From an uncultured Hoeflea sp. (lineage in GTDB: Bacteria > Pseudomonadota > Alphaproteobacteria > Rhizobiales > Rhizobiaceae): a stretch of DNA of 64,000 bases. The notes under the pieces were generated by a model, which was not told the origin of the DNA, did not search any database, and saw only the letters and a program-made list of their open reading frames with translations. The stretch covers positions 744,001-808,000 of the forward strand of contig NZ_CANMVK010000002.1 in assembly GCF_947501405.1 (NCBI RefSeq). The letters are read 5' to 3'. Of this stretch, positions 1 to 64,000 are shown one piece after another; within the stretch, counting starts at the first letter, position 1, and each line of letters begins with the position of its first letter. A program made the translations under genes and the position numbers.

Positions 1-426
1 GGTTTCGAAGTGATCCGCGGCTCCGGCGGACGCGACCAAGGCGCGGCATCGCGCAAGGGCGGCGTCAAGGCGCTGGTCGCCATGCGCTCTGCGCTCAAAT
101 CCGGCGTCAATGTCGTGATGATCGCCGACATCTCGAAGGGCGAGGTGCGCCAAGCGGGAGAGGGGATCGTCACCCTTGCCAAGATCTCGGGCCGTCCGAT
201 CGTGCCGGTGGCGCTGACAACCAGCCGCCGCCATGTGCTGGAAAAGACCTGGGACAAAACCACCATCAATTTGCCTTTCGGCCGTCGCTGCCTTCGGCTT
301 GCGCCGCCAATCCGGGTTGCCGCGGATGCCGGGGAACAAGAGATCGCCGAAGCTCGCGCCCGCGTCACCGCTGAGCTGAACCGGGTCACCGAGGAAGCCG
401 CGCGCGCGGTCGAGGCGCGGGCATGA
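1..426 (+). CDS. DUF374-family lysophospholipid acyltransferase-like protein, C-terminal part (5' truncated)
   Basis: The reading frame is open to the window edge; the GTG used by the ORF track at base 10 is internal, because in-frame codons for GFE precede it. The visible 141 residues carry the RGSGGRDQGAASRKGG block and a GRPIVPVAL strand typical of DUF374 proteins, which resemble lysophospholipid acyltransferases and may act on lipid A precursors at the inner membrane. The HX4D catalytic part would lie upstream, outside the window. The stop overlaps the waaA start (ATGA), so translation is probably coupled. The next two genes make KDO-lipid A, which supports an envelope lipid role. The exact substrate is unknown. 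Confidence 0.85.
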   Translation, partial: GFEVIRGSGGRDQGAASRKGGVKALVAMRSALKSGVNVVMIADISKGEVRQAGEGIVTLAKISGRPIVPVALTTSRRHVLEKTWDKTTINLPFGRRCLRLAPPIRVAADAGEQEIAEARARVTAELNRVTEEAARAVEARA

Positions 427-1766
427 GCCGCGGCTGGGCGCGCGCCGCGCTGGTGGGCTATCGCTGGTTCGGGGCGGGCATCTATCCGCTGCTCGGCCCC
501 TATTTGGCCATTCGCGCAGCCAAGGGCAAGGAAGAGCGCAGCCGCCGCAAGGAGCGCTATGGCCGCTCCCAGATCGCCCGGCCCGCGGGGCCGCTGGTCT
601 GGTTTCATGCCGCCAGCGTCGGTGAGACCAATGCGGTGGTGCCGTTGATCAAGGAAGTGCGGCGCCGTGGCATTTCCGTGGTGCTGACCACCGGAACCGT
701 AACATCGGCCGGCGTGGCGCGTGATCGTCTTGGCAGCGACGTGATACATCAATATGTGCCGCTCGACCTCAAGCCGGCGATCTCGCGGTTCCTCGATCAC
801 TGGAAGCCGGATCTGGCAATCATCGCCGAATCCGAAATCTGGCCGATGACCATTCTCGAACTGGGAGCCAGGCGAACCCCGCAGGTGCTGGTCAATGGCC
901 GGCTGTCGGACCGTTCTTTCGCGCGCTGGAGCAAGCGCCCGAGCCTGGCCGACGCCCTGTTTGAAAACCTATCCCACGTGGTGGCGCAGTCGGAACTTGA
1001 TGCGGAGCGATTCCTGCAGCTTGGCGCCCGGCCGGTCTCGGTCTCAGGCAATCTCAAGGTCGACACCACGCCGCCGCCTTTCGATCAGGATGAGCTTGCC
1101 CGGCTGCAGGCGCAGATCGGAAACCGGTCGACCTGGGCAGCGGTTTCGACCTCCGAGGGTGAGGATGAAATCGTCGCAGCGGTGCATCGCGCCATCAAAC
1201 CCAGACACAAGGCGCTGACCATTTTGGTGCCGCGCCATCCCGATCGCGCCGATGCGATCGAAACCATGCTCAAGGCCGAGGGCCTGACGGTTGCGCGAAG
1301 GTCACGCGGCGAGGAAATCGAAGCCGCCACCGACGTCTATCTTGGCGACACCATCGGCGAGATGGGGCTTTATCTCAATCTCACCGAAATCGTCTTTGTC
1401 GGAAAGTCGCTCAAAGGCGGTGGCGGGCAAAACCCGCTGGAACCGGCGATGCTTGGCTGCGCCGTGCTGTCGGGCAGCGAGGTCGGCAATTTCCGTGATG
1501 CCTATTCGCGGCTGATTAAAAATGGTGGCGCACGGTTTGTGCGCGATGGCGAGATGCTGGCCAAGGCCGTGCATTTTCTGCTGTCCAATCCCAAGGCCAG
1601 GCAGATCATGGCGGCCGGTGGCGAAAAGACTTTGAATGATATGCGCGGCGCCCTCAAGGCGACCATCCGCGAGCTCGAACCCTACATCAACCCGCTCACC
1701 GTCAAGGCGCGGCTGTTGCCGCGGGACAATGAGAGCGAGGATAGCCGTGCGAGCGGCCAATGGTAA
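423..1766 (+). CDS. waaA: 3-deoxy-D-manno-octulosonic acid (KDO) transferase
   Basis: A 447-residue protein that transfers KDO from CMP-KDO to lipid IVA at the cytoplasmic face of the inner membrane. The N-terminal third has the glycosyltransferase-N signature, including the FHAASVGETNAV block near residues 62-72. The C-terminal half has the GGGGQNPLEPA loop typical of WaaA/KdtA. The N-terminal hydrophobic stretch fits membrane anchoring. It overlaps the acyltransferase gene by 4 bp and lpxK by 7 bp, so the three form one lipid A operon. Whether it adds one or two KDO residues cannot be read from the sequence. Confidence 0.95.
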   Translation: MSRGWARAALVGYRWFGAGIYPLLGPYLAIRAAKGKEERSRRKERYGRSQIARPAGPLVWFHAASVGETNAVVPLIKEVRRRGISVVLTTGTVTSAGVARDRLGSDVIHQYVPLDLKPAISRFLDHWKPDLAIIAESEIWPMTILELGARRTPQVLVNGRLSDRSFARWSKRPSLADALFENLSHVVAQSELDAERFLQLGARPVSVSGNLKVDTTPPPFDQDELARLQAQIGNRSTWAAVSTSEGEDEIVAAVHRAIKPRHKALTILVPRHPDRADAIETMLKAEGLTVARRSRGEEIEAATDVYLGDTIGEMGLYLNLTEIVFVGKSLKGGGGQNPLEPAMLGCAVLSGSEVGNFRDAYSRLIKNGGARFVRDGEMLAKAVHFLLSNPKARQIMAAGGEKTLNDMRGALKATIRELEPYINPLTVKARLLPRDNESEDSRASGQW

Positions 1767-2788
1767 GCGAGGCGCCTCCTTTCTGGTGGCAGCGCCCCGG
1801 CGTTCAGTCGGCGCTGCTGTCGCCCATTGGATGGGTCTATGGCCGGGTGGCCCGGCGGATCATGGACAAGAAGGTCCGCAAGACCATAGATGCCGCCGTC
1901 ATCTGTGTCGGTAATTTCACGGTCGGGGGATCGGGCAAGACGCCCACGGCTCTGACACTGGCCGATGCGGCGATCGCCCGGGGGCTCAAGCCTGGGTTCC
2001 TCTCACGCGGTTATGGCGGCGCGGTGCGCCATGCACGGGCGGTGGATCTGGTCCGGGACACAGCCCGGCTGGTGGGTGATGAGCCGATGCTGCTTGCGCA
2101 AAAGGCCATCACCGTTGTTTCGGCTAACCGGGTTGAGGGCGCCGAACATTTGGTGGCCGAAGGCTGCGATCTGATCATTATGGATGACGGCTTTCAAAGT
2201 GCGTCGCTGGTGTTCGATCAGGCGCTGCTGGTGGTCGACGCCCGCCGCGGGATTGGCAACGGCCGGGTTTTTCCCGCCGGACCGGTGCGCGCACCGGTGA
2301 TCGACCAGGTTCGCCATGCCGATGCGCTGGTGGTGGTGGGCGAAGGCGATGGCGCCGATCCGATGATCCGCATGGCGGCGCGCGCGGCAAAGCCGATCCA
2401 TCTGTCGCGGCTTGAACCGCGCAATGCCGCGCAATTGCTCAATCAGAATTGTCTTGCCTTCGCGGCGATTGGCGACCCGGGTAAGTTTTTCGCGACCCTC
2501 GAACAGGCCAATGTGCGTATCGCCAGCCGGCGCGGGTTTCCCGATCACCATCATTTCGCAAGCGACGAAGTCGATGATCTGCTCGCCGAAGCCGAACTTT
2601 ACGGTCTGCAGCTCGTCACCACCTCCAAGGATCATGTGAGGTTGATGTCGGGCCATGGAAAGGCTCTTGAGCTTGCGCAAAAATGCGCAGTCCTTGACAT
2701 CGACATGGTGTTTGACAGCCCGCATGTGGCCGACGCCATTCTTGACGCGGCAATTGCGAGCTTCAAGCGCCGCAGGGCAGGCGTCTGA
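1760..2788 (+). CDS. lpxK: Tetraacyldisaccharide 4'-kinase
   Basis: LpxK phosphorylates the 4' position of the tetraacyldisaccharide 1-phosphate to give lipid IVA, the step before KDO transfer. The 342-residue protein has the family N-terminus (FWWQRPG), an early hydrophobic segment and the Walker A-like GGSGKTPTALTLAD near residues 57-70. It also has the LSRGYGG and IIMDDGFQS motifs, the latter supplying conserved acidic residues. The length is normal. The start overlaps the end of waaA, indicating coupled translation. The order waaA-lpxK-DUF2093-mutL is common in Rhizobiales, though DUF2093 and mutL are on the other strand here. Confidence 0.95.
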   Translation: MVSEAPPFWWQRPGVQSALLSPIGWVYGRVARRIMDKKVRKTIDAAVICVGNFTVGGSGKTPTALTLADAAIARGLKPGFLSRGYGGAVRHARAVDLVRDTARLVGDEPMLLAQKAITVVSANRVEGAEHLVAEGCDLIIMDDGFQSASLVFDQALLVVDARRGIGNGRVFPAGPVRAPVIDQVRHADALVVVGEGDGADPMIRMAARAAKPIHLSRLEPRNAAQLLNQNCLAFAAIGDPGKFFATLEQANVRIASRRGFPDHHHFASDEVDDLLAEAELYGLQLVTTSKDHVRLMSGHGKALELAQKCAVLDIDMVFDSPHVADAILDAAIASFKRRRAGV

Positions 2789-2794
2789 TCTGTT

Positions 2795-3022
2795 TTATGC
2801 CGGTTTCGGCAGGACGCCTGCGCGCTGGTCGGCGGTCACCGAGGCGACGACGTCGACATAGGGCTCCTGACGGGCCACGCTCCAATATTTGAGCTCTTCG
2901 ATTGGAATGGTCTCCCCGGTCACCGCGCAAACCACGTGACTGCCGGGCATCAGAATCTGGAAATCGCCGTCCAGATAGCGGATTTTTGCAGGGCGCGCGC
3001 CCGGACCTTCAAATCTGTTCAT
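2795..3022 (-). CDS. DUF2093 domain protein
   Basis: A 75-residue protein starting MNRFEGPG and containing the DUF2093 core (ARPAKIRYLDGDFQIL, then GETIPIEELKYWSVARQEPY). I start it nine codons inside the ORF-track call because the family begins at this Met and the upstream extension looks non-coding; neither start has a strong ribosome site. It converges on lpxK with a 6-bp gap and lies downstream of mutL on the same strand. Its function is unknown. The family is largely confined to Alphaproteobacteria and often lies between lpxK and mutL. Confidence 0.85.
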   Translation of the reverse strand: MNRFEGPGARPAKIRYLDGDFQILMPGSHVVCAVTGETIPIEELKYWSVARQEPYVDVVASVTADQRAGVLPKPA

Positions 3023-3198
3023 CTGGGGACATGCTCCCGTTGCAACCATTTTGTTCTATGCCGTCTCACGGCCGCGAATGCAAGATCGCTGGCCATGGAC
3101 CGGGCAACAGGATAGGCCGGGATGGCGTTTTCAGCGCGACCGGCTGGAACTCCGTCAATGATGATCTGTTGCTTCGCGGTTGGCTCATCGGCAGGCAT

Positions 3199-5031
3199 TT
3201 AACGCCGGGAAAACAGCTTCTCGATGTCGCTGAGTTTGAGCTCGATATAGGTCGGCCGGCCGTGATTGCACTGACCTGAACCAGGCGTACGCTCCATCTC
3301 GCGCAACAATGCGTTCATTTCTTCGCGCGCCAGCCGGCGCCCCGAGCGCACCGAGCCATGGCAGGCCATCGTCGAAGCCACCGCCTCGAGCCGGTCCTTC
3401 AGCCCGCCGGCGCTGTTCCATTCGGCTATCTCATCGGCCAGATCGCGGACCAACCCGACCACATCGGTTTCCCCCAGCATCGACGGCGTCTCCCGCACTG
3501 CCACTGCGCCTGGTCCGAAGCGTTCGAGCACCAGGCCGAAGCCGGCCAGCTCGTCGGCGCATTCGGCCAGCCGGTCGCAATCCTCTTCCGGCAGGTCGAT
3601 GATTTCCGGCAAAAGCAGCAATTGCGAGGCCACGGGGCCCGCGCGAAGTGCGGTCTTCAAACGCTCGAAAACCAGCCGTTCATGAGCGGCGTGCTGATCG
3701 ACGATCACCAGCCCGTCGCGGGTTTGGGCGAGAATGTAATTCTCATGCACCTGCGCCCGCGCAGCACCCAGGGGATGTTCGTCTTCCGGCGTCTCGGGGG
3801 TATCCCCATGATCGGCTTCCATACGCGCCGAAGGTGTGGCGGCAGCGGCAAATCCCGCCTGCGCTTCTTCCCCGAATCCCGTGCCTGCGCCATCGACTGG
3901 CCGGAACGGCGAACCTGCCGCTTCCCATCTGGCGTTTCCGCCCGTGGCGTAGGTCGGCGAACCCGGCGTGAAGGAGGCGGGCCGCTGCGATCCGCCTTGC
4001 GTGAAAGCCCGGGCAAGATCCGCCCGCGCCGATGGCGAGGCGCGGTCGCCGTCAGACAGCAGCGCCTGCCGGATAGCCCCGATGATCAACCCGCGAACCA
4101 GGCCGGGATCGCGAAATCGCACATCGGCCTTGGCCGGATGGACATTGACGTCGACCAGGGCCGGGTCGAGCGTGATCCAGAGGACAGTAACCGGATAGCG
4201 GCCGCGCGGCAGGCTGTCGGAATAGGCAGCGCGAATGGCCGAGAGAATCTGCTTGTCCTGCACCGGACGGCCGTTGACGAAGGCGTGCTGGGACAGCGAG
4301 TTGGCCTTGTTCCAGGTTGGCAGGCCGATATGGCCCGTCAAGCCGATCATCTCGCGCTCTGCGTCGAGCGCAATGGTATTGCCGGCAAACTCCGCACCCA
4401 GCACCTGCGCGATGCGCGCCAGCCGGTTCTCGCCAGTGGCCGGCAGATCCAAGGTGGAGCGGTCCGGCCCCGACAGCGTGAAGCGGATATGAGGAAAGGC
4501 AATGGCGATGCGCCGCACCACCTCGGTGATGGCGGCGGTTTCCGCCCGATCGCTTTTCAGGAATTTGAGCCGCGCCGGCGTGGCGAAAAACAGATCGCGC
4601 ACCTCCACCGTGGTGCCCTTGTTGGCCGCGGCGGGCTTGAGCGCCGAAGGCGCGCCGCCTGAAAGCGAGATCTCATGGGCATGGGCAGCATCCGCCGGGC
4701 GCGAGCGCAGCGTCAGCCGCGCCACCGAGCCGATCGAGGGCAGCGCCTCGCCGCGAAAACCAAGCGTGCGGATGTCTTCAAGTCCCTGGTCGATCTTCGA
4801 GGTGCAATGCCGGCGAACGGCGAGCTGAAGATCCTCGGCATCCATGCCGCGCCCGTCATCGATCACCCGGATCAGTGCCTTGCCGCCGCCGGCCGTGGCG
4901 ATCTCGATCCGGCTCGCGCCCGCGTCTATGGCGTTCTCGACCAATTCCTTGACCACGCTGGCCGGCCGTTCGATCACCTCGCCGGCGGCAATCTGATTGA
5001 TCAGTGTTTCTGGCAATTGATGGATGCGCAT
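3199..5031 (-). CDS. mutL: DNA mismatch repair protein MutL
   Basis: MutL couples mismatch recognition by MutS to strand removal. The start is [20 protein letters not shown], 43 codons inside the ORF-track call, because this is the universal MutL N-terminus; the protein is then 610 residues. The GHKL ATPase motifs are visible: [14 protein letters not shown] and GFRGEAL in the first 110 residues. A variable proline-rich linker follows. The C-terminal domain carries [12 protein letters not shown], the metal-dependent endonuclease motif present in MutL of bacteria lacking MutH. It is divergent from the PAS-receiver gene across a 295-bp spacer that holds a CtrA-type box. Confidence 0.96.
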
Positions 5032-5204
5032 TTTCCCATGTTGGCGGATTCGCAGCCGGACGCAATGCGGCCGGGCCCGGCGAGGCCGGTTTTTGCTTGT
5101 TGTCACCGGTTGATTGGAGTGTCGCGGGCAAAGCGGCAAAATTGCTTTGAGACCGCGCATCCGCGTGTGGTCAGCCGGCTCCTGCCACCATCTTGCAATT
5201 GTGG

Positions 5205-5220
5205 TTAAGCACGCCTTAAC
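5205..5220. promoter_or_regulatory. Predicted CtrA binding site (TTAA-N7-TTAAC)
   Basis: The sequence TTAAGCACGCCTTAAC matches the full alphaproteobacterial CtrA consensus TTAA-N7-TTAAC with no mismatch and sits in a GGTTAAGC/CCTTAACC dyad. It lies 107 bp upstream of the PAS-receiver start and 174 bp upstream of the divergent mutL start. Position and the signalling function downstream make the PAS-receiver gene the more likely target. This is inference from motif match only. Confidence 0.6.
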
Positions 5221-5326
5221 CCTCAGGTGGCATGCTTGTGGTCCCGGAAGGGCCTGGCGGCTTGAGTCCCAATTCCAAGGCGAAACCGGCGGCTTCCGGG
5301 GTTAAAGTGTTATCGGATCGAGAGTT

Positions 5327-7207
5327 ATGGACCTGAGTGAAACCGAGCCGCGCCTTTCGGGCAAGGACTGCAAGCTGATTGAAGCCCTGGCTTCCGCGCT
5401 CGATATTGCCATCACCGTCTATGACCGCCACGACACGCTGATTGCCGGCAGTCCGGAGTTCCTCCGCTTTTTCGATATCGATCCGGAACAGCTGCAGCCC
5501 GGTGCGCGGTTGCGCGACCTGCTGGCCGCTGCCTATGATTCCGGGGCACAGGTGCTCGGCTCCATGGACGGCCGCACCCGCAACATCAGCCGCGACGACT
5601 GGATTGCCGAGCGCATCGCCATTCACTGGCGCGAGCGCTACGAAAGCGTGGAAAAACTGCCCGATGACCGCTGGGTGCGGCTTTGCAAGCGTCGGATGCC
5701 CGACGGGTTGCTTGTTTCCACCATCTCCGACGTGTCCGAGCAAAAGCGCCGCGACCACGAATTGTCAGAGACCAGGCATCAGGCGGAACTCGCCCAGCAT
5801 ATTCTCGACAACCTCGCCAACCCGGTGATGGTCAAGGATTCCGCACTTCGCTACATCATCGTCAACGAGGCCTTCTGCCGGATTCCGGGACTTCACACCA
5901 AACAGGTTCTGGGCCGCACCGCGCGCGAACTGGTGGAGCCGGAGGTGGCCAATCATTTCGAAGCAGTCGAACGCGAGGTGCTCGAAACCGGCATTCCCTA
6001 TCAGACGACCGAGGACATTCACCGCGCCGACGGAACGATCATGCACGCAGTCACCCATGCGCGGCGTTCGGGCACGCCCGGCAATTACTTCGTCACGGTG
6101 TCTTTCGATGATGTTACCCATCTGGTGAAAAACCGTGCCTTCGAAGCCCGCGACACGTGGCGCTACGATCTTGAATGCACTGCGGCCGAACGAGATGAAG
6201 CAGCCGAACTGTATGACAGGGTTCTGGTTCTTGATGCCAATGCCCCCCGCGGCGGCAGGCGCGCCGCCAGCCTCCGCGCTACCGGATCAGACGCCGTTGC
6301 CATCAGTGACGCCGTGGAGGCTGTTGCTTTCCTTGATGCGGCGCGCAAAAGCGGCGCGCAGATTGACCATATCGAACTGTGCGAGTTGATGGCCGAATTG
6401 CTCGCCGAGATCCCCGATGCCGGCGATTACCCGGAACTGATTGCAGCCATGGACCGGGCTTCCAAGCAACCCAAGACAAAAACGAAATCGAAACCAGCAG
6501 CCGCGTCGGAGGTTTCCGGTCCCGGGCCAAGCGGCGCTGCACTCTCCGTCACCCCAACCGAGCCGCCATCGCTCGCCACACCCAAGGCGTCGCAGGCCGA
6601 TCCCAAAGCCTCCGGAGTGGAGACGGTCGCTGTAACCGTATCTCCAACGCCGGCTCCGGACACCGTTGTGCCTCCGGCCCCAACACCGGATGCAGCGCCG
6701 GACAAGGCGGCTTTGCCTGAGACGATCCCGAAGGTGCCGGATACGCTTGTCGACGCGCCGCCTGCACAGCCTGACGCAAACCGGGACAGCAAACCCGCGC
6801 CCAGTCGCCTGCGGGTGCTGGTCGCCGAGGACAATGATGTCAACCAGATCGTCTTCGAGCAGATCCTTGAGGGCATCGGCGTTGATTTCCGCATTGTCGA
6901 CAATGGCCAGGAGGCAGTCGCCGCCTGGCGCGCGGCACCGCCTGATTTGATCCTGATGGATGTGTCGATGCCGGTGATGAATGGCCTGCAGGCCGCACAG
7001 GCGATCCGCGATGCGGAAGCCCAGAGCGACAGCGGTGATCATCATATCCCGATCATTGCGGTCACCGCCCATGCCATGAGTGGCGACCGGGAGCGCTGTT
7101 TTGCCGCCGGAATGGATGATTACCTCTCAAAGCCGGTCAGCCCCGAAAAGCTTGAAGCCATCATCCGCAAGTGGATCGACTGCTCAAATGCGGTGTTGTC
7201 AGTGTAA
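5327..7207 (+). CDS. PAS-PAS-receiver protein without a histidine-kinase domain
   Basis: A 626-residue cytoplasmic protein with no signal peptide or membrane segment. A PAS domain (about 20-130, DIAITVYDRHDTLI) is followed by a second PAS domain (about 155-270, NPVMVKDSALRYIIVNEAFCR). A helical stretch and a long Pro/Ala/Thr-rich linker (about 380-490) precede a complete receiver domain (about 495-620). The receiver has the acidic pair in VAEDNDVN, phospho-acceptor D545 in LILMDVSMPVMNG, the TAHAMS threonine and lysine in YLSKPV, which is typical of hybrid-kinase receivers. No H-box or HATPase motif is present, so it must be phosphorylated by another protein. An upstream CtrA box suggests cell-cycle control. 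Its output is unknown. Confidence 0.85.
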   Translation: MDLSETEPRLSGKDCKLIEALASALDIAITVYDRHDTLIAGSPEFLRFFDIDPEQLQPGARLRDLLAAAYDSGAQVLGSMDGRTRNISRDDWIAERIAIHWRERYESVEKLPDDRWVRLCKRRMPDGLLVSTISDVSEQKRRDHELSETRHQAELAQHILDNLANPVMVKDSALRYIIVNEAFCRIPGLHTKQVLGRTARELVEPEVANHFEAVEREVLETGIPYQTTEDIHRADGTIMHAVTHARRSGTPGNYFVTVSFDDVTHLVKNRAFEARDTWRYDLECTAAERDEAAELYDRVLVLDANAPRGGRRAASLRATGSDAVAISDAVEAVAFLDAARKSGAQIDHIELCELMAELLAEIPDAGDYPELIAAMDRASKQPKTKTKSKPAAASEVSGPGPSGAALSVTPTEPPSLATPKASQADPKASGVETVAVTVSPTPAPDTVVPPAPTPDAAPDKAALPETIPKVPDTLVDAPPAQPDANRDSKPAPSRLRVLVAEDNDVNQIVFEQILEGIGVDFRIVDNGQEAVAAWRAAPPDLILMDVSMPVMNGLQAAQAIRDAEAQSDSGDHHIPIIAVTAHAMSGDRERCFAAGMDDYLSKPVSPEKLEAIIRKWIDCSNAVLSV

Positions 7208-7465
7208 TCCGGTCTGCCGGTCTTGCTGAACGGCAGTTGAAACGAGCGCTTGTCGCCTCGCATTTACGCAAATTTCAGCACAGTGCGCCGGCGCGATCCG
7301 CTCCGGATGCCAGTGACATTTCCAGACCTTGCGTCATTTGCCTCATCTCTTTGATCATAAGGGATTTATGCCGATGGATTCTCATGGGTCCCACAATAGG
7401 ACAATCTTAAGAAATCTATCGCAAATTTGGCTCAACAGGTTGCGGCGCGAGACCATTGATTATCC

Positions 7466-8833
7466 ATGACACCCGAGATTGAAATTCAGGACTCATTGTC
7501 CCCGGGCGCCAAAGCGGTGGCCTACACCGATCCTTTGACGGGATTGGGCAATCGCCGTCGGCTGATGGACAAGATCCGCAAGCTTGCCTCCGAGCGCGCC
7601 GACGATCCGGCGCCGTTCACCATCGGCGTTGCCAACATCGACGGCTTCAAACCGATCAACGATCTGTTCGGCCACGCCGCCGGCGACGAAATCCTTTGCC
7701 AGGTGGCGCACCGGCTGAGAGCCTGCCTGCCCGATGGCGGCTTCGTGGCCCGCATTGAAAGTGATGAATTTGCCTTTGTGCTGCCGCTGGTGTTTGAAAA
7801 AAAGGGCGCCGAAAAAATCGGCCGGATGTTCAAGGACGTACTTTCCGCACCCTATGATCTGGGCGACCGCAACGTGCGTCTGTCGGCGTCCTTTGGTTTC
7901 GCGGTCTATCCCTTTGCCGGTGAGCAATTCGCTGAACTGCTCAAAAGCGCCGACACCGCGCTCTACCGCTCCAAACGCCGCGGGCGTGGGCAGATCACCG
8001 TCTATTCGGAAGAAATCGCCGAGGAAATGCGCCGCGGCACGCAGATCGAACAGGCGCTGCGCCGCGCAATCATCGCCGATGAAGTGGCGGTGCATTTCCA
8101 GCCGATCGTCAATTTGGCCGACGCCTCGATCCAGGGCTTCGAGGCGCTGGCGCGATGGACCGATCGCGAACTTGGCTTCGTCTCGCCCGGCGTGTTCATT
8201 CCGCTTGCCGAAGAGCGCGGCTTTATCGACTCGCTGACCGAGACCCTGCTCAAGAAAGCCGCAGAAACGGCCAAGCACTGGCCGTCGGAAATGTTCCTGT
8301 CGTTCAATCTGTCCTCGGCGCAACTGATCGACCCGGCCACCGCCTTCAACGTGCTGGCTATTGTCAACCGCGTTGGGCTCGACCCGCGCCGGTTGGAACT
8401 GGAAATCACCGAAACTGCAATGATGAGCGATCCGGAAATCGCGGCCAAGGTGGTCAATGAGCTTCATTCCATCGGGGTGCGGGTGTCGCTCGATGATTTC
8501 GGAACCGGGCAGTCGAGCCTTGGACGGTTGCGCGATTTCGCCTTCAACAAGGTCAAGATCGACCGCAGCTTTGTCAGCGAAATCACCGCCGACAAATCCG
8601 CCGAACATATAATCCGCGCCATACTGACCATGTGCGAAGGGCTCAATCTCAAGGTCATTGCCGAAGGCATTGAAACCGAGGAGCAGGCCGAGATGCTCAA
8701 GGCGCTTGGTTGCCGGTCCGGGCAGGGGTGGCTCTATGGCAAGGCGGTCGATGCCGCCTCGACCTTCCGCCTGATCGAGGCGCAGCAGCAGGTTCAGACC
8801 AAATCCGCCCAAGTCTATCTGATCAATCGCTGA
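7466..8833 (+). CDS. GGDEF-EAL protein, likely cyclic-di-GMP phosphodiesterase with degenerate GGDEF site
   Basis: A 455-residue soluble protein with a GGDEF domain (about 20-180) and an EAL domain (about 195-440). The active-site signature of the GGDEF domain reads ESDEF at residues 98-102, so cyclase activity is unlikely, though a GTP-binding regulatory role remains possible. The EAL domain looks complete: EAL at 226-228, ELEITET, DDFGTGQSSL, KIDRSFV and IAEGIETEEQ. The expected activity is hydrolysis of c-di-GMP. There is no transmembrane or sensory domain, only a short N-terminus. The 258-bp spacer upstream shows nothing I can name. The stop abuts the convergent lysR gene. Confidence 0.9.
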   Translation: MTPEIEIQDSLSPGAKAVAYTDPLTGLGNRRRLMDKIRKLASERADDPAPFTIGVANIDGFKPINDLFGHAAGDEILCQVAHRLRACLPDGGFVARIESDEFAFVLPLVFEKKGAEKIGRMFKDVLSAPYDLGDRNVRLSASFGFAVYPFAGEQFAELLKSADTALYRSKRRGRGQITVYSEEIAEEMRRGTQIEQALRRAIIADEVAVHFQPIVNLADASIQGFEALARWTDRELGFVSPGVFIPLAEERGFIDSLTETLLKKAAETAKHWPSEMFLSFNLSSAQLIDPATAFNVLAIVNRVGLDPRRLELEITETAMMSDPEIAAKVVNELHSIGVRVSLDDFGTGQSSLGRLRDFAFNKVKIDRSFVSEITADKSAEHIIRAILTMCEGLNLKVIAEGIETEEQAEMLKALGCRSGQGWLYGKAVDAASTFRLIEAQQQVQTKSAQVYLINR

Positions 8834-9751
8834 TCAACGACTGGTTTCCTGGCCCTCCTTGATCAGCCAGTCCAGAACCTTGTCGGTCTGCGGCGTAAGT
8901 TTGCGCCCCTTGGGCCAGATCACATAAAACGCAGCGCCTGTTTTCAGGCTGTGCGTCGTGACCCGTTGCAAAAGCCCGGTGGAAATCAGCCGGCCGGTCA
9001 AATGGCGCCAGGCCAGCGCCACGCCCTGGCTTTCCATGACTGCCTGGATCACCAGTACATAATCATTGATCGCCAGGCCGCGATTGGCGGTCGCGCCATT
9101 GACGCCGGCGCTGACAAACCATTGCTGCCAGTCGCAGGCGGTGCGGAACGGTTCCTCAAGATGGATCAGTCTGTGTTGTGTAAGATGGGCAGCGGTTTCG
9201 GGTTGTCCGTGCTTTTCCACATAGGCAGCGCTTGCCACCGCATCGATGATCTCCGGCGCAATCAGCGCGCTGTCGTAGTTGGGCCAGTCCTCGGGCCGGC
9301 CGCCGCGCACGCCCAGTTCAATGGCCTCGGTGCGGATGTCGAGATCGCGGTCGGCGGTCTGGATTCTCAAATCGATGTCGGGCAGATCATCGCGCAGCCG
9401 GTGCAGCCTTGGCAGCATCCAGAAAGAGGCAAATGCGGTTGAGGCGGCCAGCGTCACGCTGCTGGGCTTGCCGCGGGCGCGAATATCCTCGGCCGATTTG
9501 CGAATATGGCTCAATCCGAGGGTGACATCGGCGTGAAAGCGTCGCCCGGCTTCTGTCAGTGCCACGGCGCGATGGGCGCGCTGAAACAACGAAGCGCCCA
9601 ACTGGGTCTCCAGAGACCTAATGGCGTAGCTGACCGCGGCTTGCGTCATGCCCAGCTCCCGCGCCGCCCGGGTGAAACTCGCATGACGGCCGGCCGCCTC
9701 GAAGACAATCAGATTGCCCGCAGAGGGCAGCAGATGGCGCAGGTTATCCAT
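8834..9751 (-). CDS. LysR-family transcriptional regulator (GcvA-like)
   Basis: A 305-residue LysR regulator with an N-terminal winged helix (ASFTRAARELGMTQAAVSYAIRSLETQLG) and a C-terminal co-inducer domain of the GcvA type. It is divergent from the mttB-like gene with only 86 bp between start codons, so it very probably controls the mttB-oxidoreductase pair and itself. A LysR-type box overlaps its own start codon. The inducer cannot be read from sequence; a methylated amine or betaine is the natural guess from the neighbours. Its stop touches the convergent GGDEF-EAL gene. Confidence 0.9.
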   Translation of the reverse strand: MDNLRHLLPSAGNLIVFEAAGRHASFTRAARELGMTQAAVSYAIRSLETQLGASLFQRAHRAVALTEAGRRFHADVTLGLSHIRKSAEDIRARGKPSSVTLAASTAFASFWMLPRLHRLRDDLPDIDLRIQTADRDLDIRTEAIELGVRGGRPEDWPNYDSALIAPEIIDAVASAAYVEKHGQPETAAHLTQHRLIHLEEPFRTACDWQQWFVSAGVNGATANRGLAINDYVLVIQAVMESQGVALAWRHLTGRLISTGLLQRVTTHSLKTGAAFYVIWPKGRKLTPQTDKVLDWLIKEGQETSR

Positions 9752-9764
9752 AAGTTCAGCTTAT
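9750..9764. promoter_or_regulatory. LysR-type box overlapping the lysR start codon
   Basis: ATAAG-N5-CTTAT is a perfect inverted repeat containing the T-N11-A core of LysR operators. It covers the first bases of the lysR gene and lies about 75 bp upstream of the mttB-like start. The placement fits autorepression and activation of the divergent genes. Confidence 0.45.
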
Positions 9765-9837
9765 TCAAAAGCACAGAATTTTCCAGCATTACATCGGCTC
9801 GCGCCTTCACTAGATTGGCATGAGGGAGGAACCGGTC

Positions 9838-11412
9838 ATGGATACTGTCGACACGATCGAGCCGGGTGTTTCAAAGTCGCGCAGGCGCGAACGCGGGGGA
9901 GGGCGCGAGGGGCGCCGCTCAGCCGGGCAGGCCTTCGCGCCGCCCCACCGCGCCACGCCCTATATTGTCCGCAACATTCCCGCCTATGATGTTCTGGGTG
10001 AAGAGAGTTTGCTCAAGATCGAAGCCACGGCCGACCGCCTTCTTGCCGAAGTCGGCATCGAGTTTCGCGATGATCCCGCGGCTTTGGAACTGTGGAAAGC
10101 CGCCGGCGCGCAAGTTGAAGGGCTACTGGTCAGGTTCGAACCAGGCATGCTGCGCGAAATCCTGAAATCGGCGCCCGCCAGTTTCACGCAGCATGCCCGC
10201 AATCCGGCCAATAATGTCGAGATCGGCGGCCGCAATGTTGTGTTCGCGCCCGCTTACGGATCGCCCTTTGTGATGGATCTCGACAAGGGGCGTCGCTATG
10301 GCACCATCGAGGACTTCCGCAACTTCATCAAGCTGGCGCAATCAAGCCCCTGGCTGCACCATTCCGGCGGAACCATCTGCGAGCCGGTCGACGTTCCGGT
10401 CAACAAGCGCCATCTCGATATGGTCTATGCGCATCTGAAATACTCCGACCGCTGCTTCATGGGTTCGGTGACCGCCGAAAGCCGTGCGGAGGAGTCGATC
10501 GATATGGCACGGATCGTCTTTGGTCGCGATTTCGTCGACCGGAACTGCGTCATCCTGGGCAATGTCAACGTCAATTCGCCGCTGGTCTGGGACGGCACCA
10601 TGACCAACGTGCTGCGCGCCTATGCGCGCGCCAATCAGGCCACCGTGGTGGTGCCCTTTATCCTCGGCGGCGCCATGGGTCCGGTGACCACTGCGGGAGC
10701 CATTGCCCAGGCACTGGCCGAAACCATGGCCGGTTGTGCGCTGACCCAGCTTGAGCGCAAGGGTGCGCCGGTGATTTTCGGCAATTTTCTGTCATCGATG
10801 TCGTTGCGGTCCGGCTCGCCAACCTTCGGTACCCCTGAACCGGCAATCGGTTCGATGGTGATCGGTCAGTTGGCACGGCGGCTGAACCTGCCTTTGCGCT
10901 GTGCGGGAAGTTTCTCGAATTCCAAGCTGCCCGATGCGCAGGCGATGAACGAGGGCACCATGTCGATGCTGTCGGCGGTGCATTGCGGGGCGAATTTCAT
11001 TCTCCACTCGGCAGGCTTTCTCGACGGGCTCTTGTCGATGTCCTATGAGAAATTCGTCATGGACGCTGATTTCTGCGGCGCGCTGCACTCCTATCTTGCC
11101 GGCGTGGTGGTCGATGACAACTCGCTCGCGCTTGACGCCTTCCGGGAAGTGGGCGTCGGCAAGCATTTCCTCGGATGCGCCCACACGATGGAGAATTACC
11201 AGACCGCATTCTGGGATTCGACCATCGCCGACAATGAGCCCTTTGAGAAATGGGACACGGCCGGACGCATCGACGCCGCTACCCGCGCCAATGCGCGCTG
11301 GAAGCAGATGCTCGGCGATTATCAGGCGCCGCCGATGGATGTGGCGACAGACGAGGCGCTGATCGAATACACTGAGCGCACAAAGGCTTCCCAGCCCGAC
11401 GCATGGTATTGA
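9838..11412 (+). CDS. MttB-family (non-pyrrolysine) methyltransferase
   Basis: A 524-residue member of the trimethylamine methyltransferase superfamily. I start at MDTVDT rather than the ORF-track Met because a GGGAGGA ribosome site lies just before it. The TIM-barrel signature is seen in YGTIEDFRNFIKLAQ, SGGTICEPVDVP and ALTQLERKGAPVIFGNF. The whole frame is sense-coded with no internal TAG, so it lacks the pyrrolysine of true TMA methyltransferases. Such proteins include glycine-betaine and proline-betaine methyltransferases that pass methyl to a corrinoid protein. No corrinoid-binding protein gene is nearby. A flavin N-demethylase follows 21 bp downstream. The substrate is probably a quaternary amine or betaine. 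Confidence 0.85.
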   Translation: MDTVDTIEPGVSKSRRRERGGGREGRRSAGQAFAPPHRATPYIVRNIPAYDVLGEESLLKIEATADRLLAEVGIEFRDDPAALELWKAAGAQVEGLLVRFEPGMLREILKSAPASFTQHARNPANNVEIGGRNVVFAPAYGSPFVMDLDKGRRYGTIEDFRNFIKLAQSSPWLHHSGGTICEPVDVPVNKRHLDMVYAHLKYSDRCFMGSVTAESRAEESIDMARIVFGRDFVDRNCVILGNVNVNSPLVWDGTMTNVLRAYARANQATVVVPFILGGAMGPVTTAGAIAQALAETMAGCALTQLERKGAPVIFGNFLSSMSLRSGSPTFGTPEPAIGSMVIGQLARRLNLPLRCAGSFSNSKLPDAQAMNEGTMSMLSAVHCGANFILHSAGFLDGLLSMSYEKFVMDADFCGALHSYLAGVVVDDNSLALDAFREVGVGKHFLGCAHTMENYQTAFWDSTIADNEPFEKWDTAGRIDAATRANARWKQMLGDYQAPPMDVATDEALIEYTERTKASQPDAWY

Positions 11413-11433
11413 TCATAACAGTGGTTTGAGAAC

Positions 11434-13491
11434 ATGGCGACTTTGAACGATCCGCTGCTTCAGCCCTACACATTGGGGCATCTGACGCTGAAAAACCGCA
11501 TCATGACCACCAGTCATGAACCGGCCTATCCCGAAGACGGAATGCCCAAGGACCGCTATCGCGCCTACCACGTCGAGCGCGCCCGCGCCGGCGTCGCCAT
11601 GACCATGACGGCCGGGTCGGCGACGGTGTCGAAAGACAGCCCACCGGTGTTCAACAATGTGCTGGCCTACAAGGACGAAGTCGTCGGATGGATGAAGAAG
11701 CTTACCGACGAATGCCATGATCATGGTTGCGCGGTGATGATCCAGCTCACTCATCTGGGCCGCCGCACCCACTGGAACAAAGGCGACTGGCTGCCCGCGC
11801 TGACCTCCAGCCATCAACGCGAGCCGGCCCACCGGGCGTTTCCCAAGAAAATGGAAGACTGGGACATTGCCCGCATCATTGCCGACTATGCCGATGCGAC
11901 CGAGCGCATGGCCGAGGCGGGTCTCGATGGCGTCGAGCTGCAATGCTACGGCCATCTGATGGATCAGCTGATGTCGCCAATAACAAACGAACTGGAAGGC
12001 CCCTACGGCGGGTCTCTGGAAAACCGTGCCCGTTTCGCGCTTGATGTGGTGGCTGCCATCCGGGAGCGCGTCGGCCAAAAACTGCTTGTCGGCATCCGTT
12101 ACACCGCAGATGAAGTCGCCATGGGCGGCATTTCCGAGGAGGAAGGCATCGCCATTGGCCACATGTTCAAGGCCACCGGGCAGGTCGATTTTCTCAATGT
12201 CATCCGCGGCCAGATCCAAACCGACCCGGCCATGACCGATGTCATTCCGGTTCAGGGCATGCGCTCGGCGCCGCATCTTGATTTCGCCGGCCGCATCCGC
12301 GCCGAGGTGGGATTGCCGACTTTCCACGCGGCGCGCATTCCCGATGTCGCCACTGCACGCCACGCGATTGCCAGCGGCAAGCTGGACATGATTGGCATGA
12401 CCCGCGCCCATATGGCGGATCCGCATCTGGTCAAAAAGATAATGGAAGGACGCGAGGATGACATCCGGCCTTGCGTTGGCGCCACCTATTGCCTCGACCG
12501 TATCTACCAGGCGGGTGACGCATTGTGCATCCACAATCCCGCCACCGGCCGCGAATTGTCGATGCCGCACACAATTGCACCGGCAGAAGCGAAAAAGCGC
12601 GTGGTCATTGTCGGCGCTGGCCCGGCGGGTCTCGAGGCGGCGCGTGTCGCCGCCGAACGCGGCCACAAGGTCGTTGTTTTCGAAGCCCAGCCCGATCCCG
12701 GCGGTCAGATCCGATTGACTGCGCAGAACCAGCGCCGCAAGGAAATGATCGGCATCATCGAATGGCGCATGGCGCAGTGCGCCGCGCGTGATGTCGATTT
12801 CCGCTTCAACACCTGGGCCGAGCCTACGGATGTGCTGGCCGAGAAGCCCGATGTGGTGATCATCGCCACCGGCGGCCTGCCGCACATCGAGGTGCTTGAA
12901 GAGGGCAATGATCTGGTGGTTTCCAGCTGGGATCTGATCTCGGGCGACATCAAGCCTGGAAGACAGGTTCTGGTCTATGATGACGCCGGCGATCATGCTG
13001 GTCTGCAGGCGGCCGAAGTGGCGGCCATGGCTGGCGCCCGGGTGGAGATCTTGACGCCCGACCGCAGCTTCGCGCCCGATGTGATGGCGATGAACCTGGT
13101 GCCCTATATGCGTGCGCTGCAGGACAAGGAGGTGACCTTCACCGTGACCTACCGGCTGACTTCGGTCGAGCGCGACGGCAACGGCCTCAAGGCGATCATC
13201 GGCAGCGATTACATGCCGCTGACCAAGGAAAGACACTTCGACCAGATTGTCGTCAATCACGGCACATTGCCGCTTGATGAGCTCTATTTCGAGCTCAAGC
13301 CGCACTCCTCCAATCTTGGCGAGGTTGATTATGAGGCATTCATCGCCGGCCGGCCGCAAACGCTCAACGGCGGGCCGTCGGGTGAGGGCGGTTCGGTTGG
13401 TTTCCAGCTTTTTCGGATTGGAGACGCGATTGCCGCGCGCAACACCCATGCCGCCATTTACGATGCTCTGCGGCTGATGAAGGACGTGTGA
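11434..13491 (+). CDS. NADH:flavin oxidoreductase, DgcA/StcD-like N-demethylase
   Basis: A 685-residue two-part enzyme. An Old-Yellow-Enzyme TIM barrel (about 1-340; HLGRRTHW, NRARFALDVV) is followed by an Fe-S segment with C347, C353 and C365. A Rossmann FAD/NAD domain follows (VVIVGAGPAGLEAARVAAERG). This is the layout of trimethylamine and dimethylglycine dehydrogenases, and the length matches DgcA. Expected chemistry is oxidative removal of an N-methyl group, for example from dimethylglycine or dimethylproline. The second cysteine of the usual CxxCxxC motif is Ala350. It is co-transcribed with the mttB-like gene. The substrate is inferred from family and context. Confidence 0.8.
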   Translation: MATLNDPLLQPYTLGHLTLKNRIMTTSHEPAYPEDGMPKDRYRAYHVERARAGVAMTMTAGSATVSKDSPPVFNNVLAYKDEVVGWMKKLTDECHDHGCAVMIQLTHLGRRTHWNKGDWLPALTSSHQREPAHRAFPKKMEDWDIARIIADYADATERMAEAGLDGVELQCYGHLMDQLMSPITNELEGPYGGSLENRARFALDVVAAIRERVGQKLLVGIRYTADEVAMGGISEEEGIAIGHMFKATGQVDFLNVIRGQIQTDPAMTDVIPVQGMRSAPHLDFAGRIRAEVGLPTFHAARIPDVATARHAIASGKLDMIGMTRAHMADPHLVKKIMEGREDDIRPCVGATYCLDRIYQAGDALCIHNPATGRELSMPHTIAPAEAKKRVVIVGAGPAGLEAARVAAERGHKVVVFEAQPDPGGQIRLTAQNQRRKEMIGIIEWRMAQCAARDVDFRFNTWAEPTDVLAEKPDVVIIATGGLPHIEVLEEGNDLVVSSWDLISGDIKPGRQVLVYDDAGDHAGLQAAEVAAMAGARVEILTPDRSFAPDVMAMNLVPYMRALQDKEVTFTVTYRLTSVERDGNGLKAIIGSDYMPLTKERHFDQIVVNHGTLPLDELYFELKPHSSNLGEVDYEAFIAGRPQTLNGGPSGEGGSVGFQLFRIGDAIAARNTHAAIYDALRLMKDV

Positions 13492-13518
13492 GCCTTACTC
13501 TGTCGTGTTGGCGCGGGC

Positions 13519-15492
13519 TTACAGTCCCGCGCCGGAAAGCGGAGTGATCGCGACGCCGGATGGCGGAAGCACAAGCTCGCCCAAAACCGGCTTGCCGGTC
13601 CAGCCCAGCACCGCAAGATCGAACTCGGTTGCGCCGTAGTTGAAGGCGAAAACATGATCGCCGTGGCGTCTCAGCCGTACGCCGTCCCGCAGTTCCTTGG
13701 TGGTAAGCCCGGCGCGATCGGCAAGCCGCATGATGATGTCGTAAAGCAGGCCCTGATCAGGCCAGCCGCCGAGATAGCGCCGCTTGCCCTGGGCCACCAG
13801 CCCCGGCACGCCGTCTTCCGCCGTCAGGATGATCTCGGTTCCGTCGCCCGCCTCGAGGAACTCGCGCCAGTACTGAAACGAGCCGCCTTCGGCCAGATAG
13901 ACCGGCGTATCTTCGCGCAACGTTTCCACCCGGGTGACACGAGCATCGATCAGTTCGGCGGGCAGGTCCGGCGGTAAGCCGTCAGGAATGGCAAAATTTG
14001 CGGTCTTGGAGCCTGAACGCGGGCCGATCAGCAGATAGCCGTCATATGCACGAATGGCGTCGATCAGCCCCGGCGTCCAGGCAAACAGCCCGGGGATCGC
14101 AACCACCCCGTAGCCTTCGAGATCCGGCGCCGATGCCGGCACGATATCGACCGAAAGACCCAGCCTGCGCATGGTGCGGTAGAATTCGAACACCAGACGG
14201 AAATAGTCGAATTCGCGGCCTTGCGGCTGGATTTCCCAGGCCCAGGCGGAGGGATAGTCGAACACGATCGCCACATCCGCCTTGCCGGGCTCGGCCGTCA
14301 GCTCGCCGTCGAATGAGGCGAGCTCGCTCGCCACTTGCGCCGCTTCGTGAAAGCCTTCCGCTTCCACCGAGTCCGGCCGCAGCAACCCGGCATGCATCTG
14401 CTCCTGTGCAAAGGGCGCCTGCCGCCAGCGGAAGTAACTCACGGTTTCCGCGCCATGGGCGAACGCCTCCCAGCTCCACAGCCGCACCATGCCGTTGCGC
14501 GGCGCCGGATTGTGCGGCGCCCAGTTTACCGGACCCGGCTGCTGTTCCATCACCCACCAGCGCCCGTTCGAGGTGGCGCGGTAAAGATCGTGGTGAAAGG
14601 CCTGGAAATCCGGATCCCCGGCGTGGGCGAATTGCCGTTTCCAGTCGTCATTCTGGTCGGAACGGTCTTCGAGAAAGCCGAGCGGATAGGAATCCCAGCT
14701 TGAGATATCCAGATCCGCGCCGACATCGAAATGGTCGAACGCCAGGGTCCGGCCCATAAAATTGTGGATCACATCGCGGCCCGGCGAATGCACGCGAATA
14801 ATATCAGCCTGTGCCTTGTTGAACCGCGCCACCATCTCGGATGCATAGCGGCGGAAGTCCATCACATGCGCCGGATTGGCTTCGGTCACCGTCAGGTTGG
14901 GGAGTTCGATCTGGCTGAACTCGTTGATTTCCTTGGACCAGAATACCGTGCCCCAGGCGCGGTTCAGTGCATCGGGCGACTGGTACTTGCGGTGCAGCCA
15001 GGCGCGAAATCCATCCAGCGCGGCTTGTGAATAGGATAGCGTCGTGTTGTGGCAGTCATACTCATTGTCGGTCTGCCAGGCGCTCACGCCCGGATGGGCT
15101 CCAAAGGCCTTGGCCAGAGCGAGGGTGATCCTCTTGCACTCAGTGAGATACCCTTCATGGGAGAAGTCATAGTGCCGGCGGGAGCCGAAATTGCGCACCA
15201 GACCGTTCTCGCCAACCGGCAGCATGTCGGGCATTTCGTCGACCAGCCATTTGGGCGGTGTGGCGGTCGGTGTGCCCAGCACCACCTTCAAACCTGCCGT
15301 ATGCAAGGTGTCGATGGCGCGGCCGAGCCAATCGAACTCATATTTGCCGCGGCGGGGTTCAAGCCGCGACCAGGCGAATTCGCCGATGCGAACATGGACG
15401 ATCCCCATCGCCGCCATCCGCGCGGCGTCTTCCGCCCAGATCTGTTCGGGCCAATGCTCCGGATAATAGCAGACCCCGAGCGTGCGCTTCAT
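13519..15492 (-). CDS. Beta-galactosidase, glycoside hydrolase family 42
   Basis: The protein begins MKRTLGVCYYPEHWPEQIW, the standard GH42 start, 35 codons inside the ORF-track call and behind a GGGAGC ribosome site; it is 657 residues. The barrel has the acid/base glutamate in WQTDNEYDCHN and the likely nucleophile region in QAPFAQEQMHAG. A beta-galactosidase trimerisation domain and a C-terminal beta domain follow. There is no signal peptide, so it acts in the cytoplasm on imported galactosides. It is the last gene of the galactoside operon and lies 22 bp after the lactonase gene. It gives galactose for the oxidative pathway encoded upstream. Confidence 0.92.
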   Translation of the reverse strand: MKRTLGVCYYPEHWPEQIWAEDAARMAAMGIVHVRIGEFAWSRLEPRRGKYEFDWLGRAIDTLHTAGLKVVLGTPTATPPKWLVDEMPDMLPVGENGLVRNFGSRRHYDFSHEGYLTECKRITLALAKAFGAHPGVSAWQTDNEYDCHNTTLSYSQAALDGFRAWLHRKYQSPDALNRAWGTVFWSKEINEFSQIELPNLTVTEANPAHVMDFRRYASEMVARFNKAQADIIRVHSPGRDVIHNFMGRTLAFDHFDVGADLDISSWDSYPLGFLEDRSDQNDDWKRQFAHAGDPDFQAFHHDLYRATSNGRWWVMEQQPGPVNWAPHNPAPRNGMVRLWSWEAFAHGAETVSYFRWRQAPFAQEQMHAGLLRPDSVEAEGFHEAAQVASELASFDGELTAEPGKADVAIVFDYPSAWAWEIQPQGREFDYFRLVFEFYRTMRRLGLSVDIVPASAPDLEGYGVVAIPGLFAWTPGLIDAIRAYDGYLLIGPRSGSKTANFAIPDGLPPDLPAELIDARVTRVETLREDTPVYLAEGGSFQYWREFLEAGDGTEIILTAEDGVPGLVAQGKRRYLGGWPDQGLLYDIIMRLADRAGLTTKELRDGVRLRRHGDHVFAFNYGATEFDLAVLGWTGKPVLGELVLPPSGVAITPLSGAGL

Positions 15493-15514
15493 GTCAGAGG
15501 CTCCCGTGGCATCG

Positions 15515-16405
15515 TTACAGAATGTAGTCCGGCTCGAACCGGCCCTTGACCGGTTGATCGAGAACGAAAGTTTTCCCGGCCTCGGGGTCGGCGGCAAGCG
15601 CTGCCGGAGACAGCCCTTCGCGAGCCGAGGTCACCAGCAGGCGGTCAGCCTTCGCACCAATGAAGGCGGGGCAACTTCCCTGGCTGGCCGGGACCGCGAG
15701 CGATTTGAGCCGCTGCCCGCCGGAGCTATAGGCGTCGATGCAGCCCGCGCCCCATCGCGCGTTCCAGACTAAGCCGTCCGCGTCGCAGACAGCGCCATCG
15801 AGGCCGCCGTCGCCGCCGGAATGATCATAAAACACGGTGGGTTCTGAGAGTGGCAACGCTGTGGTCGGGTCGATCGCCACCCGCATCAGCTTTGCGCTCG
15901 CCGTGTCGGTGAAATAGGCGATGGCGCCGTCGGGCGAAAAACAGATCGCATTGGGAATGGTGATATCCGGAAAAAGACGCGTTACCGTTCCGCGCGCCAC
16001 ATGGTAGATCGCCCCGGCGCCCGGCTCGGCCTGCTTGCCCATGGTGCCGATCCACATTGCACCGCAGGGGTGCACACGCCCGTCATTGGAACGGGTGGCG
16101 GCATTGTCAGCTTCAAGCGGCGTCAGCGGAGTAAGTCTACCGGTTTTAAGGTCGCGCAGCTGCAGTCCCGTCTCGGTGGCGAGCACCTGCCGCCCGGCAT
16201 CGACCCGTGCCACCACGCTGCCGATTACCGGCAGATCGTGCGACAGCACCGCGTCCGTTCCAAGCCGCCACTCAAACAGCCGCTTGCCCAGAATGTCGAA
16301 CCACCATGCGGTGTCGCTGTGCGGATCGTAACTCGGCCCTTCGCCGAGTTCACAGGCCGGAGCGTTCAGGATCGATCCCGTGAAGGGGATTGGTTCGGGG
16401 TTCAT
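15515..16405 (-). CDS. SMP-30/gluconolaconase-family sugar lactonase
   Basis: A 296-residue six-bladed propeller of the SMP-30/LRE family. Metal-site motifs include CELGEGPSYD with the first glutamate, SNDGRVHPCGAMWIGTM, and GGLDGAVCDADGLVW. In this operon, between a galactose-type dehydrogenase and KDPGal enzymes, the likely reaction is opening of galactonolactone to galactonate in the cytoplasm. An arabinono- or gluconolactone specificity is possible because the family is broad. The start overlaps the dgoA stop (ATGA), indicating coupled translation. Confidence 0.85.
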   Translation of the reverse strand: MNPEPIPFTGSILNAPACELGEGPSYDPHSDTAWWFDILGKRLFEWRLGTDAVLSHDLPVIGSVVARVDAGRQVLATETGLQLRDLKTGRLTPLTPLEADNAATRSNDGRVHPCGAMWIGTMGKQAEPGAGAIYHVARGTVTRLFPDITIPNAICFSPDGAIAYFTDTASAKLMRVAIDPTTALPLSEPTVFYDHSGGDGGLDGAVCDADGLVWNARWGAGCIDAYSSGGQRLKSLAVPASQGSCPAFIGAKADRLLVTSAREGLSPAALAADPEAGKTFVLDQPVKGRFEPDYIL

Positions 16406-17040
16406 CGCCCAAGATCCCCGAGCGCATCGAATGCGGCCATGGCCTCGTGGCCGCGGCGGGCCACTTCATCAGCCGCCATGCCGGCTTTGTAGAGGCTGGA
16501 GCCGAGGCCGAAGGTGCGAACGCCGATCTTGGCGTAAGCTGCGAAATCCGCGTTGGCGACGCCGCCCACTGCTCCCACCGGAACCTCCCTGGGCAGCACT
16601 GCGGAAATCGCGTTGATGCCGGCCGGCCCGAGCACGCTGGCCGGAAAGAACTTGAGCGCCGATGCGCCGGCCGCGCAAGCAGCAAGCGCTTCGGTCGGCG
16701 TGAAAACACCGGGCATCGTGACCATGCCGTGCCGGGCCGCGCGGCCAATGACTTCCGCATCGACATTGGGGCTGACCATCAACCGGCCGCCCACTGCGTT
16801 GAGACGGTCCACATCTTCGACATTAAGCACTGTGCCGGCGCCGATCAGCACATCTGCCGGCGCGCGCTTGACCGCCAGTTCGATGGAGCGGAAAGGGTCG
16901 GGCGAGTTGAGCGGAATTTCGATGGCCGTGAATCCGGCGCCGATCAATCCGTCGACAATCGCCGCGGTCTCCTCGGGCCGGATGCCGCGCAGGATCGCAA
17001 CCAGGCTGCGTTTCATTTGAGGGAAGGGGATGCGGGTCAT
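16402..17040 (-). CDS. dgoA: 2-dehydro-3-deoxy-6-phosphogalactonate aldolase
   Basis: Cleaves KDPGal to pyruvate and glyceraldehyde 3-phosphate. The start is MTRIPFPQMKRSL, 35 codons inside the ORF-track call, because it overlaps the dgoK stop and matches the family N-terminus; length is 212 residues. The class I aldolase features are LVAILRGIRPEE near the N-terminus, the TMPGVFTPTEA loop and the Schiff-base lysine in ASALKFFPAS. The closely related KDPG aldolase is less likely because dgoK is the neighbour. It overlaps both adjacent genes by 4 bp. Confidence 0.92.
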   Translation of the reverse strand: MTRIPFPQMKRSLVAILRGIRPEETAAIVDGLIGAGFTAIEIPLNSPDPFRSIELAVKRAPADVLIGAGTVLNVEDVDRLNAVGGRLMVSPNVDAEVIGRAARHGMVTMPGVFTPTEALAACAAGASALKFFPASVLGPAGINAISAVLPREVPVGAVGGVANADFAAYAKIGVRTFGLGSSLYKAGMAADEVARRGHEAMAAFDALGDLGR

Positions 17041-17969
17041 GCGCGTTTCCGGTCTCCGGTCTTGGCGGCGTGGCTGCGCCAGGCTTCCATGAGGCCGCGT
17101 CGCACGGCGACATCGGCGTCGATGTCGCGAAGCTTTGCGCCGCATTCGGTCAATGCGGCGTGATACAGGCGCTGCAGCGCGCCGCTCGCCACCAGACTGA
17201 TCTCCTCGCCGCCGCGCACGCCGGCGCCCGAGAGCTCCAGTCCGATCAGCAGGCCCGACAGCCGGGCCCGGCTTTCATCCGGTCCGGTGCCGTGCAGCAA
17301 TTGCCCGGCACGGATGGAAAACAGGTGATGGCTGGTTTTTTCCGGCCGTGTCCAACCATCACGCACCCCGTTGAGGAATGCCGGGTCGCGGGCGTCGACC
17401 GGTCCCTCGCCGCCGGTCGAATGTACAAGAATGGTCTTGGCATTAGCTGCGGCGAACATTTCCCCGGTCATGTGGGTCTCGAACCCGGTGACCAGCGCGC
17501 CATCCATGGTCACCCATTTGGAATGGGTGCCGGGCATGCAGTAGCGCCGGCCTTGAGGCATTTCGAGATGGGCGCCAAGCAGTTGCGTTTCCTCGCCGCG
17601 CATCACATCCGGCTCATTTACGGATCTCACCGCAAGCCCCGGCACAATCGCGATCTGCCGCGTCGCACCGGGCACCAGAGTCGCGTGCCCGCCAATATCG
17701 GTCACATCGGCGGGGGTGCTGAGATAACCCGCCTCCACCCAGCCCTGACGCGAGCCGGCCATGCCGCAGATGATCACCGGCAGATGCGACGGCGCCAACA
17801 GGGCGGAAAGGTGGCTTTCCAGAACTGTTTCGAAACCACGGCCGGCCACTTCGCTCATGCCCTCATGGCTGCGGTGTTCGGCCAGCACCACGCCGTCGAC
17901 AGACAGCAGCCACAGCCGGAAGCTCGAGGTCCCCCAGTCAACCGCGACGATGAAGGGTTGCGTGCTCAC
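17037..17969 (-). CDS. dgoK: 2-dehydro-3-deoxygalactonokinase
   Basis: Phosphorylates 2-keto-3-deoxygalactonate for the DgoA aldolase. The start is a GTG encoding VSTQPFIVAVDWGTSS; it overlaps the SDR stop as GTGA and begins the DgoK ATP-binding motif VDWGTSSFRLWLL. The 62-codon upstream extension in the ORF track is the SDR gene in another frame. The protein is 310 residues, normal for DgoK. Further family blocks are GMAGSRQGWVEAGY and LPGTHSKW, here MPGTHSKWV. It is the middle of a five-gene chain with overlapping starts and stops. Confidence 0.92.
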   Translation of the reverse strand: MSTQPFIVAVDWGTSSFRLWLLSVDGVVLAEHRSHEGMSEVAGRGFETVLESHLSALLAPSHLPVIICGMAGSRQGWVEAGYLSTPADVTDIGGHATLVPGATRQIAIVPGLAVRSVNEPDVMRGEETQLLGAHLEMPQGRRYCMPGTHSKWVTMDGALVTGFETHMTGEMFAAANAKTILVHSTGGEGPVDARDPAFLNGVRDGWTRPEKTSHHLFSIRAGQLLHGTGPDESRARLSGLLIGLELSGAGVRGGEEISLVASGALQRLYHAALTECGAKLRDIDADVAVRRGLMEAWRSHAAKTGDRKRA

Positions 17970-18733
17970 ATCATGCCCCCATCGGCAATCAGCACCTGCG
18001 CCGTCACCATCGCACTGGTGTCCGACGCCAGAAACAGGCAGGGCCCGACCATGTCCTGAGGCTCGATGGTGCGTTTGAGGCATTGCCGGTCGAGCATTGC
18101 GGCCAGCCCTTCCTCGGTGACCCAAAGCCGCCTTTGCCGCTCGGTCATCACCCATCCCGGCGCAATCGCGTTAACCCGGATGCCGTCGGGGCCGAGCCGT
18201 CCTGCGAGCCCCTTGGTCAGCCCGACGATGCCGGCCTTGGCCGCGGTGTAGGAGGGCATTGATCCGATGTTGAGCATGTAGGAGGTCGAGGTGAAGTTGA
18301 CGATCGCGCCACCGCCCGCGGCAATCATGCCCGGCGCCACGGCTTGAGCTGCGAAGGCCACGGGCTTGAGGTTGATTGCCTGATTGGCATCCCAATAGTC
18401 GCCGTCGATATCGAGCAGCTCATGCCGTTCGTCAAAAGCCGCGTTGTTGACAAGCACCCGCGCCGGACCATGCGCCGCTTCGGCCTGGGCCGCAGCTTGC
18501 CTGAGCGCATCCAGATCGGTCAGGTCGGCACGAATAAACAGCGGCGCATGGCGCGCGTCTTCGGTCAGGCGGCTGGCAAGCTCCTGGCTTGGTTGTTCGG
18601 CGATGTCGATAAACGCCACCCTGGAGCCCTGTCGCACAAAGCCTTCGGTCAGTGCAGCGCCGATGCCGGTGCCGCCTCCGGTGATCAGCACCGCAGCGTC
18701 GGCGAGGTCGGGGTAGATCGGATAATCTGTCAT
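17966..18733 (-). CDS. SDR-family oxidoreductase, probable galactose 1-dehydrogenase
   Basis: A 255-residue classical short-chain dehydrogenase. It has the cofactor motif TGGGTGIG near residue 18, the NNA motif, the catalytic serine in STSYM, and YTAAK with catalytic Tyr and Lys. The D in FIDIAE after strand 2 suggests NAD preference. The operon places it before a lactonase and DgoK/DgoA, so oxidation of D-galactose to galactonolactone is the most coherent role; rhizobial galactose dehydrogenases belong to this family. Other sugar specificities cannot be excluded. The start overlaps the alpha-galactosidase stop. Confidence 0.8.
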   Translation of the reverse strand: MTDYPIYPDLADAAVLITGGGTGIGAALTEGFVRQGSRVAFIDIAEQPSQELASRLTEDARHAPLFIRADLTDLDALRQAAAQAEAAHGPARVLVNNAAFDERHELLDIDGDYWDANQAINLKPVAFAAQAVAPGMIAAGGGAIVNFTSTSYMLNIGSMPSYTAAKAGIVGLTKGLAGRLGPDGIRVNAIAPGWVMTERQRRLWVTEEGLAAMLDRQCLKRTIEPQDMVGPCLFLASDTSAMVTAQVLIADGGMM

Positions 18734-20889
18734 GCCGTAGCGTCCACTGCATCGATCGCAATCGCAAGTCCGGTCTGGGCGTAAAGTGCCGGCAATCCGA
18801 TGCCAACCGCCCCCAGCGCCCGCCCGGTAAGCGCGAAACCGTCCGCATAGAGCGGATTGTCGAATCGCCGATTGGCTGTGGCGACGGTTTCCGTTTTGGT
18901 TTCAAGCCGCACACGGTACATCAGGTCCGGATCGAGCCCGGGCACCCGGATGCGCGGCGGCACGGTCGAGCGCGGCCGGTCGAGTTGCATCAGCACGAGC
19001 CTTGCCGCACTCTGGTCGGCTGCCACGCTCTGCGCGCCGATCAGGCTGTCATCGACGGTGCGGATCCTGTAATAACGCCCGGTGTGCCAGATGTGCCGGT
19101 CCTGCTTGTGGCGGGCAATCGCCTCGCGCATGATGACCCGGTCTTCATCCGTCATTCTGGTCAGATCCGCTTCGATCCCCATATGCCCGTAACTCGCCAC
19201 CAGCGCGCGGAACCCCGCATGCAGGCCGCGACCTGAAGTATGGCTCCAGGCGGGTCCGATATGCGCCCCCATCACTTCGGGCGGCAAAAAATAAGAAAAT
19301 CCGGTCTGGATTCGGGCGCGCTCGACCGAATCATTGCTGTCCGAGGTCCAGAAACGATGGGTGCGCTTGAGAATTTCGTAATCAATGCGGCCGCCGCCCG
19401 AGGCGCAGCTTTCAATCTCCAGCTTCGGAAATGCGGCGCCCAGACGATCAAGCAGCGCGTAGAGTGCGCCCGTCTGCCGGTAGATGCTGGCCCGTCCCGC
19501 GGAATCTCCGGGCAGAACCAGATCCCGGTTCATGTCCCATTTGAGATAGGCGATGTCATGGGCGCTGACCAGGCTCGAAAGGCGCTCGAACAGGTATTCG
19601 CTGACATTGGGATTGGCGATGTCGAGCACAAGCTGGTTGCGGCCGGTCAGGCGCGGGTAATTGCCAAGGCCCAGCACCCAATCGGGATGGTTCTGATAAA
19701 GCTCGGACTGCTGGTTGACCATCTCCGGCTCCACCCAAAGCCCGAATTCCATGCCGCGCGCGCGCACGTAATCGGCGATCGGTTGCAGACCGTCGGGATA
19801 TTTTCCGGGATCCGGATACCAGTCGCCAAGGCTCGAGGTGTCGTCGTTGCGGCCGCGGAACCAGCCATCATCGAGCACGAAGCGCTCCACCCCGGCATCT
19901 GCGGCCGCATCGGCCAGCGCCGTCAGCCGGTCGTGGCGATGGTCGAAATAGATCGCTTCCCAGGTGTTGACCGTTACCGGGCGCGGCTTTTCGGGCTCGG
20001 GGAAGCGGATGATGTGCTTGCGCACATGGGCATGAAACTTTTGCGACAGCGCATTCAGCCCGGTGTCGGAATGGGCGACATAGAGCGTCGGCGTGGTCAT
20101 ACGCTCGCCCGGCGCCAGCGTGCCTTCACCCGAAAACAACAGCACGCCCATCTGCAATTGCACATCGCCCGTGGCCAGACGTTCGAGCACCATGCGGTGA
20201 TTGCCGCTCCAGCCCAGATGCAGGCCAAGACACTGTCCCGAATCCTCATCAGTGCTGGCATTGAGCAGGATCGTACCCGGAAAGGCTTCGTGAGAGGTGC
20301 GGCCACGCCGGTTCTCGCGCTTGGTCAGGCCAAGCGGGATCGCCTGGCGCTCGATGGCGAATTCGGCGCACCAGCGGCCGTGAAACGCCAGATACTGCGA
20401 GAATTGCTGTGGTGGCGCCACCACCGGCGTCGACAGCCATTCGATCACGATCGGAGTATCGCCATCATTGACGAGCTCTGCCGAAAAGCTTGCCACGTCG
20501 GTTTCCGGATCTAGCTCGACCACGAGATCAAGCATCAGCCCGCGCTCGGCATCGATCAGCCCGAAAGTGACGCCGCAATCGCGGGTCTCCTGGCGGCTTA
20601 CGGAAAACTGTCCCGCCCAGCCCGGCGCCGCGCTCGACGGCCGGTGAGCAATCAGCGCCGGATGGCCGAGGAAACCCCGGCCGATTTCCGGATGCAGGCT
20701 GATGGCTGCGTTGTCATCAAGCGTGGCCTGCGGCAGCGGCCGTTCGGAAATCGCCACCAGGACATCGAGGTCGATGTCCTGGGGCAGTTTCTTGCCGTGG
20801 TAAACTGTGATCGGAATGCCTGTTTCCCAGGCAAACACCAGCGAAGTGGCCGACCCGTCGAGCCGCAGCGTCTTCATCGATGACTGCAC
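18730..20889 (-). CDS. Alpha-galactosidase, glycoside hydrolase family 36
   Basis: A 719-residue cytoplasmic GH36 enzyme with an N-terminal beta-supersandwich, a central TIM barrel and a C-terminal beta domain. The nucleophile is D452 in LKWDMNRD and the acid/base is D517 in WTSDSND; FVLDDGWF and CASGGGRIDYE are also family motifs. It hydrolyses alpha-1,6-galactosides such as melibiose or raffinose. I keep the GTG start because AAAGG lies about 11 bases before it, whereas the Met four codons later has no ribosome site. It follows the second permease gene by 7 bp, so it is co-transcribed with the importer. Confidence 0.95.
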   Translation of the reverse strand: MQSSMKTLRLDGSATSLVFAWETGIPITVYHGKKLPQDIDLDVLVAISERPLPQATLDDNAAISLHPEIGRGFLGHPALIAHRPSSAAPGWAGQFSVSRQETRDCGVTFGLIDAERGLMLDLVVELDPETDVASFSAELVNDGDTPIVIEWLSTPVVAPPQQFSQYLAFHGRWCAEFAIERQAIPLGLTKRENRRGRTSHEAFPGTILLNASTDEDSGQCLGLHLGWSGNHRMVLERLATGDVQLQMGVLLFSGEGTLAPGERMTTPTLYVAHSDTGLNALSQKFHAHVRKHIIRFPEPEKPRPVTVNTWEAIYFDHRHDRLTALADAAADAGVERFVLDDGWFRGRNDDTSSLGDWYPDPGKYPDGLQPIADYVRARGMEFGLWVEPEMVNQQSELYQNHPDWVLGLGNYPRLTGRNQLVLDIANPNVSEYLFERLSSLVSAHDIAYLKWDMNRDLVLPGDSAGRASIYRQTGALYALLDRLGAAFPKLEIESCASGGGRIDYEILKRTHRFWTSDSNDSVERARIQTGFSYFLPPEVMGAHIGPAWSHTSGRGLHAGFRALVASYGHMGIEADLTRMTDEDRVIMREAIARHKQDRHIWHTGRYYRIRTVDDSLIGAQSVAADQSAARLVLMQLDRPRSTVPPRIRVPGLDPDLMYRVRLETKTETVATANRRFDNPLYADGFALTGRALGAVGIGLPALYAQTGLAIAIDAVDATA

Positions 20890-20896
20890 GTTGTTA

Positions 20897-21748
20897 CTAA
20901 CCTTTTGTGGCGCCGAGCGTCAGGCCCGCAATGAAGTGCTTTTGCATCAGGAAGAACATCAGAACCGGCGGCAGTGCAGCCAGCAATGATGCCGCAGACA
21001 CCAGATGCCATTGGCTGACGAACTGTCCATTGAGCGCCCGCACACCAGCGGTAATCGGCAATGATGCGTCTGTCTTGGTCAGCACCGTTGCCCAGAAGAA
21101 GTCATTCCAGACAAAGGTGAAAATCAGCACCGCCAGGGCGGCCAGTGCCGGCCGAACCAGCGGAAGCACCAGATGCCAGAAGATCTTGAACTCGCCGACC
21201 CCTTCGATCCGGGCCGATTCAATCAGCTCGAACGGCAACGCCCTGATGAAGTTGCGCATGAACAAGGTGCAAAAACCGGTCTGAAAAGCCGCATGGAACA
21301 GAACCAGGCCGGTAACCGTGTCATAAAGCCCGGTCTGGACCGAAAGATCGCGAACCGGAACCATCAGGATCTGGAACGGCACGAAATTGCCCGCCACGAA
21401 GATGAAGAACAGCGGTATTGCCGCCTTGAAGCGGTAGATGGCCAGTGCGTAACCGGCGAGGCACGCCAGCGACACCGAGATGATAACCGTCGGCACGGTG
21501 ATCCGGAACGAGTTCCACAAGAACGTGCCTGCCTTGGATTGCTCAAAAACTGCGAAATAGTTCTCAATCAGCAGGAAGTCCGAGGGCCAGCCAAACACAT
21601 TGCCTGAGTTGATGTCCGCAGCCGGCCTGATCGAGGTCAGGAAAATCGCCAGCAGCGGCAACAGCCAGATGAACAGGGCCACCGGCAGAAACATCTTGTA
21701 GCTTGTCTGTGCGAGGGGGCTGGATTTTTCAATTGGTTTCGGAAACAT
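20897..21748 (-). CDS. Sugar ABC transporter permease (MalG type)
   Basis: A 283-residue inner-membrane subunit with about six transmembrane helices. The EAA loop that docks on the ATPase reads ESARIEGVGEFKIFWHLVLP. CUT1 permeases of this class import di- and oligosaccharides. It starts one base after the MalF-type permease and lies just before the GH36 gene, so the substrate is probably an alpha-galactoside. The matching ATPase gene is on the other strand beyond iclR. Confidence 0.93.
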   Translation of the reverse strand: MFPKPIEKSSPLAQTSYKMFLPVALFIWLLPLLAIFLTSIRPAADINSGNVFGWPSDFLLIENYFAVFEQSKAGTFLWNSFRITVPTVIISVSLACLAGYALAIYRFKAAIPLFFIFVAGNFVPFQILMVPVRDLSVQTGLYDTVTGLVLFHAAFQTGFCTLFMRNFIRALPFELIESARIEGVGEFKIFWHLVLPLVRPALAALAVLIFTFVWNDFFWATVLTKTDASLPITAGVRALNGQFVSQWHLVSAASLLAALPPVLMFFLMQKHFIAGLTLGATKG

Positions 21749-21749
21749 C

Positions 21750-22688
21750 TCAGTGACCTCCTCTTTCTTCCTGGTACATTTTCCACAAGAAGTAGCTGAT
21801 GAAGAGCAGCATGATGGCGAACAGCACAGTGGCGATCGCCGAACCGTAGCCCATTCGGAAACCGTATTCCGACAGCGCTGTTTCGAACATGTAGTAGGAC
21901 AGGACGTTGGATGATCCGTACGGGCCGCCCTGGGTCATGATCGCGATCATGTCGAACGAGCGTAGCGCGCCGATCACCGTAACCACGACGGCCAGGAAAG
22001 TCGCCGGCGCGAGTTGCGGCCAGACCACATAGCGCAGCATGCTCCAGCCCTTGGCGCCGTCAAGCCGTCCCGCCTCGATCTGGTCAGGCGACACATTGTT
22101 CAGGCCGGTCAGGTAGAGGATCATGCAATAGGCGATCTGCGGCCAGAGGCCGGCAAAGATGATGCCGTAGGTGACGAGATTTTCATCGCCGAGGATTGAT
22201 GGAGGCGTCGCCCCGAAAAACTCCCAAACCAGCCCGACAATGCCGAAACTTGGATTGTAGAACCAGGTGAAAATGAGGCCCACGACAACCTGGGAAATCA
22301 CGAACGGGAAGAAGAACAGCGATTTGTAAATCCGCATCCCCATCACGGTCTGATTGAGGAACAGGGCAATGAACAGCCCGGCGGGAATCGCCAGCATGTA
22401 GAGCACGAGCCATAGCGTGTTGTTCTTCAGCGAGGTGTAGAAGCGGTCATCATCAACAAGCTCGTAATAGTTTTCGAGGCCAAGCCAGACCTTCTCGCCC
22501 AAGCCATCCCACTGGAAGAAGGATATCCAGATTGACTGAAAGATTGGTGCAATCACGTACACAATGAAAAACAGCGCCGCGGGCGCCAAAAACAGCCATG
22601 GCGCGACCTTCAGTCTGTTCTTTTGATACCATGACCGGTTGTCTTCACCCGATGGAATCGGCGTGTGATCAAACCCCGTGGTTGACAT
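21750..22688 (-). CDS. Sugar ABC transporter permease (MalF type)
   Basis: A 312-residue permease beginning MSTTGFDHTPI behind a GGGGAGAAG ribosome site; the ORF-track extension of 45 codons is spacer. It has about six transmembrane helices and the EAA motif EAGRLDGAKGWSMLRYVVWP. It pairs with the MalG-type subunit. The 251-bp gap from the binding-protein gene holds a strong hairpin that probably lowers expression of this and later genes relative to the binding protein. Confidence 0.93.
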   Translation of the reverse strand: MSTTGFDHTPIPSGEDNRSWYQKNRLKVAPWLFLAPAALFFIVYVIAPIFQSIWISFFQWDGLGEKVWLGLENYYELVDDDRFYTSLKNNTLWLVLYMLAIPAGLFIALFLNQTVMGMRIYKSLFFFPFVISQVVVGLIFTWFYNPSFGIVGLVWEFFGATPPSILGDENLVTYGIIFAGLWPQIAYCMILYLTGLNNVSPDQIEAGRLDGAKGWSMLRYVVWPQLAPATFLAVVVTVIGALRSFDMIAIMTQGGPYGSSNVLSYYMFETALSEYGFRMGYGSAIATVLFAIMLLFISYFLWKMYQEERGGH

Positions 22689-22897
22689 GATCTTCTCCCC
22701 AATTGAACGTCCAATGAGCTTTTCAACACGAGGTGCCCGCTCTGGCGATCTCGCTTGGCCGGGATCCGGCGCTTCTTGGCTGCGTGCAAACTGAACCGGG
22801 AGGCGCAAGCCGCCGCCCTGCATGAAATTGTGATGCCGCAGTTTGATCGAGTGGCGGTCCCGGATAGGGGCGTCGACTGATCAGTCTTCATTGAGAT

Positions 22898-22924
22898 GGC
22901 GGGCGCATCGGCGACGCGCCCGCC
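22898..22924 (-). terminator. Hairpin after the sugar binding-protein gene (attenuator or RNA stabiliser)
   Basis: GGCGGGCGC and GCGCCCGCC form a perfect 9-bp stem with a 9-base loop, 15 bp after the binding-protein stop. No T-tract follows, so full termination is unlikely. A barrier that protects the upstream mRNA or partly attenuates is more probable. Confidence 0.5.
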
Positions 22925-22939
22925 GTCATTCACGGGAGC

Positions 22940-24175
22940 TTACTTGTAAGCGCGCTCCTGCGCCTTATCGAGACGCTTGAGAATGGCGTCCAGGCGATCA
23001 GGCTTGATCATGAATTCCTGGAAGCCTTCCATACCGGCCTTGGCCATTTCAGCCGGAGCGTCGCGGTCATAGAACTGCGCAAGTCCGGCGGCGCCGCCCA
23101 CGGTCGCAAACCCTTCCTGAATGAACTTGTCATCGGAAACGGTGGCTTCCGAATTCACCGGAAGCTGTCCGATGGTCTTGTTCCATTCAGTCTGGATGTC
23201 AGGCTGGCCGATAAAGGCCAGGAACTTGCGGGCGTCTTCCTTGTTGTTGGCATTGGCCGGGATGAAGAAAGCGTCCGCCGGTGCTTCTTCAGCACGCGGA
23301 ACGCCCGGCGTGATCTCCGGGAACTGGAAGAAGTCGATCTGGTCATAGGTGAGACCGGCATTCTTGTAGGCGTCGACGGAGAAGTTGCCCATCACATACA
23401 TCGCTGCCTCGCCCTTGGCGAAGGGGGCGACTGCGTCCTGCCAGCTCATCGTTGCATGGTTCTCGATGAAGTAGCCCGGCTCGATCAGCTCGCGCCATTT
23501 CTCGAACACGTTCTTGATGCGCGGATCGGTGTATTTGATTTTACCCGCGGTCAGATCGTTGTGCACGTCATAGCCATTGGTGCGCAGGTTGAGGTAGTCG
23601 AACACGCCGGCAGCGGTCCAAAGGAACTTGGTCCCGATTGTGAATGGCGTCACATCGTTTTCCTTGAGTTTCGCAGAGGCTGCGAGCAACTCATCCCAGG
23701 TTGTCGGCTCTTCGATGCCGAGATCTTCAAAGATGTCCTTACGGTAGTAGATGCCCCACTGATAGTAGGTGTAGGGCACGCCCCACTGCTTGTCGTCGAT
23801 GGTCATCGTCGGGCGGATGGCCTTCATGGTTTCATTGAAGCCCTCGGATTCCCAAAGGTCCGATACATCCTCGAACAGGCCGGCATTGACAAAAGGCGCC
23901 ATCCGGTTGCCCGGATACCAGGTGGTCACGTCCGGCGCATCCGCCGACAGGAAGTTGCGGATGGCTGTCTTGTGAGCTTCGCGATCGGTAATGTTCACGA
24001 CGACATTGATGTCAGGATTGGCAGCTTTAAACGCTTCAACCGCGTCTTCGAAGCCTTTCTTCGGACCCGGATTCGGGTCGTCAAAATTGATAACCAGATC
24101 GCCGGCAAAAGCGGCCGTCGCCATCATCGCGGCTGTCGCAACGCCAACAATCGTCGACTTGATAAGAGATTTCAT
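22940..24175 (-). CDS. Extracellular sugar-binding protein of CUT1 ABC transporter
   Basis: A 411-residue periplasmic protein. The first 24 residues form a clear signal peptide ending AAFA before GDLVINFDD. The family-1 solute-binding fold is indicated by FSVDAYKNAG, a helix near the middle, and TWDELLAASAKLKENDV. It captures the sugar for the two permeases and probably the UgpC-type ATPase. It is the first gene of the galactoside operon and is divergent from iclR across a 230-bp control region. Specificity for alpha-galactosides is inferred from the co-transcribed GH36 gene. Confidence 0.93.
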   Translation of the reverse strand: MKSLIKSTIVGVATAAMMATAAFAGDLVINFDDPNPGPKKGFEDAVEAFKAANPDINVVVNITDREAHKTAIRNFLSADAPDVTTWYPGNRMAPFVNAGLFEDVSDLWESEGFNETMKAIRPTMTIDDKQWGVPYTYYQWGIYYRKDIFEDLGIEEPTTWDELLAASAKLKENDVTPFTIGTKFLWTAAGVFDYLNLRTNGYDVHNDLTAGKIKYTDPRIKNVFEKWRELIEPGYFIENHATMSWQDAVAPFAKGEAAMYVMGNFSVDAYKNAGLTYDQIDFFQFPEITPGVPRAEEAPADAFFIPANANNKEDARKFLAFIGQPDIQTEWNKTIGQLPVNSEATVSDDKFIQEGFATVGGAAGLAQFYDRDAPAEMAKAGMEGFQEFMIKPDRLDAILKRLDKAQERAYK

Positions 24176-24298
24176 CTCGGTTCATCCTCCCAGAAGTTAA
24201 CAAAACCGTTTCTGCATCATGCCCGTCTGCTGGGGCTTTTGCCATGCCATTCGACGAAACAATCACTGAAGCTGATCACAGGAACAGCGCCATATCGA

Positions 24299-24315
24299 GT
24301 TCCACTATTTGGAAC
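24299..24315. promoter_or_regulatory. Candidate IclR operator
   Basis: GTTCCA-N5-TGGAAC is a perfect inverted repeat in the spacer between the binding-protein gene and iclR. TTCCA/TGGAA half-sites with short spacers resemble operators of the IclR family. It lies just upstream of the predicted iclR promoter and could repress both directions. Confidence 0.5.
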
Positions 24316-24320
24316 ACAAT

Positions 24321-24349
24321 TTGACTATTCAGAATTATCAAACTATGGT
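24321..24349 (+). promoter_or_regulatory. Predicted sigma-70 promoter for iclR
   Basis: TTGACT and TATGGT are separated by exactly 17 bases, a good housekeeping promoter in an otherwise GC-rich sequence. It is 57 bp upstream of the iclR GTG. A weaker TTTGA/TCAAA dyad overlaps it. Confidence 0.45.
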
Positions 24350-24405
24350 GTAATGAATGTCAAGCGACAATACGCGGCGATGATCGCGACGCCGAGGGAG
24401 GGAAC

Positions 24406-25260
24406 GTGAACAAACTGCGCGAAGGCGGCATTGACACTGCGGCAGCGACGGCGGCGGCGCCACAGTCGCTGGCCGCGGGTCGAGCTTTGCCCCAAGCTGG
24501 CACCGGCACGCTTGGCAAGGCCATATCCGTGCTCGATATCGTTGCGTCCGCCGAAGAGCCAATGCGATTTACCGATATCCTGGCGATAAGCGATCAACCG
24601 CGCGGCACCTTGCACAGGCAATTGAGCAATCTGGTCGAAGAGGGGCTCTTGAGCATCAACCGCGACCATTCCTACTCACTGGGTCTGAGGTTGCTCAAAT
24701 TCGCCGCCAAGGCCTGGGCGGGCAATCAGTTCCGTACCATCGCCGAACCGCATCTCAAAACCTTGCACGAGCATACCGGCGAGACCGTGCATCTGGGCGT
24801 GCTGCGCGGCACCGAAGTGATCTATCTCGACAAGGTCGAAAGCCGCCAGGCGGTGCGCATGTACTCACAGATCGGCAATGCCTCGCCGGTTTTCTGCACC
24901 GGAGTTGGCAAGGCCGCCTTGTCTGTTCTGCCGGATGACACTTTGCATAAAGTCGTCGCCAGCATCAATTTCAGGAGGTTTACCGATCATACCTTGGTCA
25001 CTCCGGAGCAATTGATGGCCGATATCGAGGCCATCCGGGCGAGCGGCAATTCCTATGACCGTGAAGAGCATGAGCTTGGCATCCGCTGTGTCGCCGCGCC
25101 GCTCTATTCCAAGGACCTCAGTTTTGTCGCCGGTGTTTCGGTGACCGGTCCAGCTTACCGGGTGAGTATGGAGATGCTCGAATCCTGGGCGGAAATGGTG
25201 CGCAAGACCGCGCTCGAAATCATGGATGACATGAGGACCCGATTGGGTCCCAGAACTTGA
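24406..25260 (+). CDS. IclR-family transcriptional regulator
   Basis: A 284-residue regulator with a winged helix-turn-helix (about 35-95: FTDILAISDQPRGTLHRQLSNLVEEGLL) and a C-terminal IclR effector domain (about 110-270: TGETVHLGVLRGTEVIYLDKVES, CTGVGKAALS). The start is a GTG behind GAGGGAGGGAA. It is divergent from the galactoside operon and followed by the ATPase gene, so it is the likely local repressor, responding to a galactoside, galactose or a galactonate intermediate. The N-terminal 25 residues are Ala-rich and look disordered. Confidence 0.92.
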   Translation: MNKLREGGIDTAAATAAAPQSLAAGRALPQAGTGTLGKAISVLDIVASAEEPMRFTDILAISDQPRGTLHRQLSNLVEEGLLSINRDHSYSLGLRLLKFAAKAWAGNQFRTIAEPHLKTLHEHTGETVHLGVLRGTEVIYLDKVESRQAVRMYSQIGNASPVFCTGVGKAALSVLPDDTLHKVVASINFRRFTDHTLVTPEQLMADIEAIRASGNSYDREEHELGIRCVAAPLYSKDLSFVAGVSVTGPAYRVSMEMLESWAEMVRKTALEIMDDMRTRLGPRT

Positions 25261-25328
25261 ATTAGTCAGAAACGGCCGGTCTGGCCGTGGAGGAGACGCC
25301 GGAGTGCCGGCGAGCAAAGGGGAGTAGC

Positions 25329-26414
25329 ATGGCAGGGCTTGAACTAAGACAGGTGAAGAAATCTTTCGGCAGCATTGATGTCATTCACGGGGTTGATCTG
25401 ACCATCGATAACGGAGAGTTCACGGTTTTTGTTGGACCTTCGGGCTGTGGCAAGTCCACGCTGTTGCGTTTGGTTGCCGGTCTCGAAGACATCACCGCCG
25501 GAACAATGGAAATTGGTGGTCGTGATGTCACGCATGTCGAACCCGCAGAGCGCGGTGTGGCGATGGTGTTTCAGTCCTATGCGCTTTATCCGCACATGAC
25601 GGTTGAGGAAAACATGGGATTCGGCCTCAAGATGACCGGCCATCCCGTCGAGGAAATCGAAAAACGGGTGACCCGCGCGGCCGGAATTCTTCACCTCGAT
25701 CAGCTTCGCAAACGAAAGCCCAAACAGTTGTCCGGCGGTCAGCGCCAGCGCGTCGCGATCGGCCGCGCGATTGTGCGTGAGCCCGAGGTGTTTTTGTTTG
25801 ACGAGCCGCTTTCCAATCTTGATGCGGAACTGCGGGTACAAATGCGGCTTGAGATCGCCAAATTGCACCAGGATCTGCACGCCACCATGATCTACGTGAC
25901 CCACGACCAGGTCGAGGCGATGACGCTTGCCGACAAGATCGTGGTGCTGCGCGCGGGCAAGGTCGAGCAGGTCGGTTCGCCCCTGCATCTTTACGATGAT
26001 CCCGACAACGCCTTTGTCGCCGGTTTCATCGGTTCGCCGCGGATGAACTTCCTGCCCGCAGTCGTGGAAGCGTCGGAAGGCGAAACCCTGACCGTGCGGT
26101 TGACCGATCTGGGGGATGTCATTGTGCCGATGACGATCAAGAGCCAGCATCCAGCCAAGGGAGCCGAACTGTCGCTGGGCATCCGGCCCGAGCATTTCGA
26201 TCCGGAAGCTGCGATCAAGGTTGAGACACCGGTTGAGGTGATCGAGCATCTCGGTGGCTCGTCATTCGCCTATTCAAGGTCTGAAATGGAACAGCCGCTG
26301 ACCATCGAACTGCGCGACAATCGCTCAGCCCAGGAGGGTGCTGTGCTGCAAACCGGCTTCGATCCGGCGCGCGCCTTCCTGTTCGATGCCGCGACGGGAT
26401 TGAGACTGCGCTGA
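25329..26414 (+). CDS. Sugar ABC transporter ATP-binding protein (UgpC/MsmK type)
   Basis: A 361-residue ATPase. I start at [14 protein letters not shown] behind GGGGAG, 14 codons inside the ORF-track call. Walker A is GPSGCGKST, the signature LSGGQRQR, Walker [13 protein letters not shown], and the switch histidine is in THDQ. The C-terminal third is the OB-like regulatory domain of MalK-type ATPases. Its permeases are encoded divergently beyond iclR. Such ATPases can serve several importers, so it may also power others. Confidence 0.93.
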
Positions 26415-26564
26415 AGCCGCAAGGGCCTTCGGTCTCATGTGCGATGGGTTGGAATGAGAGGCCGCGTGCGAGGCCTCCATTGCCAATCCCAAGCGTGGGC
26501 GCGCGCCATCGGATGCTTTAAGAGCCGGTGCCGTCCTTGTCAGTCTTGACCGCCTGACGGCGGT

Positions 26565-26648
26565 CCCGGAGCCCAGCCTTGAAATGGGGCTCCGGGCACG
26601 GGACGGCCTGAGCCGGCCCGGCCGACAGGGTGAACTCAGCCTGTCGGC
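26565..26648. terminator. Two strong hairpins in the convergent spacer between the ATPase and ligase genes
   Basis: CCCGGAGCCC pairs with GGGCTCCGGG (26565-26596). GCCGACAGG pairs with CCTGTCGGC (26621-26648), the latter reaching into the last codons of the ligase gene. Neither has a T-tract. In a convergent spacer they probably help end both transcripts or protect 3' ends. Confidence 0.4.
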
Positions 26649-28264
26649 AGCCGGTAGTCCTTGAGCTGATCGCGCAACACCGTTTTCTGGATCTTTCCGG
26701 TGGCCGTGTGCGGAATCTCGTCGACAATGACGACCTCGTCGGGCATCCACCATTTGGCGATCTTGCCCTCAAGAAAGCCCAGAAGGTCCTCCCGGCTTGG
26801 CGAGCGGCCTTCCTTGACCACGACCACCAGAAGCGGCCGCTCATCCCATTTCGGATGCGCAACGCCAATCACCGCCGCTTCGGCCACATCCGGATGCCCG
26901 ACCGCGAGGTTCTCGATCTCGATCGACGAAATCCATTCGCCGCCGGATTTGATCACATCCTTGGCCCGGTCGGTGATCTGCATGTAGCCGAATTCGTCGA
27001 CATGAGCGACATCACCGGTGTCGAACCAGCCGTCTTCGTCGAACTGCTCGGCCCCGCGGCCTTTGTAATAGGACGAAGACACGGCCGGTCCGCGCACCTT
27101 GAGCCGGCCGAAAGTCTGGCCGTCCCACGGAAGCGGCGTGTCGTCATCATCGGTAATCAGCATCTCCACCGTAAACGGCGGATGGCCCTGCTTGGCCTGA
27201 AGATCGAGCTTGGCTTCGCCCGTCAAGCCGGCATATTCGGGCTTGATAGAACACAGCGTCCCCAGCGGGCTCATTTCGGTCATGCCCCAGGCGTGGATCA
27301 CGTCGACGCCATAATCGTCCTGGAACGCCTGGGTGATCGCCCGCGGGCAGGCCGACCCGCCGATCACCACCCGCTCCAGATCCGGCAACGCGCCGCCTTC
27401 TTTCTCCATGCGCTGCAACAACATCATCCACACCGTCGGCACGGCTGCGGTAATGCTCACCTTTTCCGTGGTCAGCATCTGATAGATCGATTCGCCGTCC
27501 ATGCCCGCCCCGGGCATGATCATCGCGCAGCCTGACATCGGGCCGGAAAACGCCGTCGACCAGCCATTGGCGTGAAACAGCGGCACCACCGGCATCAGCC
27601 GGTCGCGGGAGGCCAGGTTGAGCATGTCGGGTTGGACCGCCGCCATGGCGTGCAGCACATTCGAGCGGTGCGAATAGACCACGCCCTTGGGATCGCCGGT
27701 GGTGCCCGAAGTGTAGCACATGCCCGCCGCTGTCCGCTCGTCGAACTCCGCCCAGGCGAAATCGCCATCGGCCTCGGCCAGATAGCTCTCATATGACACC
27801 GCATTGGCGAGAGAGGTCTCCGGCATATGCGCATCGTCGGTCAAAATGATGATCTTCTCCAGGCTCGGCACCTTCGGTGCGATCATCTCGACCAGCTTGA
27901 CGAATGTGAGATCGACAAACAGCATCCGGTCTTCGGCATCATTCATGATCCAGGCGATCTGTTCATGAAACAACCGCGGATTGAGCGTGTGATAGACGGC
28001 GCCGATGCCGAGAATTCCATACCAGCTTTCCAGGTGCCGCCAGGTGTTCCAGGCCATCGTCGCCACCCGGTCGCCGATGCCGATGCCGTCGCGAGACAGC
28101 CGCTGCGCAAGCTTGAGCGAGCGCGTGCGAATCTCGGCATAGTTGGTTCGGTGAAAGGGGCCTTCGACAGACCGCGAAACCACATCCCGACCGCCGTGAT
28201 AAATCGCCGCATGGTCTATCACCTTGTGGCAGAGCAACGGCCAGTCCTGCATCAATCCAAGCAT
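26636..28264 (-). CDS. Fatty acyl-CoA ligase (AMP-forming, long-chain type)
   Basis: A 542-residue member of the ANL adenylating family that activates a carboxylic acid to acyl-AMP and then acyl-CoA. The phosphate-binding loop is [16 protein letters not shown], the A5 motif is GMTEMSP, and the C-terminal domain has [12 protein letters not shown] and the lysine in [12 protein letters not shown]. The start has AGGGGAG before it. The pattern HANGW and LNPRLFHEQ is typical of medium/long-chain ligases near FadD. No beta-oxidation genes are adjacent, so the substrate is uncertain. It is divergent from the LuxR-type gene. Confidence 0.88.
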
Positions 28265-28307
28265 AAGCTCCCCTTTGAAGTTTTTTGTTTTTCACCTCAC
28301 AACATTA

Positions 28308-28330
28308 TGTCGCGAATATCGCCTGCGACA
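28308..28330. promoter_or_regulatory. Inverted repeat in the ligase/luxR divergent spacer
   Basis: TGTCGC-N11-GCGACA is a perfect 6-bp dyad located 44 bp upstream of the ligase start. It is a possible operator for the divergent LuxR-type regulator. No experimental or family consensus supports it beyond symmetry and place. Confidence 0.3.
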
Positions 28331-28488
28331 ACATCAAATTATCTGCGCCCATCGTTTTGCATCCGTGCGCCTTTGGTATAGCCTGAGCTCGGAAGTCACG
28401 CTGAGGGGCGTGATTTTTCAGAATGTTAGGGAACTTCGGTGCACACGTTTCGGAGCAACCAAAATTACTTTTTCAGGAGGAACGAACG

Positions 28489-28608
28489 ATGTTTTCAAAG
28501 AACAACTGGCTGGTTTGGCCACATCTTTCGGCTGTGGCTTTGGCAACCGACGAAGGCGATGTCTTTGAAGGAGCGCGCCTCGCTTTCGAGCAGCCGGATC
28601 GATCATGA
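28489..28608 (+). CDS. Small 39-residue ORF translationally coupled to the luxR-type gene
   Basis: An AGGAGG site eight bases before the ATG gives the strongest ribosome-binding site in this region. The frame encodes MFSKNNWLVWPHLSAVALA and 20 further residues. The stop overlaps the next ATG as ATGA. The ORF track reports a longer form from base 28423, but the ribosome site fixes the start here. The peptide has an N-terminal aromatic, mildly hydrophobic half and an acidic second half, with no recognised domain. It could be a leader that controls LuxR-type translation or a functional small protein. Downstream luxR has no strong site of its own, so coupling is likely. Confidence 0.55.
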   Translation: MFSKNNWLVWPHLSAVALATDEGDVFEGARLAFEQPDRS

Positions 28609-29339
28609 CGGCGCGGGATCGGGAACCAAACGCGCCGCAGGATGTTCGAAGCAAACTGGATCGATGCTCCACACAGTTCGATGTGTTCCGGTTGCTGCGC
28701 GAAACAACAGAACTTTATGGGTTCAACTATTTCTTCATTGCGCAGATCCCGGATATGGAGGCTCCCAGCTTTTCCGACACGATGATCATCACTTCGGCGC
28801 CCGCAGATCTGGTGCAGCATTACGGGGAAAGCGGCCTTGTTGAGAACAGCCCGCTTGATGAGGCGCTCAGCGGGATCGGCGGGCCGCGCGAGCATCGCCT
28901 CGATCAGCCCACCGAGACCTACCGGCCCGACCAATTGGCGGGACTTGCGCTGTTTGTCCAGGAATACGGCTTCAATTGCTGGTTCATCACCCCGGTATAT
29001 CATCGCGATCACGGGCCCGCGGCCGTGTGTTTTTTGGGCAAACGTCCGCCTGTGAGCCAGTCTGAAGCCGCCGAGCTGTGCCTCGTCTCGCATTTGGCGC
29101 ATCACCGGTTGCGGCTGGTTTCGGCCAAGCCGGTAAAGGTGGATTCGCCATTGACTGAGCGGGAGCGCGAATGCCTGGTCTGGACATCCGCCGGCAAGAC
29201 ATCGGTGGAGATTGCCCGCATCCTCAGCCTGTCCGAACACACGGTTAATCACTACCTCAACAATGCTGCGCGCAAGCTTGATGCGGTCAACCGCACCCAG
29301 GCGGTGGCGTTTGCGATCCGTCAGGGCTTCATCAATTGA
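28605..29339 (+). CDS. LuxR-family transcriptional regulator with autoinducer-type N-terminal domain
   Basis: A 244-residue protein with an N-terminal autoinducer-binding-like domain (about 20-160) and a C-terminal LuxR helix-turn-helix (LTERERECLVWTSAGKTSVEIARILSLSEHTVNHYLNNAARKL). The WxxxY...DP...W pattern that binds acyl-homoserine lactones in classical LuxR proteins is not obvious, so it may be an orphan responding to something else. No luxI homologue is in the window. It is coupled to the 39-codon ORF. Its last 8 bp overlap the convergent FG-GAP gene. Confidence 0.85.
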   Translation: MTARDREPNAPQDVRSKLDRCSTQFDVFRLLRETTELYGFNYFFIAQIPDMEAPSFSDTMIITSAPADLVQHYGESGLVENSPLDEALSGIGGPREHRLDQPTETYRPDQLAGLALFVQEYGFNCWFITPVYHRDHGPAAVCFLGKRPPVSQSEAAELCLVSHLAHHRLRLVSAKPVKVDSPLTERERECLVWTSAGKTSVEIARILSLSEHTVNHYLNNAARKLDAVNRTQAVAFAIRQGFIN

Positions 29340-30984
29340 CGGGGCCTGACGGATACCAGTAACGGGCATTGGCCTCGCCGCGGATGATGCGCACATGCTG
29401 GTTGGCGAACACCCGGTAGGGGTGGCTCCATTCGCCATCCGGCCATTGCACCCGGATTGTGGCGCGTTCAGAGACGCCCAGCCCGACATGGGCGAAGCCG
29501 GACTGCCCTGATGCATGGCCGCCGCCAACCTGCAGCCGCCGGGTCTGGGTGCGGGTTCCGGTCCGCACCGATATCAGCGCGCCGACGGCCGCGGGATTGA
29601 CCGCGCCATTGTCGAGTTCAACCTTGACCCAGTTGCCCAGCGGCCGATGGCCCCAATCGGTAGCGGCGCCGAGATTGCGGAACAGGCTCGCCCGGTTTTC
29701 CCGGTTGATCACCAGCAGATCGAGCATGCCGTCCATGTTGAAATCCTCCACCACCGCGCCGCGCCCGCGGGTATCGAGCGCGATACCGGCCCGGTCTCCC
29801 ATTTCATGGAAGGTGCCGCTGAAATCAGAAAGCAGCAGATTGTCGGGATCGAACGCCGCGAAATCCGGCATGGCCTGGACGTTGCCCTTGGCGATGAACA
29901 GATCGGTCATGGTGTCGTTGTTGAAATCGGCAAACTGGCTATGCCACCCGGTCGAGGGTTTCGGGTCGCCGCCGGTATAGGGCCGCTGCGCCGTGGCCCC
30001 CATCTCGAAAGCGATATCGCGATAGGTCGGCCGGTTTTCATCGGCCTCGTCGTCGAGCTTCTGCAGCTTGGTGTCGCCCATCGAGGTCAGCGCATATTCA
30101 GGCAGGCCGTCGGCGTCGAAATCGGTTTCGGCGATTCCCATGCCCCAGATGGTCAGCCGCTGCCAGCCCTGCGAGGCCGAGTAGAGCCGAGGCGCGCGCC
30201 CGTCGCGCATGTCCCACAACTGCTCCTCGCCACCGCGGTAATATTGCCGGTCATTGGTGATCCTGAGGTCCGGTTTGCCCGAGCGGTTCCAGTCGGTAAA
30301 CAGCATCGACAGCGCGCAGTAACCGGGCTCCAGCGCCTGTGCGCCCGAATAATCCGGCTCGGCACCCTGTCCGGGTCTCAAAAGCTGGTTCGGTTCGCAG
30401 GTGCCAAACGGGGTGCCCGGCGCCGAGCGGTCGACATAATTGCCGATAGCGATGGTTGGAAAACGGTTCGCACCCTCCCAGACCGCCGACATCGCCGTCG
30501 ACCAGGCCTGTCCCCCATCGAGACTGAATTCCCGGTTGGCTTTTTCGAATTGGCAATCGGGCCCACCCTTAAGCACGATGTTGCGCCCCAGCCGCAACAA
30601 AACCAGATCGGTGTGCCGGTCATTGTCGATATCCAGCGGGTAGGCGCCCAGCACTCTGGTCAGGTCTTCCGGCGCCAGCCCGGTCTCGTGCACATCGAAG
30701 GCCAAGGGACCCTCTGGCTGGCTGCGGTTGACGTAAAGCTGCGCCGGTGATGCTCCGCCCGCCAGGAAAAGATCCGGCAGCCGGTCGCCATTGCAGTCGA
30801 AGCTCGCGGCCCCGCCGCCAACGAAATACTCCCATGGTCCGGTATAGCTGTGATCGATGCCTGCCTGTATCGCCTGTTCCTCAAGCATCGGCACATCGGC
30901 GGTAAAAACAGGGTCGGCCAAAGCCGGGCCTGCACAGGCGAAGCTGAAAAGGCCGAGGCCGAGAGACAAGACAGCAGACTTCAT
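29332..30984 (-). CDS. Secreted CRTAC1-type FG-GAP/VCBS repeat protein with ASPIC/UnbV domain
   Basis: A 550-residue exported protein; residues 1-23 form a signal peptide ending ALADP. Several FG-GAP/VCBS repeats carry calcium-loop motifs such as DCNGDRLPDLFL, DIDNDRHTDLVLL, DFNNDTMTDLFIAKG and DFNMDGMLDLLVIN, consistent with a seven-bladed propeller. The C-terminus (about 440-530) matches the ASPIC/UnbV domain. The start overlaps the stop of the di-haem gene (ATGA), so the two are made together and probably work together in the periplasm or at the surface. The function of bacterial CRTAC1 proteins is poorly known. The 3' end overlaps luxR by 8 bp. Confidence 0.85.
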   Translation of the reverse strand: MKSAVLSLGLGLFSFACAGPALADPVFTADVPMLEEQAIQAGIDHSYTGPWEYFVGGGAASFDCNGDRLPDLFLAGGASPAQLYVNRSQPEGPLAFDVHETGLAPEDLTRVLGAYPLDIDNDRHTDLVLLRLGRNIVLKGGPDCQFEKANREFSLDGGQAWSTAMSAVWEGANRFPTIAIGNYVDRSAPGTPFGTCEPNQLLRPGQGAEPDYSGAQALEPGYCALSMLFTDWNRSGKPDLRITNDRQYYRGGEEQLWDMRDGRAPRLYSASQGWQRLTIWGMGIAETDFDADGLPEYALTSMGDTKLQKLDDEADENRPTYRDIAFEMGATAQRPYTGGDPKPSTGWHSQFADFNNDTMTDLFIAKGNVQAMPDFAAFDPDNLLLSDFSGTFHEMGDRAGIALDTRGRGAVVEDFNMDGMLDLLVINRENRASLFRNLGAATDWGHRPLGNWVKVELDNGAVNPAAVGALISVRTGTRTQTRRLQVGGGHASGQSGFAHVGLGVSERATIRVQWPDGEWSHPYRVFANQHVRIIRGEANARYWYPSGPVN

Positions 30985-32444
30985 GGGACAATCACCAGAG
31001 TTTTGAGAAAGGCGATCAGCGCCGATTTTTCGTGAGCAGCGCTGGACTCATAGGCGTCGCGTGCCGAACGCCCGGCACCGCCATGGGCGAGAATGATCTC
31101 ATCAAGCGTCGTGAAATCATTGCGGTGGCCATAGGGCGCGGTCGAACCCACGCCCCACAGTTCGGTGGTCTGGAAGATGTTGCGGTCAACAAAGCGCTGC
31201 GACAGCAATTCATTGCCCAGCGCGTCGATCTGATTGTCCGTCATCACATGGCGTTTGAGATCGCCATAAAGCGGAACCAGGACACGGCCTTCCGCATCAC
31301 GCGGCAGAGCCTCCGCCCACTCCATCAGCGCGATGTCGTAGATGGCGGATTGCGCGACCTGACGATCATTGAGTGTGCCGGACATGTCGTAGGGTCCCGG
31401 ATCGGCGAAGGCGAGGCTTTCAAGCGGCAGCGCCGGGCGGTGGCAGGTGGCACAGCCGAGCTCGCCGAACAAAGCTTCGCCGAGTGCCGTGGCTTCCGGC
31501 CAGCCGCTAACATCCGGGATCACCCGTTCGGGCGTCTTCAGGGTTGCCTGCCAGGCAACCAGAGCGGACACATCCGCATCTGCAACTTCACTCGAAATCC
31601 CGTCGCCATCGAAATCATCCGAACCGGTCCAGCGTGCGCCAAAGCGTTCGCCAGGCTGCATGCCGTGGTGATGATTGAGCGCATTGACCGTGAACTGCCT
31701 GAGCGAGGTCATCACTCCCTTGTGGCTGAACGGGCGGATCACCAGATCGGTGTCGACACCATCAAGTTCGTCAAGATTGACCGAACCGTCGGCGTCAGCG
31801 GAGATAAAGCCGAACTCCACACCTTTGCTCAAAAGTGCAACCCGAACCGTCTCGCCCTTTGCCCGCGCCTCAGTCAGCGTGGTATCGCGCAGCGCCTGCA
31901 GGTCGCGGCTCATCTCGCGCGCCAGCAGTTCGACCAGCCCAGCGCCAAACAGATGATTGGTGCCGCGCTCATTGGAGAACTGCGGATCGAGCGAATCGAA
32001 ATCGGCGCTTTCAAAGCCTTCGGAGACGAACACATTGGTCACGAAATCCCCGGCTCCGCCTATTGCCGGCTGGTTGTGGCAGGCAGCACAAGAGCCGCCA
32101 TCGGGACCGGCGGTGCGCATGAACGCCTGCTTGCGCGGATGTTTGCGCCGGGTCGGATCAATCGCCTGGGTCGCACCGGGCCGTCCGGCTCCATCGAGGC
32201 TGGTGAACTGCGCCGCGAACAGGGCTTCCCCGGTGGCGACCAGCCCGTTGAGCGCGCGCAGCGACAGCCGGCCTTCGGGCATCGCGCCGCTGGCGCCCAG
32301 CGCTGTGGTCCGCTCTGCCCAAGGCTCCGCCTGCGGCGTTTCCGGCATGTCCTCCGCCTGGCCAGCGGACGCCGCAAGCACCAAGGCTCCCAGCGCCGCG
32401 CCTGCCAAAATCGTGAGCCGGTTCCGGCCCCTGGCAATCTTCAT
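30981..32444 (-). CDS. Secreted di-haem c-type cytochrome (DUF1111/di-haem oxidoreductase family)
   Basis: A 487-residue exported protein with a signal peptide of about 30 residues ending AGQA. Two haem c sites are present: CAACH at 119-123 and CATCH at 331-335. Between them are an EF-hand-like loop (DADGSVNLDELD, 217-228) and a second calcium-like loop (DFDGDGISSE, 277-286). The C-terminal half resembles di-haem peroxidase or DUF1111 proteins. The protein should act in the periplasm as a redox enzyme or electron carrier. It overlaps the ROK gene upstream and the CRTAC1 gene downstream by 4 bp each. The electron donor and substrate are unknown. Confidence 0.88.
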   Translation of the reverse strand: MKIARGRNRLTILAGAALGALVLAASAGQAEDMPETPQAEPWAERTTALGASGAMPEGRLSLRALNGLVATGEALFAAQFTSLDGAGRPGATQAIDPTRRKHPRKQAFMRTAGPDGGSCAACHNQPAIGGAGDFVTNVFVSEGFESADFDSLDPQFSNERGTNHLFGAGLVELLAREMSRDLQALRDTTLTEARAKGETVRVALLSKGVEFGFISADADGSVNLDELDGVDTDLVIRPFSHKGVMTSLRQFTVNALNHHHGMQPGERFGARWTGSDDFDGDGISSEVADADVSALVAWQATLKTPERVIPDVSGWPEATALGEALFGELGCATCHRPALPLESLAFADPGPYDMSGTLNDRQVAQSAIYDIALMEWAEALPRDAEGRVLVPLYGDLKRHVMTDNQIDALGNELLSQRFVDRNIFQTTELWGVGSTAPYGHRNDFTTLDEIILAHGGAGRSARDAYESSAAHEKSALIAFLKTLVIVP

Positions 32445-33673
32445 TGTACTCCTCCCCGCCCAAGGATTTTGGGCGCAATCATCTCTCGGTCAATCGCATC
32501 CATCGTGTGATTGAGATGGCCTTCGAACACCAGCCGCTCCTCATCCAGCGACAGCGAAATCTCGGGCGGTCCCTCAATCCGGGTGCCCAGCGACGCCGAG
32601 AGGCCCTGGTCGATACCCGGCCGCAACAGGTCGAAAAACCGTATCCCCGGACCCGTCAGCACGACCGGCATCTTGCCATGCAGGCTCATCAGCCGCGCCA
32701 GGCCGTTGCCGATCGCGGTTCCGGCCTGGCGAAATGCGAACTCCGCCATCCGGTCACCGCGTCTGGCCAGCATGGCGATGTTTTCAACTTCCGTGAAGGG
32801 CACGAAGCGGGCCGGGATTGTGGTCGGCGGAACCTCGAAAGCGGCCCGCAAAATGGCGTAGAAGCCCGCATAGGCCTCGATGCATCCCGAACAGCCGCAG
32901 CGGCACAGCGCGCCGTCCTGAACATGGATCATGTGACCGAACCCCGGCGCCTGGGCGCGGGCTTCGCCATCAGCTTCCAGGCGCACGATGCCAAGGCCGA
33001 TGGAATGCCCCAGCGACAACGCCGCCAGCCGTGTGACCGGTTGCTCTGACTGGCGGTTGAGAGAACTGTGCAACGCGCTGGCGACCAGCAGACTTTCATG
33101 ATTGAGCGTGATCCTGGCGTCCCAGTTCGGCTCCAGCGCTTCGCGGAAATTGATCCGCTGATTGCCCAGCACCGGAGACCACAGCAAGGTGGCGTTGTCG
33201 TCGGCGACCAGGCCTTTGGATGAGATCGAGATCGCCATCAGTGCCTGACGCGGAACCCCGCTGCGTTCGGCGAGCCGGGTCAGGCCAGCACCAACTGTAT
33301 CGGCGAAGACCCGGGCTTGCTGGCCGGTATTGTCGCGCTTTTCCTCGATCCGGTCGATCAGGGTCCCTGAGTAGTCGACCATCGAATATTGCAGCGCGTC
33401 TGACGAAATCCGCACGAAGGCGGCGTAGGCTGCCCCGCGCCTTTGATGAAACAGGATCCGCGGCCGTCCGCGCCCGCCCGCCGGCCGCGCCTCTGCGCGC
33501 TCGATCACCCGCTCGCTCTCGAGCTCATGGGTGATTGCCGTCACGGTGGCCGAGGCCAGTCCGGTTTCAAGGGCCAGATCGGTATGCGAACGATCGCTTT
33601 GCCGGCGCAGTGCCGAAAGCACCAGGGCGCGGTTTTGCCGCCGGATCAGTTCCGTGCTGGATTTGGTCAGCAT
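32441..33673 (-). CDS. ROK-family transcriptional regulator (XylR/NagC type)
   Basis: A 410-residue repressor-type ROK protein. The N-terminal winged helix covers about 12-70 (RQSDRSHTDLALETGLASATVTAITHELES). The ROK domain has the zinc motif CRCGCSGCIEAYAG near 275 and the sugar-binding HMIHV strand just before it. It is divergent from the xylose-type importer and is therefore its likely repressor, sensing the sugar. It also heads a three-gene unit with the di-haem and FG-GAP genes, which are overlapping, so these may be induced with the importer. No start ambiguity is apparent. Confidence 0.9.
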   Translation of the reverse strand: MLTKSSTELIRRQNRALVLSALRRQSDRSHTDLALETGLASATVTAITHELESERVIERAEARPAGGRGRPRILFHQRRGAAYAAFVRISSDALQYSMVDYSGTLIDRIEEKRDNTGQQARVFADTVGAGLTRLAERSGVPRQALMAISISSKGLVADDNATLLWSPVLGNQRINFREALEPNWDARITLNHESLLVASALHSSLNRQSEQPVTRLAALSLGHSIGLGIVRLEADGEARAQAPGFGHMIHVQDGALCRCGCSGCIEAYAGFYAILRAAFEVPPTTIPARFVPFTEVENIAMLARRGDRMAEFAFRQAGTAIGNGLARLMSLHGKMPVVLTGPGIRFFDLLRPGIDQGLSASLGTRIEGPPEISLSLDEERLVFEGHLNHTMDAIDREMIAPKILGRGGVQ

Positions 33674-33875
33674 GGTGTCCGCCGGTCGCCCGGGGCGGCC
33701 CCGCGCGCGGATCCGGCCATATCAACTGCCAATGCCACTCCCGTCATGCCGCTTCCTGTTCGCTCCTCCGTCCGGGCCCTGTTAAGGCTCGTCCGCCATC
33801 TCCCTCGGCCCGGGTTTGATGTCGCCCGTTCCGGCTCCGAGCGCAAGGGTCGGGCGACGCGCTCGGGTGTCCGAG

Positions 33876-33905
33876 TTGACAGCGTTGCCGAACCCTGACA
33901 TTAAT
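33876..33905 (+). promoter_or_regulatory. Predicted sigma-70 promoter of the xylF-type operon
   Basis: TTGACA, a perfect -35 box, is followed after 18 bases by ATTAAT (or after 17 by CATTAA). The -10 region runs directly into a 21-bp palindrome, the classic layout for a repressed promoter. It lies about 110 bp upstream of the binding-protein start. Confidence 0.55.
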
Positions 33906-33925
33906 TTTCTCGACTGTCGAGAAAA
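33905..33925. promoter_or_regulatory. 21-bp perfect palindrome, probable ROK operator
   Basis: TTTTCTCGAC and GTCGAGAAAA are exact reverse complements around a single central T. AT-rich flanks with internal CG fit operators of ROK repressors such as Mlc, NagC and XylR. It covers the expected transcription start of the importer operon and is 232 bp from the divergent ROK start. The rest of the 343-bp spacer (33674-34016) holds no other signal that I recognise. Confidence 0.65.
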
Positions 33926-34016
33926 AAGCTTGTGTTTTGACGGCGGTTCGTGCATTTGAGTTTCGACCGGGCCGGAGGAGGCTCCGTCCGGAAGGTTACA
34001 TCCTCGGGAGGACACT

Positions 34017-35045
34017 ATGAAATCAGTAATCACCTTGCTGGCCGGATCGGCCATTGCGCTCACCCTGTCGACCGCGGCTTTTGCCGATGGCAACGTCATC
34101 GGCGTTTCCTGGTCCAACTTTCAGGAAGAGCGCTGGAAAACCGATGAAGCGGCCATGAAGGCAGCCATCGAAGCCAATGGCGACACCTATATCTCGTCCG
34201 ACGCGCAGGCATCCGCCGCCAAGCAGTTGACCGATGTCGAAAGCCTGATCGCCCAGGGCGCCAATGCACTGGTGATCCTGTCGGTGGACTCGGGCGCAGT
34301 CGGTGCCGCAGTTGACGCGGCCGCTGCCGAAGGCATTCCGGTGCTCGGTTATGACCGCCTGATCGAAGACGATCGCGCCTTCTACCTTACCTTCGACAAC
34401 AAGGGCGTGGGCCGCATCATTGCTGAAACAGTCAAGGCTGTGCAGCCGGAAGGCAACTACGCCATCATCAAGGGCGACAAGGGCGATCCCAATGCGCTGT
34501 TCCTGCTCGAGGGCATGATGGAAGTCATCGGCGCCGATGTCGAAGCCGGCAAGATCACCATTGTCGGCGAGGCCTTCACCGATGGCTGGAAGCCCGACAA
34601 TGCTCAGAAGAACATGGAGCAGATCCTGACCGCCGCCGACAACAAGGTCGATGCGGTTCTGTCGGAAAATGACGGCATGGCCGGCGGCGTTATCGCTGCA
34701 CTTTCCGCCCAGGGCCTCAACATTCCGGTCGGTGGCCAGGATGGCGACCATGCGGCGCTCAACCGTGTTGCCCGCGGCACCCAGACCGTGTCGGTCTGGA
34801 AAGACGCCCGTGCGCTCGGCAAGGCCGCCGGCGACATTGCCGGCATGCTCGCCGACGGCAAGGCAATGACCGAAATCCCCGGTGCGGTGAAATGGTCCGG
34901 CGGCGCCAAGGGCGTGGAGATGAATGCCATCTTCCTTGACCCGACCCCGGTCACCAAGGACAACATCAATCTCGTCATTGATGCGGGTCACATCGCCAAG
35001 GACAAGGTCTGCGAAGGCGCCATGGACGGCGTCAACGGTTGCTGA
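34017..35045 (+). CDS. xylF: Xylose-type sugar ABC transporter, periplasmic binding protein
   Basis: A 342-residue exported protein with a 23-residue signal peptide ending AAFADG. The periplasmic-binding-protein-like I fold of XylF is visible: GVSWSNFQEERWKTDEAAMK, IPVLGYDRLI, and DAVLSENDGMAGGVIAAL. The C-terminus has a pair of cysteines (KVCEGAMDGVNGC) that could form a disulfide, as in other XylF proteins. A GGGAGG site precedes the start. It is the first gene of a CUT2 importer under a ROK-type repressor. Xylose is the most likely ligand, but related pentoses or hexoses are possible. Confidence 0.88.
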   Translation: MKSVITLLAGSAIALTLSTAAFADGNVIGVSWSNFQEERWKTDEAAMKAAIEANGDTYISSDAQASAAKQLTDVESLIAQGANALVILSVDSGAVGAAVDAAAAEGIPVLGYDRLIEDDRAFYLTFDNKGVGRIIAETVKAVQPEGNYAIIKGDKGDPNALFLLEGMMEVIGADVEAGKITIVGEAFTDGWKPDNAQKNMEQILTAADNKVDAVLSENDGMAGGVIAALSAQGLNIPVGGQDGDHAALNRVARGTQTVSVWKDARALGKAAGDIAGMLADGKAMTEIPGAVKWSGGAKGVEMNAIFLDPTPVTKDNINLVIDAGHIAKDKVCEGAMDGVNGC

Positions 35046-35067
35046 TCGTTCTGACATCCTGACATTT

Positions 35068-35098
35068 GCCCGCGCCGGGCCTTAAATCCGGCGCGGGC
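35068..35098 (+). terminator. Hairpin between xylF and xylH (attenuator or RNA stabiliser)
   Basis: GCCCGCGCCGG and CCGGCGCGGGC form a perfect 11-bp stem with a 9-base loop, 22 bp after the xylF stop. No T-tract follows. It sits in a 156-bp gap in an otherwise tight operon and likely raises xylF mRNA over permease mRNA. Confidence 0.5.
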
Positions 35099-35201
35099 TC
35101 TGCCTGATTGCACCGCTCGCCTTGGGGCCGACGGTGGCGATCAGGATCAACGCTTTCGGCCGGCTCGGGCCGATCAGATGCATGTGGATGGGGGAGTCCA
35201 G

Positions 35202-36524
35202 GTGAGCCAGTCAACAACCACCACCGGCGCCGGCCGGGTCGAAAACGAGGGGCCGTTTACCCGGTTCCTGCGCGCAACCGAGGTCGATGTCCGCCTGTTG
35301 GGGATGATCGTCGCACTTGTGACGATCTGGATCGGATTTCATGTCTATGGCCAGGTCGTCAATGGCCGCGGCGCCTTCCTGTCGGCGCGCAATTTGTGGA
35401 ACCTGTCCGTGCAGACGGCCTCGATCGGGGTGATGGCCACCGGCATGGTGCTGGTGATCGTCACCCGGCACATCGACCTCTCGGTCGGCTCGATCCTGGG
35501 CTTCTGCGCCATGATGATGGCCATTGTCCAGGTCTGGATCCTGCCGGAATATCTCGGCCTCGGGCACCCGATGATCTGGATCATAACTGTGATCTGCGGG
35601 CTGTTGATCGGCGCTGCGATCGGCGCGTTTCATGGCTATCTGGTGGCTTATCTGAGCATCCCGGCCTTCATCGTCACGCTTGGCGGGTTGCTGGTCTGGC
35701 GCGGCGCCGCCTTCCTTCTGGCGCGGGGCGAGACGATATCTCCGGTCGACAGCACTTTCGCTTTGCTGGGTGGCGGGCCTTACGGCTCGATCGGCGCGGC
35801 GGGTAGCTGGATCGTCGGAATTTTAATCTGCATCGGCGTCGTTGCCCTGCTGATCACCGGACGCCGCCAGCGCAACCGCTACAATTTCCCGCTCCGGCCG
35901 ATGTGGGCCGAGGTGTTTTTGGGTCTGGTGGGCTGCGGCGTGACGCTCGGTTTTGTCATGCTGGTCAACAGCTATCCCTGGCCGCGCGGCATCGTGCGCC
36001 AATATGCCGAGGCCAACAACATTCAGACCCCGATCAACGAGATATTCATTTCCCATGGCTTTGCCATTCCGGTGCTGATCCTGATGGCGGTGGGCATCGT
36101 CATGACCTTCCTGACCTCGCGCACCCGCTTCGGCCGTTATGTCTTCGCCATCGGCGGCAATCCGGAGGCGGCCGAACTCGCGGGCATCAACACCCGCTGG
36201 GTGACGGTCAAGATCTTCGCGCTGATGGGACTGTTGTGCGGGCTCTCGGCGGTGATCGCCAGCGCCCGGCTCAACTCTGCAACCAACAATCTGGGCACCT
36301 TGGACGAGCTTTACGTGATCGCCGCGGCGGTGATCGGCGGAACGTCCTTTGCCGGCGGCATCGGCACCATCTATGGCGCCATCCTCGGCGCAATCGTGAT
36401 GCAGTCATTGCAGACCGGCATGGTGCTGATTGGCTTCGACGCCGCCATTCAGCAAATGGTGGTGGGCGGTGTGCTGGTTGTCGCCGTCTGGATTGACACC
36501 ATGTATCGCCGTCGGGCCAAGTAG
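35202..36524 (+). CDS. xylH: Xylose-type sugar ABC transporter permease
   Basis: A 440-residue inner-membrane protein with roughly ten or more transmembrane helices, of the CUT2 (RbsC/XylH) family. I use the GTG at this position because GGGGGAG lies eight bases before it; the ATG eight codons upstream has no site. Family blocks include [14 protein letters not shown], the [21 protein letters not shown] segment and [17 protein letters not shown]. The central insertion between helices, length 440 versus about 390 in E. coli XylH, is common in rhizobial homologues. It is followed after 11 bp by its ATPase. Confidence 0.88.
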
Positions 36525-36535
36525 GGAGAGCCATC

Positions 36536-37327
36536 ATGTCACAGACCGAACACGAAACCCCCTTGGTCGAGCTTCGCGATATTTCCATCGCCTTTGGCGG
36601 CATCAAGGCGGTCGATCACGCCTCCGTCGATCTCTTCCCCGGGGAAGTGGTGGCGCTGCTGGGCCACAATGGCGCGGGCAAATCCACGCTGATCAAGATC
36701 CTGTCGGGCGCCTACAAGCGCGATGCCGGCCAGATCTTCATCAATGGCGAGGAAGTGCAGATCGACAATCCGCGCGATGCCAAGAAATACGGTATCGAGA
36801 CGATCTACCAGACCCTCGCCGTCGCCGACAATGTCGACGCCGCGGCCAATCTCTATCTCGGCCGTGAACTCAAGACTGCGTGGGGCACGCTCGACGACAT
36901 CGCCATGGAGGCCGAGGCGCGCAAGGTTATGGGGCGTCTCAACCCCAACTTCCAGCGCTTCAAGGATCCGGTATCCAAATTGTCGGGCGGCCAGCGCCAG
37001 TCGGTGGCCATTGCCCGGGCTATCCTGTTTAATGCCCGCATCCTGATCATGGATGAGCCGACGGCGGCGCTGGGCCCGCAAGAAACCGAACAGGTCGGCG
37101 ATCTGATCAAGCAGCTTAAAAAGGAAGGCATCGGCATCTTCCTGATCTCGCACGACATTCATGATGTGTTCGATCTTGCCGATCGCGTCAGCGTCATGAA
37201 AAACGGTCAGGTGGTGGGCCATGCCAAAACCTCGGACGTAACCAAGGACGAGGTTCTGGGCATGATCATCATGGGAAAATGCCCGCCGGGCGCGATTCCC
37301 GGGCCTGGTGCGCTGCAAACGGTCTAA
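36536..37327 (+). CDS. Sugar ABC transporter ATP-binding protein, single-domain
   Basis: A 263-residue ATPase with one nucleotide-binding domain: Walker [10 protein letters not shown], signature LSGGQRQ, Walker [13 protein letters not shown], switch histidine in ISHDIHD. Classical XylG and RbsA have two fused domains of about 500 residues, so this is the short form also known from rhizobial FrcA-type systems; it would act as a homodimer. It is complete, not truncated, because a normal C-terminus is followed by a clean terminator. It drives the XylH-type permease. Confidence 0.9.
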
Positions 37328-37330
37328 GCC

Positions 37331-37360
37331 AAAAAAGCCGGGGATTTGCCCCGGTTTTTT
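37331..37360 (+). terminator. Rho-independent terminator of the xyl-type operon
   Basis: CCGGGG-ATTTG-CCCCGG forms a 6-bp GC stem, preceded by six A and followed by six T, 10 bp after the ATPase stop. The A- and T-runs extend the stem. This is a textbook intrinsic terminator. Confidence 0.9.
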
Positions 37361-37486
37361 ACTTTTTGAGGGAAATCCTGCCTGATTTATGCCGGTTTCA
37401 TGGCCGATAGAGCGCATTCTAAACACATGATGTAACGCCGCTCACAGCTATTTTACCGGAAGATCAAAAATATTTTGCCGCTTCTA

Positions 37487-37514
37487 TTGCAATGCAGCAT
37501 TTTCTGCCCCATAT
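37487..37514 (+). promoter_or_regulatory. Weak candidate promoter for the predicted sRNA
   Basis: TTGCAA and CCATAT are separated by 16 bases, and the predicted start at about 37522 would begin just before the first sRNA hairpin. The match to sigma-70 is modest. The upstream sequence from 37361 is AT-richer than its surroundings, which fits a promoter region. Confidence 0.3.
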
Positions 37515-37521
37515 CCAAATC

Positions 37522-37669
37522 AACGCCAAGCCGAACCACTCCTCCTCCCAGTTCGGCCTGGCAGTCGTCGGAGCAAATTGAACCGGGATCCTCCTCCCAA
37601 GCACCGGTTCGAAGGCTTCGACATAGTACAAGCGCCTGTCGGGTTTCACCCGGCAGGCGTTTTGTTTTT
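37522..37669 (+). ncRNA. Trans-acting sRNA of alpha-r14/NfeR1 type (predicted)
   Basis: Three successive hairpins are visible. Hairpin 1 (37530-37557) has the stem GCCGAAC/GTTCGGC and a loop with CCTCCTCCC. Hairpin 2 (37580-37610) has the stem GAACCGG/CCGGTTC and a loop with the same CCTCCTCCC. Hairpin 3 is an intrinsic terminator. Two stem-loops displaying an anti-Shine-Dalgarno CCUCCUCCC, plus a terminator, is the architecture described for the rhizobial alpha-r14 family, whose Sinorhizobium member NfeR1 regulates transporter mRNAs. No protein-coding frame of note overlaps. The 5' end is a guess from a weak promoter; the 3' end follows the terminator. A role pairing with ribosome sites is known for the family and inferred here. 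Confidence 0.75.
37633..37669 (+). terminator. Intrinsic terminator of the predicted sRNA
   Basis: CGCCTGTCGGGT and ACCCGGCAGGCG form a 12-bp stem with one T-G wobble and a 3-base loop, followed by TTTTGTTTTT. No protein gene ends just upstream and the xyl operon already has its own terminator, so this one implies a separate transcript. Confidence 0.85.
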
Positions 37670-37757
37670 GGGGTTCCGGCTAGGCGGATCGCTCCGCAGC
37701 GGGTGCTGAGCGATCACACCGGATGCAGCCCGGCCAGCCATTTCCCGGCGAGCCATT

Positions 37758-38645
37758 TCATTGCGGATAGAAGGCGGCCTTGTGTTCCTGGGCGATCATC
37801 GAGATGTGATCGGCGACCGTGCGCACCCGCGCCAGATCACGAGCCGATTCATGATAGACCATATAGTAGGAGCGCTCGATGCGGTGCTCGGGCAATACTC
37901 GCACCAGATCCGGATCGAGCCCGGCAATGTAATCATGCAGCACGGCAATGCCCGCGCCAGAGCGCACGGCTTCGGTCTGTCCGGTAGCGCTGGAAATCTC
38001 GAACCGCGCCTCCCAGTTGCGCAGGATCTCGCGGGTGAAATGCAGCGAGGGCGAAAAGATCAGGTCTTCGACATAGCTGATCAGCCGATGATCCTTGAGC
38101 TGCTCGGTGTTTTGCGGCGCGCCATAGGCCTCGAGATAGGCGCGCGAGGCGTAAAGCGACAGCGAATAATCCACCAGCTTGCGCGCCACCAGCCGGCCTT
38201 CAGCGGGCCGCTCCACGGTAATGGCGATGTCGGCCTCGCGCTGCGGAAGCGAAAAGCTGCGCGGCACCGGCACCAGTTGCAGCCGCAGCTCCGGATGCCG
38301 GGCGGTCAGGGATCCGAGTCGCGGCGCCAGAAACGACACGCCGAAACCGTCCGGCGCGCCGATCCGCACCGTTCCGGAGATGGCGCTGTCGGTGCGGCCC
38401 AGATTGGCCTGGGCAGCCAGCATTTCGGCCTCGATGCGTTCGGCATGGGCCAGAAACGCCTCGCCCTCGCCGGTCAGCCCGCAGCCATTGGTGCGGCGTA
38501 CGATCAGTTGTGCATCAAGCGCGGTCTCCAGCGAGGTGATTCGCCGCGCCGCCGTGGCATGGTTGATTCCCAGCCGCCGTGCCGCCGCCAGGATTTGCCC
38601 GGCGCGCGCGACCGCGAGAAACACCCTGATATCGTCCCAGTTCAT
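37758..38645 (-). CDS. LysR-family transcriptional regulator
   Basis: A 295-residue LysR protein starting MNWDDIRVFLAVARAGQ; the 89-codon extension in the ORF track is spacer. The helix-turn-helix is ILAAARRLGINHATAARRITSLE. The effector domain is of the CrgA-like type with SGTVRIGAPDGFGV. It lies 128 bp downstream of the aldehyde dehydrogenase gene on the same strand, so it may be the last gene of the polyamine operon or an independent unit. Its target is not evident. Confidence 0.88.
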   Translation of the reverse strand: MNWDDIRVFLAVARAGQILAAARRLGINHATAARRITSLETALDAQLIVRRTNGCGLTGEGEAFLAHAERIEAEMLAAQANLGRTDSAISGTVRIGAPDGFGVSFLAPRLGSLTARHPELRLQLVPVPRSFSLPQREADIAITVERPAEGRLVARKLVDYSLSLYASRAYLEAYGAPQNTEQLKDHRLISYVEDLIFSPSLHFTREILRNWEARFEISSATGQTEAVRSGAGIAVLHDYIAGLDPDLVRVLPEHRIERSYYMVYHESARDLARVRTVADHISMIAQEHKAAFYPQ

Positions 38646-38773
38646 ACCGGCTCCGCTCAGCGCGTCATGGTGGTTCAACGCACTCAAACGGTATTGCGGC
38701 ATTGGCTCTGGACGGTCAAGCGGCGACCAGGAGACGGCCAGGCGCCCGGGGCTTCGGGTGGCGCCCGCCCGGC

Positions 38774-40201
38774 TCAGCCGTGGGCAATCATCACGTGGCG
38801 TACGGCGGTGTAATCCTCCAGCGCATAAAGCGACATGTCCTTGCCGTAGCCCGATTGTTTGATGCCGCCATGCGGCATCTCGTTGACCAGCATGAAGTGG
38901 GTGTTGATCCACGTGCAGCCATATTGCAGCCGCGCTGCGCAGGCCATTGCTTTCGACACATCCCTGGTCCAGACCGAGGAGGCGAGGCCGTACTCGGAAT
39001 CATTGGCCCAGCCGATGGCTTCCTCCGCATCGGAAAACCGTGTCACCGACACCACCGGACCGAACACTTCGCGGCGCACGATCTCGTCGGATTGAAGCGC
39101 ACCGGCAATCACCGTCGGCTGGTAGTAAAAGCCTGAGCCGTCACCGGGCTTGCCGCCGGTTGTGATCTCCATGTGTTTCATTTCCGAGGCGCGTTCGACA
39201 AAACTTGCCACACGGTCACGCTGCCGCCTGGAAATCAGCGGGCCAATCTCGTTTTCCGCATCGTCGCCCTGGTCGTATTTGATGGTTGAAACCGCGCTGG
39301 AAAGCTCGGCCACCAGCTTGTCGTGGATTTTGGGCGCGGCGTAAATCCGGCAGGCGGCGGTGCAGTCCTGTCCGGCATTGTAGTATCCGAAGGCGCGCAG
39401 GCCTTCGACCACGGCGTCGAGATCGGCATCGTCGAACACGATCACCGGGGCCTTGCCGCCAAGCTCGAGATGCGTGCGCTTGACCGATTTGGCCGCCGCC
39501 TGGAGCACCTTCTTGCCAGTGGCGACATCGCCGGTGATCGAAATCATCTGCACCTTGGGGTGATTGATCAGCGCGTTGCCGACGCTTTCGCCGCGGCCCA
39601 GGATCACATTGACCACCCCCTCGGGCAGCACATCGGCCATCACCCTTGCGAGCTTCAGCGCCGACAACGGGGTCTGTTCGGATGGCTTGAACACCACCGT
39701 GTTGCCGCCGCCGATCGCCGGCGCCAGTTTCCAGGCCATCATCATCAGCGGATAGTTCCAGGGCGCAATCGAGGCGACCACGCCAATCGGATCGCGCCGG
39801 GTCATGGACGTATGACCCTCCATGTATTCACCCGCCGCATTACCAGGCATGCAGCGCACGGCGCCGGCGAAAAACCGGTAGCAATCGACGATTGCCGGGA
39901 TCTCGTCATTCTTGACCGCATTGATCGGTTTGCCGCAATTGAGCGCCTCAAGGGCGGCGAAACCGTCAGCTTCCGCCTCGATCCGGTCGGCGATCTTGAG
40001 CAAGTAGCCGGAGCGTTCGGCCGGCGTCGTCCGGGCCCAGGTGGAGAACGCGGCCTCGGCGGCATCCACGGCGGCGTCGATCTGCGCCGCCGAGGCTTCG
40101 GGCAGGTTGAGAACGGTTTCACCGGTGCGCGGATTGAAGATCTGCTCCTCCGCCTCCGTTCCGGTCTCGAAGCGATTGCCGATCAGCATTTGGGTGTCCA
40201 T
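38774..40201 (-). CDS. Aldehyde dehydrogenase, probable gamma-aminobutyraldehyde dehydrogenase
   Basis: A 475-residue NAD-dependent aldehyde dehydrogenase with the catalytic cysteine in GQDCTAACR, the general-base glutamate in HLELGGKAP and [13 protein letters not shown] in the cofactor region. The N-terminus ([12 protein letters not shown]) and overall pattern resemble PatD/Prr, which oxidises 4-aminobutyraldehyde from putrescine to GABA. It follows the polyamine-type importer by 20 bp, which supports this substrate. Betaine-aldehyde or guanidinobutyraldehyde use is also possible, given arginine catabolic genes elsewhere in the window. Confidence 0.85.
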
Positions 40202-40221
40202 GGCGTGTCTCCCGTAGGTTC

Positions 40222-41037
40222 TTATTTGCCCTGGCCGGAGATCTGGTCTCCGTCCCGGGTCAGGTAGTAGGCGGCGAGGATGGGCAGGAAGGTGACCAGC
40301 ACCACCACCATCGCCACCACATTGGTGACCGGACGCTGGCGCGGCCGCACCAGTTCCTCAAGCATCCAGATCGGCAGCGTGGCCTGCTGTCCGGCGGTAA
40401 AGGTGGTGACGATCACCTCGTCGAAGGACAGCGCAAAGGCGAGCATGCCGCCGGCCAGCAGCGCCGTGCCGATATTGGGCAGGATCACGTGCCGGAAGGT
40501 CTGGAACCCGTCGGCGCCCAGATCCATCGACGCCTCGATCAGCGAGCCCGACATGCGCCGGAACCGGGCGACGGCGTTGTTGTAGACAACGACCACGCAG
40601 AAGGTCGCGTGGCCAAGCACGATGGTCCAGAATGAAAACGGGATCTCGGCGAGATTGAAGGCCGATCTGAGTGAAATGCCGGTAATGATGCCCGGCAGGG
40701 CGATCGGCAGGATCACCAGCAGCGAAATCGCCTCGCGTCCGAAAAACCGGGTCTGTGAAATCGCCGCAGCACACAGCGTTCCCAGCACCAGCGCCACCAC
40801 GGTGGAAATCGAGGCAACCTTGACCGACAGCGTCAGGGCATCCCAAACATCAGGACGGTTCCAGGTCACCGCGAACCATTTCAGCGTCAGCCCCGGCGGC
40901 GGGAACTGATAGCTCTTGTCCTCGGTGGTAAACGCATAGACGAAGATCAGGAGTAGCGGCAAATGCAGGAAGGCGAGACCTGCAGCGGCGGCGATCTTCA
41001 GCCCCATCGGCGTTCGGTTTTGACGGTCAGAGCGCAT
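40222..41037 (-). CDS. Polyamine-type ABC transporter permease (PotC-like)
   Basis: A 271-residue membrane protein beginning [14 protein letters not shown]; the ORF-track extension overlaps the previous gene in another frame and is rejected. It has about six transmembrane helices and the EAA motif [21 protein letters not shown]. It overlaps the PotB-like gene by 11 bp. It forms the second membrane subunit of the importer. Confidence 0.9.
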
Positions 41038-41982
41038 CGAAAGCCCCCGCGCGTTTTGCAAGCCACAGGTAAACGCCCATGATCGCCACCGGCACCACGG
41101 TAAAGGCGGCGGCCAGCGGAATGTTGCCCGCTGTTCCCTGGTGGGCATAAACGGCCATGCCGATGAATCGGTGCGACGTGCCGATGATTTGCGGAATGAT
41201 GTAATCGCCCAAAGTCAGCGAAAACGTAAAGATCGAGCCGGCAATCACGCCGGGCAGTGCCAGCGGCAACAGCACGTTGCGAAAGGTCTGGCCTGGCGAG
41301 GCGCCCAGATCGGCGGACGCTTCCATCAGGTTTGACGGTACCCGCTCAAGCGCTGCCTGCACCGGCAGGATCATGAACGGCAACCAGACATAGACGAACA
41401 CCAGGAACGTCCCTGTCGGGCTGACCGACAGGGAGTTCCCGCCGACGACGGGAAGGGCAAGCCAGCCGTCGAGTAGGAAAGTCAGATGCAGCTTGGCAAA
41501 CAGCCAGTTGAGAATGCCTTCCTTGGCCAGGATCAGCTTCCAGGCGTAGATCTTGACCAGATAGCTCGACCACAAGGGCAGCATCACGCCGAGATAAAAC
41601 ACCGCTTTCCAGCGGCCCTTCGCGTAGCGCGCGGCGAAATAGGCGATCGGAAAGGCGATCACTGCCGCGGCGAGGGTTACCAGCGCAGCCATGGTGACGG
41701 TGCGGATGATGATGTCGAGATTGGAGGGCCTGAGCAGTTCGCCATAGGTCTTGAGCGTGAACTCCCGAACGATCACGCCGGAGAACTCGTCAATGGAAAA
41801 GAAGCTTTGCATCAGCAACGCAAACAGCGAGCCCAGATAGATAACGCCAAGCCACAGCAAGGGCGGCGTCAGCATCAAAAACAACAGCAGCTTCGGATTG
41901 CGCCAGAACGCATCCGACAGCGCGCCGCCAATGCCGCCGCGGCCCGGCAGGATCGCCGAGGGACCGCTTGCCGCGGCCGCCG

Positions 41983-41986
<4 letters not shown>
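41027..41986 (-). CDS. Polyamine-type ABC transporter permease (PotB-like)
   Basis: A 319-residue membrane protein with a cytoplasmic N-terminal tail of about 30 residues and some six transmembrane helices. The EAA motif is [21 protein letters not shown]. The ATG overlaps the stop of the ATPase gene (ATGA). It is the first membrane subunit of the importer. Confidence 0.9.
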
Positions 41987-42972
<986 letters not shown>

Positions 42973-43034
42973 GGAAAGTCCAAATCAGTCTAGCAAACGG
43001 CCGGCCAGGTCAGTCTGGCCACCGACCGGAAAGG

Positions 43035-43113
43035 CAGGGCGTCCCCGCCCTGGGATACAGTCAATCACGGCGGGTGTGCTTCTCCCTCCCCGGCAAAAGG
43101 GGAGGGAGAGAAG
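43035..43113 (-). terminator. Tandem hairpins between binding-protein and ATPase genes
   Basis: CAGGGCG/CGCCCTG (43035-43052) and CTCCCTCCCC/GGGGAGGGAG (43082-43108, extending with a bulge to 43113) are two separate perfect stems. The second resembles the dispersed intergenic palindromes common in Rhizobiales. Without a T-tract they more likely stabilise or attenuate than terminate. Confidence 0.45.
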
Positions 43114-43133
43114 GCCCGCCTCGGGCATCAAAA

Positions 43134-44297
43134 TCAGCGGCCGCCGATGACGCCGATATAGTCCGACACCCAGCGGTAATAGGGCACGCATTCGCCCTGA
43201 CTTTCGCATTTGGACACCGGCGTGGTCCAGAACCGGATGCGTTCGAAATCATCCAGCCCGTTGGCTGTGCAGCCTTCGGCGGTCTGCATGCCGCGCCCGT
43301 CGGTGCAGGCGGCGGGAACCGCGGGGTTAGCGCCAAACCACACCGAGAGATCCGATTGCAGGTTGGAGGCGAGCGAATGCTCCATCCACATATAGGCGCA
43401 ATTGGGATTGGCCGCGTCAACGTGCATCATCGAGGTATCCGCCCAGCCGGTGGCGCCCTCCTCGGGGATCACCGAGGCGACCGATTGATTGTCGGCCTTG
43501 AGCAAATTGACCTGGAATGGCCAGGAACCTGACGCCACCACGCCTTCGTTCTTGAAATCGTCGATCTGGATGAAGGCGTCGTGCCAATAGCGGCCCACCA
43601 GCGTGCGCTGCACGCGCAGCAGGTCGAGCGCCGCGTTGTACTGGTCCTCGTTGAGCTCGTAAGGGCTCTTGATCCCCAGCTCCGGCTGGTGGTGCATCAG
43701 GTACTGGGCTGCGTCTGCGATGTGGATAGGCCCGTCATAGGCCTGAATCCGGCCCTTGTTGGATTGCCCGTCCGGCAAGTCCATTTCCTCAAACACCACA
43801 TTCCACGATGTTGGCGGCGAATCCTTGAAGGCCTCGGTGTTGTACATCAGCACATTAGGGCCCCACATATAGGGCGTGCCGTAATGCACACCGTCGACCG
43901 TGTGCCACGGCGCTTCCTTGAGCCGGTCATCGACCGCCGACCAGGACGGGATCAGATCGATGTTGATCGACTGCACGCGCTTGCCGGCGATCAGTCTGAG
44001 CGAAGCGTCGCCCGAGGCGGTCACCAGGTCGAACCCGCCTTCATTCATCAGCGCCACCATCTCGTCGGATGTGTTGGCGGTCTTGACATTGACCTTGCAG
44101 CCCGAGGCTTCCTCGAATTTGGTTACCCAGTCGAAATTCGGGTCAGTTTCTCCGCGTTCGATGTATCCGGCCCAGGCAACGATGTTGACCTGGCCTTCGC
44201 CGGGGCCGATGTCCGTCTTCATTTCAGCGGTCAAGGCCGGCGCTGTTGCCGAAAGCGCCATTGCCAATGCCGTGCAGCTTTTAAGGATCTTTTTCAT
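43134..44297 (-). CDS. Polyamine-type ABC transporter substrate-binding protein (PotD/PotF-like)
   Basis: A 387-residue periplasmic protein. The start MKKILKSCTALAM is behind GGAGG; the ORF-track extension of 96 codons is spacer. The signal peptide ends near ALTA. PotD-like segments include VNIVAWAGYIERGETDPNFDW, NTSDEMVALMNEGGFDLVTASGD and PYMWGPNVLMYN. Several cysteines in the last 60 residues could form disulfides. Putrescine or a related amine is the likely ligand, judged from the adjacent dehydrogenase. Confidence 0.88.
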   Translation of the reverse strand: MKKILKSCTALAMALSATAPALTAEMKTDIGPGEGQVNIVAWAGYIERGETDPNFDWVTKFEEASGCKVNVKTANTSDEMVALMNEGGFDLVTASGDASLRLIAGKRVQSINIDLIPSWSAVDDRLKEAPWHTVDGVHYGTPYMWGPNVLMYNTEAFKDSPPTSWNVVFEEMDLPDGQSNKGRIQAYDGPIHIADAAQYLMHHQPELGIKSPYELNEDQYNAALDLLRVQRTLVGRYWHDAFIQIDDFKNEGVVASGSWPFQVNLLKADNQSVASVIPEEGATGWADTSMMHVDAANPNCAYMWMEHSLASNLQSDLSVWFGANPAVPAACTDGRGMQTAEGCTANGLDDFERIRFWTTPVSKCESQGECVPYYRWVSDYIGVIGGR

Positions 44298-44389
44298 GTG
44301 TTTGACCTCCCACCAGATGGAGCCGCCAGAATGGCGGCCTGTGTCGGGGGCCAACAGTGATACGTGGGTTTGGTAACCGCAAATTCTTT

Positions 44390-44420
44390 TATCAGAATAG
44401 TGATATCGGTAAAACCGATA
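44390..44420. promoter_or_regulatory. Overlapping dyads with a LysR ATC-N9-GAT box
   Basis: TATCGGT-AAA-ACCGATA (44404-44420) is perfect and contains ATC-N9-GAT, the LysR-family T-N11-A pattern. A second dyad, TATCA-N6-TGATA (44390-44405), overlaps it. They lie between the lysR stop and the binding-protein start, about 95 bp upstream of the latter. Confidence 0.55.
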
Positions 44421-44425
44421 GCAAA

Positions 44426-45334
44426 TCAGCGTTGCCTGACGGCCCGCTGCGCCTGTGACAGGCCGATGAAGTCGCGCGCGCTCGCCGTCAGTTTGCTGCC
44501 GCGCCGCCAGGCCACGCCGACCTGAACCATCGGCAGGCTGCCTGAAACGTCGCGGCTTTCGATGCGATCGCCTTCCAGCGACCACGGCCGGTAGACCAGA
44601 TCGGGCAGCAACGCCACGCCCGCGCCGGTGGCCACCAGCGAGCGCACCGCCTCCACCGACCGTGTGCGAAACGCGATCTTTGGCCGTGAGCCGATGGCGC
44701 TGAGAAGTTTGGCGGTGCTTTCCTCGATCTCATCGATGGTTAGCATGATCACCGGTTCCTCTGCGACATCGGCGACATTGATGCTTTCGGCTGAGACCAG
44801 CTTGTGGCCAAGCGGCAGCCACAGCCGGTAGGGCGAGACTTCCAGGATCTCGGTCTGCAGCGCCATGCGGTTGCGCAGGTTGGAAATCACGATCACCGCG
44901 ACATCGAGCTCGCCGCCGATCAGCAGATGCTCGAGATAGTCGCCATTGTCCTCAATCGCCGACACCGTGACGCCGGGATAGGCGCGGCGGTATCGCGCCA
45001 GAAGGTCCGAGAGCACATAGCCCGCCACCAGCGAGGTGACGCCCAGATTGAGTGTGCCCGTCAGCGTTTCCTTGTCATCGGAGAAGGTTCGCCGCGCATC
45101 CGAAACATCGGATAAAATCTTGGTGGCGTGTCGCAGAAACTGATGGCCCTTGTGGGTGATCGTCAATCCGCGCGAGTGCCGGTCGAACAGGTCCACCCCG
45201 AGATCGCCCTCAAGCTCCTTGATTGCTTCGGTGACCGCCGATTGCGAAATCGACAGGTTCTGGGCAGCACCCGAAACCGTTCCCTGCGCGGCGACGGCGA
45301 CGAAGTATTGCAACTGGCGGATCGTGAAGGCCAT
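44426..45334 (-). CDS. LysR-family regulator, probable controller of the polyamine operon
   Basis: A 302-residue LysR protein. I start at MAFTIRQLQYF because the ORF-track start four codons upstream is a TTG. The helix-turn-helix is GTVSGAAQNLSISQSAVTEAIKELEGDLG and the effector domain follows from about residue 90. It sits directly upstream of the binding-protein gene on the same strand with a LysR box between them, so local control is likely. The inducer is unknown. Confidence 0.9.
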   Translation of the reverse strand: MAFTIRQLQYFVAVAAQGTVSGAAQNLSISQSAVTEAIKELEGDLGVDLFDRHSRGLTITHKGHQFLRHATKILSDVSDARRTFSDDKETLTGTLNLGVTSLVAGYVLSDLLARYRRAYPGVTVSAIEDNGDYLEHLLIGGELDVAVIVISNLRNRMALQTEILEVSPYRLWLPLGHKLVSAESINVADVAEEPVIMLTIDEIEESTAKLLSAIGSRPKIAFRTRSVEAVRSLVATGAGVALLPDLVYRPWSLEGDRIESRDVSGSLPMVQVGVAWRRGSKLTASARDFIGLSQAQRAVRQR

Positions 45335-45457
45335 GGCGCATAACAATCAGCATTCGCCGCGGCTGACAACCGGGATGACCAGTGCGAGGACCGGCAAGAC
45401 CTAAAACCGGACTGGTAGCCTATTGTTCGCCGGTACCGGTCGGCGGCCAAGCCATCG

Positions 45458-45670
45458 TCATGCCTCCAGATGTGCTGTCGTTTCAGGACGGGCGATGAAC
45501 GCCACGGCGTTGCGACCGTTGTCCTGTGCTGACGGAGTGGAAGTGTCGCGCGGCGAGGCCATGATCACGTCGGCCCCGTCGGCGCCGGGAGTGGCGTCGG
45601 TCCTGTCGGCGACGGTCAACGCCGCGGCCAAAGCAAGGACAGAGGCAGCTATGAGAGCGATCATTTTCAT
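45458..45670 (-). CDS. Small exported protein, function unknown
   Basis: A 70-residue frame starting MKMIALIAASVLALAAAL, an apparent signal peptide or single membrane helix, followed by a short polar tail. No cysteine or known domain is present. The longer ORF-track start is less likely because this Met begins the hydrophobic segment directly. The ribosome site is weak. The opposite-strand frame in this stretch looks like a shadow. I call it real mainly on the signal peptide. Confidence 0.4.
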   Translation of the reverse strand: MKMIALIAASVLALAAALTVADRTDATPGADGADVIMASPRDTSTPSAQDNGRNAVAFIARPETTAHLEA

Positions 45671-45889
45671 GCCACACGAATGCCGCAAAGACGGGTTTGG
45701 TCCCGCAACAACGCTGTCATCGACCGCTAAGAACCCCGGGCAGCCGCTGTAGATGCGCCTCAGCACCCTGAATTTCACGCTTTGAACCTGATACGCGATG
45801 CCCTATACCGCTGCCATCTGCCGGGGGCGGGGTTGATTGTTGGCGTTGCCAGATCCTGCCGGCCCGGACCTCACACTTGAAAGACCATT

Positions 45890-47995
45890 ATGACGCTCAG
45901 GAAAGACATTCACGCAGCCATTGATCGTGCGCTGACCAAGCGCGGCTATGATGCGCTTACCCCGGTGCAGGAAGCCGTGCTGGCGCCGGAGCTGCGCGAT
46001 GCCGATCTGCTGGTGTCGGCCCAGACCGGCTCGGGCAAGACGGTGGCCTTTGGCATTTCGCTCGCACCCACGCTGATGGGGGACGAGGAAGCGTTGCCTC
46101 GGGCCGAAGCGCCGCTTGCGCTGGTGATCGCGCCGACGCGGGAGCTGGCGTTGCAGGTCGAGCGCGAACTGGCCTGGCTCTACCAGGAGGCCGGCGCTCG
46201 CATTGCCACTTGTGTGGGCGGCATGAACATGATGACCGAGCGGCGCACGCTTGCGCGCGGTGTCCACATCGTGGTCGGCACACCGGGACGGCTGCGCGAT
46301 CACATCGAGCGCGGTTCGCTGGATCTGGCGTCGATCCGTGCCGTGGTGCTCGATGAGGCGGATGAAATGCTCGATCTGGGCTTCCGCGACGATCTCGAAT
46401 TCATTCTCGATGCAGCACCCGATCAGCGCCGTACGCTGATGTTTTCCGCCACCGTGCCCAAAGGCATCGCCAATCTCGCCAAGCGCTACCAGCGCCAGGC
46501 GGTTCGCGTTACCACAGCGGGCGAGCAGAAACAGCATCTCGATATCGAATACCGGGCGCTGTCGGTCGCGCCCAATGACCGCGAGAATGCCGTCATCAAT
46601 CTGCTTCGCTATTATGACGCCAAGAACGCCATCGTGTTCTGCGGCACCCGCGCCACGGTCAATCATCTCACCGCGCGGTTTTCCAACCGCGGTTTTGCGG
46701 TGGTGGCGCTCTCGGGCGAGTTGAGCCAGAACGAGCGCAGCCATGCACTGCAGGCGTTGCGCGATGGCCGCGCGAAAGTCTGCGTGGCGACCGATGTCGC
46801 TGCCCGCGGGCTCGACCTGCCGGATCTGGAATTGGTTATCCACGCCGATCTGCCGAAATCGCCTGAGACGCTGCTGCATCGCTCGGGCCGTACCGGCCGC
46901 GCCGGCCGCAAGGGCGTTTCGGCGCTGATCGTGCCCTACAATGCCCGCCGGCGCACCGAGCGGCTGCTTTCCGATGCGCGGATATCCGCCGATTGGGCCC
47001 GCCCGCCCTCCGCCCAGGAGATTCTTGCCCGCGATGACGAACGGCTGATGGCCGATCCCCGCTTCGAAGCGGATATCGCCGAGGACGAGGCCGCCATGGT
47101 CGCCACGCTGCTGGAGACCCACGGCGCTGAAAAGGTCGCCGCAGCGCTGATGCGCATGTACCGCGAGGGCCGGTCGGCGCCGGAGGAACTGATCGAAAAC
47201 GGTCCCGTGTCCGCTCCGGGCGGTGCCTATCCGGAACGTGCCCCCCGTGAACATGTGCCGCTTGTGGACGCAGTCTGGTTCTCGCTGTCGATCGGCCGCA
47301 AGCACACCGCTGAGCCGCGCTGGCTGTTGCCGATGCTGTGCCGTGCCGGGCACATTACCAAGGCCGAAATCGGCTCGATCCGCATTCATGATACCGAGAC
47401 CCATGTCGAGATCGCGGGCGCATCGGCTGCCAAGTTCGAAGCCGCCGTCGGACCAACCCGGAAGATCGAAAAGAACATCACCATTTCACGGCTCGACGGT
47501 GTGCCGGAAGCGCCCGCCCGCGGCCCGCGTCCGGACCGCGCCAATAGGGATGACGCTGGCTCCGGGATGCGGCGGGAGCGGTCCAATGAGGGCGGCCCCC
47601 GGGAGCGATCCAAGCCCGATTACGCCAAGAAACGGCCGTTTACAGGCGGCAAGTCCAAACGTGATGCCCGTCCGCAGACGGGTGACGCCCATTCGGACCG
47701 CAAGCCGGGCCGCCACGATGATCTGCCCGCTGGCGCGACGGCGGGTGAGTGGCCTTACGACGATGTCCCGCCCAGGCCCGATCAAGGCTCCGGTGCGCCG
47801 GGAACGGGTAAGCAGAAGCCGGGCAAGCCGCGCAGTGGCAAGCCGCCTGCCAAGGCGAACACTCCTGCTGCAGACTTCGACAAGGCGCCGCGCAAAGCCG
47901 GAAAGCCTGCTGCAAAGCCCCATCGCAAGGGCGCACCTGCCGGTGCGGCCAAGCGCGGCGGGGAAGCTGGCCTCAAGCGCAAGCCCAAAAACTGA
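45890..47995 (+). CDS. DEAD-box ATP-dependent RNA helicase with DbpA-type RNA-binding domain
   Basis: A 701-residue helicase. The Q motif region is GYDALTPVQ, motif I AQTGSGKT at 44-51, then PTRELALQ, TPGRL, DEAD, SAT, and in the second RecA domain ATDVAARGLDLP and HRSGRTGRAGR. A DbpA/CsdA-type RNA-binding domain lies near 455-530 (VWFSLSIGRKHTAEPRWLLPML). The last 160 residues are Lys/Arg/Pro/Gly-rich and probably disordered, adding non-specific RNA affinity. The likely role is ribosome assembly or mRNA turnover, as for CsdA/DeaD. The 533-residue antisense ORF over it is a GC-rich shadow. Confidence 0.95.
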   Translation: MTLRKDIHAAIDRALTKRGYDALTPVQEAVLAPELRDADLLVSAQTGSGKTVAFGISLAPTLMGDEEALPRAEAPLALVIAPTRELALQVERELAWLYQEAGARIATCVGGMNMMTERRTLARGVHIVVGTPGRLRDHIERGSLDLASIRAVVLDEADEMLDLGFRDDLEFILDAAPDQRRTLMFSATVPKGIANLAKRYQRQAVRVTTAGEQKQHLDIEYRALSVAPNDRENAVINLLRYYDAKNAIVFCGTRATVNHLTARFSNRGFAVVALSGELSQNERSHALQALRDGRAKVCVATDVAARGLDLPDLELVIHADLPKSPETLLHRSGRTGRAGRKGVSALIVPYNARRRTERLLSDARISADWARPPSAQEILARDDERLMADPRFEADIAEDEAAMVATLLETHGAEKVAAALMRMYREGRSAPEELIENGPVSAPGGAYPERAPREHVPLVDAVWFSLSIGRKHTAEPRWLLPMLCRAGHITKAEIGSIRIHDTETHVEIAGASAAKFEAAVGPTRKIEKNITISRLDGVPEAPARGPRPDRANRDDAGSGMRRERSNEGGPRERSKPDYAKKRPFTGGKSKRDARPQTGDAHSDRKPGRHDDLPAGATAGEWPYDDVPPRPDQGSGAPGTGKQKPGKPRSGKPPAKANTPAADFDKAPRKAGKPAAKPHRKGAPAGAAKRGGEAGLKRKPKN

Positions 47996-48410
47996 CCACA
48001 GCCATCGAACCAACGCTGCCGCGGTCGAACGGACAAACGTGGGATTGCGCAATCCGCACGTGCGACGTTGATGCACAGTGCCTGGTCAATAGCCGATTGC
48101 TTGCGTCATCTTCGGCTTGCAACTCCGGGGACGGGAAATGACCGCCACATCTGTTCGGATTTGAAATCTGACCCATAAAATTTTTAGGTTTTCCGGCCTG
48201 GCTGTTTTCTCATTGTTAACGAAGCCATGATTGTATTGGCGTGAGGGAAGGGGTGAATGCCCCGGCATGAAGCATCTTCCGAACGCAAGGGCGAACGCGG
48301 TATTTCGAATTCGCCCGCGATGACAACAAATCGACTGGGTGTTCCGGGCGACGAGCCAAGAACTCTCCGGGCACAACGGCTTCAATCAGACAGGTTCAAG
48401 CGAGGGCAGA
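47996..48410. other. 415-bp spacer between helicase and cheW genes
   Basis: It holds a 14-bp perfect palindrome, GGATTGCGCAATCC, at 48042-48055 and an AT-rich stretch around 48175-48240 with a TTAAC half-site that may be part of the cheW promoter. A 99-codon reverse frame here has no ribosome site or recognisable protein features and is not called. I see no RNA gene. Confidence 0.5.
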
Positions 48411-48878
48411 ATGAACGAGACGCAAGCCAGCAACAAGACTTCGGGTCTTGAAATCATTTCGTTTTTCCTCGGTGAACAGGTGTTCAGTGTGAACATCATG
48501 GCAGTCCGGGAAATTCGCGGCTGGGCTCCGGCAACGCCGTTGGCCCATGCCCCCAGCCACGTCATGGGCGTGATCAATCTGCGTGGTACGGTGATCCCGG
48601 TGATCGACATGGCCCTGCGCCTTGGCCTTGAAGCCATCGAACCCACTGAACGCTCTGCCATCATCGTGGCCAGCATCCGCGGCCAGCTTGTTGGCCTGCT
48701 GGTCGACAATGTCTCCGATATGGTCACCGTCAGCGAAGACGAGATCCAGTCGGTCCCCGAGGTCGGCGCCACTGAAGTCCAGCGCATGACCACCGCGATC
48801 ATCGCCAAGGACAAGCAGATGATTTCGCATCTTGATCTGGATTCGCTTCTGGATGAGGAAGGCGAACTCGCCGCCTGA
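48411..48878 (+). CDS. cheW: Chemotaxis coupling protein CheW
   Basis: A 155-residue single-domain CheW that links chemoreceptors to the kinase CheA. I start at MNETQASNKTSGLEII behind GAGGGCAG; the 24-codon extension is non-coding. Family motifs are FFLGEQVFSVNIMAVREI, GVINLRGTVIPVIDM and GLLVDNVSDMV. It stands alone, with no che or mcp gene nearby, so it probably serves a receptor array encoded elsewhere. Confidence 0.93.
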   Translation: MNETQASNKTSGLEIISFFLGEQVFSVNIMAVREIRGWAPATPLAHAPSHVMGVINLRGTVIPVIDMALRLGLEAIEPTERSAIIVASIRGQLVGLLVDNVSDMVTVSEDEIQSVPEVGATEVQRMTTAIIAKDKQMISHLDLDSLLDEEGELAA

Positions 48879-49022
48879 TCCCGGCGCTACCGGATCCATC
48901 GGAATTAACGAAGGGCGCATGCGGACAAGACCGTGTGCGCCCTTTGCTATGCGTGCGCATCCGGCCGCGCGATGGGCCGGTTAAAGCGGGGCGGTCAAAG
49001 GCACCGGTCTCGCCCTATCGGA

Positions 49023-49943
49023 TCAACGCCCGCGAATGCGCGGATCCAGTGCGTCACGCAGGCCATCGCCAATATAGTTGACGCTCAGCACCGTCAGCGA
49101 GATCGCCAGTCCGGGCCAGAACACGCGCTGCGGGTATTGCTGCAGATAATCCACCGCATCAAACAGCAACCGGCCCCAGGTCGGGAAGTCCGGCGGGAAG
49201 CCCAGCCCCAGAAAAGACAGGGCCGATTCCGTGATGATCGCGGTGGCGATCCCCAGTGTTGCCGACACCATGATCGGCGAAAGCACGTTGGGCAGGATGT
49301 GGCGCAGGATCATCCGCCGCGGCGGGGTTCCGATCGAACGTGCGGCAAGCACGAATTCCCGCTCCTTGAGTGCCAGCACCTCGCCGCGCACAATGCGCGC
49401 GGTCTGCATCCAGCTGGTCACGCCAATCGCCGAGACGATCAGGATGAAAGTGCCCATTTCAGGACCGAAGCTGCGCGCCAGCGTTTCCCGGAACAGCATC
49501 ACCATCACCAAGAGAAGCGGCAGCAAGGGCAGCGCCAGAAACAGGTCGGTCAGCCCCATCAGCATGCCGTCGAGCTTGCGGAAGAATCCCGCCACCACGC
49601 CGATCAGCGCACCAAGCAGCACGCTGATCAGCATCGCCGTCAGGCCCACGGCGATCGACACCTGGCCACCCGCCATCATCCGCGCAAGGATATCGCGGCC
49701 GAGCTGATCAGTGCCCAGCGGGTGCGCCCAGGTAGGGCCTGAATTGCGAGCCCGGATGTCGATGAAGGTGGGCTCGATGGTCCAGATCAGCGGACCAAGG
49801 GAAACGGCGAGCACGATGAAGAGAAACACCGCCGCGCCAAACAGCGCGCCCTTGTGGGTCTTGAACTGATCCCAGACATCCCACCATTGCGACCGGCCGG
49901 AGGTATCCTGGGCCACGGATTTGGCTACGGGCGCGTCAGTCAT
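49023..49943 (-). CDS. Oligopeptide/dipeptide ABC transporter permease (DppC/OppC-like)
   Basis: A 306-residue membrane protein starting MTDAPVAKS, six codons inside the ORF-track call and overlapping the DppB-like stop by 8 bp. It has an N-terminal OppC domain, about six helices and the EAA loop REFVLAARSIGTPPRRMILRHI. The sequence TNPL-type ALDPRIRGR ending is typical. It is the last gene of the importer operon. Confidence 0.92.
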   Translation of the reverse strand: MTDAPVAKSVAQDTSGRSQWWDVWDQFKTHKGALFGAAVFLFIVLAVSLGPLIWTIEPTFIDIRARNSGPTWAHPLGTDQLGRDILARMMAGGQVSIAVGLTAMLISVLLGALIGVVAGFFRKLDGMLMGLTDLFLALPLLPLLLVMVMLFRETLARSFGPEMGTFILIVSAIGVTSWMQTARIVRGEVLALKEREFVLAARSIGTPPRRMILRHILPNVLSPIMVSATLGIATAIITESALSFLGLGFPPDFPTWGRLLFDAVDYLQQYPQRVFWPGLAISLTVLSVNYIGDGLRDALDPRIRGR

Positions 49944-50943
49944 AGCGGATCCTCGGATCAAGCAGGCCGTAAAGCAGGTCGGCGATCAGGTTGCAAAGCA
50001 CGATCAGCACCGCGAAGATGAAGGCCAGCGTCTGCACCATCGGCAGGTCGTTTGCGTAGATCGCGGTGATCAGCAATTGTCCCAGCCCGTTCACCTTGAA
50101 GATCTGTTCGGTGATGATGGCGCCGCCGAAGATCGAGGGAATGCCCAGCGCGATCACCGTGACCACCGGGATCATCGAATTGCGCAGCACATGGATGAGC
50201 AGCACCACCTTCTCGGTCATGCCCTTGGCGCGGGCGGTGCGTACATAATCATGGTTGAGATTGTCGAGCATCGAGGCGCGCATGAAGCGCGACAATTGCG
50301 CGGTCGTCTGCAGCGCCAGAACCATCACGGGCAGCGTCATCTGCCGCACCTGCTGGCCGAAGCTTTCAAAATCATCGACCACCAGCGTGGTGTCGTAGAT
50401 TGAGGGAAACCATGGCAGCATGATCGCGAAGATCACGATCATCAGCACGCCGGAGAAAAACGGCGGCACCGAAAAGCCGATCATCGAGACGAAAGTGCCG
50501 ATCTGATCGAACCAGGAATACTGCTTGTAGGCCGAAATGATGCCGATTGGCAGCGCGATCAGCACGCCCACCACATAGGCCAGACCCACAACCCACAGGG
50601 TCTGCGGGATGCGCTGGATGATGATGTCGAACACTGGTGACCGGAACTGCCAGGAGACGATGCGCTGCATGCCTTCGGAAAAACTGGTGCCGAAGACCCA
50701 GTCGGTGAACACCAGCGGCTCGACCCAGAAGAACTGCTTTGCCCACAACAGGTAGCGGACATATGCGGGGGAATCGAGGCCCAGCGCATCGCGCATCTTC
50801 TGCCGGACTTCCGGCGGAATGGTCAGCGGCTGGTTAGCCAGCGGATCGCCCGGCGCAAGGTCGAGCAGCAAAAAGATGATGAGACTGATGAGCACAAGCG
50901 TCGGGATTGCCAGCAACAGCCGGCGGGCAATGTAGGTCAGCAT
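49936..50943 (-). CDS. Oligopeptide/dipeptide ABC transporter permease (DppB/OppB-like)
   Basis: A 335-residue membrane protein with the DppB N-terminus MLTYIARRLLLAIPTLVLIS, about six helices and the EAA loop HDYVRTARAKGMTEKVVLLIH. It pairs with the DppC-like subunit. It begins 88 bp after the binding-protein stop, beyond a hairpin. Confidence 0.92.
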   Translation of the reverse strand: MLTYIARRLLLAIPTLVLISLIIFLLLDLAPGDPLANQPLTIPPEVRQKMRDALGLDSPAYVRYLLWAKQFFWVEPLVFTDWVFGTSFSEGMQRIVSWQFRSPVFDIIIQRIPQTLWVVGLAYVVGVLIALPIGIISAYKQYSWFDQIGTFVSMIGFSVPPFFSGVLMIVIFAIMLPWFPSIYDTTLVVDDFESFGQQVRQMTLPVMVLALQTTAQLSRFMRASMLDNLNHDYVRTARAKGMTEKVVLLIHVLRNSMIPVVTVIALGIPSIFGGAIITEQIFKVNGLGQLLITAIYANDLPMVQTLAFIFAVLIVLCNLIADLLYGLLDPRIRYD

Positions 50944-50998
50944 CGGCGACGCCTCGGTTCAGCAGTGGCACACATGAAGAAACACCGGGTCAGGAAAG

Positions 50999-51024
50999 GA
51001 TGGCCCCGCCGAAGCGGGACCATC
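50999..51024 (-). terminator. Hairpin between peptide binding-protein and permease genes
   Basis: GATGG-C-CCCGC and GCGGG-A-CCATC form two 5-bp stems interrupted by one mismatch, with a CGAA tetraloop, 7 bp after the binding-protein stop. There is no T-tract. It fits an attenuator or 3' protection element. Confidence 0.45.
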
Positions 51025-51031
51025 GGTGAGA

Positions 51032-52735
51032 CTATTCCTTGATGCGGTACCAGTCAGCCGCGTTCCACAATTCCGAATCCCAGGTGTTGAGCACAACGCC
51101 GCCCAGGGTGTTGGAATGGGCCGACACCCGGCCACGGTCGACCAGCGGTACGATGGTCATCGAATCCTTGGTCAGCATGTCGTTGAGCTTCTTGGCGATT
51201 TCCGCGCGTTTGGAAATCTCGCCGGTCTTGCCGAGTTCGACGATCAGAGCGTCGTACTCTTCGTTGCAGAAGCGGTTGATGTTTTCACCCTGCCACTGCG
51301 TTTCCGGCCGCGGCGCCTTTTCGCAGGTGTACTGGCCCAGATACTGTTCCGGATCGGTGCCATCGAAGTTGTTGGCGTACATTTCAACGTCCGCATAGAA
51401 CTTCTGGAACGTATCCGGAGAAGCCGGGTCGCCGCCGAAGAACACCGACGCGTCGATATTCTTAAGCTCGGTCTCGACGCCGACATCGGACCACCACTGC
51501 TTGATCAGCGCCTGGAAGTCCTGACGCACGGCGTTGGTCGAGGTCTGGTAAAGCAGCTTGAACTTCTTGCCGTCTTTTTCGCGCACGCCATCGCCGCCCA
51601 CGGTCCAGCCGGCTTCGTCGAGCAGCGCCTTGGCGCCTTCCACATCCTGGGTCAGGCAGCCGGTGTTGTCCGAAGCGAAGATTTCCGGCGCCGGCACCAG
51701 GTTGCAGGTCGGCCGCCCGGCCTGGCCATAGCCGATTTCGACCAGCAGCTCGCGATCGATCGCCATCGAAAGCGCGCGGCGCACGCGCTCATCCGACAGG
51801 ATCGGATGCGGATGCATGGCGGTGGATCGCTCGCCTTCAGGAAGGTCCGGTGACGGGTCGGTCATGTTCATTTCGATGCGCTCGACCAGTGTGCCGAAGC
51901 CGGATACCGGAGTGCCCTTGCCACCCTCGGCCATGCCGGCGATCACATCAGGGGCGAGCTGAAGGTTCCAGGCGTAGTCGAATTCGCCGGTTTCCATCAC
52001 GGCGCGGCCTGCTGCCGCCGCATCGCCGCCGCCCTTGAAGGTCAGCGTTGCGAAGGCCGGCTTGGCCGGATCGCGGTAGTTCTCGTTGGCCTTCATGGTG
52101 ATCACGTCATTCGGCTTGAAGTCGGTGACCACGAAGGGACCGGTGCCGATCGGGCCGAAATTGGCCTCGGTGCATTCCGGCGCCTTGGCGCCCAGGCAGT
52201 CGGCGAACTGCGCCTTCTGGATGATCGGCGACTGACCGCCGACGAAGGCCGCATAGGGAACCGGCTTGGGCGTGTCGAAATTGACGATGATGGTCAGATC
52301 GTCAGGGGTTTCGATGCTCTCGACACCATCGAATTTGGCCGCCTGTGCGCAACCGCCATCGGGCGCCATGCAGTAATCGGCGGTGAACTTGACGTCGGCG
52401 GATGTCAACGGCGTGCCGTCAGACCATTTCAGGCCTTCCTTGAGCTTCCAGGTGATCGAGGTGAGATCCGCGGAAACACCGCCGTTTTCCACGGTCGGAA
52501 TGCTGTCGACAAGATAGGGAACCAGTGCGCCGGTCTGGTCGAAGCGGGCGAGCGGCTCGATAACCAGCGAGGCAGATTCGATGTCCTTGGTACCGCTCGA
52601 CAGATAGGGATTGAGGATCGACGGCGCCTGCCAGTAGATGATCTTGACTTCGCCGTCGGAGCCGCGTTCGGCCTGTGCGACGGGAGCGAACGCCAGTGCG
52701 GCGGCGGCGCCCATCAGGATTGTCTTGAGTTTCAT
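51032..52735 (-). CDS. Peptide ABC transporter substrate-binding protein
   Basis: A 567-residue periplasmic protein of the SBP_bac_5 family. The start is MKLKTILMGAAAALAFAPVAQA, a clear signal peptide; the 113-codon ORF-track extension belongs to the spacer and the next gene. Family features are SITWKLKEGLKWSDGTPLTSADVKF and LSDERVRRALSMAIDRELLVE. It has several cysteines that could pair in the periplasm. The ligand could be an oligopeptide, an opine or another large solute. Confidence 0.9.
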   Translation of the reverse strand: MKLKTILMGAAAALAFAPVAQAERGSDGEVKIIYWQAPSILNPYLSSGTKDIESASLVIEPLARFDQTGALVPYLVDSIPTVENGGVSADLTSITWKLKEGLKWSDGTPLTSADVKFTADYCMAPDGGCAQAAKFDGVESIETPDDLTIIVNFDTPKPVPYAAFVGGQSPIIQKAQFADCLGAKAPECTEANFGPIGTGPFVVTDFKPNDVITMKANENYRDPAKPAFATLTFKGGGDAAAAGRAVMETGEFDYAWNLQLAPDVIAGMAEGGKGTPVSGFGTLVERIEMNMTDPSPDLPEGERSTAMHPHPILSDERVRRALSMAIDRELLVEIGYGQAGRPTCNLVPAPEIFASDNTGCLTQDVEGAKALLDEAGWTVGGDGVREKDGKKFKLLYQTSTNAVRQDFQALIKQWWSDVGVETELKNIDASVFFGGDPASPDTFQKFYADVEMYANNFDGTDPEQYLGQYTCEKAPRPETQWQGENINRFCNEEYDALIVELGKTGEISKRAEIAKKLNDMLTKDSMTIVPLVDRGRVSAHSNTLGGVVLNTWDSELWNAADWYRIKE

Positions 52736-52760
52736 GAGACTGTCTCCTCTGTGGTGATTA

Positions 52761-53798
52761 TCAGTTGGATTCACTTCCCGCGGTTGGTTCCGCGGGCTCT
52801 GCCATGTCGTCGGAATACAGGTGGCAAGCCACCTGCCGTCCGCCGCCAAATTCGAATACACCCGGTTCCATCTGCCGGCAGATCTCCATTGCCTTGGGGC
52901 AGCGGGTGGAAAAATTGCAACCCGTGGGTGGATTGGCCGGGGAGGGCACGTCGCCCTGCAGCACGATCGGAGTGCGATTGCGTTCCGAGGCCGGGTCGGG
53001 CTCGGGCACCGCCGACAGCAGCGCCTGGGTGTAGGGATGCAGAGGCTCGGCAAACAGCGCGTCGCGCGAGGCAACCTCGACGATGCGGCCCAGATACATC
53101 ACCGCCACCCGGTCGGCGATATGGCGCACCATCGACAGATCGTGGCTGATGAACAGATAGGTCAGGTCAAGCCGGTCCTGCAGTTCCTCAAGCAGATTGA
53201 CCACCTGCGCCTGGATCGACACGTCCAGCGCCGCAATCGGCTCGTCACAGACGATGAATTTGGGATTGAGCGCAAGCGCCCGGGCAATGCCGATGCGCTG
53301 CCGCTGGCCGCCGGAGAATTCGTGCGGGTAACGCTTGGCGAATTCGCGGTTGAGGCCGACCCAGTCCATCAGCTCATAGATCCGCGCCAGCCGTTCCTTG
53401 GACGACAGCTCAAGATGCTCGTCAAGCGGCTCGGCGATGATGCTGGCCACCGTCATGCGCGGGTTGAGGCTTGCTTGCGGATCCTGAAAGATCATCTGCA
53501 TCATCGGCCGCTTCGAGCGCAGGCTGTCGCGGTCGACATGGGCAATCTCGGAACCGTTGATCTCCACGGTGCCGTCCGTCACATCGTAAAGCCGCAGGAT
53601 CGAGCGGCCGACGGTGGATTTGCCGCAGCCGGATTCGCCCACCAGCCCCAGCGTCTCACCCGGGGCGATATCGAAGCTGATGCCATCGACCGCCTTGATG
53701 TCGCCCACATGGCTCTTGAACAGACCCGCGTGGATGGGAAAATACATCTTAAGGTCACGCACTTTGACGAGCGGCCCGGCAGCGGTCGTTTCAGCCAT
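52761..53798 (-). CDS. Oligopeptide ABC transporter ATP-binding protein (OppF/DppF-like)
   Basis: A 345-residue ATPase with Walker A GESGCGKST, signature FSGGQRQRIGIARAL, Walker B FIVCDEPIAALD, and the C-terminal OppF cysteine block CNFSTRCPKAMEICRQ that in related proteins binds an Fe-S cluster. The start overlaps the OppD-like stop by 8 bp. It works as a heterodimer with that protein. Confidence 0.93.
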   Translation of the reverse strand: MAETTAAGPLVKVRDLKMYFPIHAGLFKSHVGDIKAVDGISFDIAPGETLGLVGESGCGKSTVGRSILRLYDVTDGTVEINGSEIAHVDRDSLRSKRPMMQMIFQDPQASLNPRMTVASIIAEPLDEHLELSSKERLARIYELMDWVGLNREFAKRYPHEFSGGQRQRIGIARALALNPKFIVCDEPIAALDVSIQAQVVNLLEELQDRLDLTYLFISHDLSMVRHIADRVAVMYLGRIVEVASRDALFAEPLHPYTQALLSAVPEPDPASERNRTPIVLQGDVPSPANPPTGCNFSTRCPKAMEICRQMEPGVFEFGGGRQVACHLYSDDMAEPAEPTAGSESN

Positions 53799-54810
53799 CC
53801 ACGGTCTCCGGTTGCTTGCTGGCCGCTTCGTCGAGCAGGAAACAGGCGGCCCGATGACCGGGGGCGCCGGCCGCGGTCAGCTCGGGATTGGCGTCTTCGC
53901 AGCGTCCATAGGCATGGGCGCAGCGGTTGCGGAACGAACATGCGGACGGCGCCGCCATCATGATCGGCGGCTGCCCCTCGATCACCTGCAATTTTTCGGC
54001 GCGGGCGCCGCGCACTGCGGGCACCGTCTTGAGCAGCGCCTGGGTATAGGGATGCCGCGGATCTTTGAAGATCTCGTCAACCGGGCCTTCCTCCACCACC
54101 TGGCCGGCATACATCACCATCACCCGGTCGGCGATGCCGGCGATGACGCCGAGATCATGGGTGATCCAGATGATTGCCATGCCGAGTTTGCGCCTGAGAT
54201 CCTTGACCAGTTCAATGATCTGGGCCTGGATCGTTACATCAAGCGCGGTGGTGGGCTCGTCGGCGATGAGCACTTTCGGATCGCAGGCCAGCGCAATGGC
54301 GATCATCACCCGCTGCCGCATGCCGCCGGAAAACTGGTGCGGATAATCCTTGAGCCGCCGTTCCGGGTCCGGAATACCGACCAGTTGCAACAGCTCGATT
54401 GATCGCGCCCGTGCCTCGGTCTTGTTCATGCCCAGATGCGCGCGCAACGGTTCGGCGAGCTGATATCCGATCGTGTACACCGGATTGAGCGATGTCATCG
54501 GGTCCTGGAAGATGAAACCGATTTTGGAGCCGCGCACCTGCCGCAGTTCTTCATCGCTGATGTCGAGCAGGTTTTGACCGCCGAACATCACCGCGCCATC
54601 GCGCATCTCGGCAGGCGGTGATGGCAGCAGCCGAAGCAGCGACATCATGGTCACGGATTTTCCCGAACCGCTTTCTCCCACCACGCCGAGCAATTCGCCG
54701 GCATGCAGATGAAAGTCCACCTCGTTCACCGCGTGCACTTCACCGCCACGGGTGCGGAAGACCGTTTTCAACCCTTTAACATCCAGAATTGGCGAAGCCG
54801 TGTCTGGCAT
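53791..54810 (-). CDS. Oligopeptide ABC transporter ATP-binding protein (OppD/DppD-like)
   Basis: A 339-residue ATPase with Walker [10 protein letters not shown], signature FSGGMRQR, Walker [13 protein letters not shown] and the C-terminal [14 protein letters not shown] block. A GAGGGG site precedes the start. It is the first gene of the operon, an unusual order because the binding protein comes third. It is divergent from the argE-like gene across 253 bp in which I find no clear operator. Confidence 0.93.
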
Positions 54811-55063
54811 ACTGTACCCCTCGGGATGTGAGTTCCCGTTTTTTTCTTGCCGGACAGTTCTAACGACGCCGGTGTCTCATACTAATGAACAATTTTTTTT
54901 GGATTGGCCAGTGCGCGCTTCGATTTTGCGCAATTCATGCGCAAATCATTGACCCGGAGACCCATCCTTGCATGGCTGCGCAGGGGCTGGACAATGTCCG
55001 GGAAAACGAACACAACTTTACAAACCGGCCGGCGGCGAGGCGGTTTCGAATTGGATATTCATC

Positions 55064-56227
55064 ATGCTCAAAGACCATAATTCCCGCGATATTCTCGCGG
55101 CTTTGATCGCGTTTCCGACCGTGAGCCGCGACACAAATCTGCCATTGATTGAATGGGTTGAAGCCTTTCTCGGGAGTCATGGCATTGCCGCGCACCGGGT
55201 GGTCAGCCCCTGCGGCGAGAAGGCGCACCTTTATGCCCAGACCGGCCCCGACATCGATGGCGGAGTAATCCTGTCGGGACATACCGACGTGGTGCCGGTC
55301 GATGGCCAGGCCTGGACCACCGATCCCTGGACGCTGACCGAGAAGAACGGCAGGCTTTACGGGCGCGGGACCTGCGACATGAAGGGTTTTGATGCCCTGG
55401 CGCTCGATACGATGGCCCGCGCATCGCAGTTGGATCTCAAGCGACCATTGCAATTGGCGCTTTCCTTTGATGAGGAAGTGGGCTGTGTGGCAGTGATCGA
55501 TCTGGTGGAAGCCATGCGCGGTGCCTTGCCCAAGGCGCGCGAGGTGCTGGTTGGCGAACCCACCATGATGAAAGTCGTCACCGGTCACAAGGGCGGGCTC
55601 GCCTATGCGGTGCATGTGCGCGGCTTCGAGGTGCATTCCTCGCTTCTGCCCTACGGTGTCAGCGCCATCATGCAGGCGGCCAAACTGATCGATTGGGCCA
55701 ACCAGAAAAACGCCGAGAACGCCGCCAGAACCCCGTCGGAACTTGCCGCCGCGTTCGATCCGCCCTTCACCACATTGCATGTCGGCACCATTCAGGGCGG
55801 CACCGCCCACAACATCACCGCCAAGGACTGCCATTTCTACATCGAATTCCGCTTCGTACCGGGCGAAGATCCGCAGGAATGGGCCCGTGCCTTCGAGACC
55901 AGGGCCGCCGAACTGAGCGCCGAGATGCGGGAGGTCCATCCCGATGCCGGGATAGATTTGACCCGCGGCTTCGCGCTTCCCGCCCTGACGCCCGAGGCCG
56001 ATGGCCCGGCGGAGATGCTGGCGCGGCGCCTGACTGGCGACAACGGGCGCCATGTGGTGAGCTACGGCACCGAGGGCAGCCAGTTCCAGACCCGGGGATA
56101 TTCGACCGTAATCTGCGGGCCGGGCGACATTGCCCAGGCGCATCAACCCGATGAGTATCTGACACTCGACCAGCTTGCAGCGGGCGAAGCCTTCATGGAC
56201 CGTCTGCTTGACGATCTCTGCGCCTGA
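55064..56227 (+). CDS. argE: M20 metallopeptidase, acetylornithine deacetylase (ArgE)-like
   Basis: A 387-residue cytoplasmic zinc enzyme of the M20 family. I start at MLKDHNSRDILAALIAFPTVSRD, the family N-terminus, 32 codons inside the ORF-track call, although its ribosome site is weak. Metal-site motifs are SGHTDVVPVDG, GTCDMKGFDA, the catalytic glutamates in FDEEVGC and the histidine in AQAHQPDEY. ArgE removes acetyl from N-acetylornithine. Because it lies beside a peptide importer and arginine degradation genes, it may instead hydrolyse another N-acyl amino acid. Confidence 0.82.
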   Translation: MLKDHNSRDILAALIAFPTVSRDTNLPLIEWVEAFLGSHGIAAHRVVSPCGEKAHLYAQTGPDIDGGVILSGHTDVVPVDGQAWTTDPWTLTEKNGRLYGRGTCDMKGFDALALDTMARASQLDLKRPLQLALSFDEEVGCVAVIDLVEAMRGALPKAREVLVGEPTMMKVVTGHKGGLAYAVHVRGFEVHSSLLPYGVSAIMQAAKLIDWANQKNAENAARTPSELAAAFDPPFTTLHVGTIQGGTAHNITAKDCHFYIEFRFVPGEDPQEWARAFETRAAELSAEMREVHPDAGIDLTRGFALPALTPEADGPAEMLARRLTGDNGRHVVSYGTEGSQFQTRGYSTVICGPGDIAQAHQPDEYLTLDQLAAGEAFMDRLLDDLCA

Positions 56228-56265
56228 GCGCGTTACGCTCCGCCGGTCGTTGACGGGATAAACCC

Positions 56266-57891
56266 TCAGGCGTCGACATACTCAATCAGGCAGGGGCGCG
56301 GCAGCGTCGCCAGCGCATCGCTGAGTTCCAGGCCGTTGCCGACCCTGCGTCCCGGAAGGCCGAAGGCGGCGGCGATGGCAACGTAGTCGGGCGCAGACGG
56401 TGTGACCCCGACGGGGGTGATGCGGGCGGAGGTCATCGATGTCTCGATTTCCCTGTATCCCGAGTTGTTCCAGACTAAAAACGCGACATCTGCGCCACAA
56501 TCAGCAGCACTGCCGAGTTCGGCCAGGGTGAACTGGAAGCCGCCATCGCCCAGAACCGCCACTATCGGATGCGCTGAAGCCCCGGGTGCGGCCCCAACCG
56601 CGGCACCGATTGCCGTGCCGATTGCCGCAGGCGCAGCATAGCCCAGAGTGCCGAAGCCGGTGGCCGAATTGAACCACGAAACCGGGCGCGGCGCTTCGAC
56701 ATACATGTTTCCGGCATACACGAGCTGGGTGGAATCCCCGACGATCGTCGCCTTAGGTAAAACCGCCCAGATCTGCTGCAACAGCTCCGTATGGTCACGA
56801 TAGGCCGCGCCGATCTCCTCAAGCGCCGCCGTTCGCATGGTCCCGGCCCGCGCCGCGCCCGTTCCACGCCGGTTTTTGGCCCAGCTCGGAGAATCTGCCT
56901 CCATTCCGGCCAAAAATGCGCCGCAATCCGCGTTGATCGCCAGCGCTGGTGTTGCGCCGCGCTCAAGCTGACCGGCGTCGATATCGACCCGGATCAGGTT
57001 TTGCGGCAGCCGGAACCCGTCATCCTCATACATGTCGGTGTCCGTCGGCCCCAGTTCGGTTCCCAGCGCCAGCACAAGATCGGCGGATTGAAGTTCGGCG
57101 CGCACCGCACTCAGGCTCGGGCTGGCTGGGACCTCAAGCGTGTGCGGGCCCCCCGGCGGCGCCATCAGCCCGCGGGCATTGGTGGTGGTGATCACCGGCG
57201 CATCGAGCTGTTCGGCGAACCGGCGCAGTGCCGGCCCGTGCCGCACGGCGCCGCCGCCGGCCAGAATCAACGGGGCCTCGGCCGCGGCGCAAAGCTTCGC
57301 GGCTTTGTCGAGATCGATCGGCGATGGCTGTACCGGGCTTGGCACGGGTATCTCGAATGCTGCGCCGGAGGCCGGCAGTTTCATCACATCGGTGGGGATT
57401 TCGATATGCACCGGTCCCGGTCGTCCGGCGGTCATCGCCTCGAAGGCCCGTGCCAGAACCGCGCCGAGCTTGGCCGGCTCGGTGAGTGTGTGCGACCACA
57501 GCGCCACGGTACGCATCAGCGCCGCCTGATCGGGCAATTCGTGCAGATGCCCTTGTCCGCGCCCCAGCGTCGTGGTCGCGTTGACCCCGGAGATCACCAG
57601 CATCGGGATGCTGTCGGCGCGCGCCTGCGCCATGGCTGTGATGATGTTGGTGACGCCCGGGCCGGTGATGACGAAACATACACCTGGCCTGCCAGTCACC
57701 CGGGCATAGCCGTCGGCCATGAAGCCCGCGCCCTGTTCATGGCGCGGCGTAATGTGCCGGATCGAACTGTCCCCAAGCCCGCGGTAAAGCTCGATCGTAT
57801 GCACCCCGGGGATGCCGAAAACCGTGTCGACCCCGGCCTGTTCGAGCATCTTGACCAGCGCTTCACCGACAGTGTGTCCCGATCCCCCCAT
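56266..57891 (-). CDS. Thiamine-diphosphate enzyme, probable 5-guanidino-2-oxopentanoate decarboxylase (AruI-like)
   Basis: A 541-residue enzyme of the acetolactate-synthase superfamily. The start is MGGSGHTVGEALVKML, which overlaps the aminotransferase stop as ATGA. The catalytic glutamate is in RHEQGAGFMADGYAR near residue 50, and the ThDP motif is GDGGFQFT...WNN. In Pseudomonas, AruI decarboxylates 2-ketoarginine made by AruH; the adjacent aminotransferase gives the same pairing here. A role in another 2-oxoacid decarboxylation is the main alternative. Confidence 0.8.
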   Translation of the reverse strand: MGGSGHTVGEALVKMLEQAGVDTVFGIPGVHTIELYRGLGDSSIRHITPRHEQGAGFMADGYARVTGRPGVCFVITGPGVTNIITAMAQARADSIPMLVISGVNATTTLGRGQGHLHELPDQAALMRTVALWSHTLTEPAKLGAVLARAFEAMTAGRPGPVHIEIPTDVMKLPASGAAFEIPVPSPVQPSPIDLDKAAKLCAAAEAPLILAGGGAVRHGPALRRFAEQLDAPVITTTNARGLMAPPGGPHTLEVPASPSLSAVRAELQSADLVLALGTELGPTDTDMYEDDGFRLPQNLIRVDIDAGQLERGATPALAINADCGAFLAGMEADSPSWAKNRRGTGAARAGTMRTAALEEIGAAYRDHTELLQQIWAVLPKATIVGDSTQLVYAGNMYVEAPRPVSWFNSATGFGTLGYAAPAAIGTAIGAAVGAAPGASAHPIVAVLGDGGFQFTLAELGSAADCGADVAFLVWNNSGYREIETSMTSARITPVGVTPSAPDYVAIAAAFGLPGRRVGNGLELSDALATLPRPCLIEYVDA

Positions 57892-59054
57892 CACAGCGCC
57901 TCCACGAAAGCGGCGATGCGCTCGCATGCCTGTTCGACTGCTTCATCCGGAACCGTCAGACTCAGCCGGATCAGACCGCCGGCATTGGCGCCGAATGATG
58001 AGCCCGGCATGACCGCCACCCCGGCGTCGAGCAGTCTCCAGGCGAAGGTGTCGCCATCGAGCCCGGTGCCAGAGATATCGGCGATGAGGAACATGCCGGC
58101 TTGCGGCCGGTAGGCAACCACGCCGGACAACGCCTCAAGACTGTCAGCAAACAGTTGCGAGCGGCGTTTGTAATCAGCCCGCATGCGTGCCGCCGTTGGC
58201 AGATCGGATTTGAGCGCGAAAGCGGTCATGTCGGCGATGAATGGCTGGTTGCCGAAAAGCATGGTTTCGGACAATGGCAATAGCCGTGTGCAGAATTCCT
58301 CCGGGCCAACCGCCCAGCCGCTGCGAAAGCCCGGCGCTGCGTGCGATTTCGAGATTGACGAGACCGCGATTACCCGTTCGGCAAGGTCCGGATCGTCAAA
58401 GAGCGAGGCGAATGCGCCGTCAAATACCAGTTCCTCGTAGACCTCATCGGCGACGATCCACAAATCATGAGCCTTGCACACCGCGCAGATCCGCGCCAGT
58501 TCATCGGCCTCAAGCACCGCGCCAGTGGGATTGTGCGGAGAGTTGAGCAACAGCACCCGCGACTGCGGTGTGACCGCCGCTTCCAGATCCGCCGCGGTAA
58601 GCCGGAAACCATTCTCCGGCCGGAGCTGCACCGACTCCCGATGTGCACCGCCGGCCACGATCACCCCTTCATAGGTGGCGTAGAACGGATCGCCCACCAG
58701 CACGCCGTCGCCTTCTCCGGTCAGCCCCATCATGGTGGCAAACAGCGCGGTCTGGGTGCCGGGAAAGCACAGCACGTTGGCGCTGGTCACGCCGGGCCGC
58801 CTGCGGGCGTAGCGTGCGGCGATCGCCTCAAGCAGTTCAGGTTCGCCACGGCCGCTGGAATAGCCGGTACGGCCCGCAAGCATGGATTGATGGCAAGCGG
58901 CGATCAGACTTGGATCGGGCGGCTGGTCGGGTTCGCCAATGGTCAGCTCGACGATGTCGGCGCCCTTTGCCTTCATCTCCCGGCAGCGTTGATGAACGGC
59001 CCATTTGGCCCCGCCGGTCTGCGCCAGACGCTCGGTGATTTGTGCATAATGCAT
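57891..59054 (-). CDS. PLP aminotransferase class I/II, probable arginine:pyruvate transaminase (AruH-like)
   Basis: A 387-residue aminotransferase starting MHYAQITERLAQTGG, 40 codons inside the ORF-track call. The PLP lysine is in SSISKSHAAPGFRSGW; NSPHNPTGAVL and DEVYEELVFDG are the conserved Asn and Asp-Tyr motifs. Coupling to the AruI-like gene suggests it makes 2-ketoarginine from arginine and pyruvate. Sequence alone cannot exclude an aspartate- or aromatic-type substrate. It starts 5 bp after the tetR stop. Confidence 0.82.
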   Translation of the reverse strand: MHYAQITERLAQTGGAKWAVHQRCREMKAKGADIVELTIGEPDQPPDPSLIAACHQSMLAGRTGYSSGRGEPELLEAIAARYARRRPGVTSANVLCFPGTQTALFATMMGLTGEGDGVLVGDPFYATYEGVIVAGGAHRESVQLRPENGFRLTAADLEAAVTPQSRVLLLNSPHNPTGAVLEADELARICAVCKAHDLWIVADEVYEELVFDGAFASLFDDPDLAERVIAVSSISKSHAAPGFRSGWAVGPEEFCTRLLPLSETMLFGNQPFIADMTAFALKSDLPTAARMRADYKRRSQLFADSLEALSGVVAYRPQAGMFLIADISGTGLDGDTFAWRLLDAGVAVMPGSSFGANAGGLIRLSLTVPDEAVEQACERIAAFVEAL

Positions 59055-59059
59055 GATTG

Positions 59060-59689
59060 TCAGTCCCTGAATTCTGTCGGATCTATGCCAAGCAGGGTCG
59101 CCACCGAGTCGAGCGCGATCCGATCCACATCGAGCCGCGAAAAATCGTCGCCACCCATCGAGATTTCGATCCAAAGGCCGTCGAGCAGTGCGTTGAGCAC
59201 GATCGCATGGCGGTGGATTTCAACCGCACTCAGCGCCACGCCGCGCTCGCTCATCACCTCGGCCACCAAACGTTCGATCAGATCGCGAAACGCCTGGTAG
59301 CCATCGCGATGCACCTCGGCCATCACCGGGTCGGAATGCACTGCGCCGATGAATGCAGCCCAGATCGACAGCGTGCGCCCGTCGGCCACCGGCGCAGTGA
59401 CACTGGCGCGAATAAGGCCGGCCAGCCGCGACAGCGCCGGACCGTCGCCGCATCCTGCCTCTGCCGCCTTGATCAGATCGGCGATAAAGCTTTTGTAAGC
59501 GGCTGCCACCAGCCGTTCCTTGTTGTCGAAATAGCGCCGTATCAACCCCGGCGTGACACCGGCGCGATAGGACACCTCGCGCACGGTGGCGCCGGCCAGG
59601 CCAAGCTCGGCCACACTGTCGAGCGTTGCGGCAATCAGATCCTGCTGCCGCACCGCTTCAGGTTCGCGGTGGAAGGTCCGGCGCGTCAT
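59060..59689 (-). CDS. TetR-family transcriptional regulator (BetI-like)
   Basis: A 209-residue regulator starting MTRRTFHREPEAVRQQDLI; the ATG overlaps the upstream hydrolase stop as ATGA. The helix-turn-helix is LAGATVREVSYRAGVTPGLIRRYFDNKERL and the C-terminal domain is BetI-like. It lies inside the arginine operon, so autoregulation with arginine or a product as ligand is likely. No clear operator was found in the 125-bp promoter region. Confidence 0.9.
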   Translation of the reverse strand: MTRRTFHREPEAVRQQDLIAATLDSVAELGLAGATVREVSYRAGVTPGLIRRYFDNKERLVAAAYKSFIADLIKAAEAGCGDGPALSRLAGLIRASVTAPVADGRTLSIWAAFIGAVHSDPVMAEVHRDGYQAFRDLIERLVAEVMSERGVALSAVEIHRHAIVLNALLDGLWIEISMGGDDFSRLDVDRIALDSVATLLGIDPTEFRD

Positions 59690-60570
59690 TCCCGCGCCGT
59701 TGGGCCGCGCCAGACCGGGCGCGTCAGGCAGGTGGGTCCGCCCTCGCAGGGAATGCAAAGCGCATCGGCGTCAAACCCGGTCACCCGGCAACCGGCCTGT
59801 TCCATCAGCGCGCGGGTCTTGGGAAAGCCGTTGACCATGATCACCTCGCCGGGCGTCAGCGCCAGGACGTTGAGATTGAGCCCGTTGGAGGCGTCGAATT
59901 CATCGCGCGGGGCCTCGAGCAGTGTGTAGCCGCGATCCTTGAGCAATTGCCAGAAGCCGACCGGCAGCATCGGTGCGAACACCAGTGCGAGCTTGTCGTT
60001 AAGCGGCGACATCACCGACATCAGATGAAGGCAGGCCTCCGCGCCATTGCCAAGAGGCAGATCATAGCCCAGCACCTCGACGCCGAGTGGTGCGAGGATC
60101 TCGGACAATTGCGCAATTCCTGACTGGTTGGTGCGCACGCCGCGGCCGACGGCCAGCGTGTTTGCGTCGACCCAGACACAATCGCCGCCCTCCACCGCCC
60201 CGGGGGCGGCGATCTCGCCCAGAACCGGAATTCCGGCGTCGGCATAGGCCCGGGCGTGCAAAGCCGGTTCCTTCATACGGCCAGGCTTGCCCATGCGCAG
60301 GATGATCGCGCCCTTGTCGGTCATCAAAGACGGATCGTGGGTGAACATGGCATCCGCCAGACCGTCTCCGGTGTCTTCCAGCCACAGGATCTCGGCGCCG
60401 GAAGCGGCAACCAGATCGGCGAAGATGCTGAACTGTTTTATCGCCCGCGCGCCATCAAAGCCGGGGCCGTAATGCCAGTCTTCGGCCCGTGCGGAAAGCA
60501 GGCTGTCGCCGGGCCGGCGCATCAGCACCTTTTTGAGGGGCGCTGCCATGGATTGAGATCCGTATGTCAT
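59686..60570 (-). CDS. Guanidino-group hydrolase, dimethylargininase/arginine deiminase-like
   Basis: A 294-residue protein of the amidinotransferase/pentein superfamily. The catalytic cysteine is in GGPTCLTRP near the C-terminus; the histidine is in CLHLMSVMSPL and the acidic residue in VEGGDCVWVD. The family hydrolyses arginine or methylated arginine to citrulline. I chose the Met at TYGSQSMAAPL; the Met seven codons on is also possible. It is the first gene of the unit with tetR, aruH- and aruI-like genes. The exact substrate, arginine or dimethylarginine, is not fixed by sequence. Confidence 0.82.
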   Translation of the reverse strand: MTYGSQSMAAPLKKVLMRRPGDSLLSARAEDWHYGPGFDGARAIKQFSIFADLVAASGAEILWLEDTGDGLADAMFTHDPSLMTDKGAIILRMGKPGRMKEPALHARAYADAGIPVLGEIAAPGAVEGGDCVWVDANTLAVGRGVRTNQSGIAQLSEILAPLGVEVLGYDLPLGNGAEACLHLMSVMSPLNDKLALVFAPMLPVGFWQLLKDRGYTLLEAPRDEFDASNGLNLNVLALTPGEVIMVNGFPKTRALMEQAGCRVTGFDADALCIPCEGGPTCLTRPVWRGPTARE

Positions 60571-60605
60571 GGGGGTGTCCGTTATAAAGATATGCAATTG
60601 CCGAA

Positions 60606-60633
60606 ATTATACACTTGATTAATTACTGCGCAA
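60606..60633 (-). promoter_or_regulatory. Predicted sigma-70 promoter for the arginine catabolic operon
   Basis: On the minus strand TTGCGC and TATAAT, a perfect -10 box, are 16 bases apart and lie about 36 bp upstream of the hydrolase start. The spacer to the divergent transporter gene also holds GCAATTGC, a short palindrome, at 60594-60601. Confidence 0.45.
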
Positions 60634-60695
60634 GGGTCACGATTGCTCCACATCGCTTTCGCCGGAACAGAATTGCCGGGCAAACGAGGTACCGT

Positions 60696-61502
60696 ATGAG
60701 CAGTCCAAACTCCGGCGCCGTCGCCAGCGCCCCGTCATCTCCGCCCGCTGTCGAAGTGGCCGATTTGCACAAGCGCTTTGGCGAGCTGGAAGTGCTCAAG
60801 GGCGTGTCGCTATCCGCGCAGAATGGCGATGTGGTGGCGATCATCGGCGGTTCGGGGTCCGGCAAGTCGACCATGCTGCGTTGCATCAACATGCTGGAGC
60901 TGCCGACCCGCGGCGCAATCAGCATTCAGGGTGAAGCCATCGACATGAAGCCCGATGGCCGCGGCGGCCTGCAACCGGCCAACGCCGCGCAGCTCAGGCG
61001 CATCCGCACCCGGCTCGCCATGGTGTTTCAGAGTTTCAATCTCTGGCAGCACATGACCGTGCTCGGCAATGTCATTGAGGCGCCGGTGCATGTGATGGGC
61101 ATAAGCCGGGACGAGGCGGTGGCGCGGGCCGAAAAGCTGCTTGAGCGTGTCGGCCTGTTCGACAAGCGTGATACCTATCCCGCATTCCTGTCGGGCGGCC
61201 AGCAGCAACGTGCAGCGATCGCCCGCGCACTGGCCGTCGAGCCGGATGTGATGCTGTTTGACGAGCCGACGTCCGCGCTCGATCCTGAACTGGTGGGCGA
61301 GGTGCTGGCGGTGATCGCCGATCTGGCGCGCGAGGGCCGCACCATGCTGCTCGTCACCCACGAGATGAAATTTGCCCGTGAGGTCGCAAGCCATGTGGTG
61401 TTCCTGGCCGACGGGGTCATCGAGGAGGAAGGACCTCCCGACCGGATTTACAGCGCGCCCAAATCGGAGCGCTTGCAGAAATTCCTTGCGACGGTTCAGT
61501 AG
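60696..61502 (+). CDS. Basic amino-acid ABC transporter ATP-binding protein (HisP/AotP-like)
   Basis: A 268-residue ATPase starting MSSPNSGAVAS behind ACGAGG; the 27-codon ORF-track extension is spacer. Walker A is GGSGSGKST, the signature LSGGQQQR, Walker B VMLFDEPTSALDPE and switch histidine in THEMKFA. The VFQSFNLWQHMTVL Q-loop is typical of histidine/arginine/ornithine importers. It begins a four-gene operon divergent from the arginine catabolic genes. Confidence 0.92.
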   Translation: MSSPNSGAVASAPSSPPAVEVADLHKRFGELEVLKGVSLSAQNGDVVAIIGGSGSGKSTMLRCINMLELPTRGAISIQGEAIDMKPDGRGGLQPANAAQLRRIRTRLAMVFQSFNLWQHMTVLGNVIEAPVHVMGISRDEAVARAEKLLERVGLFDKRDTYPAFLSGGQQQRAAIARALAVEPDVMLFDEPTSALDPELVGEVLAVIADLAREGRTMLLVTHEMKFAREVASHVVFLADGVIEEEGPPDRIYSAPKSERLQKFLATVQ

Positions 61503-61551
61503 TCCAAGGTTGAATGGGCCAAACCCAAAACTCCAAACAGGGGAAATAACG

Positions 61552-62322
61552 ATGAAAAACAAACTGATCACAGCCATCGCCGCATTCGGCATGACGATTG
61601 CCGCCCAGGCCGCATCGGCGGAAACCGTGCGTGTTGGCGTCGCCGCCGAGCCTTATCCGCCCTTCACCGAACCCGATGCTGCGGGCAACTGGACTGGTTG
61701 GGAAATCGAATTCATGAATGCGGTCTGCGCCGAGGCAAAGCTTGATTGCGTGGTCACACCGGTGGCCTGGGACGGCATCATTCCGGCGCTGACATCGAAC
61801 AAGATCGACGCCATCGTCGGCTCGATGTCGATCACCGAAGAGCGCATGAAAACCATCGATTTCTCGGACAAATACTACAATACCCCGTCGGTGATCGCCA
61901 CCGCCAAGGGCTCGGGCATTACACCCGACGCCGAAGGCCTCAAGGACAAGATCGTCGGCGTTCAGGTCTCGACCATCCACCAGGATTACGTGACCACGCA
62001 TTTCAGCGATGCCACTGCCGAGATCAAGGAATACCAGACCCAGGATGAAGCCAATCAGGATCTCGCCGCCGGCCGTGTCGACGCCATCATGGCTGACTCG
62101 CTGGCGCTCGATGCCTTCGTGAAGTCCGATGATTGCTGCGAGATTGTCGGCGCGGTCAAGGACGATCCGGCCATTCTCGGCGCCGGTGTCGGTGTCGGCC
62201 TGCGCAAGGGCGACGATGAGCTGCGGGAGAAATTCAACACCGCGATCGCCGCCATCCGCGAAAATGGCACCTATGCCGAGTTTTCGAAGGCCTATTTCGA
62301 CTTCGACATCTACGGCAACTAA
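61552..62322 (+). CDS. Basic amino-acid ABC transporter substrate-binding protein (ArgT/HisJ/AotJ-like)
   Basis: A 256-residue periplasmic protein starting MKNKLITAIAAFGM behind AGGGGAAA; the signal peptide ends AASA. The family-3 fold shows in RVGVAAEPYPPFTEPD, WDGIIPALTSNKIDAIVGSMSITEERMKTIDFSDKYY and LAAGRVDAIMADSLAL. These blocks resemble lysine/arginine/ornithine and octopine/nopaline binding proteins. A vicinal CC pair occurs near residue 195. Arginine is the likely ligand by context. Confidence 0.9.
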   Translation: MKNKLITAIAAFGMTIAAQAASAETVRVGVAAEPYPPFTEPDAAGNWTGWEIEFMNAVCAEAKLDCVVTPVAWDGIIPALTSNKIDAIVGSMSITEERMKTIDFSDKYYNTPSVIATAKGSGITPDAEGLKDKIVGVQVSTIHQDYVTTHFSDATAEIKEYQTQDEANQDLAAGRVDAIMADSLALDAFVKSDDCCEIVGAVKDDPAILGAGVGVGLRKGDDELREKFNTAIAAIRENGTYAEFSKAYFDFDIYGN

Positions 62323-62351
62323 TATGCCTGCATCGGCGCAGCGCGCTGTAT

Positions 62352-62382
62352 GCGGACCGGCGGGGTCATCCCGCCGGTCCGC
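62352..62382 (+). terminator. Hairpin between binding-protein and permease genes
   Basis: GCGGACCGGCGGG and CCCGCCGGTCCGC form a perfect 13-bp stem with a 5-base loop, the strongest hairpin in the window. It lies 30 bp after the binding-protein stop and 15 bp before the permease start, without a T-tract. Confidence 0.55.
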
Positions 62383-62396
62383 ACAGGTAATGATCC

Positions 62397-63128
62397 ATGT
62401 TTGACTGGTTCACGGGCCTGGCTGCCTGGGAGCTTCTGGCGCTGGAACCGCCAGGCTGGGGCGGTGTGCTGCTTAGAGGTTTCGCGGCCTCGATCCAGAT
62501 CGCCATCGGCGGTTACCTTCTCGGCTTCCTGATCGGTGTGTGCGGCGCCACAGGAAAGCTCTATGGCGGCCCGATCCTGCGCGACGTGCTCGATGTTTAC
62601 ACCACGCTGGTGCGCGCCGTGCCGGAACTGGTGCTGATCCTGCTGCTCTATTACGCGGGCACCGATCTGCTCAATCGCTTCATGGCGATGATCGGCGCGG
62701 GCCCGGTCGATATCAGTGGTCTGGCGGCTGGCATCTTCGTCATCGGCGTGGTGCAGGGCGCCTACCAGACCGAAGTGCTGCGCGGCGCCTTCAAGGCGGT
62801 GCCGCATGGCCAGATCGAGGCGGCGCGGGCCTATGGCATGTCGTCCTTTCAGGTGCTCAGGCGGGTCACCCTTCCGGGCATGCTGCCGCACGCGGTGCCG
62901 GGTCTCGCCAATCTCTGGCTGATCGCCACCAAGGACACCGCGCTGCTGGCCGTCGTCGGCTTCAGCGAACTGACCCTGGTGACCAGGCAGGCGGCAGGCG
63001 CCACCAAATCCTATTTCCTGTTTTTCTGCGCCGCGGGCGTGCTCTATCTGCTGCTGACGCTGTTTTCCAACGTCATCATAGGATGGATTGAGCGCTATGC
63101 CCGACGCGGCATGCCGGCGGTGCGCTGA
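62397..63128 (+). CDS. Basic amino-acid ABC transporter permease (HisQ/AotQ-like)
   Basis: A 243-residue membrane protein with about five helices, the HAAT-family EAA loop QIEAARAYGMSSFQVLRRVTLP and the TLVRAVPELVLILLLYY segment. Its stop overlaps the next start (TGATG arrangement). It forms the membrane channel with the HisM-type subunit. Confidence 0.92.
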   Translation: MFDWFTGLAAWELLALEPPGWGGVLLRGFAASIQIAIGGYLLGFLIGVCGATGKLYGGPILRDVLDVYTTLVRAVPELVLILLLYYAGTDLLNRFMAMIGAGPVDISGLAAGIFVIGVVQGAYQTEVLRGAFKAVPHGQIEAARAYGMSSFQVLRRVTLPGMLPHAVPGLANLWLIATKDTALLAVVGFSELTLVTRQAAGATKSYFLFFCAAGVLYLLLTLFSNVIIGWIERYARRGMPAVR

Positions 63129-63907
63129 TGGGACCGGAGCTTAGAAGCTGGCGCGAACCGCACCGGCTGGTGCTCATCGGGGTGGCGGTCGCCATCATTG
63201 CGTTTGCCGCCATCAACATGCGGTGGGACTGGCTGCCACGCTATTCCGGCCGCCTGGTTGAAGGCGTCGGCACCACCTTGTGGCTGCTGTTTCTGACCAG
63301 CGTTCTGGGCTTCCTGCTCGCTGTGCCGCTTGGGCTGGCCCAGGCCGCGGGCCCGGTCTGGCTGGCAGCCCCCGCGCGCGCCTTTTGCACGGTGATCCGC
63401 GGCACGCCGCTGCTCCTGCAGCTCTGGTTGCTTTATTACGGCCTTGGTTCGCTGTTCGCCGAATATCCGGAAATCCGCGACTCCTGGGCCTGGCCTTATC
63501 TGCGCTCGGCCTGGCCCTATGGCGTTTTGGCTCTGACCCTGTCTTTCGCGGGCTATGAGGGCGAGGTCATGCGCGGTGCGTTCGCCGGGGTGCCCAAGGG
63601 CGAACTCGAAGCCGGCCGTGCTTATGGCATGTCGCCCTGGACTTCGTTCCGGCGGATCTGGTTGCCGCGCGCCATTCACCGCGCGCTGCCGACGCTGGCC
63701 GGCGAAACCGTGCTGCAGCTCAAGGCCACACCGCTGGTCGCCACCATTACCGTGGTCGATGTCTATGCGATCATCTCAAGGGTGCGGCAGGATACCTACC
63801 TTACTTATGAGCCGCTGCTGCTGCTGGCGCTGATCTACATGATCCTGACCGGCATATTGGTGGTCGCCTTCCGCTGGCTCGAGGCCAAAGTCCCGGTCAA
63901 AGGCTGA
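63128..63907 (+). CDS. Basic amino-acid ABC transporter permease (HisM/AotM-like)
   Basis: A 259-residue membrane protein with about five helices and the EAA loop ELEAGRAYGMSPWTSFRRIWLP. The TVIRGTPLLLQLWLLYYGLG block is typical of the family. It completes the importer and converges on an AraC-type gene 13 bp away. Confidence 0.92.
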   Translation: MGPELRSWREPHRLVLIGVAVAIIAFAAINMRWDWLPRYSGRLVEGVGTTLWLLFLTSVLGFLLAVPLGLAQAAGPVWLAAPARAFCTVIRGTPLLLQLWLLYYGLGSLFAEYPEIRDSWAWPYLRSAWPYGVLALTLSFAGYEGEVMRGAFAGVPKGELEAGRAYGMSPWTSFRRIWLPRAIHRALPTLAGETVLQLKATPLVATITVVDVYAIISRVRQDTYLTYEPLLLLALIYMILTGILVVAFRWLEAKVPVKG

Positions 63908-63920
63908 GATTCTGAGCCGT

Positions 63921-64000
63921 CTATGACCCCAGCCGCGCCCTGCGGCTGTCACTTGGCGGCAGGCCATAGTGCAGCCGGAATGCGCGCGACAAGGCCGGCT
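63921..64000 (-). CDS. AraC-family regulator, C-terminal end only (cut by window edge)
   Basis: Reading the minus strand from the edge gives PALSRAFRLHYGLPPSDSRR and a few more residues before a TAG. The SRAFRLHYGLPPSD block is the end of the second helix-turn-helix of AraC/XylS proteins. It is not in the ORF track because it is open at the edge. In Pseudomonas the AraC-type ArgR is linked to the aot arginine importer, so a similar role is possible here; only about 26 residues are visible. Confidence 0.7.
   Translation of the reverse strand, partial: PALSRAFRLHYGLPPSDSRRARLGS

Follow-up and report, generated by a model that had tools for sequence, protein, structure and literature searches.

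A CtrA-type promoter conserved upstream of a kinase-less PAS-receiver gene and its GGDEF-EAL neighbour in part of the Rhizobiaceae

Our analysis of a 64,000-nucleotide stretch of DNA (hereafter the window) from an uncultured Hoeflea sp., by its nearest named relatives a Hoeflea-like member of the Rhizobiaceae, centred on an ATG-initiated gene of the forward strand (positions 5327 to 7207, ORF call and Pfam), termed here PAS-REC, whose 626-residue product is best read as an old derivative of a hybrid histidine kinase with the order PAS-PAS-(kinase lost)-REC1*-REC2, the first receiver being degenerate and the second intact. Judging from the promoter and its conservation, this gene and the neighbouring GGDEF-EAL gene are very probably switched on by CtrA. 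An earlier note made from the letters of this DNA had proposed a CtrA-controlled PAS-PAS-receiver protein lacking a kinase; it overlooked both the degenerate receiver within the linker and the downstream GGDEF-EAL gene with its intact phosphodiesterase motifs.

The sequence upstream of PAS-REC strongly supports a CtrA-activated promoter. CtrA is known to activate transcription from boxes of the TTAA-N7-TTAA type. The exact TTAA-N7-TTAAC box reported previously is indeed present at 5205-5220 (TTAAGCACGCCTTAAC), leaving 106 bases before the ATG, and none of 100 dinucleotide-shuffled versions of the window contained a match to it. Addition of the preceding G turns the pattern match into a perfect palindrome, GTTAA-N7-TTAAC (5204-5220; GTTAAG-CACGC-CTTAAC), which matches both strands. 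Genome-wide, the 16-base pattern gave 29 matches against 15 for a reversed control, and the box alone is therefore modest evidence. At a fixed spacing, 8 nt past the TTAA of the box, lies an extended −10 element on the forward strand, TGG-CATGCT (TG-N-NAT-NN-T; 5228-5236), which is conserved in the orthologues: in an alignment of 36 non-redundant loci anchored on the box, whose eight bases are fixed there by construction and whose spacer is variable, the TG was retained in 35 sequences, and both A2 and T6 of the hexamer in all 36. The composite of box and extended −10 was recovered in 84 of 85 orthologous loci and has a single occurrence in the 4.45-Mb genome. Transcription is predicted to start at position 5243 (+), about 7 nt past the −10 element, and relative to this start the box would cover about −38 to −23, over the −35 region, a position that fits an activator whose site overlaps the −35. 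No promoter was returned when this stretch was scanned with a simple sigma-70 search, as expected if the box replaces the −35. The genome encodes CtrA (NF045991, 423.5 bits against an NCBIfam cut-off of 350) and ChpT (304 bits, above the NCBIfam cut-off). At one locus of this genome (L223, G000:C4:32500-37500), ctrA (1486-2229, +), a lone receiver gene (2405-2767, −) and chpT (3144-3986, −) form a cluster.

Each of the 85 orthologous loci examined has an exact TTAA-N7-TTAA box no more than 500 bp upstream of the PAS gene. The loci represent about 82 distinct genomes, three of them counted twice, from Hoeflea, Pseudohoeflea, Ensifer/Sinorhizobium, Pararhizobium, some Rhizobium and Mycoplana; elsewhere in them, over 1.04 Mb, there was no further copy. 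When the upstream sequences of 36 non-redundant loci were shuffled, a mean of only 0.05 loci had a box, so that its occurrence is far above chance; the loci are not phylogenetically independent, but spacer and flanks are nonetheless widely variable. Box-to-ATG distances among the orthologues are approximate, because their start codons were picked by rule. The earlier note had staked its proposal on a box that should recur upstream of orthologues, and this is what we observed. In one Rhizobium group (L085, L088-L095) the box GTTAAGCACGCCTTAAG is identical throughout, spacer included, and shares 16 of 17 bases with the window palindrome, the proteins being only about 40% identical to that of the window.

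The palindromic box sits between divergent genes, PAS-REC and mutL (3199-5031, reverse strand, identified by ORF call and from the orthologous loci), and might on that account serve mutL rather than the PAS-REC operon, a reading to which we give hardly any credence. In five loci (L027, L028, L029, L031 and L066) mutL is 1.3-1.7 kb away, and the box still lies 153-255 bp from the PAS gene. Conversely, in two genomes where mutL adjoins the GGDEF-EAL gene and the PAS gene is missing (L207 and L211) the box is absent, as it is from a further 14 GGDEF-EAL neighbourhoods that have no PAS gene, including one that ends early at a contig end. Retention of the box when mutL is distant and its loss when the PAS gene is missing indicate that it belongs with the PAS gene, towards which the −10 element is directed in 84 of 85 loci; a role as a mutL element is thereby largely refuted. 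The five loci with a distant mutL carry about 1.0-1.3 kb of extra DNA between mutL and the PAS gene, and in the genome of L031 (L010/L015) this DNA contains an ORF that, by eye, resembles a glycerate kinase gene.

Control of the PAS-REC family by CtrA is not new, since SMc00888 of Sinorhizobium meliloti has been published as CtrA-regulated. SMc00888 and SMc00887 form an operon that is reported to be regulated by CtrA and CbrA and to carry a CtrA motif ahead of SMc00888 (PMC11500502, PMC4414408), although the direction of the CbrA effect conflicts between text and figure legend in one of these reports (decreased versus increased; PMC11500502), and the SMc00887-888 operon has been likened to pleD-divK (PMC4414408). 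SMc00888 is almost certainly the counterpart of PAS-REC in S. meliloti and its orthologue, an assignment reached by elimination in strain 4H41 (L064) and from the position of the 5′-UTR, not from an annotated locus tag. In this strain a receiver gene lies directly upstream of a same-strand GGDEF gene only at divK-pleD and at the PAS-REC locus, the latter bearing the box, and a third receiver/GGDEF neighbourhood has the opposite order and no box. Synteny of mutL, PAS-REC and GGDEF-EAL holds in 4H41, as does full-length homology, and the promoter rule applied to S. meliloti would set the start at about −235, where the SMc00888 5′-UTR probe (−236 to −188; PMC4414408) begins. The two loci share a mutL gene divergent from PAS-REC, the GGDEF-EAL gene following PAS-REC, the CtrA box and the −10 element, with an identity of about 39% over the aligned part of the PAS-REC proteins. 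In the literature we found, SMc00888 appears only as a receiver-domain protein or DivK homologue, and its lost kinase, degenerate receiver and promoter architecture are not described. Phylogenetic footprinting, the presence of CtrA and ChpT in the genome and the published CtrA/CbrA regulation of this almost certainly orthologous gene together uphold the CtrA control that had been proposed from the sequence.

The two PAS domains and the complete receiver previously recognized in the protein were confirmed by Pfam and by an AlphaFold2 model built with 36 orthologues as input. The first PAS domain (PAS_7, Pfam match aa 25-143; delimited here as aa 12-136, 5360-5734, +) is modelled with pLDDT values mostly of ~87-97, dropping to 68-78 around aa 71-90, and the second (PAS_4, aa 160-264; 5804-6118, +) with values of ~96; the intact receiver occupies aa 496-618 at the C terminus (6812-7180, +; Pfam match aa 497-613), with D545 as phospho-acceptor. 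Mean pairwise identity is about 60% for this receiver and about 50% for each PAS domain, and the reading frame is open in all orthologues examined. The claim that a kinase is lacking also stands, as Pfam found neither HisKA nor HATPase in the window protein, nor in 36 orthologues at E<=1, and the kinase-less PAS-PAS-receiver order holds in all orthologues. By contrast, the long Pro-rich linker that had been described between the PAS domains and the receiver is only partly such: aa ~384-489 (6476-6793, +) are indeed Pro/Ala-rich and disordered (pLDDT <50), whereas aa ~296-380 (6212-6466, +) fold with pLDDT ~95 into a degenerate receiver, recognized by hhalign and by its fold match. A degenerate kinase, which the earlier note had considered might be hidden there, was not found by search; this region contains the degenerate receiver instead. 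Its order in the model is beta-alpha-beta-alpha-beta, and the corresponding domain from S. meliloti, modelled alone, had receivers and nothing else as its top 50 PDB hits. Most of its phosphorylation residues are lost, the acidic pair being gone in most orthologues; in the window protein a C occupies the phospho-Asp position, and the half of the fold expected to bear the Lys is missing from the model. As judged from these residues, its phospho-site chemistry is lost and it does not qualify as a phospho-accepting receiver. Intact receivers, in turn, accept phosphate, and in REC2 all 81 orthologues compared keep E501, D502, D545 and K602. At position 580, where the window protein has T, 68 of them carry T, 12 carry L and one carries V; the 12 orthologues with L retain the other phosphorylation residues. 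Replacement of T580 by L or V in these 13 of 81 sequences could weaken switching.

Several lines of comparison connect the protein with the tandem-receiver PAS hybrid histidine kinases of the Rhizobiaceae. In hhalign, the degenerate receiver aligned with the first receiver of 16 such kinases at a probability of 98.8 (E 1.3e-16), as against 1.4 (E 0.037) for their second receiver and 7.7 for the REC2 of its own chain. Like the window protein, these kinases carry PAS_7 followed by PAS_4, then a first receiver, a Pro-rich linker and a second receiver, but they also possess HisKA, HATPase, extra PAS domains and an intact first receiver, all absent from the window protein; a paralogue from the same genome (G000:C2, L128) shows the general order PAS_7, PAS_4, HisKA, HATPase, REC1, REC2. 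The closest own-genome relatives of REC2 are likewise the second receivers of hybrid kinases (51% and 48%), and in a tree of both receivers a branch with support 96/84 separates the kinase-less proteins from the rest. A tree of REC2 alone with distant outgroups was long-branched, did not resolve a single origin and was left out for the question of origin. Internal loss of the kinase core is the simplest reading of these data. At L210 (G034:C46) a full PAS-HisKA-HATPase-REC-REC hybrid kinase gene (331-3705) is located directly upstream of a GGDEF-EAL orthologue (4113 onward), in the slot held elsewhere by the kinase-less gene and with no CtrA box. This kinase clusters with other hybrids, and as a candidate for the direct ancestor it is only suggestive.

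The GGDEF-EAL gene (7466-8833, +; ORF call, Pfam and motif check) encodes a 455-residue protein with intact EAL motifs and a degenerate GGDEF motif (ESDEF). EAL domains degrade c-di-GMP, and the partner is accordingly predicted, from its motifs, to be a c-di-GMP phosphodiesterase. Orthologous proteins present the tested EAL signatures together with further EAL-domain motifs, and in most of them the GGDEF motif is degenerate. The protein begins almost at the GGDEF domain, which leaves it without a sensory region. Its gene directly follows PAS-REC at all orthologous loci examined; the genus sample includes one genome (G097) in which the two genes are near but not adjacent. The intervening gap is 258 bp in the window and about 74-360 bp in most loci, and in three loci of the S. 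meliloti/medicae group the genes overlap by 4 nt. Co-expression of the pair is probable, and a separate promoter for the GGDEF-EAL gene within the 258-bp gap of the window is possible. Homologues of GGDEF-EAL occur in many genera lacking the PAS-REC gene, which argues that the enzyme does not need PAS-REC and that the PAS gene either joined the arrangement later or was lost from it. Beyond the operon lie a gene for a GcvA/choline-sulfate-type LysR regulator (8834-9751) and, divergent from it, one for a homologue of MttB-family trimethylamine methyltransferases (9820-11412).

Taking these data together, PAS-REC would head an operon that CtrA activates and that part of the Rhizobiaceae has conserved, in which CtrA~P, bound to the box over the −35 region, may recruit the polymerase to the extended −10 promoter, so that PAS-REC and the putative phosphodiesterase would both be made in the CtrA-active phase. 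The PAS_7-PAS_4 module would act as the sensor, the vestigial receiver would probably be retained as a structural adaptor, followed by the flexible linker, and the intact REC2 would be phosphorylated in trans. Paralogous tandem-receiver hybrid kinases are the leading candidates for phosphodonor, as REC2 is closest to their second receivers. The conserved operon with a predicted c-di-GMP phosphodiesterase favours a switch whose target is that enzyme or the c-di-GMP output, and the PAS signal and REC2 phosphorylation could, perhaps by contact between the two proteins, tune the co-expressed enzyme. We give about an even chance to this reading, in which a kinase-less receiver, expressed upon activation by CtrA~P and phosphorylated in trans, tunes the c-di-GMP phosphodiesterase made with it. 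The resulting c-di-GMP might feed back on CckA/CtrA; in vitro, c-di-GMP shifts S. meliloti CckA into its phosphatase mode (PMC11500502). More tentatively, the excision of the kinase could have converted a hybrid kinase into a trans-acting regulatory subunit of the phosphodiesterase, with CtrA turning on the pair and closing a loop from CtrA through c-di-GMP and CckA back to CtrA, specific to part of the Rhizobiaceae, through which an environmental PAS signal would adjust the cell cycle.

Other roles for the protein can be envisaged. The invariant phospho-acceptor residues, the lack of an output domain and the similarity of REC2 to the second receivers of own-genome hybrid kinases would all suit a phosphate sink or decoy without output of its own, in which REC2 competes for phosphoryl groups with those paralogous receivers, or with DivK/CtrA at ChpT/CckA. 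A pure sink would need neither two conserved PAS domains (~50% mean pairwise identity) nor a constant phosphodiesterase neighbour, which count against it, and we regard this role as unlikely. Equally doubtful is a direct kinase modulator, whose receiver would bind a kinase such as CckA or DivL and inhibit or activate it in a CtrA feedback loop. Its model is Osp of Rhodobacter sphaeroides, a receiver protein that CtrA activates and whose gene has a CtrA-like site in the control region. Osp inhibits CckA, has no acidic pair and acts without being phosphorylated (PMC9430884); it was the sole analogue retrieved in a literature search for kinase-less PAS-receiver proteins under CtrA. Osp resembles the window protein as a kinase-less receiver protein under CtrA control, and the response of the S. 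meliloti orthologue to CbrA/CtrA would agree with such a function. Unlike the window protein, however, Osp is a single domain without PAS domains, is not phosphorylated, belongs to another bacterial order and has no phosphodiesterase partner, and the invariance of E501, D502, D545 and K602 counts against a purely Osp-like mode. The loss of the kinase and the degeneration of the first receiver could also be taken as the decay of a pseudo-hybrid of little function, a view rendered highly improbable by a frame open in all orthologues examined, by the conservation of REC2 (~60%) and the PAS domains (~50%), and by a promoter conserved across genera.

The trans-phosphorylated receiver tuning a co-expressed phosphodiesterase, our preferred reading, recalls the PleD/DivK operon, which shares the logic of a receiver plus a degenerate receiver and the link to c-di-GMP; PleD carries its GGDEF domain on the same chain, whereas in the present operon the GGDEF-EAL protein is distinct from the receiver protein, which has PAS domains in addition. 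With these results, a CtrA target that was only loosely annotated in S. meliloti becomes part of a defined protein family, for which a likely evolutionary source, the precise promoter and a constant partner can be named. The family offers an example of a hybrid kinase that appears to have lost its kinase and yet, as a regulated receiver, to have been maintained in many genera and, if the link to its partner is true, it would provide a concrete route for the control of c-di-GMP by CtrA.
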